This document shows positions 1 through 64,000 of a stretch of DNA of 64,000 nt, in pieces (position 1 is the stretch's first letter; each line of letters opens with the position of its first letter). The position numbers were made by a program, and so were the translations under genes. Where the stretch lies: positions 1,178,001 to 1,242,000 of the forward strand of contig NZ_BRPL01000002.1 in NCBI RefSeq assembly GCF_027923585.1, in the 5' to 3' direction. This stretch comes from Philodulcilactobacillus myokonensis (GTDB lineage Bacteria; Bacillota; Bacilli; Lactobacillales; Lactobacillaceae). Below the pieces are notes generated by a model. That model saw nothing but the letters and a program-made list of their open reading frames with translations. It was not told the DNA's origin and did no database searches.

Positions 1-1203
1 ACCACCATTCTTCAATCGAATTACATCTCCATAATGCCATTTTCGCACTACTAATGGCAAATCTGAAGGTGCTAAGCTAAAAACTTTTTGACGCTTTCCA
101 TGGTACTTTAAGCAATTATGGTTAAAAATACCAAATTTAATATTATTGATCTTAGCTACTTGATTTATTTTTAATTGAAACGGCTTCAATTCAGCATGCT
201 TCTTTGAACGATTCTTTAAAAAAGTATTAACTGACATAATTTGTAAAACTTGATAACTTTTTTTAATTAAAATCTGATTATTTTGAATTGTTGCCTGCGG
301 TTTTCCTTTGTTATTAATAATTTCTAATAACTCTGAAAAAATATGTGAAGAAATTACAATCCCACTGAAATAATGATGAAAAATTAGTTTAATCAATTCC
401 AACTGCAGATCAAATGGTTCTTGGCAAATTAAATTCAGATTCCATTTACCCAGGTGGCCATCCCAAAATAAAAGGATTTGATCTAATTGATGATTCATTA
501 AAACGGTATTAGCATTAATTAAATCATTTAGTTGTTCAGCATATTCACTAATGTGATCCAAAACAGCAGGATTTTCTTTCATCATTCGCGGTAATAAAAT
601 GTGACGCATTCGGTTACGCATCATTTTTAATGAGTGGTTGGTTACATCTTCATACCATTTAATATGATGCTTTTTAGCAAATTGCTTTAAAAGCGACTTA
701 GGATACCCAAGCAATGGTCGCACTAAAATTCCTTGATAAAATTTTCTTTTAGATCGAATCCCAATTAACTGGGAAATATCGCCACCACGAATTAATTTCA
801 TCATAAATGTTTCAGCCTGATCATTTTGATGGTGAGCAGTTATAATTACTCTTGAATGGTGCTTATCCATCACAGTTTTAAAAAAATGATAACGAAAATT
901 CCTCGCAGCATTTTCAACCCCTGAAGCTGGATGATATTTTTTAGGCCATCTAGCAACTTCTAGATTTAAATGATGTTGATTACAATATTTTTTTAAATAA
1001 CGTTCTTCTAATTCGCTTGCAGACCTTAACTCGTGGTTAACGTGAGCAACGATAATTTGTGGTTTCCTTATTGATAGATGTTCAATCATATAAAGTAGTG
1101 TCATTGAATCAACACCGCTTGATACCGCAATTACCACTGGTTCATTAGCTTGCCACCATTTTTTTCGGTTAACATTGCTAGCAAATGATTTAAGTAAATT
1201 CAA
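1..1203 (-). CDS. tilS: tRNA(Ile)-lysidine synthase, C-terminus cut by window edge
   Basis: Cytosolic enzyme that uses ATP to attach lysine to C34 of the AUA-reading tRNA-Ile, an essential decoding modification. 401 codons are visible and the frame is still open at base 1, so only a few tens of C-terminal residues are missing. The start is a TTG at 1203 with an AAGGGG ribosome binding site ten bases upstream; no ATG fits. The PP-loop ATP motif lies at residues 28-33 and reads SSGVDS, where the family norm is SGGxDS. The last visible residues (Y-G-D-x-I-R-L) match the conserved C-terminal domain. It is the last gene of the minus-strand run and lies behind a terminator that ends the S1-protein gene. 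Family call is secure. Confidence 0.93.
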   Translation of the reverse strand, partial: MNLLKSFASNVNRKKWWQANEPVVIAVSSGVDSMTLLYMIEHLSIRKPQIIVAHVNHELRSASELEERYLKKYCNQHHLNLEVARWPKKYHPASGVENAARNFRYHFFKTVMDKHHSRVIITAHHQNDQAETFMMKLIRGGDISQLIGIRSKRKFYQGILVRPLLGYPKSLLKQFAKKHHIKWYEDVTNHSLKMMRNRMRHILLPRMMKENPAVLDHISEYAEQLNDLINANTVLMNHQLDQILLFWDGHLGKWNLNLICQEPFDLQLELIKLIFHHYFSGIVISSHIFSELLEIINNKGKPQATIQNNQILIKKSYQVLQIMSVNTFLKNRSKKHAELKPFQLKINQVAKINNIKFGIFNHNCLKYHGKRQKVFSLAPSDLPLVVRKWHYGDVIRLKNGG

Positions 1204-1225
1204 AGTACCGAATCCCCTTAAAAAT

Positions 1226-1265
1226 AAAATGATTAAGGCCCATTAAGACCCTAATCATTTTTTAT
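1226..1265 (-). terminator. Rho-independent terminator after the S1-domain gene
   Basis: Inverted repeat with about 12 paired bases (AAAATGATTA-GG arm) followed on the minus strand by a T-rich tract. It lies between the stop of the S1-domain gene and the tilS ribosome binding site. Confidence 0.7.
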
Positions 1266-1266
1266 T

Positions 1267-1737
1267 TTAACTACGTCGGCCACCACGACCGCCACGTTTT
1301 CCTTCAGTATTCTTTTTAATAACTGCTAAACGATTTTCACTTTGTTTTAAGAAATTGGACATCATATCATCAAAACCAGGTTTTTTATTTTTATGGTTAT
1401 GAGAATGTTTATTCCAATTCCCGTTCCCATGAAAGTTATTATTATGATTATGGAATTTATCACCACTATGATGATGGTCATTATGATGATATTCCTTATG
1501 ATGTTCTTTAGCTTTTCTGATTGAAAGGCCAATTTTACCATCATCACCAATACTAATCACTTTAACAGTAACTTCATCACCAACTTTAAGCACATCATGA
1601 ATATCTTTAATAAACTTATCTGAAATCTCACTGATATGAACTAATCCAGTTTTATGATCACCTAAATCCACAAATGCTCCAAAATTAGTAATACCTGTTA
1701 CTTTGCCGGAAACCTTTGCTCCAACTTTAATTGCCAT
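1267..1737 (-). CDS. S1-domain RNA-binding protein (YabR type) with a histidine-rich tail
   Basis: General stress/RNA-binding protein of the YabR family. Residues 1-75 form one S1 (OB-fold) domain, with the typical G-x-V-x-x-I-x-x-F-G-A-F-V and G-L-V-H-I-S-E motifs. Residues of about 78-125 are low complexity and very rich in His and Asn (13 His by eye), followed by a short Gly/Arg end. A T-run separates it from an AGGAGG ribosome binding site 12 bases upstream of the ATG. It sits in the usual tilS-yabR-divIC order of Lactobacillales. The precise role of YabR is not established; binding of structured RNA is expected from the fold. The His-rich tail is unusual compared with the Lys/Arg-rich tails I know in relatives. 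Confidence 0.88.
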   Translation of the reverse strand: MAIKVGAKVSGKVTGITNFGAFVDLGDHKTGLVHISEISDKFIKDIHDVLKVGDEVTVKVISIGDDGKIGLSIRKAKEHHKEYHHNDHHHSGDKFHNHNNNFHGNGNWNKHSHNHKNKKPGFDDMMSNFLKQSENRLAVIKKNTEGKRGGRGGRRS

Positions 1738-1813
1738 AAAAATAAATTTCCTCCTAAAAATTAAATATATATTAGTATAGCACCAAATGAGTATAATTTA
1801 TATCAATTTTTAA

Positions 1814-2215
1814 TTAATTTTGAGTAACATCCTTAGAAATATCACCTGGCAAACTATAAATTGTTTCATTTGGCTTGCTATAATAATATTTTTCTCTAAT
1901 AACCTGTTCAACATAATTAGTATTTTTTAATTGTTTGACACTTGTCTTGAATGTTTCATTTTGCTTCTGTTGATTAGCAAGCTTTACTTTCGTTGTTTTA
2001 ATTTGTTCGCTAGAATGATTAAATTCGTGTTTAGCTTGAAATAATCCAGTACAAGCAATCAAAATTGCTAAAAGTGACACAGAGACGATAATTAAAGAAT
2101 GCTTCATTCGAGCACTAACAAAACTAAACCTGACTTCCTTTTTCTTAATTAAATGTCGCTTTCTCTTTAAGTATGGATTGTTAAGCTGTTTAATTTTATT
2201 AGCCGAACTAGTCAT
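1814..2215 (-). CDS. divIC: Cell division protein DivIC (FtsB-like)
   Basis: Bitopic membrane protein of the divisome that pairs with FtsL and DivIB to control septal peptidoglycan synthesis. Residues 1-37 are cytoplasmic and strongly basic, residues of about 38-58 are one hydrophobic membrane segment, residues 60-105 are a predicted extracellular coiled coil, and the conserved R-E-K-Y-Y-Y-S-K-P-x-E patch follows near 107-117. Length (133 aa) fits the family. The ATG has an AGGAGG site ten bases upstream. It lies between the S1-domain gene and rqcP, the standard context of divIC in Firmicutes. Confidence 0.9.
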   Translation of the reverse strand: MTSSANKIKQLNNPYLKRKRHLIKKKEVRFSFVSARMKHSLIIVSVSLLAILIACTGLFQAKHEFNHSSEQIKTTKVKLANQQKQNETFKTSVKQLKNTNYVEQVIREKYYYSKPNETIYSLPGDISKDVTQN

Positions 2216-2323
2216 CCTTTTTAACCCTCCTAAATTAAAATATTATTATGTTAAACAAAACTATATGCTTTTATAATAACATGTTAAGCCCAAGATACGA
2301 GCGTTATTTCAAAATTATTTTAA

Positions 2324-2599
2324 TTATTTTTTCATACGGTAATCATGTTTATAATCTTCGCTTAAAATGGTGTAAGTATTTTCTGCTTCCGCTTTTTTAG
2401 TTGTTTCTAAAATTTGATTAACCCTTACCGTCAATGTTTTATTACCAAATTCAATTGCGATTTGATCGTCAACATTAACATTAGTAGAAGATTTAGCAAC
2501 TTTACCATTAATTTTAATTCGTCCTTGGTTGGCAATATCTTTAGCAACTGGACGTCTCTTAATAATTCTAGAAATTTTTAAAAATTTATCTAATCTCAC
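2324..2599 (-). CDS. rqcP: S4-domain ribosome quality-control factor RqcP (YabO)
   Basis: Small S4-domain RNA-binding protein. In Bacillus, RqcP (YabO) works with RqcH on obstructed 50S subunits during C-terminal alanine tailing. The start is a GTG at 2599 with an AGGTG site six bases upstream, giving a protein that begins M-R-L-D-K-F-L-K, as is usual in the family; a longer frame from 2608 would start inside the ribosome binding site. The S4 fold covers nearly the whole 91 residues, with the basic R-x-I-K-R-R helix near residues 12-16 and the G-R-I-x-x-N-G motif near 26-32. It follows the flippase gene by 10 bases. Confidence 0.9.
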   Translation of the reverse strand: MRLDKFLKISRIIKRRPVAKDIANQGRIKINGKVAKSSTNVNVDDQIAIEFGNKTLTVRVNQILETTKKAEAENTYTILSEDYKHDYRMKK

Positions 2600-2609
2600 T
2601 TCAAACACC

Positions 2610-4193
2610 TCACTTTGTTATTTTAGATCGAAACATTTTTAACATTTGTTTTAATTGATCTTGAGCTTTAAAAATTTTAAAAATAAAACATAATCCAATA
2701 AAAATTATTATTCCGATTGGAACCATCATTAGCATTAAAATTAAGCTTCCAAAACGGGATGGCATTAAAAATAGCTTGCTAATTTCACGCTGAAGAAGAA
2801 ACAATCCAATTCCTTCCCCAATTGAAATCAAAATGATTTTAAGAAAAAAAAGCTTTGGATACAAACTTTGTTTAATAAAATCAGAAGCACAAAGATAGTT
2901 AATGACCCAGATTGTAAATAAAGCAATGACGGTAGATAAACTACCGCCCATAATTCCAACTCTTCTAACAAACCAGCTAACCAGAATGATTTTGACAATC
3001 ATCCCGATTGTAATTGAAATCCAGGTATTTGCGGATCGATTCAAACTTTGTAAAACACTATTATGAATGACAATCATCGTTGCAAAGACGATGCTCAAAC
3101 AATAGACCCCAATTGAATCATCATCGGCAGCATTTTTAAATAGTAAAATATTAATGGGATGAATTAAGCTAATAATTCCCATTGCAATTGCAAAGGTTAA
3201 CGTCATACTAACTTGAACCATCATTCTCGCATTATTTTTGAATGTATCAAAAAATTTTTTTCGATAATTTTTAACAAGTGATGGGATAAAACCAGTTGCA
3301 AAACCAGTCCCAATTACCAATCCTAATTGAACAAGCGGTTGGGCACGATCATAAATTCCCTTTGCATTTTGGGCATCAAAATTAGTCATCCCGTAGATCA
3401 ACAAATTTTTCTTAATTGTAAACGAATCAACTAGTTGCATTAAAACAACTAATGAAGCGAGAACACATAAAATACCACCTTCATTTAATAACCGTTTAAA
3501 AAGGGTTGGATAACTAATTTCAGGATAATACTCAAACGAAAACGATTCGGATTTAAAGTAATAAAGTAAAACGATGGATGCTAAAATGCCAGCAAAAAAT
3601 GCTGCGAGCATTGTATCTTTTCCCATTCGATATAAGTTCCAATGGTGAAAATGGGCAGCCATGGCCACCAAAATAATCATAATCACCCGAAAAATTTGTT
3701 CTAATACTTGTGAAATGGCAGTCGGATGCATTTTAAGCGATCCTTGAAAAAAGCCCCGCGATGTTGATAAAAATGGCATTAAAATTAATAGTAATGAGAC
3801 CGCCCTAATCATCTTCGATAAGTTGGGATCACCCATTTTAAAACTTAGCCATGGCGCTAATAATTGAACGACAATCAAAGCAATTCCAGAAATCAAACTA
3901 AGTAAAATCAATAATTGCCAATATAAGCGCTTACGACTGATTTGATTAGGCTGTTCCGCCATGATTTTAGATATAAAAACTGGTAATCCGGTTAGAGCTA
4001 GCGTCATTAAAATTCCATAAATAGGGTATACCTGTTGATAAATGTAGAATCCAACGTTTCCAACCAAATTCTGAAAAGGAACTCGATAAACCGCACTTAA
4101 AATTTTAGAAATTAATGCTGCACCGGATAAAACCAGTGCTCCATTTAACGCCTGATGGTTTAAAATGGCTTTTTTATGCTCAATCTTACTCAT
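2610..4193 (-). CDS. Polysaccharide/lipid II flippase of the MATE-like SpoVB/MurJ family
   Basis: Integral membrane protein of the MOP exporter superfamily, 527 aa with about 14 predicted membrane segments. Homologues (YabM, SpoVB, MurJ) move undecaprenyl-linked glycans such as lipid II across the membrane; the exact substrate here is inferred only. Typical features are the N-terminal S-x-A-L-I-S-K-I-L-S-A-V-Y-R-V-P-F segment and charged residues within otherwise hydrophobic helices. Its ATG overlaps the mfd stop by four bases (ATGA), so translation is probably coupled to mfd. The mfd-flippase-rqcP order is conserved in lactobacilli. Confidence 0.85.
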   Translation of the reverse strand: MSKIEHKKAILNHQALNGALVLSGAALISKILSAVYRVPFQNLVGNVGFYIYQQVYPIYGILMTLALTGLPVFISKIMAEQPNQISRKRLYWQLLILLSLISGIALIVVQLLAPWLSFKMGDPNLSKMIRAVSLLLILMPFLSTSRGFFQGSLKMHPTAISQVLEQIFRVIMIILVAMAAHFHHWNLYRMGKDTMLAAFFAGILASIVLLYYFKSESFSFEYYPEISYPTLFKRLLNEGGILCVLASLVVLMQLVDSFTIKKNLLIYGMTNFDAQNAKGIYDRAQPLVQLGLVIGTGFATGFIPSLVKNYRKKFFDTFKNNARMMVQVSMTLTFAIAMGIISLIHPINILLFKNAADDDSIGVYCLSIVFATMIVIHNSVLQSLNRSANTWISITIGMIVKIILVSWFVRRVGIMGGSLSTVIALFTIWVINYLCASDFIKQSLYPKLFFLKIILISIGEGIGLFLLQREISKLFLMPSRFGSLILMLMMVPIGIIIFIGLCFIFKIFKAQDQLKQMLKMFRSKITK

Positions 4194-7100
4194 TGATTCA
4201 TTTTTTCCAATCGTAAGTCATTCAATTCAAGCACAAATTTCAATAAATTATCTAAACAATCCACTTCACTCATATCAGGTTGAACCACTAGTTGAATAAT
4301 GAATTGGTCATTCTTTTCATCAATTGTACTTTTGAATTTAGTTTGAGCAAGCGCCTTCATTAAGCCCCTTGCACCATAAAATTCTTTTCCAGTCTTGGAT
4401 AGGATAATCTTAAATTGGCCGTTCAAATCTTGAATGGATTCTAAGTAAGTTTCATCAGCCATGGTCTTTAATAGCCCCACCTTTAATAAGTTGGCTGCTG
4501 GCATTGGATATTTACCAAATCGATCAATTAAATCATTTTTAATTTGATGATAGTCATCTAAATTATGCATTTGCTTAATTCGCTTATAAATCTCAATTTT
4601 CTGGTTGGGATCACTAATGTAATCATTTGGCAAATAACTTTCAACTCTGCTGAATTTAACCTTAGCATTTGTTTCTTTCGGTCCCTTATCTCCATTACCG
4701 CGCTTTTTAGCAACGGCATCAGATAACATCTGCGTATATAGATCATATCCAACGGAATTAATAAATCCGTGCTGCTGTTTACCAAGCAAATTACCTGCTC
4801 CACGAATGGACAAATCACGCATGGCAATTCTAAAGCCTGATCCTAACTCGGTAAAATCACGAATGGCCTCTAAGCGGTTCTCACTCACTTCAGTTAAAAC
4901 TTTATTCGGTTGATACATGAAGTAAGCGTAAGCAACCCGGCTACTGCGACCAATTCGTCCTCTAATCTGGTAAAGTTGCGATAATCCCATATGATCAGCG
5001 TTTTCAACGAATAACGTATTGGTATTTGGAATATCAACACCACTTTCAATGATGGTCGTTGTCACTAAAACATCATATTCATCGTGAATGAAATCATAAA
5101 GGGTATCTTCCATCTGTCTTTCATTCATTTGACCATCAATATAGGTGATTTTGGCATCAGGTACTAACCGTTGAATTTTTTGGACGGTTTCTTGAATATC
5201 GTTAACACGATTATGAAGATAAAAGACTTGTCCACCACGTTGCATTTCGCGGCGAATACCTTCACGGATGGCTCCAGCATTTTCTTCCATGACATAGGTC
5301 TGAATTGGGAAACGATTAGTGGGTGGCGTTTCGATAACTGATAGATCACGAACCCCCATCATCGACATGTTCAAAGTTCTTGGAATTGGTGTTGCTGTTA
5401 GGGTTAAAACGTCAACATTTGATTGTAATTTTTTGATTTTTTCCTTATGTTTAACGCCAAACCGTTGTTCTTCATCAACAATCAATAATCCTAACTTCTT
5501 AAATTTTACATCTTTAGAAAGTAAGCGGTGGGTTCCAACAACGATATCAATATCGCCATCTTTTAATCCCTTGATTGTAGCTTTAATTTGTTTGGGAGTT
5601 CTAAAACGTGAGAGAACCCCCACTTTAATTGGCCAACCATGGAAGCGATTCAACATGGTTTCGTAATGTTGGTGGGCTAAAACGGTCGTTGGAACTAAGA
5701 AAGCAACCTGGTGATGGCCGTCAATGGCCTTAAATGCAGCTCTTAATGCCACTTCCGTTTTACCATAACCAACGTCCCCGACTAATAGACGGTCCATTGG
5801 ATGTGGTTTTTCCATGTCCTGTTTAATTTCCTTTACACTTCTTAATTGATCAGGAGTTTCAGTATATGGAAAATCATCTTCAAATTTGCTTTGTTCATCG
5901 TCATCAGGTGGAAAAGCAATTCCCTTTTCAGATGAACGTTTGGCATATAAATCAATCAAACTATCGGCAATATCTTCAATTTTATTGGCAACCCGACGCT
6001 TAGTCCGCTGCCATTCAGTTCCACCCAGTTTATTCATTCTCGGGTGACCATCAGAAGATGAAACGTACTTTTGAATTAAATTCAATTGGTTAACCGGGAT
6101 GAATAATTTAGCATTATCACGGTATTGAATTGATAGGTAATCCTTATGCTTCCCATCAATCTCCATTGTCTTCATGCCTTCATATTTACCAATTCCATGG
6201 TTAACATGGACAACGTAATCACCAGGCTTTAAGTCAGTATAGCTTTTAATCCTCTGTGCATTTGAAAAATTTGGCTGGCTTCTGCGATGGTGTTTATGAA
6301 CCTTAGCAAACATCTCAGATTCAGTGATGACAACTAAATTAACAAGTGGAATCTCAAATCCCTCGTTCAACCGTTCCGGAATCAATTGAATTTTGTTTTC
6401 AATAATGTGATCTTCATCAGAATTAACAACCGGAATTTTGAAATCATTCATAGCTTGGTTCATTTTCTTAAATTGAGAACGATCACTAATCATAACAATG
6501 ACCGTTGAATTATTTTTTTGCCAACGATCCGTTTCAGTTTTAAGTAATGGCAATTGCCCATAGAATTTCTGCATTGGGTGGGTTCTAATATCATTAACTT
6601 GATCTAATTTAAGCTGCCCCAATCCCTTTTGAAACTGTGAAAATAAAATTTCAGCTTGAGGAATGCGCTTGAATTCGTTTTTAAAATCATGACCAAAAGT
6701 CTGTTTTGAAAAAATTTCAGCATGCTCTAATTTAGTTTCTGCCCAGTTATTTTCATCACTAACTAACTGTTTGTTAGAATCCATCAAACGATTATAATCA
6801 TCAAATGCTACAATCCCATCTTTTGGGAGATAATCAAAAATTGAGTTTGGTTGTTCAAATAAGAAATGCGAAAACAATAACCATTTCGAATCTGACAACC
6901 CCTGATTCAATTGATCAATAATCGGTTGAATATGGTCAGACATCGTTTTAGATAATTTTTTATCATCAATATCTGATAAACTATCATTTAACTGGGAAGC
7001 AATTTTTTTAGCACCCTGTTTTCGTTCATCTTCCGATACAACAAAATCAGTTGCGGGCAAGATTTCAAATTGCTTAATCTTTTTAATACTACTTTGTTTG

Positions 7101-7723
7101 GCAGCATCAAAATATCTTAGTGAATCCAATTCAGTATCAAAGAAGTCTAACCGGACTGGATATTCAGCATTTAGTGGATAAACATCCAGAATGGATCCAC
7201 GAATTGCAAATTCACCGGGAGAAGCAACTAAGCTCTTCTTAACATATCCCATCTGATGTAATTTTAAATTTAAATCACGTAATTTATAGTTACTGCCAAC
7301 TTTAATGTTAATTTTAGCATTTTTAAATTCATCCTTAGACGGCAAAAAACGACGGGCACCAGAAACAGAGGTGATAACCACTACTGGTTTGTCTGATAGT
7401 AAAGCAGATAGTGATTTGACCCGTTGCGATTTAAATTGAGGTGAGCTTGTTGCTGCTTCAGCAGCGATCAATTCTTCAGCCGGAAACTCAAATACCCGTT
7501 TGCTCGGTAAGATACTTTCAAAATCATTTGCAATCTGATCAGCATGGTATAAGGTATCTGTGACTAATAACAAGGGTTTCTTAAGTTGATTATGAATCGT
7601 TTTAAGCAATAATGCCCTCGACGAATCAGCCATCCCGGTTACTAATTGCCTTGTTTTTGGCTGGATATTTTTAATAATTGAATTATATTGTGGTAATTTT
7701 GTTAAAAATTGAGTTAATTTCAA
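4190..7723 (-). CDS. mfd: Transcription-repair coupling factor Mfd
   Basis: ATP-driven DNA translocase that pushes stalled RNA polymerase off DNA and recruits UvrA to lesions. Order of domains: UvrB-homology region (residues of about 20-350), RNA-polymerase-interaction domain (about 490-570), SF2 motor with Walker A G-D-V-G-Y-G-K-T near 645-655 and D-E-E-Q box near 755, then helicase domain 2 and the C-terminal TRCF domain. The start chosen is a TTG at 7723, six bases after AAAGGAAG; the frame can be extended to another TTG at 7747 but that lacks a ribosome binding site. About 1177 aa, normal length. It follows pth closely. Confidence 0.96.
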   Translation of the reverse strand: MKLTQFLTKLPQYNSIIKNIQPKTRQLVTGMADSSRALLLKTIHNQLKKPLLLVTDTLYHADQIANDFESILPSKRVFEFPAEELIAAEAATSSPQFKSQRVKSLSALLSDKPVVVITSVSGARRFLPSKDEFKNAKINIKVGSNYKLRDLNLKLHQMGYVKKSLVASPGEFAIRGSILDVYPLNAEYPVRLDFFDTELDSLRYFDAAKQSSIKKIKQFEILPATDFVVSEDERKQGAKKIASQLNDSLSDIDDKKLSKTMSDHIQPIIDQLNQGLSDSKWLLFSHFLFEQPNSIFDYLPKDGIVAFDDYNRLMDSNKQLVSDENNWAETKLEHAEIFSKQTFGHDFKNEFKRIPQAEILFSQFQKGLGQLKLDQVNDIRTHPMQKFYGQLPLLKTETDRWQKNNSTVIVMISDRSQFKKMNQAMNDFKIPVVNSDEDHIIENKIQLIPERLNEGFEIPLVNLVVITESEMFAKVHKHHRRSQPNFSNAQRIKSYTDLKPGDYVVHVNHGIGKYEGMKTMEIDGKHKDYLSIQYRDNAKLFIPVNQLNLIQKYVSSSDGHPRMNKLGGTEWQRTKRRVANKIEDIADSLIDLYAKRSSEKGIAFPPDDDEQSKFEDDFPYTETPDQLRSVKEIKQDMEKPHPMDRLLVGDVGYGKTEVALRAAFKAIDGHHQVAFLVPTTVLAHQHYETMLNRFHGWPIKVGVLSRFRTPKQIKATIKGLKDGDIDIVVGTHRLLSKDVKFKKLGLLIVDEEQRFGVKHKEKIKKLQSNVDVLTLTATPIPRTLNMSMMGVRDLSVIETPPTNRFPIQTYVMEENAGAIREGIRREMQRGGQVFYLHNRVNDIQETVQKIQRLVPDAKITYIDGQMNERQMEDTLYDFIHDEYDVLVTTTIIESGVDIPNTNTLFVENADHMGLSQLYQIRGRIGRSSRVAYAYFMYQPNKVLTEVSENRLEAIRDFTELGSGFRIAMRDLSIRGAGNLLGKQQHGFINSVGYDLYTQMLSDAVAKKRGNGDKGPKETNAKVKFSRVESYLPNDYISDPNQKIEIYKRIKQMHNLDDYHQIKNDLIDRFGKYPMPAANLLKVGLLKTMADETYLESIQDLNGQFKIILSKTGKEFYGARGLMKALAQTKFKSTIDEKNDQFIIQLVVQPDMSEVDCLDNLLKFVLELNDLRLEKMNQ

Positions 7724-7757
7724 TTTATTCTTCCTTTCACCACTCAAAAATGATTAA

Positions 7758-9416
<1,659 letters not shown>

Positions 9417-9447
9417 ATTAATTTTCACACTTTTAATCCAAATTAAA

Positions 9448-9485
9448 AATCCGGGATGGTTGATTAATCATTCCGGATTTTTATT
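9448..9485 (+). terminator. Rho-independent terminator of ldh
   Basis: A GC-rich hairpin with arms AAATCCGGGATG and CATTCCGGATTT, a ten-base loop, then a T tract. It directly follows the ldh stop. Confidence 0.9.
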
Positions 9486-9550
9486 ATGTCCTTATCATTA
9501 AAATGTGATATGATTATCATTAGAGTTTTTTAATGAAGGAGTCATCACAG

Positions 9551-10192
9551 ATGTTATTAAAAACACTGATTAAACCGAAAACTTTTTTGACCACCGTAAC
9601 TGAAAACACCACTTTGCAAGCTGCTTTAAAGATTTTAGAAGAAAAAGATTATCGTTGTATCCCCATCTTGGATAAAACTGGGCATATTTTCAGGGGTAAT
9701 ATTTATAAAATGCACATTTACCGTCATAAATCACGTGGTGGCGACATGAATCTTCCAGTGACGACATTAATTAAAAATTCAACTAAATTTGTTAATATTA
9801 ATTCTGCTTTCTTCCATGTTTTTTTCACAATTAAAGATTTACCTTACATCGCCGTTTTGGATGATAATAATTATTTTTATGGAATTTTAACCCATACTAG
9901 ATTAATGGGGATGCTATCACAATCATGGAATGTTAATTTAGGTGGCTTTGTCATCACCGTAGCATCCCGTGGCGAACGTGGTGATTTAGCTAAAATGGCT
10001 AAAATCATTGCTAAATATACATCCATTCAAAGTTTTATCAGTTTAGATTCACAAGATTCTGAAATGGTTCAACGATCGCTTTTCACCCTTCCAAAATCAG
10101 TCAACGAAGATTTACTTAAAAGAATTATTGCTGCTTTAAAACGAAAAGGATTTAAAGTTCCCGAAGTGGAAGATTTAACTAAAGAAAATTAA
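9551..10192 (+). CDS. Tandem CBS-domain protein with ACT-like C-terminus (CbpA/CbpB type)
   Basis: Cytosolic regulatory protein of 213 aa. Two CBS modules occupy residues of about 10-65 and 70-130; the remaining 80 residues, starting G-G-F-V-I-T-V-A-S, resemble a small ACT-like beta-alpha sensory domain. Related Firmicutes proteins (CbpA, CbpB/DarB) bind cyclic di-AMP or adenine nucleotides; ligand binding here is inferred. The start used is the ATG at 9551, nine bases after AAGGAG; an upstream ATG at 9533 contains that site and is rejected. It sits alone between two terminators, downstream of ldh. Confidence 0.75.
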   Translation: MLLKTLIKPKTFLTTVTENTTLQAALKILEEKDYRCIPILDKTGHIFRGNIYKMHIYRHKSRGGDMNLPVTTLIKNSTKFVNINSAFFHVFFTIKDLPYIAVLDDNNYFYGILTHTRLMGMLSQSWNVNLGGFVITVASRGERGDLAKMAKIIAKYTSIQSFISLDSQDSEMVQRSLFTLPKSVNEDLLKRIIAALKRKGFKVPEVEDLTKEN

Positions 10193-10202
10193 TTAACATA
10201 TT

Positions 10203-10242
10203 AAAAGAGTATTAATCACTCTAATGATTAATACTCTTTTTT
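10203..10242. terminator. Bidirectional terminator between the CBS gene and mazF
   Basis: Near-perfect inverted repeat (AAAAGAGTATTAATCA arm, six-base loop) with A- and T-runs on both flanks, placed between two convergent genes. Confidence 0.88.
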
Positions 10243-10270
10243 CGATTTATGTATCCCACTATCTTTTATG

Positions 10271-10630
10271 TTATAGATGCTTTAATCCAACGCTCATTGT
10301 TAAAGCCGCATCTACTTTTTCCATTAATAATTGATTTAAATGGGTAATTTTTTCTTTTAAACGTTGTTTATCGATCGTTCTGATCTGTTCCAATAAAATA
10401 ACCGAATCACGCTCAATATCTGATTCATCAGCCTTAATTCCAACATGAGTCGGCATTTTAGGTTTAGTAATTCGAGCCGTAATGGCAGCAACAATGACGG
10501 TTGGGCTATAATGATTTCCAATATCATTTTGAATAATTAATACTGGACGCATCCCGCCTTGCTCTGACCCAATTACGGGAGATAGATCAGCATAAAAAAC
10601 GTCCCCTCGTTTAATTTGTACGCCAGACAT
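10271..10630 (-). CDS. mazF: MazF/NdoA-family mRNA interferase toxin
   Basis: Sequence-specific endoribonuclease of the PemK/MazF family, 119 aa. Family marks are the N-terminal [12 protein letters not shown], the G-S-E-Q-G-G[10 protein letters not shown] core near residues 21-36, and the T-H-V-G and [13 protein letters not shown] motifs. Start ATG with AAGGAG seven bases upstream. It is the last gene after alr and a 90-aa gene in the expected antitoxin position, the same arrangement as alr-ndoAI-ndoA in Bacillus. Cleavage specificity cannot be read from sequence. Confidence 0.92.
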
Positions 10631-10647
10631 TTTAAGGCTCCTTTGAT

Positions 10648-10920
10648 TTAATTGTTATGATTTAAAAACTGTTTCAATTTCTGATCAGCATCTTCTTCAC
10701 ACGGTATAAATTCATTAGAAATTTGTTGATTCAAATTTCCCATTTGAATGTAACCATGAATAAGATCATGAATAACAGCATCATTTGCGAATGAATCTTG
10801 AATTCTTATACTATTCATATTAACAGAATTTGATGCAAAGGAAGCATTAAAATGCTTCAATTGCTTTGCCATTTTTGGATTAAAGATAATTTTAAAAGGG
10901 TAATCATGATAATTATCCAT
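10648..10920 (-). CDS. Small protein in the MazE antitoxin position
   Basis: 90-aa protein between alr and mazF, 17 bases upstream of mazF, with an AAGGAG site seven bases before its ATG. I recognise no AbrB or ribbon-helix-helix signature. The N-terminal half (residues 1-45) is mixed basic and polar; the C-terminal half contains an acidic stretch near residues 73-80 (P-C-E-E-D-A-D), as expected of a toxin-neutralising tail. Its position suggests that it is the MazF antitoxin, but this rests on context, not on homology. Confidence 0.6.
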
Positions 10921-10941
10921 AAAGATACTCCTTCGTAGTCG

Positions 10942-12063
10942 CTAATTAATATAATGAATGGGCAAACGTCGACTAAAATCACAAGTGACTTCATAGTTAA
11001 TGGTATGACAGTAATCAGCAATATCTTGTAGTGTAATTTTTTGGTTGCTATCTTGCCCAATTAAAGTTACTTTCGTTCCCGGTTGAACATCTTCCGGTAA
11101 TCTGATCATGAATTGATCCATGCATATTCGACCAACAATTGGGCAACGTTGCCCATTAACTAGAACGTAAAAGCCACCTAAAGATCGTGAATATCCATCA
11201 GCGTAACCAATTGGGACGGTTCCAATCCATTGATCACAATCAGCAGTATATGTTGCACCATATCCAATGGAGCGACCCTTTTTAACTTTTTTAGTATAAA
11301 CAATTTCAGACACTAGTGAAATTGCCGAATCTAAATGATACGGCGGCGTTAATTCACGACCTGATGGATTTAGTCCGTATCCGGAAGCTCCCAAACGAAT
11401 CATGTTGCCATTACAAGCAGCGTGCCATAAACTAGTGGCTGAATTGGAAACATGGACATACTTTGGCCGGTGTTTAACCACCTGCATTAATTTCTGGAAA
11501 CGGTGAAATTGAACCTTAAAGTAATGGTCATCTTTAGAATCAGCAGTTGCAAAATGAGTAAAAATGCCCTCAAATTCAATGTTATCATGTGCATTCATAA
11601 AATGAATTGCTTTAGATAATTCATCGGGGGTCTGAAAACCAATTCTCCCCATCCCAGTATCTAGTCCAATATGAACCAATAATTTATTACTAATATGATT
11701 ATCTTGAAGTACTGATTCAGCATTTTTTAGCCATTCAACTGAAGAAACGGTAACAGAAACGTGTTCTTTCACAATTAATGGGACATCCTGAATTCGACTA
11801 ATTCCTAGGACCAAAATTGGGTCATCAAAACCAGTTCGTCTTAATTCCAAAGCTTCATCCAAAATAGCAACGCAAAAACCACTTGCGCCAGCTTTTTTAG
11901 CAACTTTAGCAACTTCAGTTGCACCAAATCCATATCCATTTGCCTTCAAAACCATAAATAAATCGGTATTATCTTTCAATCTTTTCTTGGCTTCATGAAT
12001 ATTATGATAAATTGCTTTCCGATCAACAACTAAACTGGCATTTCGATGATTTCCAATTGCCAT
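10942..12063 (-). CDS. alr: Alanine racemase
   Basis: PLP enzyme that interconverts L- and D-alanine for peptidoglycan and teichoic acid D-alanylation. The PLP lysine is K40 in V-L-K-A-N-G-Y-G; the second catalytic residue, Tyr, is in the S-I-G-Y-G-A-T-Y motif near residue 267; the C-terminal beta domain has G-R-I-C-M-D-Q. 373 aa, normal length. In many lactobacilli acpS lies just upstream of alr; here only about 108 bases separate alr from cshA and they hold a terminator but no gene. alr, the antitoxin-like gene and mazF appear to form one operon. Confidence 0.96.
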   Translation of the reverse strand: MAIGNHRNASLVVDRKAIYHNIHEAKKRLKDNTDLFMVLKANGYGFGATEVAKVAKKAGASGFCVAILDEALELRRTGFDDPILVLGISRIQDVPLIVKEHVSVTVSSVEWLKNAESVLQDNHISNKLLVHIGLDTGMGRIGFQTPDELSKAIHFMNAHDNIEFEGIFTHFATADSKDDHYFKVQFHRFQKLMQVVKHRPKYVHVSNSATSLWHAACNGNMIRLGASGYGLNPSGRELTPPYHLDSAISLVSEIVYTKKVKKGRSIGYGATYTADCDQWIGTVPIGYADGYSRSLGGFYVLVNGQRCPIVGRICMDQFMIRLPEDVQPGTKVTLIGQDSNQKITLQDIADYCHTINYEVTCDFSRRLPIHYIN

Positions 12064-12117
12064 GACTCTCGTCTCCTAAAAAAATTAAGTAACTTAATTT
12101 TAACACAATTTGCGCAC

Positions 12118-12156
12118 CAAAAAACTATTGATTAAATGTTTTAATCAATAGTTTTT
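12118..12156 (-). terminator. Terminator of cshA
   Basis: Hairpin with arms AAAAACTATTGATTAAA and its complement around a four-base loop, followed on the minus strand by a T-run. It lies between the cshA stop and alr and could read out in both directions. Confidence 0.85.
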
Positions 12157-12171
12157 ATTTATTCAATAATA

Positions 12172-13680
12172 TTAGTCTCTTTTGTTCTTAATGGTAAATG
12201 ATTTCCCACTGTTATGGCGTTCACCATGTCCAAAACGATTATGATGACGATTATAACCATGATCATGGCGATTAAAACGGCCACCATGATTATGATGATT
12301 AAAGCGGCGATGACCACCAAAATGTCTGCCACCATGACCATGACGATTATTTCCGTGTTTCTTATTTGGTAGTGGCCTAAGTGGTGAAATCCTAACGTTA
12401 ACATTCTGTCTTGTCATTCGATCAAGAAGTAATGCAACTAATGCCTTAGGATCATACTGGTTTAATAAATCAGTTGCATAACCATTAAATTGATCAACAT
12501 TAACTTTATCAATTGATTTATTAATTTGATCCTTAGCGTCATCTAAACGACCATTAATGGCAGCTTGTTTAGAAGGTGCCTTTAATGGTGAAATCTTAAC
12601 CCGATCGGATTTATCAATGTCTCTTAAGTAATTCATTTCACGTGGATCAACAAAAGTGATTGATTCACCATGATGTCCAGCACGGCCAGTTCTTCCAATT
12701 CTATGAACGTAACTGTCTGGATCCTGTGGAATATCAAAATTGTAAACGTGGGTAACTCCAGAAACATCAATTCCCCTAGCAGCAACATCAGTTGCAACTA
12801 AAATTGTAATCTTCTTTTTCTTAAAATCACGAAGAATATTCATCCGGCGTTCTTGGGTCAAATCTCCATGAATTCCAGCTGCTGGATATCCACATTTAAT
12901 TAAACCCTTTGATACTTCATCAACCCTACGTTTCGTTCGGCAAAAGATAATACTAACCTTTGGCTTTTGAGTATCCAATAACCTTGTTAATAGATCAAAT
13001 TTTTCAAAATCCTTTGCTTTCACGTAGTATTGTGATACTAAATCAGTAGTTAATTCCTTTGCCTTGATTGTAATCTGTTGTGGATGATGCATAAATTGAA
13101 CTCCAACTTTTTTAATGGAATTGGGCATTGTAGCAGAGAACAAACAAGTTTGTCTGTCATCAGGTAAATTCTTAATAATATTTTTAATATCTTCTAAAAA
13201 TCCCATATCAAGCATATCGTCAGCTTCATCTAAAATTAAGAATTTAAGATGAGCTAACTTCAAAGTATGCCTTCTGATATGATCTTGAATTCTTCCCGGC
13301 GTTCCAACAATAATTTGAGGATGACGTTTTAATTGCCAAATCTGATGGCGAATATCAGAGCCACCATAAACGGTTAAGCTCTTAACGCCCTTCTTAAATT
13401 TACCAAAACGTTGAATTTCATGATCAGTTTGCATTGCAAGTTCCCTTGTTGGTGAAACGATTAAAGCCTGTACATCAGGATTATTAACGTCTAACTGTTG
13501 TAAAATTGGAATTGCAAAAGCAGCTGTCTTACCAGTTCCAGTTTGAGCTTGACCAATTACATCCTTGCCATTTAAAATCAATGGAATTGTTTTTTCTTGG
13601 ATTGGTGTTGGTTCCTTAAAACCACTTTTTTCAATTGCTTCCAATAAATCATTAGACAATCCTAATTCGTTAAAATTCAC
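12172..13680 (-). CDS. cshA: DEAD-box RNA helicase CshA with His-rich C-terminal tail
   Basis: ATP-dependent RNA helicase linked to cold growth, ribosome assembly and the RNA degradosome. Motifs in order: Q motif near residue 20, Walker A A-Q-T-G-T-G-K-T near 47-54, D-E-A-D near 150, S-A-T near 180, and H-R-I-G-R-T-G-R-A-G near 325-334. From about residue 440 the chain is disordered and rich in Gly, Arg, Asn and His (14 His by eye), where relatives are mainly Arg/Gly rich. The start is GTG at 13680, seven bases after AGGAGG; a longer frame from 13701 runs through that site. About 502 aa. It lies between murF and alr. Confidence 0.94.
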   Translation of the reverse strand: MNFNELGLSNDLLEAIEKSGFKEPTPIQEKTIPLILNGKDVIGQAQTGTGKTAAFAIPILQQLDVNNPDVQALIVSPTRELAMQTDHEIQRFGKFKKGVKSLTVYGGSDIRHQIWQLKRHPQIIVGTPGRIQDHIRRHTLKLAHLKFLILDEADDMLDMGFLEDIKNIIKNLPDDRQTCLFSATMPNSIKKVGVQFMHHPQQITIKAKELTTDLVSQYYVKAKDFEKFDLLTRLLDTQKPKVSIIFCRTKRRVDEVSKGLIKCGYPAAGIHGDLTQERRMNILRDFKKKKITILVATDVAARGIDVSGVTHVYNFDIPQDPDSYVHRIGRTGRAGHHGESITFVDPREMNYLRDIDKSDRVKISPLKAPSKQAAINGRLDDAKDQINKSIDKVNVDQFNGYATDLLNQYDPKALVALLLDRMTRQNVNVRISPLRPLPNKKHGNNRHGHGGRHFGGHRRFNHHNHGGRFNRHDHGYNRHHNRFGHGERHNSGKSFTIKNKRD

Positions 13681-13713
13681 TCTATTTCCTCCTAAAATCA
13701 ACCTAAAATAGTA

Positions 13714-15099
13714 TTATGATAACTTTTTAGGTTGCAATTCATCTAATACCTTTTCTAAATGAATTCCATGACTAGCCTTTAATAAAATTTCGTCATGGCG
13801 ATTAATTTCCGATTTTAATTTTTGTGTCATTACTTTTAATTGATCAGTTGGATAATAATGTAGATGATCAGCTGAATACTGATGTAAAAGTGCATGGTAT
13901 AAGGCTTTCACATGCGTACCAATCAAGTAAACAGAATCAATTAATTTAGGATCAATGTGTTTAGATAATGAAACGTGCATTGCTTCAGATTGCCGGCCTA
14001 ATTCAAGCATGTCACCTAAAACAACAATTCGTTTTCCATTGGTCTTGGTTTTAGAAAACGAGTCTAGAACGACTCTTGCCGCCGTTGGATTAGAATTATA
14101 AACATCACTTAAAATCAATTCGCCTTTTGATCCAACCATCCATTCTGCTCGATTCTGAGTTAAATGAACATCTAGTAATCCCCTTTTCATTTGTTCAGGG
14201 GTAACTTTAAACATGCTACCAACTAGAAGTGCGTCTAAAGCATTATTAACATTATAATCACCCATCATTGGGATTATAAAATTAGTATCAGCAAAACGAT
14301 TTGTCTTAAAGCTTGTCTTAGTCTGTTCATCATTAGTACTAGTTGCATAAAGATCATCATTTTTTCGACGCCCAAAAGTTAATTGTTTTTGATGAACCCG
14401 TTTAGCTCGTTCTCTCAGTAAGGGTTCATCGCCATAGTAAACAAAAGTTCCACTATCCTTTAAACCGTGCGTAATTTCTACTTTTGCGTCTGCAATTCGA
14501 TCACGCGTTCCAAAGTATTCAATATGGGCTTCGCCAATCATTGTAATAACTGCAATATCAGGGGTAACTAATTTGCTCAAGAAATCTAGTTGACCAGAAC
14601 GATCCATTCCCATTTCAACAACTAAAATATCGGTTGAATCATTGATTGATAGCATCGTGTATGGAACCCCAATATTATTATTATAATTATTAGGTGTCTT
14701 TATAACATTATACTTTGTTGATAAAACGGCAGCTATCATATCTTTAGTGGTTGTCTTACCATTGCTTCCGGTTACTGCAATCACCTTCGGATGAACTTTA
14801 TGAAGATAAAATTTGGCTAGGGTTTGAAATGCAGCCAGGGTATCATGTACAACGATCGCCGGAAAATCACTTGGAACATCAGAACGTTGGTCACTCCATA
14901 AAGTTGCAACTGCACCATTCTTAATCGCACTTGATAAGTAATCATGCCCATCATGAGTTCCAACCAATGGGATAAAAAGTGCCCCTGATTTTAATTTACG
15001 ACTGTCAAAAGCAACACTCGTTACTTCAACATTCTTAAATCGATTTAAATCATTTTTAGACGAAACTGCTTTTCCAATTTCTTCAACTGTCATTTTCAT
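13714..15099 (-). CDS. murF: UDP-MurNAc-tripeptide:D-Ala-D-Ala ligase
   Basis: Cytosolic Mur ligase that adds D-Ala-D-Ala to the UDP-MurNAc-tripeptide, the last cytoplasmic peptide step before lipid I. The ATP loop V-T-G-S-N-G-K-T-T-T is at residues 109-118, the central ligase motif E-M-G-M-D-R-S-G near 173, and the C-terminal domain has N-S-N-P-T-A. 461 aa, normal. The ATG has AGGAG ten bases upstream. The promoter in front carries two palindromic operator-like sites, so the gene may be repressor-controlled. It is followed by cshA after 33 bases. Confidence 0.95.
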   Translation of the reverse strand: MKMTVEEIGKAVSSKNDLNRFKNVEVTSVAFDSRKLKSGALFIPLVGTHDGHDYLSSAIKNGAVATLWSDQRSDVPSDFPAIVVHDTLAAFQTLAKFYLHKVHPKVIAVTGSNGKTTTKDMIAAVLSTKYNVIKTPNNYNNNIGVPYTMLSINDSTDILVVEMGMDRSGQLDFLSKLVTPDIAVITMIGEAHIEYFGTRDRIADAKVEITHGLKDSGTFVYYGDEPLLRERAKRVHQKQLTFGRRKNDDLYATSTNDEQTKTSFKTNRFADTNFIIPMMGDYNVNNALDALLVGSMFKVTPEQMKRGLLDVHLTQNRAEWMVGSKGELILSDVYNSNPTAARVVLDSFSKTKTNGKRIVVLGDMLELGRQSEAMHVSLSKHIDPKLIDSVYLIGTHVKALYHALLHQYSADHLHYYPTDQLKVMTQKLKSEINRHDEILLKASHGIHLEKVLDELQPKKLS

Positions 15100-15138
15100 A
15101 CCTGTGGAACTCCTAATATTTGATTTAAGACCAAAAAA

Positions 15139-15183
15139 TTAACTCGGTTAAGAGTAATTATAACATACAATTAACCCAGTTAA
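15139..15183 (-). promoter_or_regulatory. murF promoter flanked by two 13-bp palindromes
   Basis: Two copies of the palindrome TTAAC-N3-GTTAA lie at 15139-15151 and 15171-15183, with centres 32 bp apart (about three helical turns). A minus-strand TATAAT -10 box lies at 15157-15162 between them; the right copy overlaps the expected -35 region and the left copy covers the likely start of transcription. This is a classic repressor layout. I cannot name the regulator. Confidence 0.6.
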
Positions 15184-15200
15184 TCAATTCTTATTATAAA

Positions 15201-15992
15201 CTACATTTGGTAGACATATTTGTTAATCTTTTTTGAATCCAAATTCAATGACCATTTTAATTTGCTGGTATCATAATTTAAATATCCCATTAAAATAATA
15301 TTTTGGTAAACGTCACGTTGAGTATGCCAAATTGCCTGTCGTTCTGGATATTTTTCAATCCAGACGGGAATATGATAAACCTTCTTTTCTTCTGTTGCAT
15401 GGTCAAAGGCAATTACAACACCCTCACTACTTAATTTAATAATGTTTAAAATAATCTTATTATCAATGTTTTTAATCACTAACGGTCTGATAAACATTCG
15501 CCGTCCATTATGAGTCGATCTCATATGCCGTTTCAAGCTCAATTCCAGAATATGATTAAAATCAGAAAATTTACGGTAATAGGTTTTTAAAAAATTGGAA
15601 TGCAATGTCATATAGATATACCGATTATGTAATTTAGAAGAAAATGCTTGATAAATTGGCACTTCCATATGACCTAAATACAGTAATCGTGCAATTTCAT
15701 CGTTTAATAACGTATCTAAATCTTCATTGCTTTGAAAATCAGTAAATTTCTTATTATGAGCCTGCTTATCAAGTAGATAGCTCCAAATTGCATTTCGCCC
15801 GGACACGATACTAAATTTAGTATGAGCATTGATTGAATTAGCATGTTCCCGATCGTCATTCAATAATAAAATTTTATTGGGGATATTTTGTAAGCCGTTT
15901 AAGAAATCAGCAGCACTAATACCATAAGTAATGACCATATTTTGAACTAAATTAGCGTTAATATAAACAAAATTATCCCTCATTATTATCAC
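15201..15992 (-). CDS. Hypothetical protein, 263 aa, unrecognised
   Basis: I do not recognise the family. The protein is soluble, has no signal peptide or clear membrane segment, and is rich in Asn, Ile, Leu, Lys and His. A basic patch lies near residues 150-170 (L-K-R-H-M-R-S-T-H-N-G-R-R-M). The second half looks like a beta-rich domain. The start is uncertain: a GTG at 15992 or an ATG at 15983, neither with a good ribosome binding site. A 23-codon frame (15973-16044) overlaps the start, so coupling or a frameshift is possible. It lies between htpX and murF on the same strand, before the murF promoter. Confidence 0.55.
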   Translation of the reverse strand: MIIMRDNFVYINANLVQNMVITYGISAADFLNGLQNIPNKILLLNDDREHANSINAHTKFSIVSGRNAIWSYLLDKQAHNKKFTDFQSNEDLDTLLNDEIARLLYLGHMEVPIYQAFSSKLHNRYIYMTLHSNFLKTYYRKFSDFNHILELSLKRHMRSTHNGRRMFIRPLVIKNIDNKIILNIIKLSSEGVVIAFDHATEEKKVYHIPVWIEKYPERQAIWHTQRDVYQNIILMGYLNYDTSKLKWSLNLDSKKINKYVYQM

Positions 15993-16044
15993 ACACTTTC
16001 AAACAATCATCTAATCTTCGCTGAATTAAATCTCCCATATTCAT
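15973..16044 (-). CDS. Possible 23-aa small ORF upstream of the hypothetical gene
   Basis: A short frame beginning M-N-M-G-D-L-I-Q-R-R-L-D-D-C, just after the htpX stop, whose stop codon lies inside the first codons of the 263-aa gene. It has no clear ribosome binding site. It could be a translationally coupled leader peptide or the true N-terminus of the downstream protein separated by a one-base frameshift. Support is weak. Confidence 0.25.
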   Translation of the reverse strand: MNMGDLIQRRLDDCLKVCDNNEG

Positions 16045-16048
16045 TTTA

Positions 16049-16942
16049 CTACATTTTTTCCAAACGGTTGATCCTTTTTTCAATTGATGGATGCGTATCA
16101 AATAATTCAGTAAATGAAAATTTACTTTTTCCCTTATAGGGATCATCAATATATAAATCAGCACTATCTGGATTGACGTCATGCATTGGTTCGCCTTTAG
16201 AAATCTTTTTCAATGCGTTAATCAACCCCATTGGATTCCTTGTTAATTCAACGCCAGAAGCATCTGCTAAATATTCACGATTCCTAGATAAAGCCATTTG
16301 TGCAATTGCAGTTGCCAACGGTCCTAAAATAATCACTAAAATTGAGCCGATCATTGCCAAAATATTATCATCATCGTTATTATCACGGTCACGACTTCCA
16401 CCCCAAAAGAATGAATTATATCCGATATCAATAATTAACGAAATAGCCGATGATAACGCAATTCCAATTGTGGATAATCGAATATCATAATTTCTGATAT
16501 GGGAAACTTCATGACCAATCACGCCTTCTAATTCTTCACGATTCAAAATTGATAATAAACCTGAAGTTACAGCAACTGCAGAGTGTTTAGGATCATTCCC
16601 GGTTGCAAAAGCATTGGGACTATCATCATCAATAATAAAAATCCGTGGCATTGGAATCCTGGCCACTAATGCCATGTCTGAAACAATATCAAATAGTTGC
16701 GGTGCATCATCCTTATTTTTAATTTCATGGCCATGATTCATCTGCATTACAACGTTAATGGATTGATTAATCATGATTACCGCATAAATTAAACCAATCC
16801 CTAACGCTAATATAAAACCGATCATTGCACTACGAAAGAAAGCGTACCCGACTGCCATTCCAATTAAGGCTAAAAGCAAAATAAAAGCAATGATTAAATA
16901 AATGGTTCGGCGTTTATTCATTGCAATTTGATCAAAGAGCAT
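16049..16942 (-). CDS. htpX: Membrane zinc metalloprotease HtpX
   Basis: Membrane-bound M48 protease for turnover of damaged membrane proteins. Two hydrophobic segments occupy residues of about 15-60; the zinc site H-E-V-S-H is near residues 144-148 ([10 protein letters not shown]), two more hydrophobic segments follow, and the third ligand Glu is in N-R-E-Y-L-A-D-A near residue 222. 297 aa, normal. It directly follows lemA (23 bases), the usual lemA-htpX pair in Lactobacillales. Confidence 0.95.
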
Positions 16943-16965
16943 TTTTTATACTTCCTATTTTTAAT

Positions 16966-17541
16966 CTATTTTTGGTTAAATTCATCAAAATTAACGTGTG
17001 GAGTCTGCTTTTCATTGCTTGGTACTTCTAAATAATCACGTTTTATAAAATGATGATGTCCAGCAATTAGGTTAGCTGGAAAAGTTTTGATTTTCATATT
17101 AAAACTAGCAACGGATGAATTATATAGCTGTCTTGAATATGCAATTTTATTTTCAGTGTTACTTAATTCTTCCATCAATTGTTGAAATTGATTGTTTGCC
17201 TTTAATTCAGGATAATTTTCAGAAACGGCAAAAATTGATTTCAAAGTATTGGATAATTGATCAGATACATGCATCATCTGATTTCTATCACCATTATCAT
17301 CCATTGAAACTAATTGCTGTCTTAATTGGGTTACCTTTGTTAACGTTGATTGTTCATAATTTGCGTAACCCTTAGTGGTTGAAATTAAATTAGGAATTAA
17401 ATCATTTCTTCTCTTTAATTGAACATCAATCTGGCTCCAAGATTCATCAACGTATGTTGAAGCACGAACTAAACGGTTATAAATTACAATCCATGTAATG
17501 ATGATAATTGCAATGATTGCAATCACAATAATTGTTATCAT
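16966..17541 (-). CDS. lemA: LemA family protein
   Basis: 191-aa membrane-anchored protein. Residues 1-22 form one hydrophobic helix, followed by the conserved N-R-L-V-R-A-x-x-Y-V-D-E-S-W-S-Q-I-D-V-Q-L-K-R-R motif and a helical bundle; the L-I-P-N-L motif lies near residue 51. The biochemical role of LemA is unknown, although it is commonly paired with htpX, as here. It is transcribed divergently from the phosphatase gene at 17626. Confidence 0.93.
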   Translation of the reverse strand: MITIIVIAIIAIIIITWIVIYNRLVRASTYVDESWSQIDVQLKRRNDLIPNLISTTKGYANYEQSTLTKVTQLRQQLVSMDDNGDRNQMMHVSDQLSNTLKSIFAVSENYPELKANNQFQQLMEELSNTENKIAYSRQLYNSSVASFNMKIKTFPANLIAGHHHFIKRDYLEVPSNEKQTPHVNFDEFNQK

Positions 17542-17625
17542 TTTCTTTTCCCCTCGTCTGTAAAATTGTTATGATATTAACATACAACAATTAATAATAT
17601 ACTACAAGAAAGAATTGATAATAAA

Positions 17626-18087
17626 ATGAAACACGTTTTATTTGTTTGCCTTGGTAATGTTTGCCGATCTGCCATGGCAGAAGCAATCTTTAAACGGATC
17701 GTTAAAGAAAAACATTTGCAGGATCGAATCCAAATTAAATCAGCTGGAACTAGCGATGAAGAACAGGGACACTATCCCCTTCCAGAAGTAAGGAGTGTGT
17801 TAAGGCAACACGGTTTAGATCCAAGCAAATTGCATGCCAAACAAATTACAATTCAAGATATCAATTGGGCCGATTATATTATTGGAATGGATCATCAAAA
17901 TATTCTAAATTTGAAACGGATCACACCAGCTAACCAACAATCTAAGATTCATCTTTGTTTAAATATTAATCCTAAATTACGAAATCAAGAAATTCCAGAT
18001 CCATGGTATACAAGAAGATTTGCATTCACTTATGATGTTTTAAATCAAAACTTACCGCTCTGGTTAAATTATATCGTCCAAAACTAA
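17626..18087 (+). CDS. Low-molecular-weight protein-tyrosine phosphatase
   Basis: Cytosolic phosphatase of the arsenate reductase-like LMW-PTP fold, 153 aa. The catalytic loop C-L-G-N-V-C-R-S spans residues 8-15 (nucleophile Cys8, Arg14), and the general-acid loop P-D-P-W-Y is near residue 126. Such enzymes often dephosphorylate regulators of capsule and polysaccharide synthesis in Firmicutes, but no partner kinase is visible here. Start ATG with a weak AAGAAAG site. Single-gene unit ending in a bidirectional terminator. Confidence 0.92.
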   Translation: MKHVLFVCLGNVCRSAMAEAIFKRIVKEKHLQDRIQIKSAGTSDEEQGHYPLPEVRSVLRQHGLDPSKLHAKQITIQDINWADYIIGMDHQNILNLKRITPANQQSKIHLCLNINPKLRNQEIPDPWYTRRFAFTYDVLNQNLPLWLNYIVQN

Positions 18088-18098
18088 AAAAGGTAAAA

Positions 18099-18132
18099 AA
18101 AAGGTATCAAATTAAATTTGATACCTTTTAAA
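18099..18132. terminator. Bidirectional terminator between phosphatase and rpmE2
   Basis: Perfect inverted repeat with AAAAGGTATCAAATT arms between two convergent genes, flanked by A- and T-runs. Confidence 0.88.
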
Positions 18133-18143
18133 AATGTTTAAAT

Positions 18144-18389
18144 TTATTTTTTACCATAACGTTTGTTGAATCGTTCAACAGCGCCTTCAGCCTTATTGAA
18201 TTTCTCTTTACCAGTATAGAATGGATGAGAATCAGAAGAAATTTCAACAATTAATAATGGATAAGTGTTTCCATCTTCCCACTTAATTGTTTGGTCTGAA
18301 GTAGCAGTTGAACCAGTTAAGAATTTGTAACCAGTATTTGAATCTTCAAATACTACTTTATGGTAATCTGGATGAATTCCTTTTTTCAT
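18144..18389 (-). CDS. rpmE2: Ribosomal protein L31 type B
   Basis: 81-aa large-subunit protein. It begins [14 protein letters not shown] and lacks the CxxC zinc motif of L31 type A, so it is the zinc-free form (YtiA type). The conserved [10 protein letters not shown] motif lies near residues 51-60 and the end is [12 protein letters not shown] with an AAAGGAG site. It lies behind murA, a common order in this family. A promoter with TTGAAT and TAAACT spaced by 17 bases is visible in the upstream gap. Confidence 0.97.
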
Positions 18390-18570
18390 AATTTATCGCT
18401 CCTTTGCCCTGAATCTATTTGAAACAGAGATTACCGAGTAATCAACTATTTCAGTTTATCATCAATTATTAATTCATTCAATAGCTAGTTCATAACTGAC
18501 CATGAAAAATAATTACACGAAAATATTATATCATTTTATCATTCAAATAACTAGGTGATTAGAAATTAGA

Positions 18571-19851
18571 TTATGATTTATCCTTATCATCATTCATTAA
18601 TTCAACCTTAGCATTTAAATTCGTTAATTTGCCAATAATATTATCGTATCCACGTAAAATGTTATTTGCTTTTGAAATAACGGTTGTTCCATGAGCCATT
18701 AATCCAGCAATGACTTCTGCAGCTCCCGCTCTAATTTCGCCAGCTTCTATATGCTGTCCGGTTAAGTGATCAGTATGTTTGATTAAAATCCGGTTGCGAT
18801 CATCAACCCTGATATTAGCACCCATTTTCTTAAGTTGGATAACATGTTTAATGCGTTTCGGGTAAATTGTATCAATAACGATACTTTCACCCTGGGCTTT
18901 AAGTAGTAATGGCGTAATCGGTTGTTGCAAATCAGTCGCAAAACCAGGATAAGGAGTTGTTTTAACACTAACTCCTTTTAAATCATCATTTCTTGGAACA
19001 TAGATACTATCTTCCGCAATATTTAATTTAACGCCCATTTCAGTTAATTTAGCAATAAAAGATTCTAAATGCTCTGGAATGACATTGTTAATTTTAATTC
19101 CATCACCAACCGCTGCTGCCATTGATAAATAAGTTCCGGCTTCAATTCGATCTGGAATAATAGTATGGGTATTGGTTGCGCGTAATGAAGGTACTCCTGT
19201 AATTCTAATTACATTCGTTCCAGCACCACGAATTTTAGCCCCCATATTATTCAAAAAGGTCACAATGTCAATAATTTCTGGTTCCCTAGCAGCATTGTGA
19301 ATAACAGTAACACCATCAGCCTTAACTGCTGCTAAGACTGAATTAATTGTCGCACCGACTGAAACAACATCTAAAAAGATATTAGCTCCATGAAGACCGT
19401 CTTCCCCCGTCGAAATTTTAACGGTCCCGTGCTCATCTTCAACCTTTGCACCTAAAGCTTTAAATGCTTTGATATGTTGGTCAATAGGACGCGGTCCAAT
19501 ATTATCTCCACCGGGGAAACTAACGACAGCACGGTGAAATCTTCCTAATAAAGCACCCATAAAATAGTATGATGCTCTTAAACTTTTAATGGCTTTGCTC
19601 GGTAAATTACCCTCAATAATATGAGTGGGATCAATGGTTAATACTCCATCTACAAATTCAGACGTGACATTCATTCGTTTTAAAATCAGCATTAAATTGT
19701 GCACATCTAAAATATCTGGAACCATATCTAATTGAACTGGCGTGTCAGCCAAAATAGCAGCTGGAATGATTGCAACAGTGCTATTTTTAGCACCACCAAT
19801 TGTTACTTCACCTGAAAGCCGTGTATTTCCGTGGATAATCATTTTATTCAT
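18571..19851 (-). CDS. murA: UDP-GlcNAc 1-carboxyvinyltransferase with Asp in place of the catalytic Cys
   Basis: Catalyses the first committed step of peptidoglycan synthesis, transfer of enolpyruvate from PEP to UDP-GlcNAc. The N-terminal K-N-S motif at 22-24 and the R-P-x-D-x-H loop are conserved. The active-site loop reads [14 protein letters not shown], with Asp at residue 116 where the family usually has the Cys attacked by fosfomycin; the codon (19504-19506 on the plus strand) is clearly GAT. 426 aa. The position between pyrG and rpmE2 matches the MurZ/MurAB paralogue of Firmicutes, so a second murA may exist elsewhere. The ATG has AAGGAAAG seven bases upstream. Confidence 0.95.
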
Positions 19852-19920
19852 TACGCAACTTTCCTTACTTATTAATTATATTTATCCTAATATAGCAAAC
19901 ACTACCATGATAAATAATTA

Positions 19921-19947
19921 AAAGTTAAAATACAATACTTTAACTTT
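19921..19947. terminator. Weak AT-rich hairpin between pyrG and murA
   Basis: Inverted repeat AAAGTTAAA / TTTAACTTT around a nine-base loop, with short T-runs on both sides. It may end pyrG transcripts weakly. The rest of the 206-base gap shows only AT-rich DNA. Confidence 0.3.
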
Positions 19948-20058
19948 AAATTCATCAAATTTTAAATATATTTTAATAAGCAATCTCATATATATTTAGT
20001 AATTAAAACTTCAAAGCGGATGCTTAAGCATATTGGTCAATTAATATTATGATAACAA

Positions 20059-21855
<1,797 letters not shown>

Positions 21856-21865
21856 TTAAACTTTT

Positions 21866-22267
21866 TTATTTATCAGGATCATCATTTTGATCGTAATCAA
21901 TAACGTCATCATCGCTAGAAGCATCATCTAAGAATGCATTGACACGACGACGTGGTTCTTTTGGTACTTCTTCATCCTCGTCTTCAGGGGTAACCGTTGC
22001 TTCATTAATTGAATCAAATGGATACCATGTTCTAAGGCCCCAAAGGTTATCGCCTAATGAAAGGAAGCTACCGTCAACATTTAAATCAGTATAAAACTGA
22101 GGAAGACGTTTTCTAATTTCTTTATCACTTGCACCCATGTACTTTTGAATTTCGTTTGTAATGGTAGCAAATGGCATAACATCCCCATGTTGAGCGAGAA
22201 TTGCATGGGCAACTTCAATCATTGATAATTCGTCTTTATTTTTATCATCCAAGGCTTTAAGTTTCAA
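21866..22267 (-). CDS. rpoE: DNA-directed RNA polymerase delta subunit
   Basis: Firmicutes-specific RNA polymerase subunit that speeds enzyme recycling and increases promoter selectivity. Residues 1-90 form the winged-helix-like HARE domain (E-L-S-M-I-E-V-A-H-A-I-L); the C-terminal third is acidic and disordered (many Asp/Glu, ending D-Q-N-D-D-P-D-K). The start is set at TTG 22267, which gives M-K-L-K-A-L and has an AAAGGA site about ten bases upstream; a GTG at 22276 would overlap that site. 133 aa. It precedes pyrG, as in other Firmicutes, but pyrG has its own promoter. Confidence 0.92.
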   Translation of the reverse strand: MKLKALDDKNKDELSMIEVAHAILAQHGDVMPFATITNEIQKYMGASDKEIRKRLPQFYTDLNVDGSFLSLGDNLWGLRTWYPFDSINEATVTPEDEDEEVPKEPRRRVNAFLDDASSDDDVIDYDQNDDPDK

Positions 22268-22353
22268 AATGTGCACATCCTTTCAAATGAATTAAATTAC
22301 TTCATTCATTCAAATCATAACCGAATTAATACATCCTTAATCATAATACTCGT

Positions 22354-22794
22354 TTAGGAAGTAAATTGCAATCTAATCTTATATTGACCTAGCAGCTTAG
22401 CACCTACTAGTAAATTATAATCAATTTTGATATTACCCCTAAAGGGTAAATCACGGTATTGGACATTCAAATTTGGCGTTTCAGTTTCAATCGGTAGAAT
22501 TCCATACGGTGTTCGGTACCTAGCTTCAATTCGTTTTCCCTCCGCAAAATACATCTGCATCTTGTTTTCACCTGAACGGGTCAATCGAATATTACCTTCA
22601 TTATTAATCTTCATTGTAACGGGAACTGGATGGCCATTTTTATTATCATCTTCCATATACCGAATATAAACGGCATTCCCCATCTTAATAACTTGACCAT
22701 TTAAATCAAAAACATAGCTGGAAACATTATCGTTTTGGGTAATGTGGGTTTCAAGATGAATTTCAACGGGCGTTCCTGGAGATTCAGTATCCAT
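22354..22794 (-). CDS. DUF1934 beta-barrel protein (YwiB-like)
   Basis: 146-aa soluble protein of the calycin-like DUF1934 family, found upstream of rpoE in many Lactobacillales. It is beta-rich, with the conserved Y-I-R-Y-x-E segment near residue 45 and the R-Y-x-T-P-Y-G motif near 95-101. Function unknown. The start is ATG at 22794 with a GGAG site eight bases upstream; a GTG at 22803 overlaps that site. Confidence 0.8.
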   Translation of the reverse strand: MDTESPGTPVEIHLETHITQNDNVSSYVFDLNGQVIKMGNAVYIRYMEDDNKNGHPVPVTMKINNEGNIRLTRSGENKMQMYFAEGKRIEARYRTPYGILPIETETPNLNVQYRDLPFRGNIKIDYNLLVGAKLLGQYKIRLQFTS

Positions 22795-22942
22795 AGTTAA
22801 CACTCCCTTACTTAAAGATATTTATAGTATATTATATCATACTTCAAAGATGTTACCATTTATCCAACAGTCATGCTATATTTTAGAATTAAATCAAAGT
22901 ATAATATAGTATTGTGATCTATTTTATAAGGAGGATTTTTTA

Positions 22943-24298
22943 GTGAAATACGCTGATAAACTTTTACCAAGGGAAAAAGTCTTTCGGGACCCCGTCCATA
23001 ATTATATCTACGTTCAAAATCAAGTGATTGCTGATTTAATCGACACACCCGAGTTTCAACGCTTAAGGCGGGTAAAACAATTAGGAACAACTTCATTCAC
23101 ATTTCATGGTGCTGAACATTCCCGTTTTGGTCACTGCTTGGGCGTCTATGAGATTACAAGGAGAATCTGTAATAACTTTCAAAAAAATTATCCAACTAAA
23201 AAAGCTGGCGATGGCCTTTGGGATCAATCAGACCGCCTAGTTGCCCTATGTGCCGCTTTACTTCATGATATCGGTCATGGTGCTTATTCACACACATTTG
23301 AACATATTTTTAAAACTGACCATGAAGCCATCACAAGAGAAATTATCACTTCTAATCAAACGGCGGTTAATCACATTCTAAAACAGGTCAGTCCTGATTT
23401 TCCTGAAAAAGTTGCGTCAGTTATTAAAAAAACTTATCAAAATCCGCAGGTCGTTCAGATGATTTCAAGCCAATGTGATGCTGATCGAATGGACTATTTA
23501 TTGAGGGATTCATATTACACTGGAACTAATTATGGTGATTTTGATTTAAACCGGATTTTAAGGATCATGCGTCCGTATAAAAATGGAATCTGCTTTGAAA
23601 GTAATGGAATGCATTCAGTCGAAGATTATATTATCGGTCGGTTTCAAATGTATCAGCAAGTATATTTCCACCCCGTTTCAAGATCAATGGAATGTGTTTT
23701 AGACCGTCTATTAGCAAGAGCTAAGCATTTATATCAGCATCATCCTAAAACGAACGGGTTGCACGCTGACTTGTTGGAGCCATTTTTTAACCACCAGTTT
23801 AATTTAGAAGATTATCTAGAATTAGATGATGGGGTTTTAAATACATACTTCATTAGTTGGAAGCACCACGCTAAGGATAAAATTCTACGGGATCTAGCCC
23901 ATCGTTTTATCGATCGAAGACCATTTGCATCCGTCAAATACAATCAACAAACTAAATCTGAAATCCCAAAGATGCGAAAATTGATTAAGGCAGCCGGGTT
24001 TGATACAAATTACTATACCACCACTAATAACAGTTTTGATTTGCCATATGACATCTATTACCCAAATAAAAAAAACGTCAGCGGCATCAATTTAAAACGC
24101 CCGGATGGATCATTAGTTGAACTATCAACCGTTAGTTCATTGGTAAACGCCATTACCGATAAATTACAAGGTGATCAACGCTTCTTTTTTCCAAAAGAAA
24201 TGTTAGAATGTGGCGATAAGGTAGAAATTTTCCAACCGCTTTATCAAAAATTTCAGCAACATATTAAAAATAATACGATTATTAAAAAGAGAGGATGA
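22943..24298 (+). CDS. HD-domain phosphohydrolase (YwfO/SAMHD1-like)
   Basis: 451-aa cytosolic metal-dependent phosphohydrolase. The HD signature is complete: His64 in H-S-R-F-G-H, the H-D pair at 108-109 in L-L-H-D-I-G-H-G, and a later Asp in C-D-A-D-R-M-D-Y near residue 187. Relatives such as YwfO and EF1143 hydrolyse dNTPs; the substrate here is inferred. GTG start at 22943 eight bases after AAGGAGG. It is followed after six bases by a HAD phosphatase, suggesting a two-gene operon. Confidence 0.88.
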   Translation: MKYADKLLPREKVFRDPVHNYIYVQNQVIADLIDTPEFQRLRRVKQLGTTSFTFHGAEHSRFGHCLGVYEITRRICNNFQKNYPTKKAGDGLWDQSDRLVALCAALLHDIGHGAYSHTFEHIFKTDHEAITREIITSNQTAVNHILKQVSPDFPEKVASVIKKTYQNPQVVQMISSQCDADRMDYLLRDSYYTGTNYGDFDLNRILRIMRPYKNGICFESNGMHSVEDYIIGRFQMYQQVYFHPVSRSMECVLDRLLARAKHLYQHHPKTNGLHADLLEPFFNHQFNLEDYLELDDGVLNTYFISWKHHAKDKILRDLAHRFIDRRPFASVKYNQQTKSEIPKMRKLIKAAGFDTNYYTTTNNSFDLPYDIYYPNKKNVSGINLKRPDGSLVELSTVSSLVNAITDKLQGDQRFFFPKEMLECGDKVEIFQPLYQKFQQHIKNNTIIKKRG

Positions 24299-24304
24299 TC
24301 AGAT

Positions 24305-25123
24305 ATGTCAATTAAATTAATTGCAATTGATATCGATGGAACACTATTAAATCCAAAAAAACAATTAACGGAAGCCAACAAGGAAGCAATTCAAAACGCA
24401 AGAAATCATGGAATCAAAATTGTTCTCTGTTCTGGGCGCCCACTAACCGGTGTTAGACCATATTTAAAGAAATTAAACCTTAAGGGTGAAAGCGAATATG
24501 CAATCACCTTTAACGGTGCCATGGCGCAGGATGCTGATGGTAAGGTTATCTCACACTTAGCATTAACAAACGATGAATTCATTGATGCAGAAGCATTAAG
24601 CCATAAGTGGAATACTAATTTTCAAGTTGAAACAACCAATTCAATCTATATCTTCAACCGTGACGTCAGTAAATACTCTGTAATGGAAAGCTTCTTAGTT
24701 AACCTTCCAATTAAGTTTAGAACCGTTAGAGAAATCGTAAATAGTGATACACCCGTCACTAAAACCATTTTTATTGCAGATCCTGAAAAGATTACCAAAA
24801 TTAAGCAAAATATTCCAGATGATATTTTAAAAAAGTTATACGTAGTTCAAACTGAACCATGCTTTTTAGAAATGATGAATAAGCACGCTAGCAAAGGTCA
24901 TGCACTAAAGAACCTTGCTAAAAAACTTAATTTAGATTCATCCAATGTGATGGCAATTGGTGATCAAGGTAATGACGTCTCAATGGTTAAATATGCTGGA
25001 TCAGGAATCGCAATGGGCAATGGAATTCCTGATGTTAAATCAGTTGCTAACCATATCACAAAAACCAACCAAGAAAATGGTGTTGCCTATGCAATCAATC
25101 ATTGGGCCTTAAATCAAAAATAA
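24305..25123 (+). CDS. HAD-superfamily Cof-type sugar-phosphate phosphatase
   Basis: 272-aa HAD IIB phosphatase. Motif I is D-I-D-G-T-L-L near residues 9-15 (nucleophile Asp9), motif II is S-G-R-P near residue 44, motif III Lys is near 200 (S-K-G-H-A-L) and motif IV is G-D-Q-G-N-D near 220. The C2B cap lies between residues 85 and 190. Cof/YidA enzymes act on various sugar phosphates and pyridoxal phosphate; the substrate cannot be assigned. GGATGATC site upstream of the ATG. Confidence 0.88.
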   Translation: MSIKLIAIDIDGTLLNPKKQLTEANKEAIQNARNHGIKIVLCSGRPLTGVRPYLKKLNLKGESEYAITFNGAMAQDADGKVISHLALTNDEFIDAEALSHKWNTNFQVETTNSIYIFNRDVSKYSVMESFLVNLPIKFRTVREIVNSDTPVTKTIFIADPEKITKIKQNIPDDILKKLYVVQTEPCFLEMMNKHASKGHALKNLAKKLNLDSSNVMAIGDQGNDVSMVKYAGSGIAMGNGIPDVKSVANHITKTNQENGVAYAINHWALNQK

Positions 25124-25147
25124 TTCAGTTAAATTTTAAATTTCAAC

Positions 25148-25175
25148 TTGCAAAACAATGTCAATTTGTTATAAT
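25148..25175 (+). promoter_or_regulatory. Promoter of the tRNA-Lys-like gene
   Basis: TTGCAA (25148-25153) and a perfect TATAAT (25170-25175) spaced by 16 bases, placing transcription start near 25182, about 16 bases before the tRNA-like 5' end. Confidence 0.65.
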
Positions 25176-25197
25176 TAAATTGTTGTCAAGTTGATAT

Positions 25198-25269
25198 GAG
25201 CTGATAGCTCAAATGCAGAGCACCTAACTCTTTCTTAGGTAGATGTTGGTCCGAATCCTTCTCAGCTCA
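25198..25269 (+). tRNA. Aberrant tRNA-Lys(CUU)-like RNA
   Basis: A cloverleaf can be drawn: acceptor GAGCTGA/TCAGCTC (7 of 7 pairs), D stem GCTC/GAGC (4 of 4), anticodon stem CCTAA/TTAGG (5 of 5) and a seven-base loop CTCTTTC giving anticodon CUU. However, the D loop (AAATGCA) lacks the G18-G19 pair, position 37 is U instead of a purine, the T loop is TCCGAAT (C at position 55), and only 3 of 5 T-stem pairs form. No CCA is encoded. It has its own promoter and terminator. It may be a decayed tRNA or a specialised one that does not serve normal translation. Confidence 0.6.
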
Positions 25270-25276
25270 TCATATT

Positions 25277-25310
25277 AAAAGCTAGTGGTATATTTGCCAC
25301 TAGCTTTTTT
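25277..25310 (+). terminator. Terminator of the tRNA-Lys-like gene
   Basis: Perfect 12-bp stem (AAAAGCTAGTGG arm) with an eight-base loop and a run of six T. Confidence 0.9.
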
Positions 25311-25328
25311 AGTTTAATTATTAAATAA

Positions 25329-25360
25329 AAAGCCGTGAATGAAAAATCATTCACGGCTTT
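25329..25360 (-). terminator. Terminator after prs
   Basis: Perfect 14-bp stem (AAAGCCGTGAATGA arm) with an A4 loop, followed by T-runs on the minus strand, just downstream of the prs stop. Confidence 0.88.
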
Positions 25361-25372
25361 CATTTGTTAAGA

Positions 25373-26356
25373 TTAAATTTCTTTTGAATCAATAAAACGT
25401 TGCTTGAACAATGGACTAACTGGTTCATTTTTATCAATTCTGGTAATGGCATTTGCTAATAAAGGTGCAACCGAAATTTGACTAATATTATCAATTTTCT
25501 TTTCTGCTGGCAATTGAATTGAATCAGTTACAACCAGTTTCTTAATTGGTGAATTCTTGATTCGATCAATTGCAGGTCCAGATAGAACTGGATGGGTCGC
25601 ACAAGCATAAACTTCTTTTGCACCTGCATCCATCAAGGCTTTCGCACCTAAAGTCAATGTTCCGGCAGTATCGACAATATCATCAACCATTAAGCAGCTC
25701 TTTCCTTTAACGTCACCAATAATGTTCATTACTTTAGCAACGTTTGCCTTTGGACGACGTTTATCAATGATTGCAATTGGTGCTTTCAATGAATCAGCAA
25801 CCGCCCGTGCACGGACAACCCCACCGTGGTCGGGTGAAACAACAACTGAATCACTACCAAATCCTTCATCATGAAAATAACCGGCAAATAATGGAGCTCC
25901 CATTAAATGATCAACTGGAACGTTAAAGAATCCTTGAATTTGAGCGGCATGGAGATCTAATGTTACAACCCGGTCAATTCCAGCTGTCTGTAACATGTCA
26001 GCCACTAATTTAGAAGTAATGGGTTCCCTAGCATGAGTTTTGCGATCCTGTCTTGCATAACCATAATAAGGAATAACAACATTAATAGTTTGAGCACTAG
26101 CCCGCTTTAATGCATCGATCATAATTAATAATTCCATTAAATTATCATTAACGGGATTAGATGTTGATTGAACAATATAAACGTTATCGCCACGAACACT
26201 TTCTTCAATATTGACATTAATTTCACCATCACTAAAATGTCCAATTTTAGCTTGGCTTAATTTAATTCCCATTTCATTCGCCATGCTTTCAGCCAACGGA
26301 CGATTAGAATCTAAAGAAAAAAGTTTCAATTTTGGATCAATATTATTATTAGCCAT
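25373..26356 (-). CDS. prs: Ribose-phosphate pyrophosphokinase
   Basis: Makes PRPP from ribose 5-phosphate and ATP for purine, pyrimidine, NAD, His and Trp synthesis. The R-Q-D-R ATP-binding stretch (near 100), D-L-H-A-A-Q near 130 and the PRPP loop [10 protein letters not shown] near 223 are present. The start is ATG at 26356, five bases after GGAGG; the frame extends to a GTG at 26368 that overlaps the site. 327 aa. It is last in the metG-to-prs cluster and is ended by a strong terminator; PurR, which senses PRPP, is encoded two genes upstream. Confidence 0.95.
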
Positions 26357-26496
26357 ATGTTCCTCCACCCAATTTAAAATTTATTATTATCATTATCAAT
26401 TATATCATTTCAATGATGGATTTAATCCATCAATTACATCATGATAATAAATTTATTAATTGAAATACATCACCTTTATTATAACAGAACCAAATC

Positions 26497-27876
26497 CTAA
26501 TTATCACCGCGATAAGGTAATTTTTTGTAATAACCAGGTTTATTAGTCTGCCTGGACCTTGCAATTGCCATATCATACTGATTAACTTTATCAGTAATGG
26601 TCGAACCAGCCGCAATAAAAGAATCTCGATCGATTTCAACTGGTGCAATCAAATTAGAATTACTGCCGATAAATGAATTATCACCAACCGTGGTTGTATG
26701 TTTATTTTTACCATCATAATTAGCAAAAATAACTCCGCAACCAACGTTGATATTCTTCCCTAATTTAGCATTACCAACGTATGTTAGATGTCCAACCTTA
26801 GTTCCTTCGCCAATTTCAGCCTTCTTAATTTCAACGAAGTTACCTAAATGAACGTGTTTGCCAATCTTAGCATTAGGCCGTAAGTGACTAAATGGACCAA
26901 TGTTAGAATCATCGAACATTTCAGAATCCTGTAGTTGAGATGATGTTACTCGAACGTGATTATGGATGGTACAGTTAAAAATTTTAGAGCCAGATTGAAT
27001 TAAACAGTTAGAACCAATTTTGGTATTGGCATCGATTTTTACGTCCGGTTCGATGACGGTATCCTGACCAATCTTCGCACCTTCATCAATATAGGTATGC
27101 TCAGGATCAATCATCGAAACGCCCTTTTCCATATAACGATTATTAATTTCCTTTTGCATCACCTTAGTTGCTTTAGCAAGAGCAACCCGGTTATTCACAC
27201 CCATTGATTCATAAAAGTTACTCATTTTGTATGCTGCAATTGTCTTACCAGCATTCTTTAAAATTTCAATCACGTCAGTTAAATAATATTCACCCTGGGC
27301 GTTTTTATTATTGGTTCTGTGTAAAGCATCAAATAATAACTGATTGTCAAAAACATAGACACCAGTATTAATTTCATGAACCGCCTGTTCCTTTTTATCA
27401 GCATCTTTCTGTTCAACAATTCTTTCAACGCCGCCAGCGTTGTTTCTAATTACACGGCCGTACCCAGTTGGATCAGGAGCAACGGAAGTCAAAACCGTAA
27501 CCGCTGCTTTTTTAGCTTCATGGTATTTAAATAACTTTTTAAAAGTTGAAGCTTTAAATAATGGTGTGTCCCCACTAACGACCATGGTAGTTCCATCAAG
27601 TTGGCCCAGTTTATCTTCTGCTTGTAAAACAGCATTTCCGGTTCCTAATTGTTGATGTTGAATGGCATATTCAGTCCGGTCACCCAATTCATTTTCAACG
27701 TCATGGGCACCATAGCCGACAATTGTAATAATATTATCCATTTTGGTTTTTTCAACTTGGGTTAAAACATGGTTAACCATTGTTTTACCACAAATTTTAT
27801 GTAAAACCTTATATACTTTTGATTTCATACGGGTACCCTTACCCGCAGCTAAAATAATTGTATTTCTAGTTTTCAT
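26497..27876 (-). CDS. glmU: Bifunctional GlmU (GlcN-1-P acetyltransferase / GlcNAc-1-P uridyltransferase)
   Basis: Produces UDP-GlcNAc, the substrate of MurA encoded elsewhere in the window. The N-terminal uridyltransferase starts with L-A-A-G-K-G-T-R-M (near residues 9-17); from about residue 250 the chain is a left-handed beta helix of hexapeptide repeats, with the acetyltransferase site motifs H-L-R-P and F-V-E-I-K-K. 459 aa, normal. The nearest AAGGAG site is about 16 bases before the ATG, longer than usual. Only 20 bases separate it from purR, as in Bacillus (purR-...-glmU-prs). Confidence 0.95.
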
Positions 27877-27896
27877 AGCGATATCGTTAGAACTCC

Positions 27897-28721
27897 TTAT
27901 TGATTAAATATATTTTGAACGTAGTTACCATCAGAGACGTTAATATGTTTCTGATCGATATTAACCTTAATTAATGATGTATAGTCAAAATCAAAGGCAC
28001 GTTTGCCATTATAATTATCTTCAGCAAAGACAGAAACGCCCGCTAAATGGCAATCAAATTCTTTGATCAAAGCAGCTAATCCACTGATAGTTCCGCCACC
28101 CTTCATATAATCATCAACGATTAATACGTTGGATTTAGGCGGTAAGCTGCGTTTTGACAATACCATGCGATTAATTCGATCACTTGAACCTGAAATATAA
28201 TTAACGTTAATGGTCGAACCATCCGTAATTTTAGATTCATGACGGGCAACGACAAATGGAACGTTCAAATACGACGCAACCATCTCTGCAATGGAAATTC
28301 CACCGGTTGCCATGGTCATGACATAATCAATTTTTTGATTTACATATTGACTAATAATAATTCTGCCGACATTCCGAACAACGGATGGATGACTTAGAAT
28401 ATCAGTCATATAAAGGTATCCGCCTGAAATGTATCTACTGGAATCATTTAACTCTGTTTTCATTTTATTAATAAAACCACTGGCTTCATCATACTGGATG
28501 CTAGGAATAAAAATGCTTCCACCAGCAGCACCAGGGATGGTCTTTAATGTTCCCATCCCATTCTCACTGAAAGTTCGTTTTAAAATTGTAATATCTTCAC
28601 TAATTGAAGATTTTGCAGATTCATAACGGTGAACGAAAAATGGCAAAGGAATTAATGTGTGTGGGTGTTCCATTAAATACCTTGTCATATCAATCAAGCG
28701 CTGACTGCGTTTTACTTTCAA
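27897..28721 (-). CDS. purR: Purine operon repressor PurR
   Basis: PRPP-responsive DNA-binding regulator of purine genes. Residues 1-75 form the winged helix domain ([15 protein letters not shown]); the rest is a phosphoribosyltransferase-like domain with PRPP loop [10 protein letters not shown] near residues 200-209. The start is TTG at 28721, six bases after GAGGTG; a GTG at 28730 overlaps the site. About 274 aa. It lies upstream of glmU and prs. Confidence 0.94.
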
Positions 28722-28822
28722 AGAATTCACCTCTAAATAGATTTAATGTTCGTGTTTCATTAATAATTCTAATCAATTTATGCTCATAAATAAAGCTCTT
28801 TTTGATAAAAAATTAATATTAA

Positions 28823-29671
28823 TTATAAAGAATGGACTAAATAAGCTTTTTTACAGAAACCATTTAGACTATTTAAAACCCGTTGTGCTTGATGACGTTT
28901 TCTAAACATGCTAAACACGGTCGGGCCGGTTCCACTCATTTGGGCGACGTCCGCTCCATATTGCAGCATCTTCTTTTCATAATTTTTAATTTGTGGATAA
29001 AATTTGGTTGAAACCGGTTCTAAAACATTTCCCATATAATGATAAATTTCAAATAAATTATGGTTTTCAATGCCTTTAACTAATTTATCAATTTGCATAT
29101 GCTGCAAGTGATCATAATTAATTTGCTTTAAAATTTTAGGGGTTGAAACACTAACCGCGGGTTTAGCAACCACAATCCATAATGATGGTAATTTAGGCAA
29201 CAAATGAATCTGATCCCCCTTGCCAAGGACAACTGCCGTTTTACCAAACACACAGTATGGAACGTCAGAATCTACCTTTAATCCTAAATTAGCTAATTTT
29301 TGGTAATTTAAATTTAGATGCCATAGTTGATTTAATCCTCTTAAAACGGCAGCAGCGTCGGTTGATCCGCCACCCAATCCAGCCGTAATCGGAATTTTTT
29401 TATGAATCCTGATTAAAGCCCCACTTTGAATTTGATATTCATTTTTTAATAACTGGGCAGCGCGAAAAGCTAAATTACGGTGATCTTCAGGTAAGAAACC
29501 ACAATCGCATTGAATTTCAATTGCAGAATGATTAATTGTACTAATTTCAATGTAATCTGATAAATCAATGGAAGTCATCACCATTTTCCATTCGTTTAAA
29601 CCATCTGAATGTAAAAAGGTGGTATCTAACCCTAAATTTACTTTAGCTGGCGCCTTTTCGATGATTGTCAT
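28823..29671 (-). CDS. ispE: 4-(cytidine 5'-diphospho)-2-C-methyl-D-erythritol kinase-like protein (IspE)
   Basis: GHMP kinase of 282 aa, with the ATP loop G-L-G-G-G-S-T-D-A-A-A near residues 94-104 and the N-terminal A-P-A-K-V-N-L-G-L motif. IspE is a step of the MEP isoprenoid pathway, yet this window also encodes mvaA of the mevalonate route. Lactobacilli keep ispE without the rest of the MEP pathway, so the real substrate is uncertain. ATG with GGGAG nine bases upstream. It lies between rsmA and purR. Confidence 0.9.
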   Translation of the reverse strand: MTIIEKAPAKVNLGLDTTFLHSDGLNEWKMVMTSIDLSDYIEISTINHSAIEIQCDCGFLPEDHRNLAFRAAQLLKNEYQIQSGALIRIHKKIPITAGLGGGSTDAAAVLRGLNQLWHLNLNYQKLANLGLKVDSDVPYCVFGKTAVVLGKGDQIHLLPKLPSLWIVVAKPAVSVSTPKILKQINYDHLQHMQIDKLVKGIENHNLFEIYHYMGNVLEPVSTKFYPQIKNYEKKMLQYGADVAQMSGTGPTVFSMFRKRHQAQRVLNSLNGFCKKAYLVHSL

Positions 29672-29768
29672 TAGACGTCACTCCCGTTCGTTTTAGTTCA
29701 ATATATATTTAATTATACTAAAATTAACGAACAATGTCAGCGTCATTTAAAGTATTTTATTAATTCAA

Positions 29769-30662
29769 CTATGATTTTAATAATTGATCGACATTAAATT
29801 GATTAGCTAGGTTGACAAAATCATCGATTGAAAGTTTACCGGGACGAATTTGTGGTTTGATATTTAATTGATCAAGGACTTGTTGAACTTTCTTTTTTAC
29901 ATCAGCATCATTGCCAAACAATGTCTTTAAATTATTCCAAAGTGTCTTCCGACGGTGAGCAAAACATCCCCGAACAAATCCGAAGAAAATATCCTGATCC
30001 ATTTTAATTGGCTTCAATTCTTTTTTGCCGGTTAATTTAACAATGGCAGAATCAACGTGTGGTGATGGAATAAATGAAGACCTTGGAACATTCAAAGCAA
30101 TTTCAGCATCATTCAAATATTGAATAATAACTGATAAGGAACCATAAGCTTTAATGCCGGGTTTGGCAGTCAAACGATTTGCGACTTCTTTTTGCATCAT
30201 GACAACAATGGCATCAAAATCAGCATTGCCCTTTAATAAATCTAAAATAATTGGGGTTGTGATGTAATAAGGTAAGTTAGCAACCACTTTTACCTGATGA
30301 TCTGAATCAAATTCTTCTTTAATAATTTTTGGCAAATTAGCCTGTAAAATATCTTCATTAATAATTTTAACGTTATTATAGGGACTCAAAGTTTCATGCA
30401 AGACCGGAATTAATTTATCATCAATTTCAAATCCTAAAACCTTGTGGGCGGAACGAGCTAACTGTTCTGTTAAACCACCAATCCCCGGTCCAATTTCAAT
30501 TACGTCATCTTGATCAGAAATATTTGCGACATCAACGATTTGATGTAAAACGTCCACATCAGTCAAAAAATTCTGACCAAGGCTCTTTTTAGCTAACAGG
30601 TGGTAACGGTTTAAAATTGCTTGCGTCCTTACTGGCGTTGCAATATCAGGTGTATTCGACAT
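29769..30662 (-). CDS. rsmA: 16S rRNA dimethyladenosine transferase
   Basis: KsgA family enzyme that dimethylates two adjacent adenosines (A1518, A1519) in helix 45 of 16S rRNA during 30S assembly. SAM-binding motif E-I-G-P-G-I-G-G-L-T near residues 56-65, catalytic N-L-P-Y-Y near 126-130. 297 aa, normal. It follows rnmV after 11 bases; the tatD-rnmV-rsmA order is typical of Firmicutes. Confidence 0.96.
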   Translation of the reverse strand: MSNTPDIATPVRTQAILNRYHLLAKKSLGQNFLTDVDVLHQIVDVANISDQDDVIEIGPGIGGLTEQLARSAHKVLGFEIDDKLIPVLHETLSPYNNVKIINEDILQANLPKIIKEEFDSDHQVKVVANLPYYITTPIILDLLKGNADFDAIVVMMQKEVANRLTAKPGIKAYGSLSVIIQYLNDAEIALNVPRSSFIPSPHVDSAIVKLTGKKELKPIKMDQDIFFGFVRGCFAHRRKTLWNNLKTLFGNDADVKKKVQQVLDQLNIKPQIRPGKLSIDDFVNLANQFNVDQLLKS

Positions 30663-30673
30663 ATTTTTCTCCT

Positions 30674-31222
30674 TTAATTAATTTGATCAATGGCATTTTG
30701 AAATTGTTCTTTAGTAATGCCAAACATCTGCATTCTTTTCGGTAATTGCTTTGCATTCACATAACCAATCCTTAATAAATTACATAGTTGTTCACGCCGT
30801 TTTTTCGCATCTAAATCACCGGATAAACCAGCTTGAAATAATTCTTTCTTCGTAATCACTGGTTTAGCACTGTTATTTTCGGTATAAACATTTAATAAAG
30901 CATTTTGAATTGATTTTACAGAAGCATGTTCCACGCCTAGCGATCCATCATGATGTTTTGGAGTCGCATCTTTTCTCAATAAAAAGGCGTGTTTAGCATT
31001 GGGAACCGCGCTTGATACAATTCTTCTAATTCGTTCACCGGAAAAATCAGGGTCGGTGAAGATAATCACACCCCGCTTTTGATCCAATTTCTGAATCAGT
31101 TTTAAAGTTTCCTGCGAAATAGCAGAACCACGGGTTTCGATGGTGTCAGCATCGACCGCCCGTTTAATTCTTTCTGTATCGTCCTTGCCTTCAACGACAA
31201 TCACTTCTTTAATTTTTTTCAT
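30674..31222 (-). CDS. rnmV: Ribonuclease M5
   Basis: Toprim-domain nuclease that trims both ends of 5S rRNA precursors, probably including the 5S gene in this window. Toprim motifs: V-V-E-G-K-D-D near residues 8-14 and T-D-P-D-F-S-G near 57-63. The start chosen is the ATG at 31222 (M-K-K-I-K-E-V), inside the tatD 3' end, giving 182 aa as usual; the frame extends to 31279 but the extra residues have no homology. The ribosome binding site is weak, so coupling to tatD is likely. Confidence 0.93.
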   Translation of the reverse strand: MKKIKEVIVVEGKDDTERIKRAVDADTIETRGSAISQETLKLIQKLDQKRGVIIFTDPDFSGERIRRIVSSAVPNAKHAFLLRKDATPKHHDGSLGVEHASVKSIQNALLNVYTENNSAKPVITKKELFQAGLSGDLDAKKRREQLCNLLRIGYVNAKQLPKRMQMFGITKEQFQNAIDQIN

Positions 31223-31988
31223 TTCTATCAAGTCCAAACAAATTAATTGCATTCTGATAAGTGGCTTTAGCGACTTCATCGGGATTTACATCTAAATAGC
31301 GGGCAACCGCTTCTAACGTGTAGAGAGTGTATGCTGGTTCATTTTGCTGACCACGGAATGGAACTGGCGCAAGGCATGGCGCATCGGTTTCAACCATCAT
31401 TCGATCTAATGGCGTTCGCTTGATGGAAGCGTGAACGTCATGGGCATTCTTAAAACTAGCGACCCCGCTGTATGAAACGTAGAATCCAAGATTCAAAAAT
31501 TTATCTAACCATTCCGGATTACCGTTAAAACTGTGAATGACACCCTTGTGAATATTTTCATCCTTCAAAATTTGGTAGGTATCAGAAAATGCATTTCTGG
31601 TATGAATTTGAACCGGTAAGTCAAATTCCTTTGCTAATTCTAATTGATGCCTAAAGCCAAATTTTTGGGGCTTATGTTTGGTTTTATTTTCATGATAGTC
31701 CATACCAATTTCACCAATGCATACGACCTTAGGATCAGATAATTGATGTTTCAATAACTCCTTTTGTTCATCGTTATATTCATAAATACTTTCCGGATGA
31801 AAGCCGATTGTCGCATAAACATGGTTATATTGGTGGGCCAGTTTAATGGCATTCGCATTCATTTTAGCATCGGATCCGGCAATATTCATTTGGACGACAC
31901 CTAATTTTTTAGCATGTTTAACGTAACCACCTGCATTTTGAATTAAATCATCATCGTTTAAATGGGTATGTGAATCAAATATTTTCAT
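31209..31988 (-). CDS. tatD: TatD-family metal-dependent nuclease
   Basis: TIM-barrel hydrolase with DNase/exonuclease activity in studied members. Metal ligands: D-S-H-T-H near residues 4-8, G-E-I-G-M-D-Y near 91, H-T-R near 129, H-S-F near 153 and E-T-D-A-P near 202. 259 aa, normal. It overlaps rnmV by 14 bases and lies downstream of metG after a hairpin. Confidence 0.94.
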   Translation of the reverse strand: MKIFDSHTHLNDDDLIQNAGGYVKHAKKLGVVQMNIAGSDAKMNANAIKLAHQYNHVYATIGFHPESIYEYNDEQKELLKHQLSDPKVVCIGEIGMDYHENKTKHKPQKFGFRHQLELAKEFDLPVQIHTRNAFSDTYQILKDENIHKGVIHSFNGNPEWLDKFLNLGFYVSYSGVASFKNAHDVHASIKRTPLDRMMVETDAPCLAPVPFRGQQNEPAYTLYTLEAVARYLDVNPDEVAKATYQNAINLFGLDRNEKN

Positions 31989-32008
31989 AAAAAATCCTCC
32001 AAGAACAA

Positions 32009-32043
32009 AATAACCATTAATTCAAACCGAATTAATGGTTATT
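32009..32043 (-). terminator. Hairpin between metG and tatD
   Basis: Perfect 15-bp inverted repeat (AATAACCATTAATTC arm, five-base loop) with a T-rich minus-strand flank. It probably ends or attenuates metG transcripts. Confidence 0.75.
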
Positions 32044-32064
32044 CTTTAATCATTATTTTTATTC

Positions 32065-34104
32065 TTATTCAAGTGTTGAGCCATTTTCAAAATTATCAGA
32101 AACGGTCACTAATTCAACGTTACCATCCTTATGTTCAATTGATAATAACATTCCTTGACTTTCTTCCCCACGCATTTTCCGTGGTTTTAAGTTGGCAACC
32201 GCAATTACTTTTTTACCAACTAATTTTTGAAAATCAGGGTACCATTTAGCAATTCCTGATAAAATTTGTCTTGGTTTTTCTTCACCGATATCTAAGGTGA
32301 ATTTCAACAATTTATCAGCATTTCTGACTTTAGAAACAGCCTTAATTTGAGCAACTTTTAACTGAACCTTTTCAAAGGCATCAAAACGAATCTGTTTCTT
32401 AGATGATTGAGCTTCCTTTTGATCCAATTTTTTACGTTCAGATTCAGCTGCAGCGGTCTTAGCAGCCCGGCCCTTTTGTTTATCAGATTTTCTCATTTTA
32501 CCCTTAATAAAGTTGATTTCAGTTTGGGCATCAAGGCGTGGAAAGATTGGTGTTCCCTTTGCGACTACTTTACTGCCGGAAGGTAAATCACTTAATTTCA
32601 GATCTTTAAAATCAAAGGTTGGTTTGCCTAATCCTAATTGTTTAAAGATCTTATATGGTGTTTCAGGCATAATCGGGCTAACTAATAAACCAATCACACG
32701 TAAACTAGCTGCTAAATGTGCCATAACATCAGCTAACTTTGCTTTACTTTCATCACTATCATCTTTAGCTAATGTCCATGGAGTCGTTTCATCAATGTAC
32801 TTATTACTTTGTGAAACTAATTGCCAAATATTAGCCAACGCATCTGAAAAGTAGGTCTTACCCATGTTAACTTTATAATGCTTGATAACATCATAAGCAG
32901 TCTGTTCTAATTCTTTATCATAATCAGACTGGGCAGCATGATATTCTGGAATAATACCGTCTTCATATTTATTGATCATGGCAACGGTTCGGTTCAATAA
33001 GTTACCTAAATCGTTAGCTAAATCATAATTAACCCGGTTAACAAAATCTTCCGGGGTAAATGAACCATCATGACCAAAAGCCATGGCGTGCAATAGGTAG
33101 TATCTAGTTGCATCTAATCCATATCTGTCAATCAAAGTTTCTGGGTAAATAATATTCCCCTTTGATTTAGACATCTTATCGTTCTTCATTAATAACCAAC
33201 CATGGCCAATGACGTGTTTAGGAAGTGCTAAACCTAAGGCATGTAAAATAATTGGCCAGTAAATAGTGTGGAATCGAACAATTTCCTTGCCGACCATTTG
33301 GATATCAGCTGGCCAGTATTTCTTGAAATTAGTATCATCCTTACCATCGTAACCTAAGGCGGTTATATAGTTAGATAGTGCATCAATCCAAACGTAAACA
33401 ACGTGCTTCGGATTAGATTTAACGGGAACCCCCCAATGAAATGAAGTTCTGCTGACTGCCAAGTCTTCTAAACCTGGTTTAATGAAATTATTGACCATTT
33501 CTTTCATTCTAGAATGAGGTTCAATGAAGTCCGGATGTTCATGATAATAATTTAGTAACCAGTCAGCATACTTGCTCATCTTGAAAAAGTATGATTGTTC
33601 ATGGACTAATTGGACTTTATGACCACTCGGTGCGATTCCGCCGATTACTTTGCCGTTATCATCCCTGAAAACTTTAGCTAGTTGACTTTCGGTAAAGTAT
33701 TCTTCATCAGAAACAGAATACCAGCCTTTATATTCACCAAGGTAAATATCGCCATTATCCTGAAGTTGTTGAAAAATCTTTTGAACGGCCTTTTCATGAT
33801 ATTCGTCAGTCGTTCGAATAAATTTAGTATTTGTAATGTGTAAAGTCTTCCAAAGTTGTTTGATTTGGCCGGCCATTTTATCAACGTAGGCTTTGGGAGT
33901 GGTATGTAATTGTTCTGCTTTTTGTTCAATCTTCTGACCATGTTCATCGGTTCCGGTCAAGAAGAAGACATCGTATCCCATCGCACGTTTAAAACGAGCT
34001 AAGGCATCACAAGCAACGGTGGTATAAGAATTTCCAATGTGTAAGCGGCCTGATGGGTAATAAATCGGTGTCGTTACATAAAATGTGGGTTTTTGATTAG
34101 GCAT
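32065..34104 (-). CDS. metG: Methionyl-tRNA synthetase
   Basis: Class I synthetase. The HIGH-type motif H-I-G-N is near residue 22, the K-M-S-K-S loop near 310, and residues of about 575-679 form the C-terminal tRNA-binding OB domain (F-E-K-V-Q-L-K-V-A). A Lys/Ala-rich linker of about 35 residues precedes it. The connective peptide has no zinc-binding cysteines. 679 aa. No T-box is visible in the 71-base gap upstream. It heads the metG-tatD-rnmV-rsmA group. Confidence 0.96.
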   Translation of the reverse strand: MPNQKPTFYVTTPIYYPSGRLHIGNSYTTVACDALARFKRAMGYDVFFLTGTDEHGQKIEQKAEQLHTTPKAYVDKMAGQIKQLWKTLHITNTKFIRTTDEYHEKAVQKIFQQLQDNGDIYLGEYKGWYSVSDEEYFTESQLAKVFRDDNGKVIGGIAPSGHKVQLVHEQSYFFKMSKYADWLLNYYHEHPDFIEPHSRMKEMVNNFIKPGLEDLAVSRTSFHWGVPVKSNPKHVVYVWIDALSNYITALGYDGKDDTNFKKYWPADIQMVGKEIVRFHTIYWPIILHALGLALPKHVIGHGWLLMKNDKMSKSKGNIIYPETLIDRYGLDATRYYLLHAMAFGHDGSFTPEDFVNRVNYDLANDLGNLLNRTVAMINKYEDGIIPEYHAAQSDYDKELEQTAYDVIKHYKVNMGKTYFSDALANIWQLVSQSNKYIDETTPWTLAKDDSDESKAKLADVMAHLAASLRVIGLLVSPIMPETPYKIFKQLGLGKPTFDFKDLKLSDLPSGSKVVAKGTPIFPRLDAQTEINFIKGKMRKSDKQKGRAAKTAAAESERKKLDQKEAQSSKKQIRFDAFEKVQLKVAQIKAVSKVRNADKLLKFTLDIGEEKPRQILSGIAKWYPDFQKLVGKKVIAVANLKPRKMRGEESQGMLLSIEHKDGNVELVTVSDNFENGSTLE

Positions 34105-34175
34105 TTAATCAACCTCCTTAAGGATTCATTAATTATCACAATTATAGCATGATTATATTTTGATTACATTCAATC

Positions 34176-35024
34176 TTAGAAAAGATTTAATTGGGATGGA
34201 GCTAGGTGATGAAAATGAAGATTTAAAATTTGTTTCAATTTTAAAGCGTTCGGTGCTGCATCTTTCCCGGAATTATTGTTGAAAATAACACAAATTTCCT
34301 TTGCGTGCGGACGCATTTTATTAATCACATCTGCTAAACGATGCAATTGTTGATCATTATAGCGATAAAGTGTGCGCTGACTCCGCCAATTCCGGTTATG
34401 CTGAAACCATCCCTTGCTGTTTCGACCGTGAAGTCTGAATAAAACTAAACTCGGATTAGTAATGACCGGTTCAAATGGAACGCCCCCGTTCAAATTATGG
34501 GGTTCATCGACAATGGCTAACGTCATTTTCAGCCGTTTCAAATAATCAATAATCGATGATTTTAAATTATCATTATACCAGCTTGGGTGGCGAAATTCGA
34601 TTGTAATTGGTAAATTCCCCATGGCAGACCTAATTTCCCTTAAGTATCGGATATTGTCATTATTGCGTTGGAAAAACGGTGGAAATTGAAACAGGATCGT
34701 CTTTAGCTGATGGTTGGATACTAATGGTTGCATAGCAGCTTTAAAATTTTTAAAAACATCAAATAATTTTTCGGGATCAGCCGGATGGGTCGTTCTCAAA
34801 TCATGCCGTGTCATATACTGATTAGCTTTCAAAATAAATTGAAAGTCGTCTGGTACCTGTTCACGCCACTTTTCAACCGTTGTTACCCTTGGAACCCCAT
34901 AGAATGGATTATCAACTTCAACCGTTGGTAAAAAGCCAGTATATTCATTCAATTTTACTTTCCGATTTTCATTATTGATAAGTGCAGGGTGGTCAGTCCA
35001 AGTTGTTAACCCAATCGTAATCAT
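34176..35024 (-). CDS. DUF72 TIM-barrel protein (YecE-like)
   Basis: 282-aa soluble protein of the DUF72 family, whose function is unknown. It has the conserved N-terminal G-L-T-T-W-T-D-H-P segment and the E-V-D-N-P-F-Y-G-V-P motif near residues 35-44, then F-Q-F-P-P-F-F and E-F-R-H-P-S-W near 110-145. It is the last gene of a tight mvaA-zincin-sir2-DUF72 cluster (13-base gap to sir2). Confidence 0.85.
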   Translation of the reverse strand: MITIGLTTWTDHPALINNENRKVKLNEYTGFLPTVEVDNPFYGVPRVTTVEKWREQVPDDFQFILKANQYMTRHDLRTTHPADPEKLFDVFKNFKAAMQPLVSNHQLKTILFQFPPFFQRNNDNIRYLREIRSAMGNLPITIEFRHPSWYNDNLKSSIIDYLKRLKMTLAIVDEPHNLNGGVPFEPVITNPSLVLFRLHGRNSKGWFQHNRNWRSQRTLYRYNDQQLHRLADVINKMRPHAKEICVIFNNNSGKDAAPNALKLKQILNLHFHHLAPSQLNLF

Positions 35025-35037
35025 TTAAATCACCAGC

Positions 35038-35748
35038 TTATCTAACGTTTAAATCATCAAAGAATTTAACTGCATCTGCTTGAACCATCTTAAATGGAAA
35101 ACCAAAGTTAAGTTTTTCCTGGTTAATCGCAATTACATTAGCGTTTTGATTACGATACTGTAATAGCCCGGCAAATGGATAAACCCGCATTGAAGTTCCA
35201 ACGATAACAACTAAGTCACTTTTCTGCATCATCTGAATACTATTAATAATGTTGCCCTGGTCTAATCCTTCATCGTATAAAACAATCCCAGGACGCAATG
35301 TACCACCACATCCCTGATGGATAGGGCTCTTCATGTATTCATGCCAGTCAACATTCTTCTTACATTTTTCACAATAAACATGGTATAAATTACCGTGAAA
35401 TTCAACTAAGTGTTTAGCGTGGGCAACGTTATATAGATTATCAACATTTTGGGTAATAATGCTAGCTTTACCTAAATTTGTGTACTGAGCCTGCTTTTCA
35501 TGAATCACATTCGGCTTCGCATCCGGATAATACATATTACTCTTGACAAACTTATAAAAAACATCTGGTTCATTGTTCAAACAAGCATGGCTTAAATAGT
35601 ATTCAGCCGGTTTGTCTGATTTATCCTGCGTATACAAACCGTTTTTAGAACGGTAATCAGGAATTCCTGACGGTGTTGAAACCCCAGCACCAGTTAAAAA
35701 GACAATGTGTTTTGCTTGATCAAACATTTTTTGAATTTCATCATCCAT
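35038..35748 (-). CDS. Sir2-family NAD-dependent protein deacylase
   Basis: Sirtuin of 236 aa that removes acyl groups from lysine using NAD+. Motifs: T-G-A-G-V-S-T-P-S-G-I-P-D-Y-R near residues 19-33, I-T-Q-N-V-D-N-L near 97-104 and catalytic His in F-H-G-N near 117. The zinc site is unusual: the first pair is C-E-K-C, but the second reads H-Q-G-C where the family has CxxC, so His may replace one Cys ligand. No Y-x-x-R desuccinylase signature is visible. It lies between the zincin and DUF72 genes. Confidence 0.92.
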   Translation of the reverse strand: MDDEIQKMFDQAKHIVFLTGAGVSTPSGIPDYRSKNGLYTQDKSDKPAEYYLSHACLNNEPDVFYKFVKSNMYYPDAKPNVIHEKQAQYTNLGKASIITQNVDNLYNVAHAKHLVEFHGNLYHVYCEKCKKNVDWHEYMKSPIHQGCGGTLRPGIVLYDEGLDQGNIINSIQMMQKSDLVVIVGTSMRVYPFAGLLQYRNQNANVIAINQEKLNFGFPFKMVQADAVKFFDDLNVR

Positions 35749-35762
35749 AAAAAGGCCTCCTC

Positions 35763-36719
35763 TTAACGAACAATATATGGCATTTTTAAGGTTTTAAATA
35801 AATCTTCTACCGTTTTATCATACAATTTTTTAAAGTACGTTGGCGTATCATTTTTGCCAACTGGTGCAGCAATGACGAATGAATTCTGGTCATCAGTTTT
35901 ATTAAATCCAACGTAAGCACGACGATTAGTCTTCTTTTCATGTAATTCAGAGTGGTAAATACTGAATAATTGACGTACTTGTAATCCCAATTGACGTTTA
36001 GATAAAACACTACCGATGGTTGCAAATTCTAAGTTATGAAGCGGTGGTAAGTTCCAATCCTTCAATTGTTCATCAAATGCTTTAAATAATTTGACGACGT
36101 TTCTTCTTAAACCAAATGGTGAATCCGTTGGTTTTTCAGTTATGATTCGGTATAATTTCTTAGCAGCTGCCAATGAAACTGGATACAACTTCTTTAATTC
36201 GGGTTCCCACTTGTTAAACTGGTCACCATAAAAAACATTGGCATCAAGTAAAGTTGCTAAACGTAGCATCATCTCATTATCTAATGGATGCGGTTCCGGT
36301 TTAATGGTAGCTTTAATTCCCTTAAAGTACATCTGTTCAATCTCATCAGTAATCAAACCATGTTTTCTTTGTTCAGAAACTACCACAAAATGGGAAATAA
36401 TATCGTATAATTCCGTTCCCATAATTTCCAATTCTTGATCTAACTGTTGATTTCCATTACTTAATGAAAAGTAAATTTGAGGAAAGCCGCGTAACGTCAT
36501 CAGTAAATGTAATAATTCATGGGAAGCTGTGTAATTAGGCGCACTTAAATCAGCAACTTGAACAAATAAATTTTTACCATCTTGCACAACTTGAGCTTGA
36601 TCATGTCGGACGTATCCAGATTGTAATTTACCAATAAATTGAACCTGGACTTTCCCTGGAAAATACTTATTAACAACGTTAATTAAACTTTGGGTTTTAT
36701 CATTTAATTCAATTTTCAT
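35763..36719 (-). CDS. Putative zincin-type metalloprotein (IpaB/EvcA-labelled family)
   Basis: 318-aa protein that resembles the Lactobacillus family often labelled IpaB/EvcA, a name without functional support. It carries an HExxH motif, H-E-L-L-H at residues 67-71 inside A-S-H-E-L-L-H-L-L-M, typical of zinc metalloproteases. Glu96, Glu98 or Glu103 (Q-E-L-E-I-M-G-T-E-L-Y-D) could be the third ligand. No signal peptide or membrane segment is seen, so it should be cytosolic. It starts 2 bases after mvaA ends and is followed by sir2 after 14 bases. Protease activity is inferred only. Confidence 0.65.
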   Translation of the reverse strand: MKIELNDKTQSLINVVNKYFPGKVQVQFIGKLQSGYVRHDQAQVVQDGKNLFVQVADLSAPNYTASHELLHLLMTLRGFPQIYFSLSNGNQQLDQELEIMGTELYDIISHFVVVSEQRKHGLITDEIEQMYFKGIKATIKPEPHPLDNEMMLRLATLLDANVFYGDQFNKWEPELKKLYPVSLAAAKKLYRIITEKPTDSPFGLRRNVVKLFKAFDEQLKDWNLPPLHNLEFATIGSVLSKRQLGLQVRQLFSIYHSELHEKKTNRRAYVGFNKTDDQNSFVIAAPVGKNDTPTYFKKLYDKTVEDLFKTLKMPYIVR

Positions 36720-36721
36720 TT

Positions 36722-37981
36722 TTACACCTGATTCTCTCGAATTGTTTTAATAATTTTTTTGGCATCCGATACATTGGGATGTTTTAAATGTCGCAAGCGA
36801 TTTGAGACTTTACCAACTTCATCTGATTTAGCTCCAGCAGAGAGTGCTAATGATTTCATTTGGAGTCGCATGTGCCCCCTCTGAATACCATCGGACACAA
36901 TCGCTTTTAAAGCAGCTAAATTTTGGGCTAAACCGAGTGCAGCAACTAATCGCATTAGTTCACGGGCTGATTTTATGCCCGCAATTTTCTGATTAATCCG
37001 AGCCATTGGCAAAACTTTGGTAGCACCACCAACAAATCCTAACGCTAATGGCAATGTCATCGTCCCGACCAATTGATTACCATCAAGATGCCATTGGCTC
37101 AGCCCCTTGTATTGACCATCCCTAGCAGCATAGGCGTGGATACTAGCTTCAACGGCACGCCAATCATTACCGGTTGCCATCACGAGGGCATCAATTCCAT
37201 TCATAATTCCCTTATTATGGGTAGCAGCCCGAAATGGATCGATCTGTGCAATTTGACTAGCTATTACTATCTTATCAGCAACTAATTCGCCAGTCATCTT
37301 TTTTGTAGCTAGTTGGTCAAAGTTGACCTTGCCAACGACACGTGTTAAATCACCAATTGCATAATTAGATAGAATACTCATAATTACAATTTGTCCCAAC
37401 TGCGTTTCAATAAAATTAGCAACTGCCTCTAACATCGAGTTCATGATGTTTGCCCCCATTGCTTCTCCCACATCAACAAATAAATCGATTGAAGCTTTGG
37501 AAGCATTTAAAAACCGAACCCGAATTTTTTTAGCTCCACCGCCATATTTTTTAATTGTTGGGTGGGCATCATCAGCAATTTCAAGTAATTCATCCCGGTG
37601 CTGTTCGATAAATAATGATAAATCGCGTTTAGATTTATATTGAATCACAATTTGACCAATCAATTGACGGCCTAAAACTTTAGCATTGATTCCATTATGA
37701 TCAGATAGCATTTCACTGCCATTGCTAGCTGCCGCAATGACGGACGGCTCTTCTGTTACCATGGGGACTAAGTGTGTTTTGCCATTTACGGTTAAATTAA
37801 CGCCGATTCCTTCAGGAATTGAATAATCAGTCAAATAATTTTCAATCAAATCATTACCACGCTGCTGTTTATGCTTAAGGATGCCTTGAATTTCATCTTC
37901 AGATAAATTGGCTATTTTTTGGATCATTGATAATCGTTTTTGATAATCATGACGATAAAAACGATGTAATTTGTTTTGCAT
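36722..37981 (-). CDS. mvaA: Hydroxymethylglutaryl-CoA reductase, class II
   Basis: Mevalonate-pathway enzyme that makes mevalonate from HMG-CoA for isoprenoids, including undecaprenyl phosphate. Catalytic residues by family comparison: Glu in T-E-E-P-S-V near residue 77, Lys in H-N-K-G near 255, Asp in G-N-D-W near 270 and His in R-G-H-M near 376. 419 aa, normal for bacterial class II. The upstream GGGGA is 12 bases from the ATG. It heads the cluster with the zincin, sirtuin and DUF72 genes. Confidence 0.94.
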   Translation of the reverse strand: MQNKLHRFYRHDYQKRLSMIQKIANLSEDEIQGILKHKQQRGNDLIENYLTDYSIPEGIGVNLTVNGKTHLVPMVTEEPSVIAAASNGSEMLSDHNGINAKVLGRQLIGQIVIQYKSKRDLSLFIEQHRDELLEIADDAHPTIKKYGGGAKKIRVRFLNASKASIDLFVDVGEAMGANIMNSMLEAVANFIETQLGQIVIMSILSNYAIGDLTRVVGKVNFDQLATKKMTGELVADKIVIASQIAQIDPFRAATHNKGIMNGIDALVMATGNDWRAVEASIHAYAARDGQYKGLSQWHLDGNQLVGTMTLPLALGFVGGATKVLPMARINQKIAGIKSARELMRLVAALGLAQNLAALKAIVSDGIQRGHMRLQMKSLALSAGAKSDEVGKVSNRLRHLKHPNVSDAKKIIKTIRENQV

Positions 37982-38009
37982 GTTTTTTTAATTTCCCCAT
38001 TTGAATGAA

Positions 38010-38049
38010 AAATGACCCTTGATTTCATTTTAGAATTCAAAAGTCATTT
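38010..38049 (-). terminator. Imperfect terminator after ppx
   Basis: Inverted repeat AAATGAC / GTCATTT with further TTGA / TCAA pairing, overlapping the ppx stop codon and followed by a short T-run on the minus strand. Confidence 0.5.
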
Positions 38050-38970
38050 ATTTTTTGAAACATATTCGTTAATAATGCCTTCACGAACGCCGCTATCAGA
38101 AAAAATTACTTTTCTTGAATCAAGCAGGTCCATTAAGGTTACCAGTGGCAACAACCCCCCTACAATAATATCAGCACGGGCGTTTTCCAACATCCGAATT
38201 TGTTTTCTTTGTTCCAGATTTTTTTGAAGCAAAAAGTTAAACGTATTAAAAACCCGGTGATGAAATAAGAAGTAACCATTTAAATTATTATAATCAGAAG
38301 AATGGTAAGTCCGGCTTAAATTCATTCGAATCAACGAACGGTTGGTACCACCTAATAAAATAATTTGATAGTGGTAAGCATTTCTTAACCAATGAATGTG
38401 ATTAAAAACGTTGTTTAAAAACGTTTGCGCTTGGAATAAATTAGCTGCTGTCACATTATCTTTCAAATGAAAACGTTCTGAAAACGTCACTGATCCCATC
38501 GATAAACTGATCAAATGTTTCTTTTGATGGTGGTTAACAACAATCATTTCAATACTAGCTCCACCAATATCCAAAATAATGTAACGACTAAGCTTGATTT
38601 GATGAACTAATCCCAAATAATCATAATACGCTTCTTTAGTACCGGATAGAACCCGAATTGAAATTCCAAGTTTTCTCCTAACCCGTTCTAAAAAAACATT
38701 TCGATTTTTAGCTTGTCGAACAGCAGCCGTCGCGATCCCAATCACCCTTAAATGATGATACTGTCGATAAATATTTTGAAAGGATTTTAAAGCACGCATC
38801 GTTCGATTGATTGCATTCATTTGAAGCAAATGCCGGTGTCCCATCCCTTCTGATAATCTGGTTGCACTCTTAACGTGCTTAATTTCTCGATAGGTACCAT
38901 CTTGATTAATTTGATTAATTGCCATTCTGACCGAATTAGAACCAATATCAACGATCACTAAATTTCTCAT
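38044..38970 (-). CDS. Ppx/GppA-family exopolyphosphatase
   Basis: 308-aa member of the ASKHA fold, which hydrolyses polyphosphate or pppGpp. Phosphate loops: D-I-G-S-N-S-V-R near residues 8-15 and D-I-G-G-A-S-I-E near 141-148. It lacks the C-terminal HD-like domain of the long Ppx forms, so it is a short Ppx1-type protein. It follows trpS after 33 bases and is likely co-transcribed from the T-box promoter, which would link it to Trp-tRNA charging. Confidence 0.88.
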   Translation of the reverse strand: MRNLVIVDIGSNSVRMAINQINQDGTYREIKHVKSATRLSEGMGHRHLLQMNAINRTMRALKSFQNIYRQYHHLRVIGIATAAVRQAKNRNVFLERVRRKLGISIRVLSGTKEAYYDYLGLVHQIKLSRYIILDIGGASIEMIVVNHHQKKHLISLSMGSVTFSERFHLKDNVTAANLFQAQTFLNNVFNHIHWLRNAYHYQIILLGGTNRSLIRMNLSRTYHSSDYNNLNGYFLFHHRVFNTFNFLLQKNLEQRKQIRMLENARADIIVGGLLPLVTLMDLLDSRKVIFSDSGVREGIINEYVSKNK

Positions 38971-39003
38971 TTGATCCCACTTTCGTCCAATGTCAAATTT
39001 AAA

Positions 39004-40026
39004 TTAACCAAAATAGTTTAAACCAATGGCATCTTGAACTTGCCGTAAAGTATGATTAGCGACTTGATTTGCTTTATTACTACCATCTTTTAAAATTTGG
39101 TAAACCTGGTCTGGATCTTTAGCATATTGTTCACGACGTTCCCTGATTGGTTTTAAGGTTGCTTGTAAAACATCATTTAAGTAACGCTTGATCTTAACGT
39201 CACCTAAGCCTCCATGTTGGTACTGAGCCTTCAATTGTTCGACTTTATCATGATCGGATGCAAAAATATCAAGGTAGGTAAAGACAGGATTACCTTCAAC
39301 TTTACCAGGGTCTTTTACGTGAATATGATTAGGATCGGTATACATTGACATTACTTTTTTCTGAATAGTATCAGCATCATCAGAAAGATAAATCGCATTA
39401 TTTAACGATTTACTCATCTTAGAGTTGCCGTCTAATCCAGGAATTCGTCCCATTTCCTTTGGTGGGAAGTAACCCTTGGGTGAAACTAAAATGTCCTTTC
39501 CATAAATCCGGTTGAATGAACGAACAATTTCCCTTGTCTGTTCTAACATGGGTTCTTGATCTTCACCAACTGGAATTGTATCAGCTTTAAATGCTGTAAT
39601 ATCAGCTGCCTGGCTAATCGGGTATGTTAAGAAGCCAGTTGGAACACTTTGCCCAAATTTCTTCTGACTAATTTCAGTCTTAACGGTTGGGTTTCGTTTT
39701 AAACGGGAAACACTAACCAAGTCTGAATAATACATTGTCAATTCACTCAAAGCTGGGATTTGTGATTGAACAAGAATGGTTGATTTCTTAGGATCAATAC
39801 CAACTGCTAGGTAATCCAATGCAACTTGTAATAAACTATTTCTAATTTTAGCAGGATTTCTAGCGTTATCTGTCAATGCTTGCATATCAGCAATCATAAT
39901 GTAAGTATCATAATTTCCAGAATTCTGTAATTTAACACGATTCTTCAATGAGCCAACATAGTGACCAATATGAAGCTTACCCGTTGGTCGATCACCAGTT
40001 AAAATTACGCCTTTTTTATCTGCCAT
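39004..40026 (-). CDS. trpS: Tryptophanyl-tRNA synthetase
   Basis: Class I synthetase that charges tRNA-Trp. The HIGH motif is H-I-G-H in [11 protein letters not shown] near residues 17-20 and K-M-S-K-S near 200-204. About 340 aa. The ATG at 40026 (M-A-D-K-K-G) is used; an in-frame TTG at 40032 has AAGGA five bases upstream and is a possible alternative. A T-box leader with its own promoter lies directly upstream. Confidence 0.95.
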
Positions 40027-40032
40027 TTTCAA

Positions 40033-40229
40033 ACCATTCCTTTCTAATGATAAAGAAAAGGGCCCTACTGGAATTCCAATAGGACGCTTAAACGTGGTAC
40101 CACCTATATTGCAGTATTACTGCCACTCAATAACTATAAGGTTGTTAACCTTTAATCCATTTTGTTTAGGCCCTTTCACTTTCAGCAATCATGAAATCTC
40201 TGTCATTGCCCTCACTACTTTTAAACTCA
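40033..40229 (-). promoter_or_regulatory. T-box riboswitch leader of trpS
   Basis: A roughly 195-base leader with the T-box core AGGTGGTACCACG at 40094-40106 on the minus strand, followed by the terminator stem CCTATTGG / CCAGTAGG and a pyrimidine-rich tract before the trpS start. Uncharged tRNA should bind and favour the antiterminator. The expected specifier is UGG (Trp); one UGG lies in the stem I region but I cannot prove that it is the specifier. Confidence 0.88.
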
Positions 40230-40235
40230 GTTTAC

Positions 40236-40264
40236 ATTCTACTTAATTGAAAAACCGATGTCAA
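40236..40264 (-). promoter_or_regulatory. Promoter of the trpS T-box unit
   Basis: Consensus TTGACA (40259-40264) and TAGAAT (40236-40241) with a 17-base spacer on the minus strand. Confidence 0.85.
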
Positions 40265-40354
40265 AAACTATTATTAATTGACAATAAAAATTATTCAATT
40301 TAGAATTATTTAGCATTAAGAAACAACCACAAGTTATGTCTAAGGAGGTTCAAA

Positions 40355-42667
40355 ATGGACGCTAATAGTTACCAAGCTGAACAACAGCGGGTTAATCGAA
40401 TTATTGATCAATTAAACAATAAAATTAATAAAACAAAGCGTGACTATCAAAAAGCAAACCAAGAATTGAAAAATGTTCAACAAAACTACGTTAGTAATAC
40501 TTCCATTAATTTATCTGAAACCGATGATTTAATGGAATCCAGAGCTGAAATTCAGCAACAAAGGGCATTAGCCAGTCGTGATATTGAAAGTGCATCAATT
40601 ATTAAAAAGCAATTGAATACGTATCAAACTTTAAAAAAGTCCCCCTACTTTGGACGGATTGATATTCAAGATGCCGATGAAGATACACCCGAAAAATTAT
40701 ACATTGGAACGGCTTCATTGATTGATAATGATCAACACTTTCTAATTTTTGATTGGCGAGCACCCATTGCAAGTGTTTATTACAATGGTGTTTTAGGCCA
40801 GGTGGCTTACGATACCCCTGCTGGACATCAATCAACTAATTTAAAAAGAAAACGACAATTTTTAATCCGCAACGGGAAAATTGATAACATGTTTGATACC
40901 AATGAAACCGTTGGCGACAAAATGCTTCAGTATGAATTGGGTCAGAAGAATGATCAAGTCATGCATAATATTGTTTCGACAATTCAAAAAAAACAAAATA
41001 CCATTATTAGAGATACTGATCATGATTTATTAGTGGTTCAAGGGGCTGCCGGATCAGGTAAAACTTCTGCTATTTTACAACGAATCGCTTTTTTAATGTA
41101 CCATAGCCGGGATTCATTAAATGTCAGTCAAATTGTTTTATTCTCCCCCAACCGATTGTTTTCACATTATATTTCTGATGTTTTACCAAGTTTGGGTGAA
41201 AAAAATATGCGACAGGTTACATTAAGTGAATTTCTATCTTATCGCTTTGAGGGATTAGATGTTCAAAATGTTTTTGATCGTTATGAAACTGAAAATAAAT
41301 TATCAGATGATGAAATTGCCGTTCGTAATTTTAAAAACGGTCTTGATTTCATGAAACAAATTAAAAATTACTGTTCAAATCTAACATCGGATCAATTAGC
41401 GTTTAATAATATTTTATTTGACGGAAGGATTTTCTTTTCCAAAAATGAGATTCATAATATTTATCGTCAATTACCAATGGCAATGATGCCAGCTGATAAA
41501 TTTCTAAAGACCAAGAATGCGTTGATTAAATTATTAAAACGGAGAATTAAAATTGAGGCTAAGAAAGATTGGGCTGCTAAAGAGGTTGATAGTTTAAGTA
41601 GTACTCAAGTTGAACAAATCTTACTAAAAGCGCATCGTAAATTTTTAAGCGAAGATGATGAACGTTCTTTCGTCACAAATAAACTAGTCAAGGAACGTTT
41701 AAGAATCGTTTATGATGCTATTTATAATGATGACTTCTTCGATCCATACGTTCAATATTTACGCTTTCTAAAAAACGGGGTTAATTTGCCCAAAAATATT
41801 ACTGAATCAGCATGGAAGGTCGCCAATCATAAATTTAATCAAAAATTAGAATTACATCAATTACTATTAGATGATGCCGTTCCGTTATTATATTTACGTA
41901 ATATTATGTGCGGTGATGGAATTAATCATGATATTAAATATTTGTTTGTTGATGAAATGCAGGATTATTCCATTGCACAGTTATTGTATCTCAAATTTGC
42001 ATTTCCAAACGCTAAATTAAATTTAATTGGTGATAGTGAACAAGCTTTATTCAAAAATGTTGAAAATCCGCAAACCGCATTGAATAAATTAAAACGGGCA
42101 TTTAATTCTAGCCATGCCAAACTTATCACTTTGAATCGTTCCTATCGTTCAACTTATCCAATTACAACGTTTGCTAAATCGTTACTTCCAGATGGTAAAA
42201 ATATTCAAGCATTTCATCGTCCAGGAAACGTTCCCAAGATTATCATTCGACCCAATTCTAATAGTGCAATTAAAACATTAATCGAACAAATCAATAAAAT
42301 GCTTAAGCATCAAGAAACTGTGGCAATTATTACTAAAAATCTATCAGAAACTAAAATGGTTTATAGCTATATTAGACCACAAATGAAAGCAACTATTTTA
42401 TCTAATACTGACCGTTCCCTTCCTAAGGGAGTCTTGATTTTACCAGTATACCTTGCTAAAGGATTAGAATTTGATGGTGTCATTGCATGGGACGTTTCAG
42501 AAAATAATTATAATCAAAGTCAATTACTAGGAATTTTATATACAATTGCGACTCGTGCGATGCATGAATTAACATTGTTAAGTGTAGGACCCGTTTCATC
42601 ATTAATTACTCATTCACATATTAATTCACATGAAATTAAAATTGATCGAAAGTTAAATGAAAAATAA
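40355..42667 (+). CDS. helD: HelD-like UvrD-family RNA polymerase-associated helicase
   Basis: 770-aa superfamily 1 ATPase. HelD in Firmicutes enters stalled RNA polymerase and frees it from nucleic acids. Residues of about 1-95 form the long charged N-terminal coiled coil; the Walker A loop Q-G-A-A-G-S-G-K-T-S is near residue 230, Walker B V-D-E-M-Q-D-Y near 530, and the C-terminal motor motif L-A-K-G-L-E-F-D near 707. The ATG follows a perfect TAAGGAGG. It is a single-gene unit convergent with the rRNA operon, separated by a strong terminator. No zinc finger or exonuclease domain is seen. Confidence 0.9.
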   Translation: MDANSYQAEQQRVNRIIDQLNNKINKTKRDYQKANQELKNVQQNYVSNTSINLSETDDLMESRAEIQQQRALASRDIESASIIKKQLNTYQTLKKSPYFGRIDIQDADEDTPEKLYIGTASLIDNDQHFLIFDWRAPIASVYYNGVLGQVAYDTPAGHQSTNLKRKRQFLIRNGKIDNMFDTNETVGDKMLQYELGQKNDQVMHNIVSTIQKKQNTIIRDTDHDLLVVQGAAGSGKTSAILQRIAFLMYHSRDSLNVSQIVLFSPNRLFSHYISDVLPSLGEKNMRQVTLSEFLSYRFEGLDVQNVFDRYETENKLSDDEIAVRNFKNGLDFMKQIKNYCSNLTSDQLAFNNILFDGRIFFSKNEIHNIYRQLPMAMMPADKFLKTKNALIKLLKRRIKIEAKKDWAAKEVDSLSSTQVEQILLKAHRKFLSEDDERSFVTNKLVKERLRIVYDAIYNDDFFDPYVQYLRFLKNGVNLPKNITESAWKVANHKFNQKLELHQLLLDDAVPLLYLRNIMCGDGINHDIKYLFVDEMQDYSIAQLLYLKFAFPNAKLNLIGDSEQALFKNVENPQTALNKLKRAFNSSHAKLITLNRSYRSTYPITTFAKSLLPDGKNIQAFHRPGNVPKIIIRPNSNSAIKTLIEQINKMLKHQETVAIITKNLSETKMVYSYIRPQMKATILSNTDRSLPKGVLILPVYLAKGLEFDGVIAWDVSENNYNQSQLLGILYTIATRAMHELTLLSVGPVSSLITHSHINSHEIKIDRKLNEK

Positions 42668-42671
42668 TAAT

Positions 42672-42713
42672 AAAAAAGGATGTTTAATATTAATTTATTA
42701 AACATCCTTTTTT
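42672..42713. terminator. Bidirectional terminator between helD and tRNA-Thr
   Basis: Long inverted repeat (AAAAAAGGATGTTTAATA arm, six-base loop) with A- and T-runs on both sides; it serves both helD and the rRNA/tRNA unit. Confidence 0.9.
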
Positions 42714-42720
42714 ATTATAG

Positions 42721-42793
42721 AGCCGTTTCCGGGATTTGAACCCGGGACCTCTTCCTTACCATGGAAACGCTCTACCTTCTGAGCTAAAACGGC
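42721..42793 (-). tRNA. tRNA-Thr(GGT)
   Basis: Canonical cloverleaf on the minus strand: acceptor GCCGTTT/AAACGGC, D loop with GG, seven-base anticodon loop ATGGTAA giving anticodon GGU, T arm CCGGG-TTCAAAT-CCCGG. CCA is not encoded. It lies downstream of the 5S gene, but a terminator intervenes. Confidence 0.95.
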
Positions 42794-42794
42794 A

Positions 42795-42829
42795 TAAAAA
42801 AAGTCATCGAAATTAATCGACGACTTTTT
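42795..42829 (-). terminator. Terminator between 5S rRNA and tRNA-Thr
   Basis: Stem AAAGTCGTCGA / TCGATGACTTT with a six-base loop and a T-run on the minus strand, placed between the 5S gene and tRNA-Thr. Expression of the tRNA therefore needs readthrough or processing within the hairpin. Confidence 0.8.
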
Positions 42830-42833
42830 GTTT

Positions 42834-42950
42834 GCGTGGCAACGTCCTATCTTCGCAAGGGGCGATCCCCCAACTATTTTTGGCGTTTAGAAGCTTAACT
42901 ACTGTGTTCGGCATGGTTACAGGTGTATCCTTCTAGCTATCGCCACCACA
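42834..42950 (-). rRNA. rrf: 5S ribosomal RNA
   Basis: About 117 bases beginning TGTGGTGGCGATAGC on the minus strand and ending in the complementary GTTGCCACGCA, with the conserved central segment around C-C-G-A-A-C-A-C. RNase M5 encoded in this window would mature it. Confidence 0.95.
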
Positions 42951-43028
42951 CTATTTAATTGTTCAGAGAACTTCGTTCTCTCAAAACTAGCTAATATTAA
43001 TTCCTAACTTCAACCGTTCCACCTTTTG

Positions 43029-47745
<4,717 letters not shown>

Positions 47746-48051
47746 AAAATGAAAAGTTTAATACAAAGCTCTTCTTAAAATAATTAAAAACGAATTAACT
47801 TCGTTCGCATAAGTTTGTTTGTTTTATATAAATATAAAACACCTTACACATCTTAGGTTGTTTAAATATCTTGTTCAGTTTTCAAAGGTCTACGTCGTTG
47901 AGAAAATATCTCTCAACCACATCTATTTATACTATCACTATCATTAACGAAATGCAAGATAAAATTTAAATTATTTTAAAATAAATTCAATTAGCACATC
48001 GCTTAACTTCGCGACAACTAATAATATATTACTATTCACAGTAAATGTCAA
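47746..48051 (-). promoter_or_regulatory. rRNA operon leader with tandem promoters P1 and P2
   Basis: P1: TTGACA (48046-48051) and TATATT (48023-48028), 17-base spacer. P2: TTGCAT (47952-47957) and TAGTAT (47929-47934), 17-base spacer. Downstream a hairpin GTTGAGAGA/TCTCAAC lies near 47897-47917 and a boxA-like element (CTTTGAAAACT) near 47875-47887. The remaining leader is AT-rich and contains no gene. Confidence 0.85.
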
Positions 48052-48110
48052 TAAGAAAAGGGAAAAATCATTAAATAATTTTTCCCTTTCTAATTTATAT
48101 TAAATTTAAA

Positions 48111-49370
48111 CTACTTAGTCACTCTGGCAAGGTAATAATGTTTCTTACCCTTTCTAACAACAACAAACTTGCCATCAAAATGTTTAGAAGGATCAACCGT
48201 AGCATTTATATCCTGAACTTTAATACCATTAATTCTAACTGCACCATTCTTAACGTCTTCTCTAGCCTGGCGTCTTGAAGGTTCAATCTTTGAAACATCA
48301 ACTAACCAACGAACAATATCTAATGGTTTGCTATCAATTTCTACACTTGGCATGTGTTTAAAACCATGCTCAACTTCTTTGGTTGTTAAATCCTGAATAT
48401 TACCGGAAAATAATGCTTTCGTGATATTTTGAGCTTCTCTAACCGCCTTTTCACCGTGGACAAACTTAGTAACTTCTTCGGCTAAACGACGTTGTGCAAC
48501 CCGACGTTCAGGATGTTGCTTAGTCTGTTTAGCTAAATCGGCAATTTCATCTTGGCTCAAGAATGTAAAGTATTTCAAATATTTAATGACATCATTATCA
48601 TCTTGATTAATCCAGAATTGATAAAATTCATATGGTGTTGTCTTTTCTGGATCTAACCAAACCGCACCACCAGCTGTTTTACCAAACTTGGTTCCATCAG
48701 ATTTTAGCATCAATGGAATTGTTAATCCATATGCTTTAGCATCTGCACCTTCAACTTTATGAATCAAACTAATTCCGTCTGTAATATTCCCCCATTGGTC
48801 AGCTCCACCAATTTGAAGTTGAACCCCGTGGTTTTTATATAGATGTAAGAAATCAATTGATTGTAAAATTTGGTAGGTAAATTCAGTATATGAAATTCCA
48901 CTCTTCAAACGACTCGCAACAATTTCTTTATTCAGCATTTCATTAACGTTAAACAATTTACCATCATCACGTAAGAAATCAATCAATGATAATTTGGATA
49001 ACCAATCATAATTATTAACGATTGTAAACGAACCATCATTACCAAATAATTTTTCTAGTTGAGCAGTTAATGCTTTTTCATTATGCTTAACCTGGCCCAT
49101 TGTCTGTAATTTTCGTTCAGATTTCTTGCCACTTGGATCACCAATCGATCCAGTTGCACCACCCACGATAATAAATGGATGGTATCCTGCCATTTGAAAT
49201 CGTTTTAAAATCATAAAGGGAATTAAATGACCAACATGCATGCTATCACCCGTTGGATCAATTCCAGCATATAAGCCAATTTTTTTATGATCGACTAAGT
49301 CCTTTAAACCGTCAGCATCGGTCTCTTGATTAATGGCACCACGCCATTTTAATTCATCAATAATGTCCAT
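48111..49370 (-). CDS. tyrS: Tyrosyl-tRNA synthetase
   Basis: Class I synthetase, 419 aa. HIGH-type motif H-V-G-H in D-S-M-H-V-G-H near residues 44-47, the K-F-G-K-T loop near 229-233, and a C-terminal S4 RNA-binding domain from about residue 350. Single gene with its own promoter. No T-box leader is present, unlike trpS. Confidence 0.96.
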   Translation of the reverse strand: MDIIDELKWRGAINQETDADGLKDLVDHKKIGLYAGIDPTGDSMHVGHLIPFMILKRFQMAGYHPFIIVGGATGSIGDPSGKKSERKLQTMGQVKHNEKALTAQLEKLFGNDGSFTIVNNYDWLSKLSLIDFLRDDGKLFNVNEMLNKEIVASRLKSGISYTEFTYQILQSIDFLHLYKNHGVQLQIGGADQWGNITDGISLIHKVEGADAKAYGLTIPLMLKSDGTKFGKTAGGAVWLDPEKTTPYEFYQFWINQDDNDVIKYLKYFTFLSQDEIADLAKQTKQHPERRVAQRRLAEEVTKFVHGEKAVREAQNITKALFSGNIQDLTTKEVEHGFKHMPSVEIDSKPLDIVRWLVDVSKIEPSRRQAREDVKNGAVRINGIKVQDINATVDPSKHFDGKFVVVRKGKKHYYLARVTK

Positions 49371-49420
49371 TCGAATCCTCCTAAAAATTATATTTAAGAA
49401 TCAAAGGGTTAATTAGTAAT

Positions 49421-49449
49421 ATTATAGGTATAATCAGACTTTAATTCAA
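49421..49449 (-). promoter_or_regulatory. tyrS promoter
   Basis: TTGAAT (49444-49449) and TATAAT (49421-49426), 17-base spacer, minus strand. Confidence 0.75.
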
Positions 49450-49578
49450 CTTTAATTCAATATTAAAAGCCAAAATTTATTTGTGTGTACTTATTATATA
49501 AAATATAATTGAGTAGTAAATATTATTAATTAATAGTAAAATAATTTTATTACCTGGTTTAGGCAATCTTGTGGTATT

Positions 49579-49614
49579 GTGTAAATTGATTACACAGTAA
49601 CCTGATTGTGTTAT
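49579..49614 (+). promoter_or_regulatory. Promoter and palindromic operator of the pga-like operon
   Basis: A perfect palindrome GTGTAA-N5-TTACAC lies at 49579-49595 and overlaps a -35 TTGATT (49586-49591); the -10 TGTTAT is at 49609-49614 with a 17-base spacer. A further half site GTGTTA overlaps the -10. The layout suggests repression by an unknown regulator. The rest of the 283-base gap to tyrS is AT-rich, without a gene. Confidence 0.5.
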
Positions 49615-49653
49615 TTAACTGTACATTAATTCTATAAGGAGGAAAAATTTTAT

Positions 49654-50874
49654 ATGTGGTTTTTGGAAGTGGTCAACGATTTCATCATCGGCTACCCCAT
49701 TTTTGTATCAATCATATGGATAACCGGATGTATTTTCGGAATGATCTATCGAAACAAATATGAAAAGCCATCGAAAACGCTTAAGAAGCGTCCACTTGTT
49801 TCAATTTTAGTTCCTGCCCATAATGAACATGACACTTTGCAAAGTGCTGTCGATTCTATTTCTAAATTAAATTACAAAAATTTTGAATTAGTTTTAATAG
49901 ATGATAAAAGTTCTGATGATACTTTACGAATTATGGGAAAAATTAAACGGGAATATTCTAAATTATTTCCAATCAAAATCGTTAAAATTCCGGTAAATCA
50001 AGGTAAAGCAAATGCAATGAATCAAGGAAGCAAGCATGCAGACGGTGAATACATTATGGGAATTGATGCTGATTCGATTTTAGACCGCAATTCACTCAAT
50101 ATTATTGTTGACGAATTAAATCGTCATCCGGATGTCGGTGCGGTTGCCGGAAAGCCGGTCGTTAGAAACCGAACAACTGTTTTAGGACGACTACAATTAC
50201 TAGAATACGTTGGTGTAATTGACATCATTAAAAAAGCTCAATCATTCATTACTGGCAGAATTACTACTGTTTCCGGTGTCATCGTTGGTTTCAGAAAAAA
50301 GGCCATCCAAGATGTCCACGGTTGGAACCCTAAGGTTATGACCGAGGATATTGACATCACATGGCGTTTATACCGTCACAATTGGGAGGTTAGGTACGAC
50401 CCGAATATTGTCTGCTGGATTTTAGTTCCTGAAAATATCAAAAATCTAATCAAGCAACGTCGCCGTTGGGCTCGTGGTGGTTTAGAAGTACTTTTCAATA
50501 ATCGTGACATGTTGCTTCACGGTGCCATTAGTGAAAGATTATTATTAACTGAAACAATTGTTAGTGATGTTTGGGCCATTCTAACCACTCTAAGTACCAT
50601 TTCTTATGTTTTCAGTTTGTTCACTGTCCATGCCGTTCAATTAGATGGTGATGTTCTATTAGTGCTCCTATTAATCAGTTGCCTTCAATTTTTAATTGGA
50701 TTCTTTTCATCAAGAAAAAATGCATACATGCAATTTGTTGACCTATTATTAGTTCCAATCTACGTTATTTTTTATTGGATGATTAACTTAATTAGTTGCA
50801 TTGCTGCCATTATATCTTTCATATTAGATCCTCAGCATATTGGGACATGGCGAAGTCCAGATCGGGGGCGTTAA
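49654..50874 (+). CDS. pgaC: Poly-N-acetylglucosamine synthase-like GT2 glycosyltransferase (PgaC/IcaA type)
   Basis: Membrane processive glycosyltransferase of 406 aa. One N-terminal membrane segment (about 13-33), GT2 catalytic domain with V-P-A-H-N-E near 53-58, D-A-D at 138-140, T-E-D at 230-232 and the Q-R-R-R-W product-binding motif at 268-272, then about four C-terminal membrane segments (from about residue 295). This matches PgaC/IcaA, which polymerise UDP-GlcNAc into beta-1,6-GlcNAc; the sugar is inferred from the neighbours. AAGGAGG upstream of the ATG. It starts a three-gene operon. Confidence 0.85.
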   Translation: MWFLEVVNDFIIGYPIFVSIIWITGCIFGMIYRNKYEKPSKTLKKRPLVSILVPAHNEHDTLQSAVDSISKLNYKNFELVLIDDKSSDDTLRIMGKIKREYSKLFPIKIVKIPVNQGKANAMNQGSKHADGEYIMGIDADSILDRNSLNIIVDELNRHPDVGAVAGKPVVRNRTTVLGRLQLLEYVGVIDIIKKAQSFITGRITTVSGVIVGFRKKAIQDVHGWNPKVMTEDIDITWRLYRHNWEVRYDPNIVCWILVPENIKNLIKQRRRWARGGLEVLFNNRDMLLHGAISERLLLTETIVSDVWAILTTLSTISYVFSLFTVHAVQLDGDVLLVLLLISCLQFLIGFFSSRKNAYMQFVDLLLVPIYVIFYWMINLISCIAAIISFILDPQHIGTWRSPDRGR

Positions 50875-50877
50875 TTA

Positions 50878-51165
50878 ATGGATCAAAGGAAAAAATACGT
50901 TGTCAGAAAGCCTAATAGTATTTTAAAAACGATTTTACATTTAATCTCATTTGCCATTTTATGGGCATTTGTGATTTTTATTATTTTTATTAATTTAGGT
51001 TTTATCTTTGGATATTATAGCGACACAATGGTCAGTTTTTACCTCGTTCTAAATTTAGATAAGGTATTATATACCAAACTAATTTTAGCCCTAATTACCC
51101 TGATTGTAATTATGGTAATTTACTGTCTCTTTCGATTCAGACATTTACGGAGGAATAGGAAATGA
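50878..51165 (+). CDS. Small two-helix membrane protein in the PgaD/IcaD position
   Basis: 95-aa protein with two strong membrane helices (residues of about 20-45 and 65-88) and basic ends. It begins three bases after the synthase gene and overlaps the deacetylase gene by four bases (ATGA). IcaD and PgaD are small two-helix partners needed by the synthase; sequence identity in this class is low, so the call rests on size, topology and operon position. Confidence 0.65.
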   Translation: MDQRKKYVVRKPNSILKTILHLISFAILWAFVIFIIFINLGFIFGYYSDTMVSFYLVLNLDKVLYTKLILALITLIVIMVIYCLFRFRHLRRNRK

Positions 51166-52052
51166 AGCGAAGTACTCGTAAAATTTTAGTTTGGATTGGT
51201 GCGATTATCGTCGTGATTGGATTAAGTTTTGCTATCAAACAAAATGTTCAATACGATAAAGGTGGTAACGAAAACTACGCTTTAGATCGTAAAAGTGAAG
51301 CTCAAAAAAATGGGATCTTAGTATTTTGTTACCATCGGGTATTACAAAATACCCCAGGGGTTCAAATTGCTCGGGCCCTATCAAATAATTCTCAACTTCA
51401 TGATTTTGAAGTACCACTTAACCAATTCAAATCTCAAATGAAATTTTTAAAACAACACCACATTAAAGTTATTTCAAGTGCAGAAATGGTTAAAATGGTG
51501 AATGGTCATAAACCAATCAAGGGTAAATATGCCGTTCTATCATTTGATGATATTGATGTTACGACCGTTGAAAATGCAATCCCGGTCATGCGTAAATACC
51601 ACTATCCATTTACCACGTTTGTTATTACAGGTAATACCGGTAGATACCGTGAAGGAACCCAACTAGCTACCTGGCCCGAAATTCAAAGAAGTAAACGTTT
51701 AAGTGGTAATTTAATGACATTAGGTTTGCATACTAATAATATGCATTACTTAACACCACAATTAATCCCAATCTTTAATTTACCGCAAAATTACCATCGT
51801 TTTACGGTCGATTTTGGAATTAGCAAAAAAACGATGTATAAGAAGATGAAAGTCCACTCCAATAGTTTTGCTTACCCTTATGGTGGTGGAACCAATCGAA
51901 CCAATGATTTCTTGCATTCACAGCATTTATCATGGGTTGCAACACTTGACGGTGGGGTTATCACCAAAAAGACCAATTTACAATATACACCAAGAATGAT
52001 TATCAATAGCAATTCTTGGCCAAGTATTGCTCATTGGTATGAAAAGAAATAA
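51162..52052 (+). CDS. Extracytoplasmic polysaccharide deacetylase (IcaB/PgaB N-domain type)
   Basis: 296-aa protein with an N-terminal membrane anchor (residues 8-26) and a NodB-fold (CE4) deacetylase domain. Metal and catalytic motifs: S-F-D-D with Asp129-Asp130, H-T-N-N-M-H with His190 and His195, and F-A-Y-P-Y-G at 236-241; F-C-Y-H-R-V near 55-60 is typical of the IcaB/PgaB branch. It would partly deacetylate the secreted GlcNAc polymer. It has no second PgaB glycosidase domain. ATG overlaps the preceding stop. The operon ends in a strong terminator. Confidence 0.85.
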   Translation: MKRSTRKILVWIGAIIVVIGLSFAIKQNVQYDKGGNENYALDRKSEAQKNGILVFCYHRVLQNTPGVQIARALSNNSQLHDFEVPLNQFKSQMKFLKQHHIKVISSAEMVKMVNGHKPIKGKYAVLSFDDIDVTTVENAIPVMRKYHYPFTTFVITGNTGRYREGTQLATWPEIQRSKRLSGNLMTLGLHTNNMHYLTPQLIPIFNLPQNYHRFTVDFGISKKTMYKKMKVHSNSFAYPYGGGTNRTNDFLHSQHLSWVATLDGGVITKKTNLQYTPRMIINSNSWPSIAHWYEKK

Positions 52053-52068
52053 TAACTATTTATCAAAT

Positions 52069-52112
52069 AAAAAGGAGCACTTGAATGATTTAACATTCAA
52101 GTGCTCCTTTTT
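52069..52112. terminator. Bidirectional terminator between the pga-like operon and gpmA
   Basis: Perfect 19-bp inverted repeat (AAAAAGGAGCACTTGAATG arm) with a six-base loop between convergent genes. Confidence 0.92.
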
Positions 52113-52132
52113 GATGATTAAGAATAATCAAG

Positions 52133-52825
52133 TTATTCATCTAACTTAGTCTTGTTAGTCATGTTTAACTTATCATCAAAATCATAGACAACTGGTTCAC
52201 CAGTCTTCATTTCAAGGTTCATAATATCATCATCACTGATGTCTTCAATGTACTTACTTAAAGCACGAAGAGAATTACCATGGGCAGCAATAACAATATT
52301 TTTACCATCTAATAATTTAGGTGCAATTTGGTCTTCCCATAATGGCATAACACGTTCTAAAGTAACCTTTAAGTTTTCACCACGTGGTACTAATTTAGGA
52401 TCTAAATCAGCATAACGACGGTCATCGTTAGCAGCGTTCTTATCACCTGGTTTAACTAATGGAGGTAGTGTATCGTAAGAACGACGCCAGATATGAACTT
52501 GTTCACTACCGTATTTTTCAGCAGTAGCTTTCTTATTCAAAGTCTGTAAAGCACCATAATGACGTTCATTTAAACGCCATGTCTTAGTTTCTGGAACCCA
52601 TAATTGGTCAGATTCTTCTAAAACATAGTGTAAGGTCTTGATTGCACGGGTTAAGACAGAAGTATAAGCATAATCGAATTGTAAGCCAGCTTTTTTAACT
52701 AATTTACCGGCAGTTTTTGCTTCTTCAACTCCCTTGTCACTTAAATCAACATCAACCCATCCAGTGAATTGATTGGACAAATTCCATTTACTTTGTCCAT
52801 GACGAATTAATACAAGTTTAGACAT
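52133..52825 (-). CDS. gpmA: 2,3-bisphosphoglycerate-dependent phosphoglycerate mutase
   Basis: Glycolytic enzyme that interconverts 3- and 2-phosphoglycerate. The phospho-His loop is R-H-G-Q-S near residues 8-12, followed by N-x-x-F-T-G-W; E-R-H-Y-G lies near 90 and A-H-G-N-S-L-R near 184. 230 aa, normal. Single gene. Confidence 0.95.
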
Positions 52826-52913
52826 ATTTTAAACCTCTTTCTTATTAGAAATTCATTACAATTCTACACCAAAAATGAATTTTTTTCAGCATTTGAAACT
52901 AAATCCATCAAAA

Positions 52914-53927
52914 TCATTTCTTCAATTTATGAACATCTAGGATATCCAGGAAGAAAGTGAATACCGGGACGGAGACAATTAATCCCCAGCCACCAAATAT
53001 TTTCTCACCAATCAATAGAACAATAAAAGTATAGAAAATTGGTAATTCAGTTTTAGATGACATGAATTTTGGATTTAAAACGTAAGCTTCCAATGCGTGT
53101 ACAACGGCAATCATAATTACTAGGTAGATAATATACTGGAACCCACCAACTGAATATCCAATAATGGATAATGGAATCAGTGAAATAATTACCCCAGCAA
53201 CTGGAACCAAACTTAGGAAAAAGACCATCAACGATAGAATTGCTAGTTGTGGCATCTTCATAAAGCCCATGACAACCGTTGTAATAATCGTATTACAAAT
53301 TGCAATAAAGAATTGAGCTTCTAATACGACCCCAAAAGTTTTAATAAAGATTTTAGCAAAGTGTAAAACATCTTGGAAGAACCAACCAAATTCACTATTC
53401 AAAAATTGTTTAGAAAATTTAGCTAACTGGTTCTCTTCTAAGGTAAAGAAGAAACTCAATAGAACGGACATAAAGACTGAAATGCCCACTGATCCAATGT
53501 TACTAATGTAATCGACAATGGTATCAATACTGGTCTTTAGCCCCGTCATAATACTTGATTTGTATTTATCAACATAGTTAAGGACCCACTTAGCTGTCTT
53601 GTCATCTGGCACTTGATTTTGGTAAAAATCAAGGACGGAATTGGTGGCAATGACCGCCTGATGAGCAATCACCGGAATGTAATTGACAACTAAAGCTACA
53701 ATTCCAAAAATAATCAGCAGATAAATAATGATCACCAAAATGGGAGCTGGAATCCTAATCCGCTTTCTAATGGCCTGAACCAACCTGGTAACTAATAATG
53801 TAAAAATAAAAGTTAGCAGGATTGTATTCATCATATCGCGGAATAAGTACAGGATTAAAATTAAGAAAAGCAAGACGCAGTAACGTCTCAATTTTATATT
53901 TTGTAAAAACTGATGCCAAACTTTCAA
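52914..53927 (-). CDS. AI-2E family permease
   Basis: Polytopic membrane protein of the AI-2E (UPF0118/TqsA/PerM) family with about eight membrane segments; members transport signals or ions, or have unknown function. The C-terminal G-x-x-G-L-I-V-S-V-P-V motif is present near residues 310-325. The start is TTG at 53927, seven bases after AGGAGG; the ATG at 53933 is too close to that site. It follows the 280-aa TPR-like gene by 22 bases, probably as one operon. Confidence 0.85.
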   Translation of the reverse strand: MKVWHQFLQNIKLRRYCVLLFLILILYLFRDMMNTILLTFIFTLLVTRLVQAIRKRIRIPAPILVIIIYLLIIFGIVALVVNYIPVIAHQAVIATNSVLDFYQNQVPDDKTAKWVLNYVDKYKSSIMTGLKTSIDTIVDYISNIGSVGISVFMSVLLSFFFTLEENQLAKFSKQFLNSEFGWFFQDVLHFAKIFIKTFGVVLEAQFFIAICNTIITTVVMGFMKMPQLAILSLMVFFLSLVPVAGVIISLIPLSIIGYSVGGFQYIIYLVIMIAVVHALEAYVLNPKFMSSKTELPIFYTFIVLLIGEKIFGGWGLIVSVPVFTFFLDILDVHKLKK

Positions 53928-53949
53928 TCTCATTCCTCCTTAATTTAAT

Positions 53950-54792
53950 TTATTGAAATGATTTAGGATGTGCCTTCACATAACTATAAATTGATTTATG
54001 ATGTTGAGCAGCCTGTCTAATGATGACGCGAACATCTTGATCACTTAATGAGCCGGCTTCAACCCCAGCCTTTTGAATTAATTTTCTAGCATCTAAAACT
54101 TGGTCTTTATTAATTTCATCACTGGTTCTTGAATTTTTATTAGATGATTTAGATTTATTTTGATTGCCAGATAAATGATCATCTAACAATTTATCGTTAA
54201 ACGATGAGTTGGTACTTTGATTTAATTTTCCACTAAGCATTTGATCGTTAAATTTCTTTAACCGTTTGACTTGATTCCGAATCTTTGTGTAGTACGATTC
54301 CTTTAAAGTTGAATCATTTAACAATTGATTCACAATCGATTGAGATTCCCTTAATTTATGGTCATGACTATCGTCAGCGGCTTGTTGATAAATGCCTAGG
54401 AAACGATCTTCATTATCTTGAATCGTACTAATTTCCCTTAATTTATGATTAGAATATTGGTACAAAAGATCGGAGCCACCAATAATGTTAGAAGCACGCT
54501 GGTACCCATTTTTAGCACGTGTAAAATCATGCTTTTCAAAGGCATCTTTAGCAGCAACGTACGCTTGGGTCTGCCTAAGCAAAGTTAACGCATTATGATT
54601 ATTTTGCCCTTCTTTTGAAACATTCTGAAATGCCGTCTCAGCCAACGTATAATTATGATTGGAAATCTGAACTTGACCATTTTCGATTGCATTATAATAG
54701 GCCCTTTGATTCTGATTATGTTGATGAATAATAAAACCACCGCAAAGACAGAAAATAGCAACAATGGCAATGGAAATCAAAGCTTTTTTCAC
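53950..54792 (-). CDS. Membrane-anchored TPR-like protein, function unknown
   Basis: 280-aa protein. Residues 1-22 form a signal anchor (lysines, then a hydrophobic stretch with Cys); residues 35-110 contain two or more TPR-like helical repeats (A-E-T-A-F-Q, Y-V-A-A-K-D-A-F-E-K-H-D-F-T-R-A-K-N-G-Y); residues of about 200-230 are a Ser/Asn/Lys-rich linker; the last 45 residues form a small helical domain that begins with D-A-R-K-L-I-Q-K. No family recognised. GTG start seven bases after AGGAGG. Likely co-transcribed with the AI-2E permease, so it may be an extracytoplasmic partner. Confidence 0.65.
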   Translation of the reverse strand: MKKALISIAIVAIFCLCGGFIIHQHNQNQRAYYNAIENGQVQISNHNYTLAETAFQNVSKEGQNNHNALTLLRQTQAYVAAKDAFEKHDFTRAKNGYQRASNIIGGSDLLYQYSNHKLREISTIQDNEDRFLGIYQQAADDSHDHKLRESQSIVNQLLNDSTLKESYYTKIRNQVKRLKKFNDQMLSGKLNQSTNSSFNDKLLDDHLSGNQNKSKSSNKNSRTSDEINKDQVLDARKLIQKAGVEAGSLSDQDVRVIIRQAAQHHKSIYSYVKAHPKSFQ

Positions 54793-54868
54793 AACTATTC
54801 CTCCTAGATCGGATTAATTAATATATATTATTATACCATTTTAGTTAATCTTAAATTGAAAATAAATC

Positions 54869-54898
54869 TTACAAATTATATTTTATAAAGTGTATAAT
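54869..54898 (+). promoter_or_regulatory. cfa promoter
   Basis: TTACAA (54869-54874) and TATAAT (54893-54898) with an 18-base spacer upstream of cfa. Confidence 0.65.
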
Positions 54899-54935
54899 GA
54901 CAAATATAGTTATTTAATAAGGAAGGATTAAACAT

Positions 54936-56114
54936 ATGTTTGAAAAAACTTTTTATAAAGAATTTTTAAAACACAGCTTTAACATCCCCATTAAGGTTAA
55001 TTACTGGGATGGTAAGACCGATGTTTACGGAGATGGTAAGCCACAAGCGACAATTACATTTAAAGAACCCGTCCCCATTAAGGATATTCAAAGGAATGCT
55101 TCCCTTAGCTTAGGTGAAGCTTATATGGATGGCAAGATTGAAGTTGATGGCAGCATCGAGGATTTAATTGATTCTGCATACACCCAATCAACCAGTTTCA
55201 TGCGAAATCACAAATTCATCCAGTGGTTACCAAAAGCGGGTAAACATACTGCTAAAGCAGATAAAGAAGATATCCAAAAGCATTATGATATTGGAAATGA
55301 TTTTTATCGTCTATGGTTAGATAAGACCATGACCTATTCATGTGCTTATTGGGAACACCCAGATGACAGCTTATATGATGCCCAAATTCAAAAGGTTGAT
55401 CATATTTTAGCTAAATTACATCCACAACCAAACAGAACCCTTTTAGACATTGGTTGTGGTTGGGGTACCTTAATGTTAAGGGCAGCTAAGAAATACCACT
55501 TAAAAGTTGTTGGTGATACCCTTAGTCAAGAACAATACGATTACGTTAAAAAAGAAATTAAAGATCAAGGATTAGAAGACGTTGCCGATGTTCGATTGGA
55601 AGATTATCGAAAATTAGGTGATGTTCATTTTGATTATATTACATCGGTCGGAATGTTCGAACACGTTGGTAAGGATAATTTAGACGGCTACTTTAACTGT
55701 GTCTACAAATATTTAAAACCAAACGGGATTGCCTTAATTCATGGAATTACAAGACAGCAAGGTGGTGCCACTAATGCCTGGATCAACAAGTACATCTTCC
55801 CTGGTGGTTATGTTCCTGGTTTATCAGAAAACATTCAACACATCATCGATAATCACATGCAGATTGCTGATTTAGAATCATTAAGAAGGCATTACCAAAG
55901 AACATTAGAACACTGGGATCAAAACTTTAGGGCTAAAATTCCAGAAGTTAAAAAAATGTTCGATGAACGCTTCATCCGCATGTGGGACATGTATCTCCAA
56001 GCATGTGCTGGTTCATTCAAGGCTGGTAACATCGACGTTATGCAATATTTAATTACCAAAGGTGCTTCTGGTCATAATTTACCAATGACCCGTGATTATA
56101 TGTATAAAGATTAA
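54936..56114 (+). CDS. cfa: Cyclopropane-fatty-acyl-phospholipid synthase
   Basis: SAM-dependent enzyme that converts unsaturated acyl chains of membrane lipids to cyclopropane (lactobacillic) acids, an acid and stress adaptation. The N-terminal lipid-binding domain covers residues 1-100, the [10 protein letters not shown] motif is near 112-121, and the SAM loop [10 protein letters not shown] near 168-177. 392 aa, normal. AAGGAAGG upstream of the ATG. Single gene with terminator. Confidence 0.95.
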
Positions 56115-56140
56115 TCAAAAATCATGATCTAATGGCTAAT

Positions 56141-56204
56141 AAAAAACCGCTTCGATTAAACACTCAACGATTAGCTGGGTGCCTTTTCGAAACGGTTTTT
56201 CTTT
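56141..56204 (+). terminator. Terminator of cfa
   Basis: Long hairpin with outer arms AAAAACCG-TTCGA / TTCGAA-CGGTTTTT and an inner stem, ending in a T-run. It lies between convergent cfa and azlD and can act on both. Confidence 0.75.
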
Positions 56205-56207
56205 TAT

Positions 56208-56540
56208 TTACACAAAAAAAGACAGTGCAAAAATTGCAATTAAACCTCCAATAACTGACAATGCCATTGAACGGGTCCAATAAGCAATTCCTAAAACGAT
56301 GGCAGACGCAATTAAATCCGGCAATTTGCCACTAACTGAAAAGGTATAATTTTTAGTAATTACAATATCCTTGACGACTAACGAAGTAAAAAGTGCAATC
56401 GGAACGTACTTCATCCACTCATTAAACCACGTTGGGATCCTTCGATTTCTAAAGAAGGATAAGGGGATAAACCTTGGTAATAATGCAACTAAAAAGCCAC
56501 AAAGTACCAATAAGAGATGTGTTGTCGCATTCCATTTCAT
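56208..56540 (-). CDS. azlD: Branched-chain amino acid exporter small subunit AzlD
   Basis: 110-aa membrane protein with four predicted helices; small partner of AzlC in export of branched-chain amino acids or analogues. It carries the conserved P-R-F-I-P-L-S-F segment near residues 22-29. It follows azlC by 24 bases, as in the usual azlCD pair. Confidence 0.88.
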   Translation of the reverse strand: MKWNATTHLLLVLCGFLVALLPRFIPLSFFRNRRIPTWFNEWMKYVPIALFTSLVVKDIVITKNYTFSVSGKLPDLIASAIVLGIAYWTRSMALSVIGGLIAIFALSFFV

Positions 56541-56564
56541 AAAAAAGCTCCTATTACATTACAA

Positions 56565-57332
56565 TTAATTTTCTTTTGGCGTTCCGGCCGGGTTCTTGAA
56601 GGTTTTCAAAGCGTTACTCTTTGGATGCCGATTTCTAAGGTAATTCTCCAGTGCAAAACCAATTAATGACGATATCACGGTTGAAATGATCAATCCCAGT
56701 GTCGATTTCATTAAGACCATAAAAACAATTGATAGACCGATTGAAATGACACAAATCAATAATTTCATCATACTCTTCAATTGCATCATGATCATATAAA
56801 GGAATAAAGCAGTTAAAGCAAAATTTACAAGGGATAAATCAATTTTCAATGCACTTCCGATGAAACTCCCAATTAAGTTACTAATCGTCCAGAAAAGGAC
56901 AGAATAATGTTCAACGTTCAATGCATCTTTAGGTGTCCATTTCTTATCGGTCGAAAATTTTAGATAATTAATAGCATAGTTTTCATCATTTAATGAAACG
57001 GCAAAGAAAAATGTAAATCGATCACTTTGACCCTGCAGATACTTTGAAAGACTAGAACCCAAGAGTGCATACCTTAACTCTAGGAAAAATAGCATCAAAA
57101 TGACCGAATAAAATGGTGAAGAGATTAAAAGCATTGAAGCAATCAAAAATTGTGCTCCACCAGAAAAAACCAAAATTGAAACTAAAATTGTCAATAAATG
57201 GTTAAAACCAGCAGCATGCAGTAAGATTCCGCAAGCCGTCCCAATTGGAATATAACTTAGGTTAAGTGGCATTGATACCCTTAGATCCTTCAACCACATT
57301 GGGTAATTATCATTTAACATCCGTTTCGACAA
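56565..57332 (-). CDS. azlC: Branched-chain amino acid exporter large subunit AzlC
   Basis: Integral membrane protein with about six helices, containing G-G-A-Q-F in S-G-G-A-Q-F-L-I-A near residue 80 and E-L-R-Y-A-L-L near 105. The start is TTG at 57332, seven bases after GGAGG; the frame extends to 57362 but those codons run through the ribosome binding site. 255 aa. No T-box or Lrp-type regulator is seen next to it. Confidence 0.88.
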   Translation of the reverse strand: MSKRMLNDNYPMWLKDLRVSMPLNLSYIPIGTACGILLHAAGFNHLLTILVSILVFSGGAQFLIASMLLISSPFYSVILMLFFLELRYALLGSSLSKYLQGQSDRFTFFFAVSLNDENYAINYLKFSTDKKWTPKDALNVEHYSVLFWTISNLIGSFIGSALKIDLSLVNFALTALFLYMIMMQLKSMMKLLICVISIGLSIVFMVLMKSTLGLIISTVISSLIGFALENYLRNRHPKSNALKTFKNPAGTPKEN

Positions 57333-57389
57333 ATAAATTCCTCCATCTAAAATGACATCCAAAAAACTTCATTCATAGTTTATTATATG

Positions 57390-57429
57390 AAAAAAGTTGA
57401 AAATAACAAAGATTATTTCCAACTTTTTT
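57390..57429 (-). terminator. Terminator of dacA
   Basis: Stem AAAAAAGTTGGAAATAA with its complement around a six-base loop and T-runs, immediately after the dacA stop. Confidence 0.85.
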
Positions 57430-57436
57430 CACAAAT

Positions 57437-58738
57437 TTAAAATAAATTTGTGATACTTCGCCATAGTCCAGCCCAAAAACCAATTTTAGAAACCGATTTT
57501 GAAGCGACCATTGGCAAATTATTCATTTCACTTTGATCAACAAATTTTAATGGGACCCGGTTAGATAAAAATTGCATCTTTCCAATTTTTTGGCCAGCAT
57601 TAATGGGTGCATTAACCCCGTTACCAGATTTTAAACCACGGTTAATAACAAGCCTGCTATCAACCGAACTGTTTTTTGGAATCCAATACTGTCTGATTCC
57701 ACTAGGCTTGACGTTCAAGCGGTCCTGATCCCCACCGGAAACACCAACTGATTTAACTGGCAATTGAGTGTGTTCAGTATATTTCAAGTAACGGTAATGA
57801 CTATAGACGTAATTAACCATTTTTTTAGTTTCGGTGAAACGGGCTGGATCGTACATATAGGCATTGGGTGCATGGAGAATAACGGTAATAATCCTTCGGC
57901 CGTTTTTCTTCATTGTCCCCGTAAAGGCACCTCCAGTGGCATCTGATGTCCCAGTTTTTAAACCATCCATTGGCATGTTCTTTTGATAGGCTTTGTTATG
58001 AGGAAGCATTAAATCCCCACTATTCAAGTTGGTATTGTCATAATATAATTTTGAAATCGAGGTTGTTTTTAAAATATAAGGATACTTGCTTAATAATTTT
58101 TTAGCGATAATTGCCATGTCAGAAGCAGAAAGTTCATTTTCACTATTAGAATTGACATTGGATTCACCAAGTGAACCTAATTCACCGTTAGTTAATCCAC
58201 AAGCATTGTATAGTTTAGCATCACGGATACCTAAGGCTTTCGCCTGTTTTCTCATCAAACCAACGAATTTCTGGGGTGTCCCGGCAACTTCCTTTGCAAG
58301 TGCCAAAGCAGCATCGTTAGCAGAACCAACGATAGCAGCTCGATATAAGTCATAAACACTGTATTTTCCGCCGACTTTTAATGGAACATTGACGTAGTCC
58401 CGAGCAGAACTAAAACGAGCAAGTGCCGGTGTTATTTTGATATCCTGGCTCCATCTTAATTGACCGGCATTAATTTTTTGTAGAACAATGTAGATGGTAA
58501 GCAATTTAGTCATAGAAGCAATTGGCAACGCTTGATGAATATTTTTGCCGTATAGAATTTGACCCGTCTTCGCATCAATTGTAATTCCAGACTTAGCATT
58601 AATATTTGGTTGCATTTCTTGATTCTGGGCCTGATTTAATCCCGAACCATTGACGTCAGCTAGGGCAGAAAGTGGTATCACTAATACCATGGTTAAACTA
58701 ACTACTACTAACCCCAAGCGTTTCACTAAACTTTTCAT
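57437..58738 (-). CDS. dacA: D-alanyl-D-alanine carboxypeptidase (penicillin-binding protein, DacA/PBP5 type)
   Basis: Secreted, membrane-tethered serine carboxypeptidase that trims D-Ala from peptidoglycan stem peptides. Signal peptide at residues 1-28 (cleaved near A-L-A-D), active site S-M-T-K near 76-79, S-A-N near 140, K-T-G near 262, then a beta-rich C-terminal domain and an amphipathic anchoring helix at the end. The ATG at 58738 is used (eight bases after GGA); an ATG at 58744 is too close to the site. 433 aa. Confidence 0.94.
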   Translation of the reverse strand: MKSLVKRLGLVVVSLTMVLVIPLSALADVNGSGLNQAQNQEMQPNINAKSGITIDAKTGQILYGKNIHQALPIASMTKLLTIYIVLQKINAGQLRWSQDIKITPALARFSSARDYVNVPLKVGGKYSVYDLYRAAIVGSANDAALALAKEVAGTPQKFVGLMRKQAKALGIRDAKLYNACGLTNGELGSLGESNVNSNSENELSASDMAIIAKKLLSKYPYILKTTSISKLYYDNTNLNSGDLMLPHNKAYQKNMPMDGLKTGTSDATGGAFTGTMKKNGRRIITVILHAPNAYMYDPARFTETKKMVNYVYSHYRYLKYTEHTQLPVKSVGVSGGDQDRLNVKPSGIRQYWIPKNSSVDSRLVINRGLKSGNGVNAPINAGQKIGKMQFLSNRVPLKFVDQSEMNNLPMVASKSVSKIGFWAGLWRSITNLF

Positions 58739-58816
58739 TCTCATAATCCTTCTTTTCTAAATTGGCTTATATCTAAAATCATAACAGAAATTTAATCTTA
58801 AAAACATATCAAAATC

Positions 58817-58866
58817 AAAAAAGGTTAGCCAATTAATATATTCAATATTAATTGGCTAACCTTAAA
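58817..58866 (-). terminator. Terminator of guaB
   Basis: Perfect inverted repeat AAGGTTAGCCAATTAATAT with its complement, followed by a run of T on the minus strand. Confidence 0.88.
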
Positions 58867-58882
58867 TTAATCTTAATTCATT

Positions 58883-60043
<1,161 letters not shown>

Positions 60044-60073
60044 TTATTTGATTTAGTTAAATAAAAACATACC

Positions 60074-60115
60074 AAAAAAAAATGAGCTGGTCAATCATCA
60101 GTCCATTTTTTTATT
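60074..60115 (-). terminator. Probable terminator between the DUF1129 gene and guaB
   Basis: Hairpin with arms near TGGACTG and CAGCTCA, flanked by long A- and T-runs. Confidence 0.7.
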
Positions 60116-60152
60116 TATTTTTAATAATCAAGCCACTTTTATCATCAAATTA

Positions 60153-60890
60153 TTATCTACGACGATTACCAAAAATACTGTTCACGTCATATTTAATATT
60201 AATATAAAATGCTGCGGCAACGGCAATCAATCCAATGATAATATTAACCATTGGTGGCAATTCTGGATTTAAACTAATTGGCAAGAGAACCGTTGCATAG
60301 AAAATCACAATCCAAATGGCGAATAATCCAATCATTTCTAGGAACCGAATGATTCCAGAAGTTTTATACTTCACATTCGGTAGAAACAACGATGTGATTT
60401 TTGGCATCCCTAATCCAGCAGCAATTGCCGGCAAGAAGATTGTCAAAAAGCCACCGTTTTTAGATTCCGCCGGATTTTTGATTGCAATGGATGAGAATCC
60501 ATAAATCAAAGCAAAGACAGCCAAAAAGACAAAGAAGTTATAGATGGCATTCGGCCAATAATTCTTTTTCATGTCGGCTGGTTTCGGCTTCGGGTGTAAA
60601 ATTGCTTGCAAATGATCCTGGACGGAACCGTACAAATTCTTAGCAGTTTGACCAGTCTTTTGAGCATTTAACAGTTCATCAACCATCTGTTTCACAATCG
60701 TTGTCTTCTGTTCAGGTGATAATTTCGAATCGGCTTGGCCAAGTCCACGGTTAAAACGAAAGACAAAGTCAGCATTTCTCTTCGTCAGGCCCAGATCATC
60801 AAAAGATGCCCGTTCATTGCTGGCAGAAGAAGATTCATGGTGTTGCTTGACACTAGCGTTATGTTGTCTTATTTCTTCATCCTTATTCAT
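60153..60890 (-). CDS. DUF1129 membrane protein
   Basis: 245-aa protein of unknown function. Residues 1-110 are hydrophilic and helical (with L-T-K-R-N-A-D-F-V-F-R-F-N near 33-45); four membrane helices follow between residues of about 115 and 235. It is found after ychF in the parAB-ychF cluster of lactobacilli, as here (18-base gap), and may be transcribed with it. Confidence 0.8.
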   Translation of the reverse strand: MNKDEEIRQHNASVKQHHESSSASNERASFDDLGLTKRNADFVFRFNRGLGQADSKLSPEQKTTIVKQMVDELLNAQKTGQTAKNLYGSVQDHLQAILHPKPKPADMKKNYWPNAIYNFFVFLAVFALIYGFSSIAIKNPAESKNGGFLTIFLPAIAAGLGMPKITSLFLPNVKYKTSGIIRFLEMIGLFAIWIVIFYATVLLPISLNPELPPMVNIIIGLIAVAAAFYINIKYDVNSIFGNRRR

Positions 60891-60908
60891 AAATTCGACC
60901 CTTCCAAT

Positions 60909-62018
60909 TTAAACGTTAAATCTAAAGTTGACGATATCGCCATCGTGCATTACGTAATCCTTACCTTCGACATGTAATTTACCGGCATCTTTAACTGCCT
61001 GTTCACTACCTAACTTGTCTAAGTCATCAAAAGCAATAATTTCAGCACGGATGAAGCCACGTTCAAAATCAGAATGAATGATTCCAGCAGCTTGAGGAGC
61101 TTTGGTGCCCTTCTTATATGTCCAGGCCTTCGTTTCAGGGCCACCAGCAGTGAAGTATGTTTCTAAGCCTAATAGTTTGTATGAAGCCCTGATCAATTTA
61201 TTCAAACCAGGCTCTTTAACCCCTTCGGCAGCCAAGAATTCCTTCTTGTCTTCATCAGGCATTTCAGCAATTTCTTCTTCCGTTTCAGCCGCAATTCCAA
61301 TGGCTTGAGCACCATGATCATCAGCATACTTTTTGACTGCTTGGAAGTACTTATCTTGACTTGGGTCCGCCATACTGGATTCAGCAATGTTAGCAACGTA
61401 TAAAGTCGGCTTTGATGTTAATAGGAATTCACCCTTTAAAATCTTCTTTTGGTCATCATCTAAATCAACTTCTCGCGCAGCACCACCCTTTTCTAAAACG
61501 GGTTTTACTTTTTCTAAAACGGTTAATTCAGCCTTAGCAGCTTTGCCGGCTTTATCGTTTCCCTTAGCGGCACGTTGAACTTTGCCAATCCGTTTATTAA
61601 CTGAATCTAAATCAGCAATACTTAATTCCAAATTAATGGTTTCAATATCTTCAACCGGATCGACTTTGCCAGTTACAGAAGTAATGTTACCGTCATCAAA
61701 AGCACGGACAACGTGAATGATGGCATCAGTTTGGCGAATATTTTCTAAGAACTTGTTACCTAATCCTTCACCCTTGCTGGCACCCTTAACGATTCCGGCA
61801 ATATCAGTAAATTCAAAGGTAGTCGGAACAATTTTTTTAGATGGGATAATTTCATTAATTCGGTCTAAACGCTTGTCAGGAACTTCAACCATGCCAACGT
61901 TTGGCTTAATGGTAGCAAATGGATAGTTCGCCATCTCTGCTCCGGCGTTTGTAATTGCGTTAAATAGGGTTGACTTACCAACGTTTGGTAATCCAACAAT
62001 TCCTGCTGTTAATGACAT
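60909..62018 (-). CDS. ychF: Ribosome-binding ATPase YchF
   Basis: Obg-family P-loop protein that prefers ATP over GTP and binds ribosomes; linked to stress responses. G1 is G-L-P-N-V-G-K-S at 9-16, the switch region contains N-Y-P-F-A-T-I near 33-39, and the C-terminal TGS domain covers about 285-369. 369 aa, normal. Confidence 0.96.
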   Translation of the reverse strand: MSLTAGIVGLPNVGKSTLFNAITNAGAEMANYPFATIKPNVGMVEVPDKRLDRINEIIPSKKIVPTTFEFTDIAGIVKGASKGEGLGNKFLENIRQTDAIIHVVRAFDDGNITSVTGKVDPVEDIETINLELSIADLDSVNKRIGKVQRAAKGNDKAGKAAKAELTVLEKVKPVLEKGGAAREVDLDDDQKKILKGEFLLTSKPTLYVANIAESSMADPSQDKYFQAVKKYADDHGAQAIGIAAETEEEIAEMPDEDKKEFLAAEGVKEPGLNKLIRASYKLLGLETYFTAGGPETKAWTYKKGTKAPQAAGIIHSDFERGFIRAEIIAFDDLDKLGSEQAVKDAGKLHVEGKDYVMHDGDIVNFRFNV

Positions 62019-62055
62019 ACAATTTCCACTCTCTTTCTAATTAATTCATTTTATA

Positions 62056-62256
62056 TTATTGATTTTCTTGTTCAGAATCAGATTTCTGCAAGACTTTTTT
62101 CATCTTTTTTTCAAAACGGTGACGGCTAAGCATCACAATGTGATTGCATTTAGTACATTGAATCTTAATGTCTGCTCCCATTCGGATAATTTCCCAACGG
62201 TTAGCACCACATGGATGTGGTTTTTTCATTTCAACAATATCATGAAGTCCATACAT
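62056..62256 (-). CDS. DUF951 small zinc-ribbon-like protein
   Basis: 66-aa protein with one Cys near residue 17 (H-P-C-G) and a C-x-x-C pair near 34-37 that could bind zinc, and a basic C-terminus. Always near parB and ychF in Lactobacillales. Function unknown. The ATG follows a GGAGG site. It lies 12 bases after parB. Confidence 0.88.
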   Translation of the reverse strand: MYGLHDIVEMKKPHPCGANRWEIIRMGADIKIQCTKCNHIVMLSRHRFEKKMKKVLQKSDSEQENQ

Positions 62257-62268
62257 TGTGATTCCTCC

Positions 62269-63132
62269 CTAGTTAATATGTAACAACTTTAAAATCCGGT
62301 CTAAATCATCTTTTGATTTATAGTTAATCTCAATTTTTCCATGTCCACGGCGATTATTGATGGAAACCTTGGTCTTCAAATGGTCTTCCAACATTTCTTC
62401 GTGGGCAATCATTGCTGGCGACTTCCGCTTTTTAGCAGTCCTTTTCTTCGGATGATGATTCAACTGATCAATCTCTGTTTGAATCTCGCGAACGGTCAAA
62501 GCTTTATTAGCAACTTTTCTAGCTAACTTCACAAGGTCATCCTTATTATGAATTGATAGTAAGGTCCTTGCTTGCCCCATTGAAAGCTGTCGTTTTTCAA
62601 GCATCTCTTTCACTTCGTTCGGCAACCCCAAAAGCCGTAAATAATTAGCGATGTAGGATCTGCTCTTGCCCAATCGTTTTGAAACTTCAGATTGGGTAAT
62701 ATCTAGTTTAGTCATCAAAGTATTGTAAGCTTCAGCTTCCTCTAGTGGTGTTAAATTTTCCCGCTGGAGATTTTCCATCACGGCAATTTCCATCATTTGA
62801 GGATTAGTGGCTGCCCTTACAATTGCTGGGATTGATTTGCGGTTCGCTTTTTTAGACGCTCTAAAACGACGTTCACCAGCAATAATTTCATATTTATCAG
62901 CCTTTGGTTTTAATTTACGAACGATAATGGGTTGAAAAACACCATTTTTCTTAATCGATCTCGTTAAGTCATCCAAAGCCTGTGCATCAAATTTCAAGCG
63001 GGGCTGATATGGATTCGGAATTAATTTGGTTAATGGAATTTCAATCACATTTTCATCGATATTATTTTCACTAACTTGATTATCAGCAAATAATGCTTCA
63101 ATTCCGCGCCCCAAACCTTTTTTATTTGCCAT
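62269..63132 (-). CDS. parB: Chromosome partitioning protein ParB (Spo0J)
   Basis: CTP-dependent DNA clamp that loads at parS sites near oriC and recruits condensin. Domains: N-terminal ParA-interacting basic stretch (K-K-G-L-G-R-G), CTP-binding ParB/Srx domain with G-E-R-R-F-R-A near residues 84-90, helix-turn-helix near 140-175 (S-K-R-L-G-K-S-R-S-Y-I-A-N), and the C-terminal dimerisation domain. 287 aa. It overlaps parA by 11 bases. No consensus parS (TGTTTCACGTGAAACA-like) was noticed in the window. Confidence 0.95.
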   Translation of the reverse strand: MANKKGLGRGIEALFADNQVSENNIDENVIEIPLTKLIPNPYQPRLKFDAQALDDLTRSIKKNGVFQPIIVRKLKPKADKYEIIAGERRFRASKKANRKSIPAIVRAATNPQMMEIAVMENLQRENLTPLEEAEAYNTLMTKLDITQSEVSKRLGKSRSYIANYLRLLGLPNEVKEMLEKRQLSMGQARTLLSIHNKDDLVKLARKVANKALTVREIQTEIDQLNHHPKKRTAKKRKSPAMIAHEEMLEDHLKTKVSINNRRGHGKIEINYKSKDDLDRILKLLHIN

Positions 63133-63889
63133 GAGCAGCTAGCACTTCTTTCGTTAGTTCTTTGTATACAATTGCACCCTTAGATTTCGGGGCATAGTCA
63201 CCGATTGGGACCCCATGGCTGGGGGCTTCAGATAGGCGGACATTCCTAGGAATAACGGTCTTATAAACTGCATCCTTAAAATATTTTCGAACCTGCTCAT
63301 TGACCTGTTTACCGAGATTAGTCCTTGCATCGTACATCGTTAGTAGAACCCCTTCAACTTTCAATTCGGGGTTGAAATGCTTTCTAACCAACCTAATGGT
63401 ATTCAATAATTGGCTCAAGCCTTCCAAAGCATAGTATTCACTTTGAACCGGAATTAAGATCGAGTTACTAGCGGTAAAGGCATTGATTGTAATTAAGCCC
63501 AGTGAAGGTGGGCAATCAATTAAAATGTAATCGTATTGGTCACTAACCTTGGCTAAGGCTTCCTTCAGGCGCGTTTCGCGTGCCATTTGCGGCGTTAATT
63601 CAACATCAGCGCCTGATAACTGAATGGTTGCTGGAACCACGTCCAGTCCCTTATGAGAAGACTTCAAAATAACGTTTTTTAGTGGTTCTTCATTGACTAA
63701 AACATCGTACATATCCTTTTGAATATGTGATTTTTCAATGCCAACCCCACTGGTTGCATTTCCTTGGGCATCGGCATCGATTAACAATACTTTTTTGCCA
63801 AAGTCGGATAAATTAGCGCCCAAATTGATGGCCGTCGTGGTCTTACCGACACCACCCTTTTGGTTCGCGAGTGAAATAATCTGGACCAT
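63122..63889 (-). CDS. parA: Chromosome partitioning ATPase ParA (Soj)
   Basis: Deviant Walker A ATPase of the MinD/ParA family; with ParB it helps position origins and influences DnaA. K-G-G-V-G-K-T at 11-17 with signature lysine, D-A-D-A-Q-G near 40 and D-C-P-P-S-L near 124. 255 aa. GAGGAGG six bases before ATG. It follows rsmG with only 16 bases between, so the usual noc gene between rsmG and parA is absent. Confidence 0.96.
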   Translation of the reverse strand: MVQIISLANQKGGVGKTTTAINLGANLSDFGKKVLLIDADAQGNATSGVGIEKSHIQKDMYDVLVNEEPLKNVILKSSHKGLDVVPATIQLSGADVELTPQMARETRLKEALAKVSDQYDYILIDCPPSLGLITINAFTASNSILIPVQSEYYALEGLSQLLNTIRLVRKHFNPELKVEGVLLTMYDARTNLGKQVNEQVRKYFKDAVYKTVIPRNVRLSEAPSHGVPIGDYAPKSKGAIVYKELTKEVLAAHGK

Positions 63890-63905
63890 TAAATTCCCTC
63901 CTCAC

Positions 63906-64000
63906 TTATTGATTTTGATGTTCACCGATTGGTTTTTTATTTGGTGTTCCCGCTTTTCTGGGATACGTTTTCGGTGTTTTTTTAATCTTTTTAACCACGA
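63906..64000 (-). CDS. rsmG: 16S rRNA (guanine-N7) methyltransferase RsmG, C-terminal fragment
   Basis: Only the last 31 codons lie in the window. They read through a basic stretch to Y-P-R-K-A-G-T-P-N-K-K-P-I, the conserved C-terminus of RsmG (GidB), then stop at 63906. RsmG methylates G527 of 16S rRNA. Its place before parA is standard. The rest lies beyond the window edge. Confidence 0.88.
   Translation of the reverse strand, partial: VVKKIKKTPKTYPRKAGTPNKKPIGEHQNQ

Follow-up and report, generated by a model that had tools for sequence, protein, structure and literature searches.

Genes and transcription signals at the locus

The genome of Philodulcilactobacillus myokoensis WR16-4T, a sugar-loving lactic acid bacterium, comprises 1,672,155 bases, and the window referred to here is the whole 64-kb stretch of it that was analysed, with positions counted from its first base. 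Between a gene for a HAD-family hydrolase and the convergent prs gene (ribose-phosphate pyrophosphokinase), the window carries a tRNA-Lys(CUU)-like gene flanked by a predicted promoter and intrinsic terminator (Table 1). ARAGORN called this gene as tRNA-Lys(ctt) at 25197-25271, and Rfam model RF00005 matched it with 49.9 bits (E 4.1e-9) against a gathering score of 29 bits, which makes the RNA a member of RF00005 and answers a profile check proposed in an earlier, sequence-only reading of this DNA. CCA is not encoded, as is the case for the host's other tRNAs listed.

Table 1. Positions in the window of the tRNA-like gene, its parts and its neighbours.
Feature	Position	Strand	Description	Basis
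HAD-family hydrolase gene	24305-25123	+	upstream neighbour, outside the element	
Promoter	25148-25175	+	TTGCAA-16-TATAAT with TG (extended -10)	
tRNA-Lys(CUU)-like RNA	25198-25269	+	72 nt including A73	ARAGORN, Rfam
D loop	25211-25217	+	AAAUGCA, 7 nt, GC in place of G18-G19	
Anticodon loop	25228-25234	+	CUCUUUC: anticodon CUU, U37, C38	
T arm	25245-25261	+	GUUGG-UCCGAAU-CCUUC, C55	
Intrinsic terminator	25277-25308	+	14-bp stem, T-rich tail next to it	
Terminator of prs	25328-25361	-	own terminator of prs	
prs	25373-26368	-	convergent downstream neighbour, outside the element	

The good promoter and strong terminator described in the sequence-only reading were both recovered, and both resemble the signals that flank other single tRNA genes in the same genome. 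A distance of 22 nt separates the end of the -10 element from the acceptor stem. The stretch ATTGTTG follows the -10, as it does in the single tRNA genes Arg-UCU, Arg-UCG and Arg-CCU, with a variant of this motif in the Gly-CCC gene; the window has a single occurrence of the pattern TGNTATAAT-N2-9-TTGTTG. We infer that this tRNA-type promoter drives transcription of the gene.

The neighbourhood of an HD protein gene, the HAD gene and prs is common to several genera, in several of which the gap between HAD and prs holds either a small membrane-protein-like gene or nothing. That small gene is absent from 25124-25372 of the window, where the tRNA-like gene takes its place. No tRNA was present between HAD and prs in the loci of other genera fetched through the HAD gene, nor in 19 fetched through prs; these loci of other genera therefore offered no canonical tRNA-Lys(CUU) in that position, the finding that in sister strains would have marked the present copy as a pseudogene. 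No genomic island was seen beside the tRNA-like gene. Elsewhere in the window, the pyrG (CTP synthase) reading frame at 20059-21852 (-) has a longer N-terminal extension than usual, its start probably lying further in, and a sub-threshold fluoride riboswitch match (24097-24166 (-); 21.9 versus 34 bits), inside the HD-protein gene but on its antisense strand, is probably due to chance.

Structure of the tRNA-like RNA

Read 5' to 3' by structural element, the RNA is GAGCUGA UA GCUC AAAUGCA GAGC A CCUAA CUCUUUC UUAGG UAGAU GUUGG UCCGAAU CCUUC UCAGCUC A. The acceptor (GAGCUGA/UCAGCUC, 7/7), D (GCUC/GAGC, 4/4) and anticodon (CCUAA/UUAGG, 5/5) stems together form 16 of 16 pairs, in agreement with the earlier description of three fully paired stems and a CUU anticodon. 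The T stem, by comparison, is 3/5 paired, with the two reported U-U mismatches falling at 50-64 and 51-63. Against shuffled versions of itself, the complete transcript has a far better fold (z -4.8), and the tRNA part alone only a modestly better one (z -1.8).

The D arm is the only one without a GG dinucleotide among 76 distinct tRNAs examined, and with GC at 18-19 and C at 55 the G18-G19/U55-C56 elbow is incomplete and the G19-C56 pair lost. The reported absence of G18-G19 stands in this sense; G18, however, may be present and could pair with C55. The C55 itself was correctly read but breaks no rule here, as the U54-C55-C56 T loop also occurs in the host tRNA-Gly(UCC) and tRNA-Gly(CCC), and it was dropped as an anomaly. 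The anticodon loop differs from the CUCUUAA (A37, A38) of the normal tRNA-Lys(CUU); U37, confirmed here, replaces the A37 found in every other distinct tRNA-Lys sequence listed, and a U at this position cannot be t6A-modified.

The sequence-only reading had the RNA breaking several universal tRNA rules, which holds for the elbow, position 37 and the T stem, but the core is better preserved than this implied. Read from the sequence, U8-A14, A9/U12-A23 and G46 for the 13-22-46 triple are all kept, and the Levitt pair is kept through a double change (G15-C48 to A15-U48). The LysRS identity elements, C34, U35 and U36 of the anticodon together with A73, are likewise retained.

The host tRNA set

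Above the Rfam cut-off, 63 tRNA matches were found in the genome, the candidate included, and 63 is also the published tRNA count for WR16-4T (PMC10284405). Within the class I tRNAs of this set the candidate has the lowest score, the lower scorers being long-variable-arm tRNAs. A search of the genome for normal lysine tRNAs, as the sequence-only reading had suggested, returned one tRNA-Lys(CUU) (contig C2, 223994-224066 (-)) and two tRNA-Lys(UUU) genes; because these three cover AAA and AAG, the candidate is an extra copy beyond the translational set.

The highest alignment scores of the candidate, among 94 tRNAs compared, were to tRNA-Lys genes, with identities of 62.5% to the host's own CUU gene and 66.7% to its UUU gene, where the CUU-type matches in relatives mostly stand at 86-97%. 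Conservation of the normal tRNA-Lys(CUU) extends across the Lactobacillaceae, with at most four non-stem differences among 21 distinct sequences from relatives; the candidate has 12 non-stem differences from the host's CUU gene and 12 from its UUU gene.

In tRNA-Gly UCC and CCC, which otherwise seem to be ordinary translational tRNAs, C55 in place of U55 is a rare deviation. The host also has, beside ordinary tRNA-Asn copies, a second and divergent kind of tRNA-Asn(GUU) in three near-identical tandem genes (contig C2, 351025-351380) with U1-A72 and a C4xA69 mismatch. In another Lactobacillaceae genus, five equally scoring tandem tRNA genes with a spacing of ~109 bases (contig C2 of that genome, 529333-529840) were among the matches listed.

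Search for relatives

DNA searches, which relatives below ~70% identity could escape, returned no relative of the RNA in 60 related genomes, in 397 other Lactobacillaceae genomes (where what matched was either a terminator hairpin or a weak similarity due to chance) or in the phages and plasmids searched, and two exact patterns of the RNA had no match in viral contigs. A diverged relative may be present elsewhere in the genomes of three other genera compared. Judged by these sequence searches, the tRNA-like gene is probably lineage-specific, being a single-copy gene of one species. An integration-site remnant was rejected, the tRNA part having no second copy in the genome.

Compensated stems and neutral simulations

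Relative to the host's own tRNA-Lys(CUU), six stem pairs of the candidate are changed on both sides with pairing kept, and relative to tRNA-Lys(UUU) four are. Only 2 of the 21 stem pairs are broken, where substitutions placed at random to an equal divergence break ~9-10 on average; the probability of two or fewer broken pairs in neutral simulations was 1.6e-4 from the CUU ancestor and 3.3e-4 from the UUU ancestor. Because such genes are noticed only if they are tRNA-like, ARAGORN was also applied to 15,000 products of simulated neutral decay per ancestor and found none (CUU) and two (UUU), neither with two or fewer broken pairs. A positive control spanning 0-16 changes behaved as expected; with 12 random changes introduced, ARAGORN still found 49 of 500 copies.

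Given the compensated stems and the simulations, the candidate is not a plainly decayed copy of a resident tRNA-Lys. The earlier suggestion that the gene is in decay and that only its stems preserve it accordingly falls in its simplest form (4-6 compensated double changes, P ~1e-4) and survives as the late decay, with loss of the elbow, of a gene that had diverged under constraint in this genome or elsewhere.

A lysine tRNA possibly kept out of translation

The candidate is a genuine and unusual gene of a single species, and it joins a small set of atypical or pseudo-tRNAs. Lysine identity consists of the anticodon plus A73 (PMC9976931), and charging of the RNA is plausible because these LysRS determinants are kept. 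EF-Tu affinity is set by the pairs 49:65, 50:64 and 51:63 (PMC11231383), two of which are U-U in the candidate. Taken jointly, the mismatched EF-Tu pairs, the missing GG at 18-19 and U37 point to a lysyl-tRNA held outside translation, and the setting aside of the RNA from translation proposed in the sequence-only reading fits these features and the loss of G19-C56. Our preferred reading, to which we assign a probability of roughly 40%, is a lineage-specific lysine tRNA that can probably be lysylated and is kept out of translation, by analogy with the staphylococcal non-proteinogenic tRNA-Gly and the B. cereus tRNAOther.

Such an RNA would be transcribed from its own promoter and processed like a tRNA, and LysRS would probably still charge it through A73, U35 and U36. 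EF-Tu would hold it weakly at the U-U positions 50-64 and 51-63. With the elbow pair gone, and with a U37 that would lack t6A and stack badly on the AAG codon, the RNA would find little or no use in translation, and selection would have kept the stems and core, not the elbow, as for a lysyl donor or a lysylated decoy. We infer the charging of the RNA, its exclusion from EF-Tu and the ribosome, and its use from these features.

One close parallel is the S. aureus non-proteinogenic tRNA-Gly that serves as donor for the cell-wall pentaglycine, in which GG18-19 is replaced by UU or CU and pairs 49-65 and 51-63 are weakened (PMC4052509). Both RNAs are extra isoacceptors beside normal ones, and in both GG18-19 is replaced and T-stem pairs that set EF-Tu affinity are weakened (PMC4052509, PMC9976931). 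The candidate differs in being a single-copy lysine tRNA of one species whose host has an L-Lys-D-Asp wall and none of the FemAB enzymes that go with the tRNA-Gly. The pseudo-tRNA tRNAOther of B. cereus is alike in being a stand-alone RNA of aberrant structure and unclear use with a lysine link; in tRNAOther, however, the anticodon is that of Trp, and the gene borders a genomic island and forms part of a larger RNA (PMC3399842), whereas the candidate has a lysine anticodon, its own predicted promoter and a close terminator, with no island seen adjoining. With the canonical tRNA-Lys(CUU) of the Lactobacillaceae the candidate shares anticodon, A73, D stem and core, and it departs from it at the elbow, positions 37-38 and the T stem.

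Nearly as likely as the set-aside reading is that the gene is decaying recently, that is, that a divergent tRNA-Lys, acquired elsewhere or long diverged under normal constraint, then became superfluous, after which the D loop, T arm and positions 37-38 were lost. The three normal tRNA-Lys genes make the candidate redundant, a tRNA is missing at the locus in all other genera inspected, every defect lies in the D loop, T arm, variable loop or anticodon loop, and a compensated gene with 6-12 late changes would look alike, ARAGORN still recovering some copies with 12 changes (see above). Recent decay sits less well with an intact promoter and terminator, with 16 pairs free of defect in the acceptor, D and anticodon stems, and with the compensated tertiary pair A15-U48; nor was a donor sequence found in the phages, plasmids, viral contigs or family searched. 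Should decay be all there is, the gene still illustrates how the elbow of a redundant tRNA can be lost with the stems remaining paired.

It is unlikely, in turn, that the RNA still serves translation as a weak isoacceptor, a tRNA-Lys(CUU) whose constraint has relaxed. The retained core interactions and lysine identity elements, an Rfam score above the cut-off, and a G18-C55 pair that may replace G18-U55 (C55 being tolerated in two host tRNA-Gly genes) would allow it; the lowest score among the class I tRNAs of the genome, a U37 although the codon read starts with A, the lost G19-C56 pair and the two mismatched EF-Tu pairs argue against it.

To our knowledge, very few bacterial tRNAs are set aside from translation. 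A lysine tRNA that occurs naturally with its identity elements intact and its EF-Tu and elbow contacts damaged offers a ready test case, and its host is a harmless food bacterium.

Candidate users: MprF, wall ligases and T-boxes

The genome has a single match to the MprF family (PF09924, E 1.4e-90), a long and apparently intact membrane protein. No known consumer of lysyl-tRNA other than MprF was found in the genome, which makes lipid lysylation, already named as an example in the sequence-only reading, the most concrete proposal for a use and MprF a possible user. In this proposal the RNA would be a dedicated lysyl donor: LysRS would charge it, EF-Tu could not hold it, and MprF would gain its own supply for lysylating membrane lipids. 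Nothing links the protein to the RNA. The MprF gene lies ~62 kb from the tRNA-like gene, and the MprFs of other bacteria use ordinary tRNA-Lys, both of which count against a dedicated donor. The poorly lysylated tRNAOther of B. cereus, the closest precedent, moreover had no effect on lipid lysylation (PMC3399842). We consider this use distinctly unlikely. How MprF diverts lysyl-tRNA from EF-Tu and translation has been described as open (PMC9976931). If the donor proposal is true, the RNA would explain how MprF holds its own against translation, and we know of no earlier tRNA set apart for MprF.

The bridge of an L-Lys-D-Asp wall is not tRNA-derived. Matches to FemAB ligases are absent from the genome, consistent with the published A4alpha L-Lys-D-Asp murein of P. 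myokoensis (PMC10284405), and these two facts together exclude a donor for the cell-wall cross-bridge.

A regulatory small RNA, acting as a T-box ligand, as a decoy for an enzyme or nuclease of tRNA-Lys, or by base pairing, is very unlikely. The predicted autonomous transcription unit would suit such a role, which has been proposed for tRNAOther of B. cereus (PMC3399842). Evidence for a target was nil, and among the 27 T-box leaders of the 1.67-Mb genome none has a readable lysine (AAA/AAG) specifier (specifiers were read by eye, a few with uncertainty). T-box binding relies on the tRNA elbow pair G19-C56, which the candidate has lost. The T-box version of the regulator or tRNA mimic suggested in the sequence-only reading was set aside for want of a matching leader among those read by eye.

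Many of the 27 T-boxes have Met (AUG) specifiers, with tandem pairs on contig C4. At 689639-689887 of contig C2, the tRNA-Gly(CCC) gene ends ~3 bases before the T-box leader (CGU-like specifier) of an apparent argS, and the tRNA and this leader may share a transcript.
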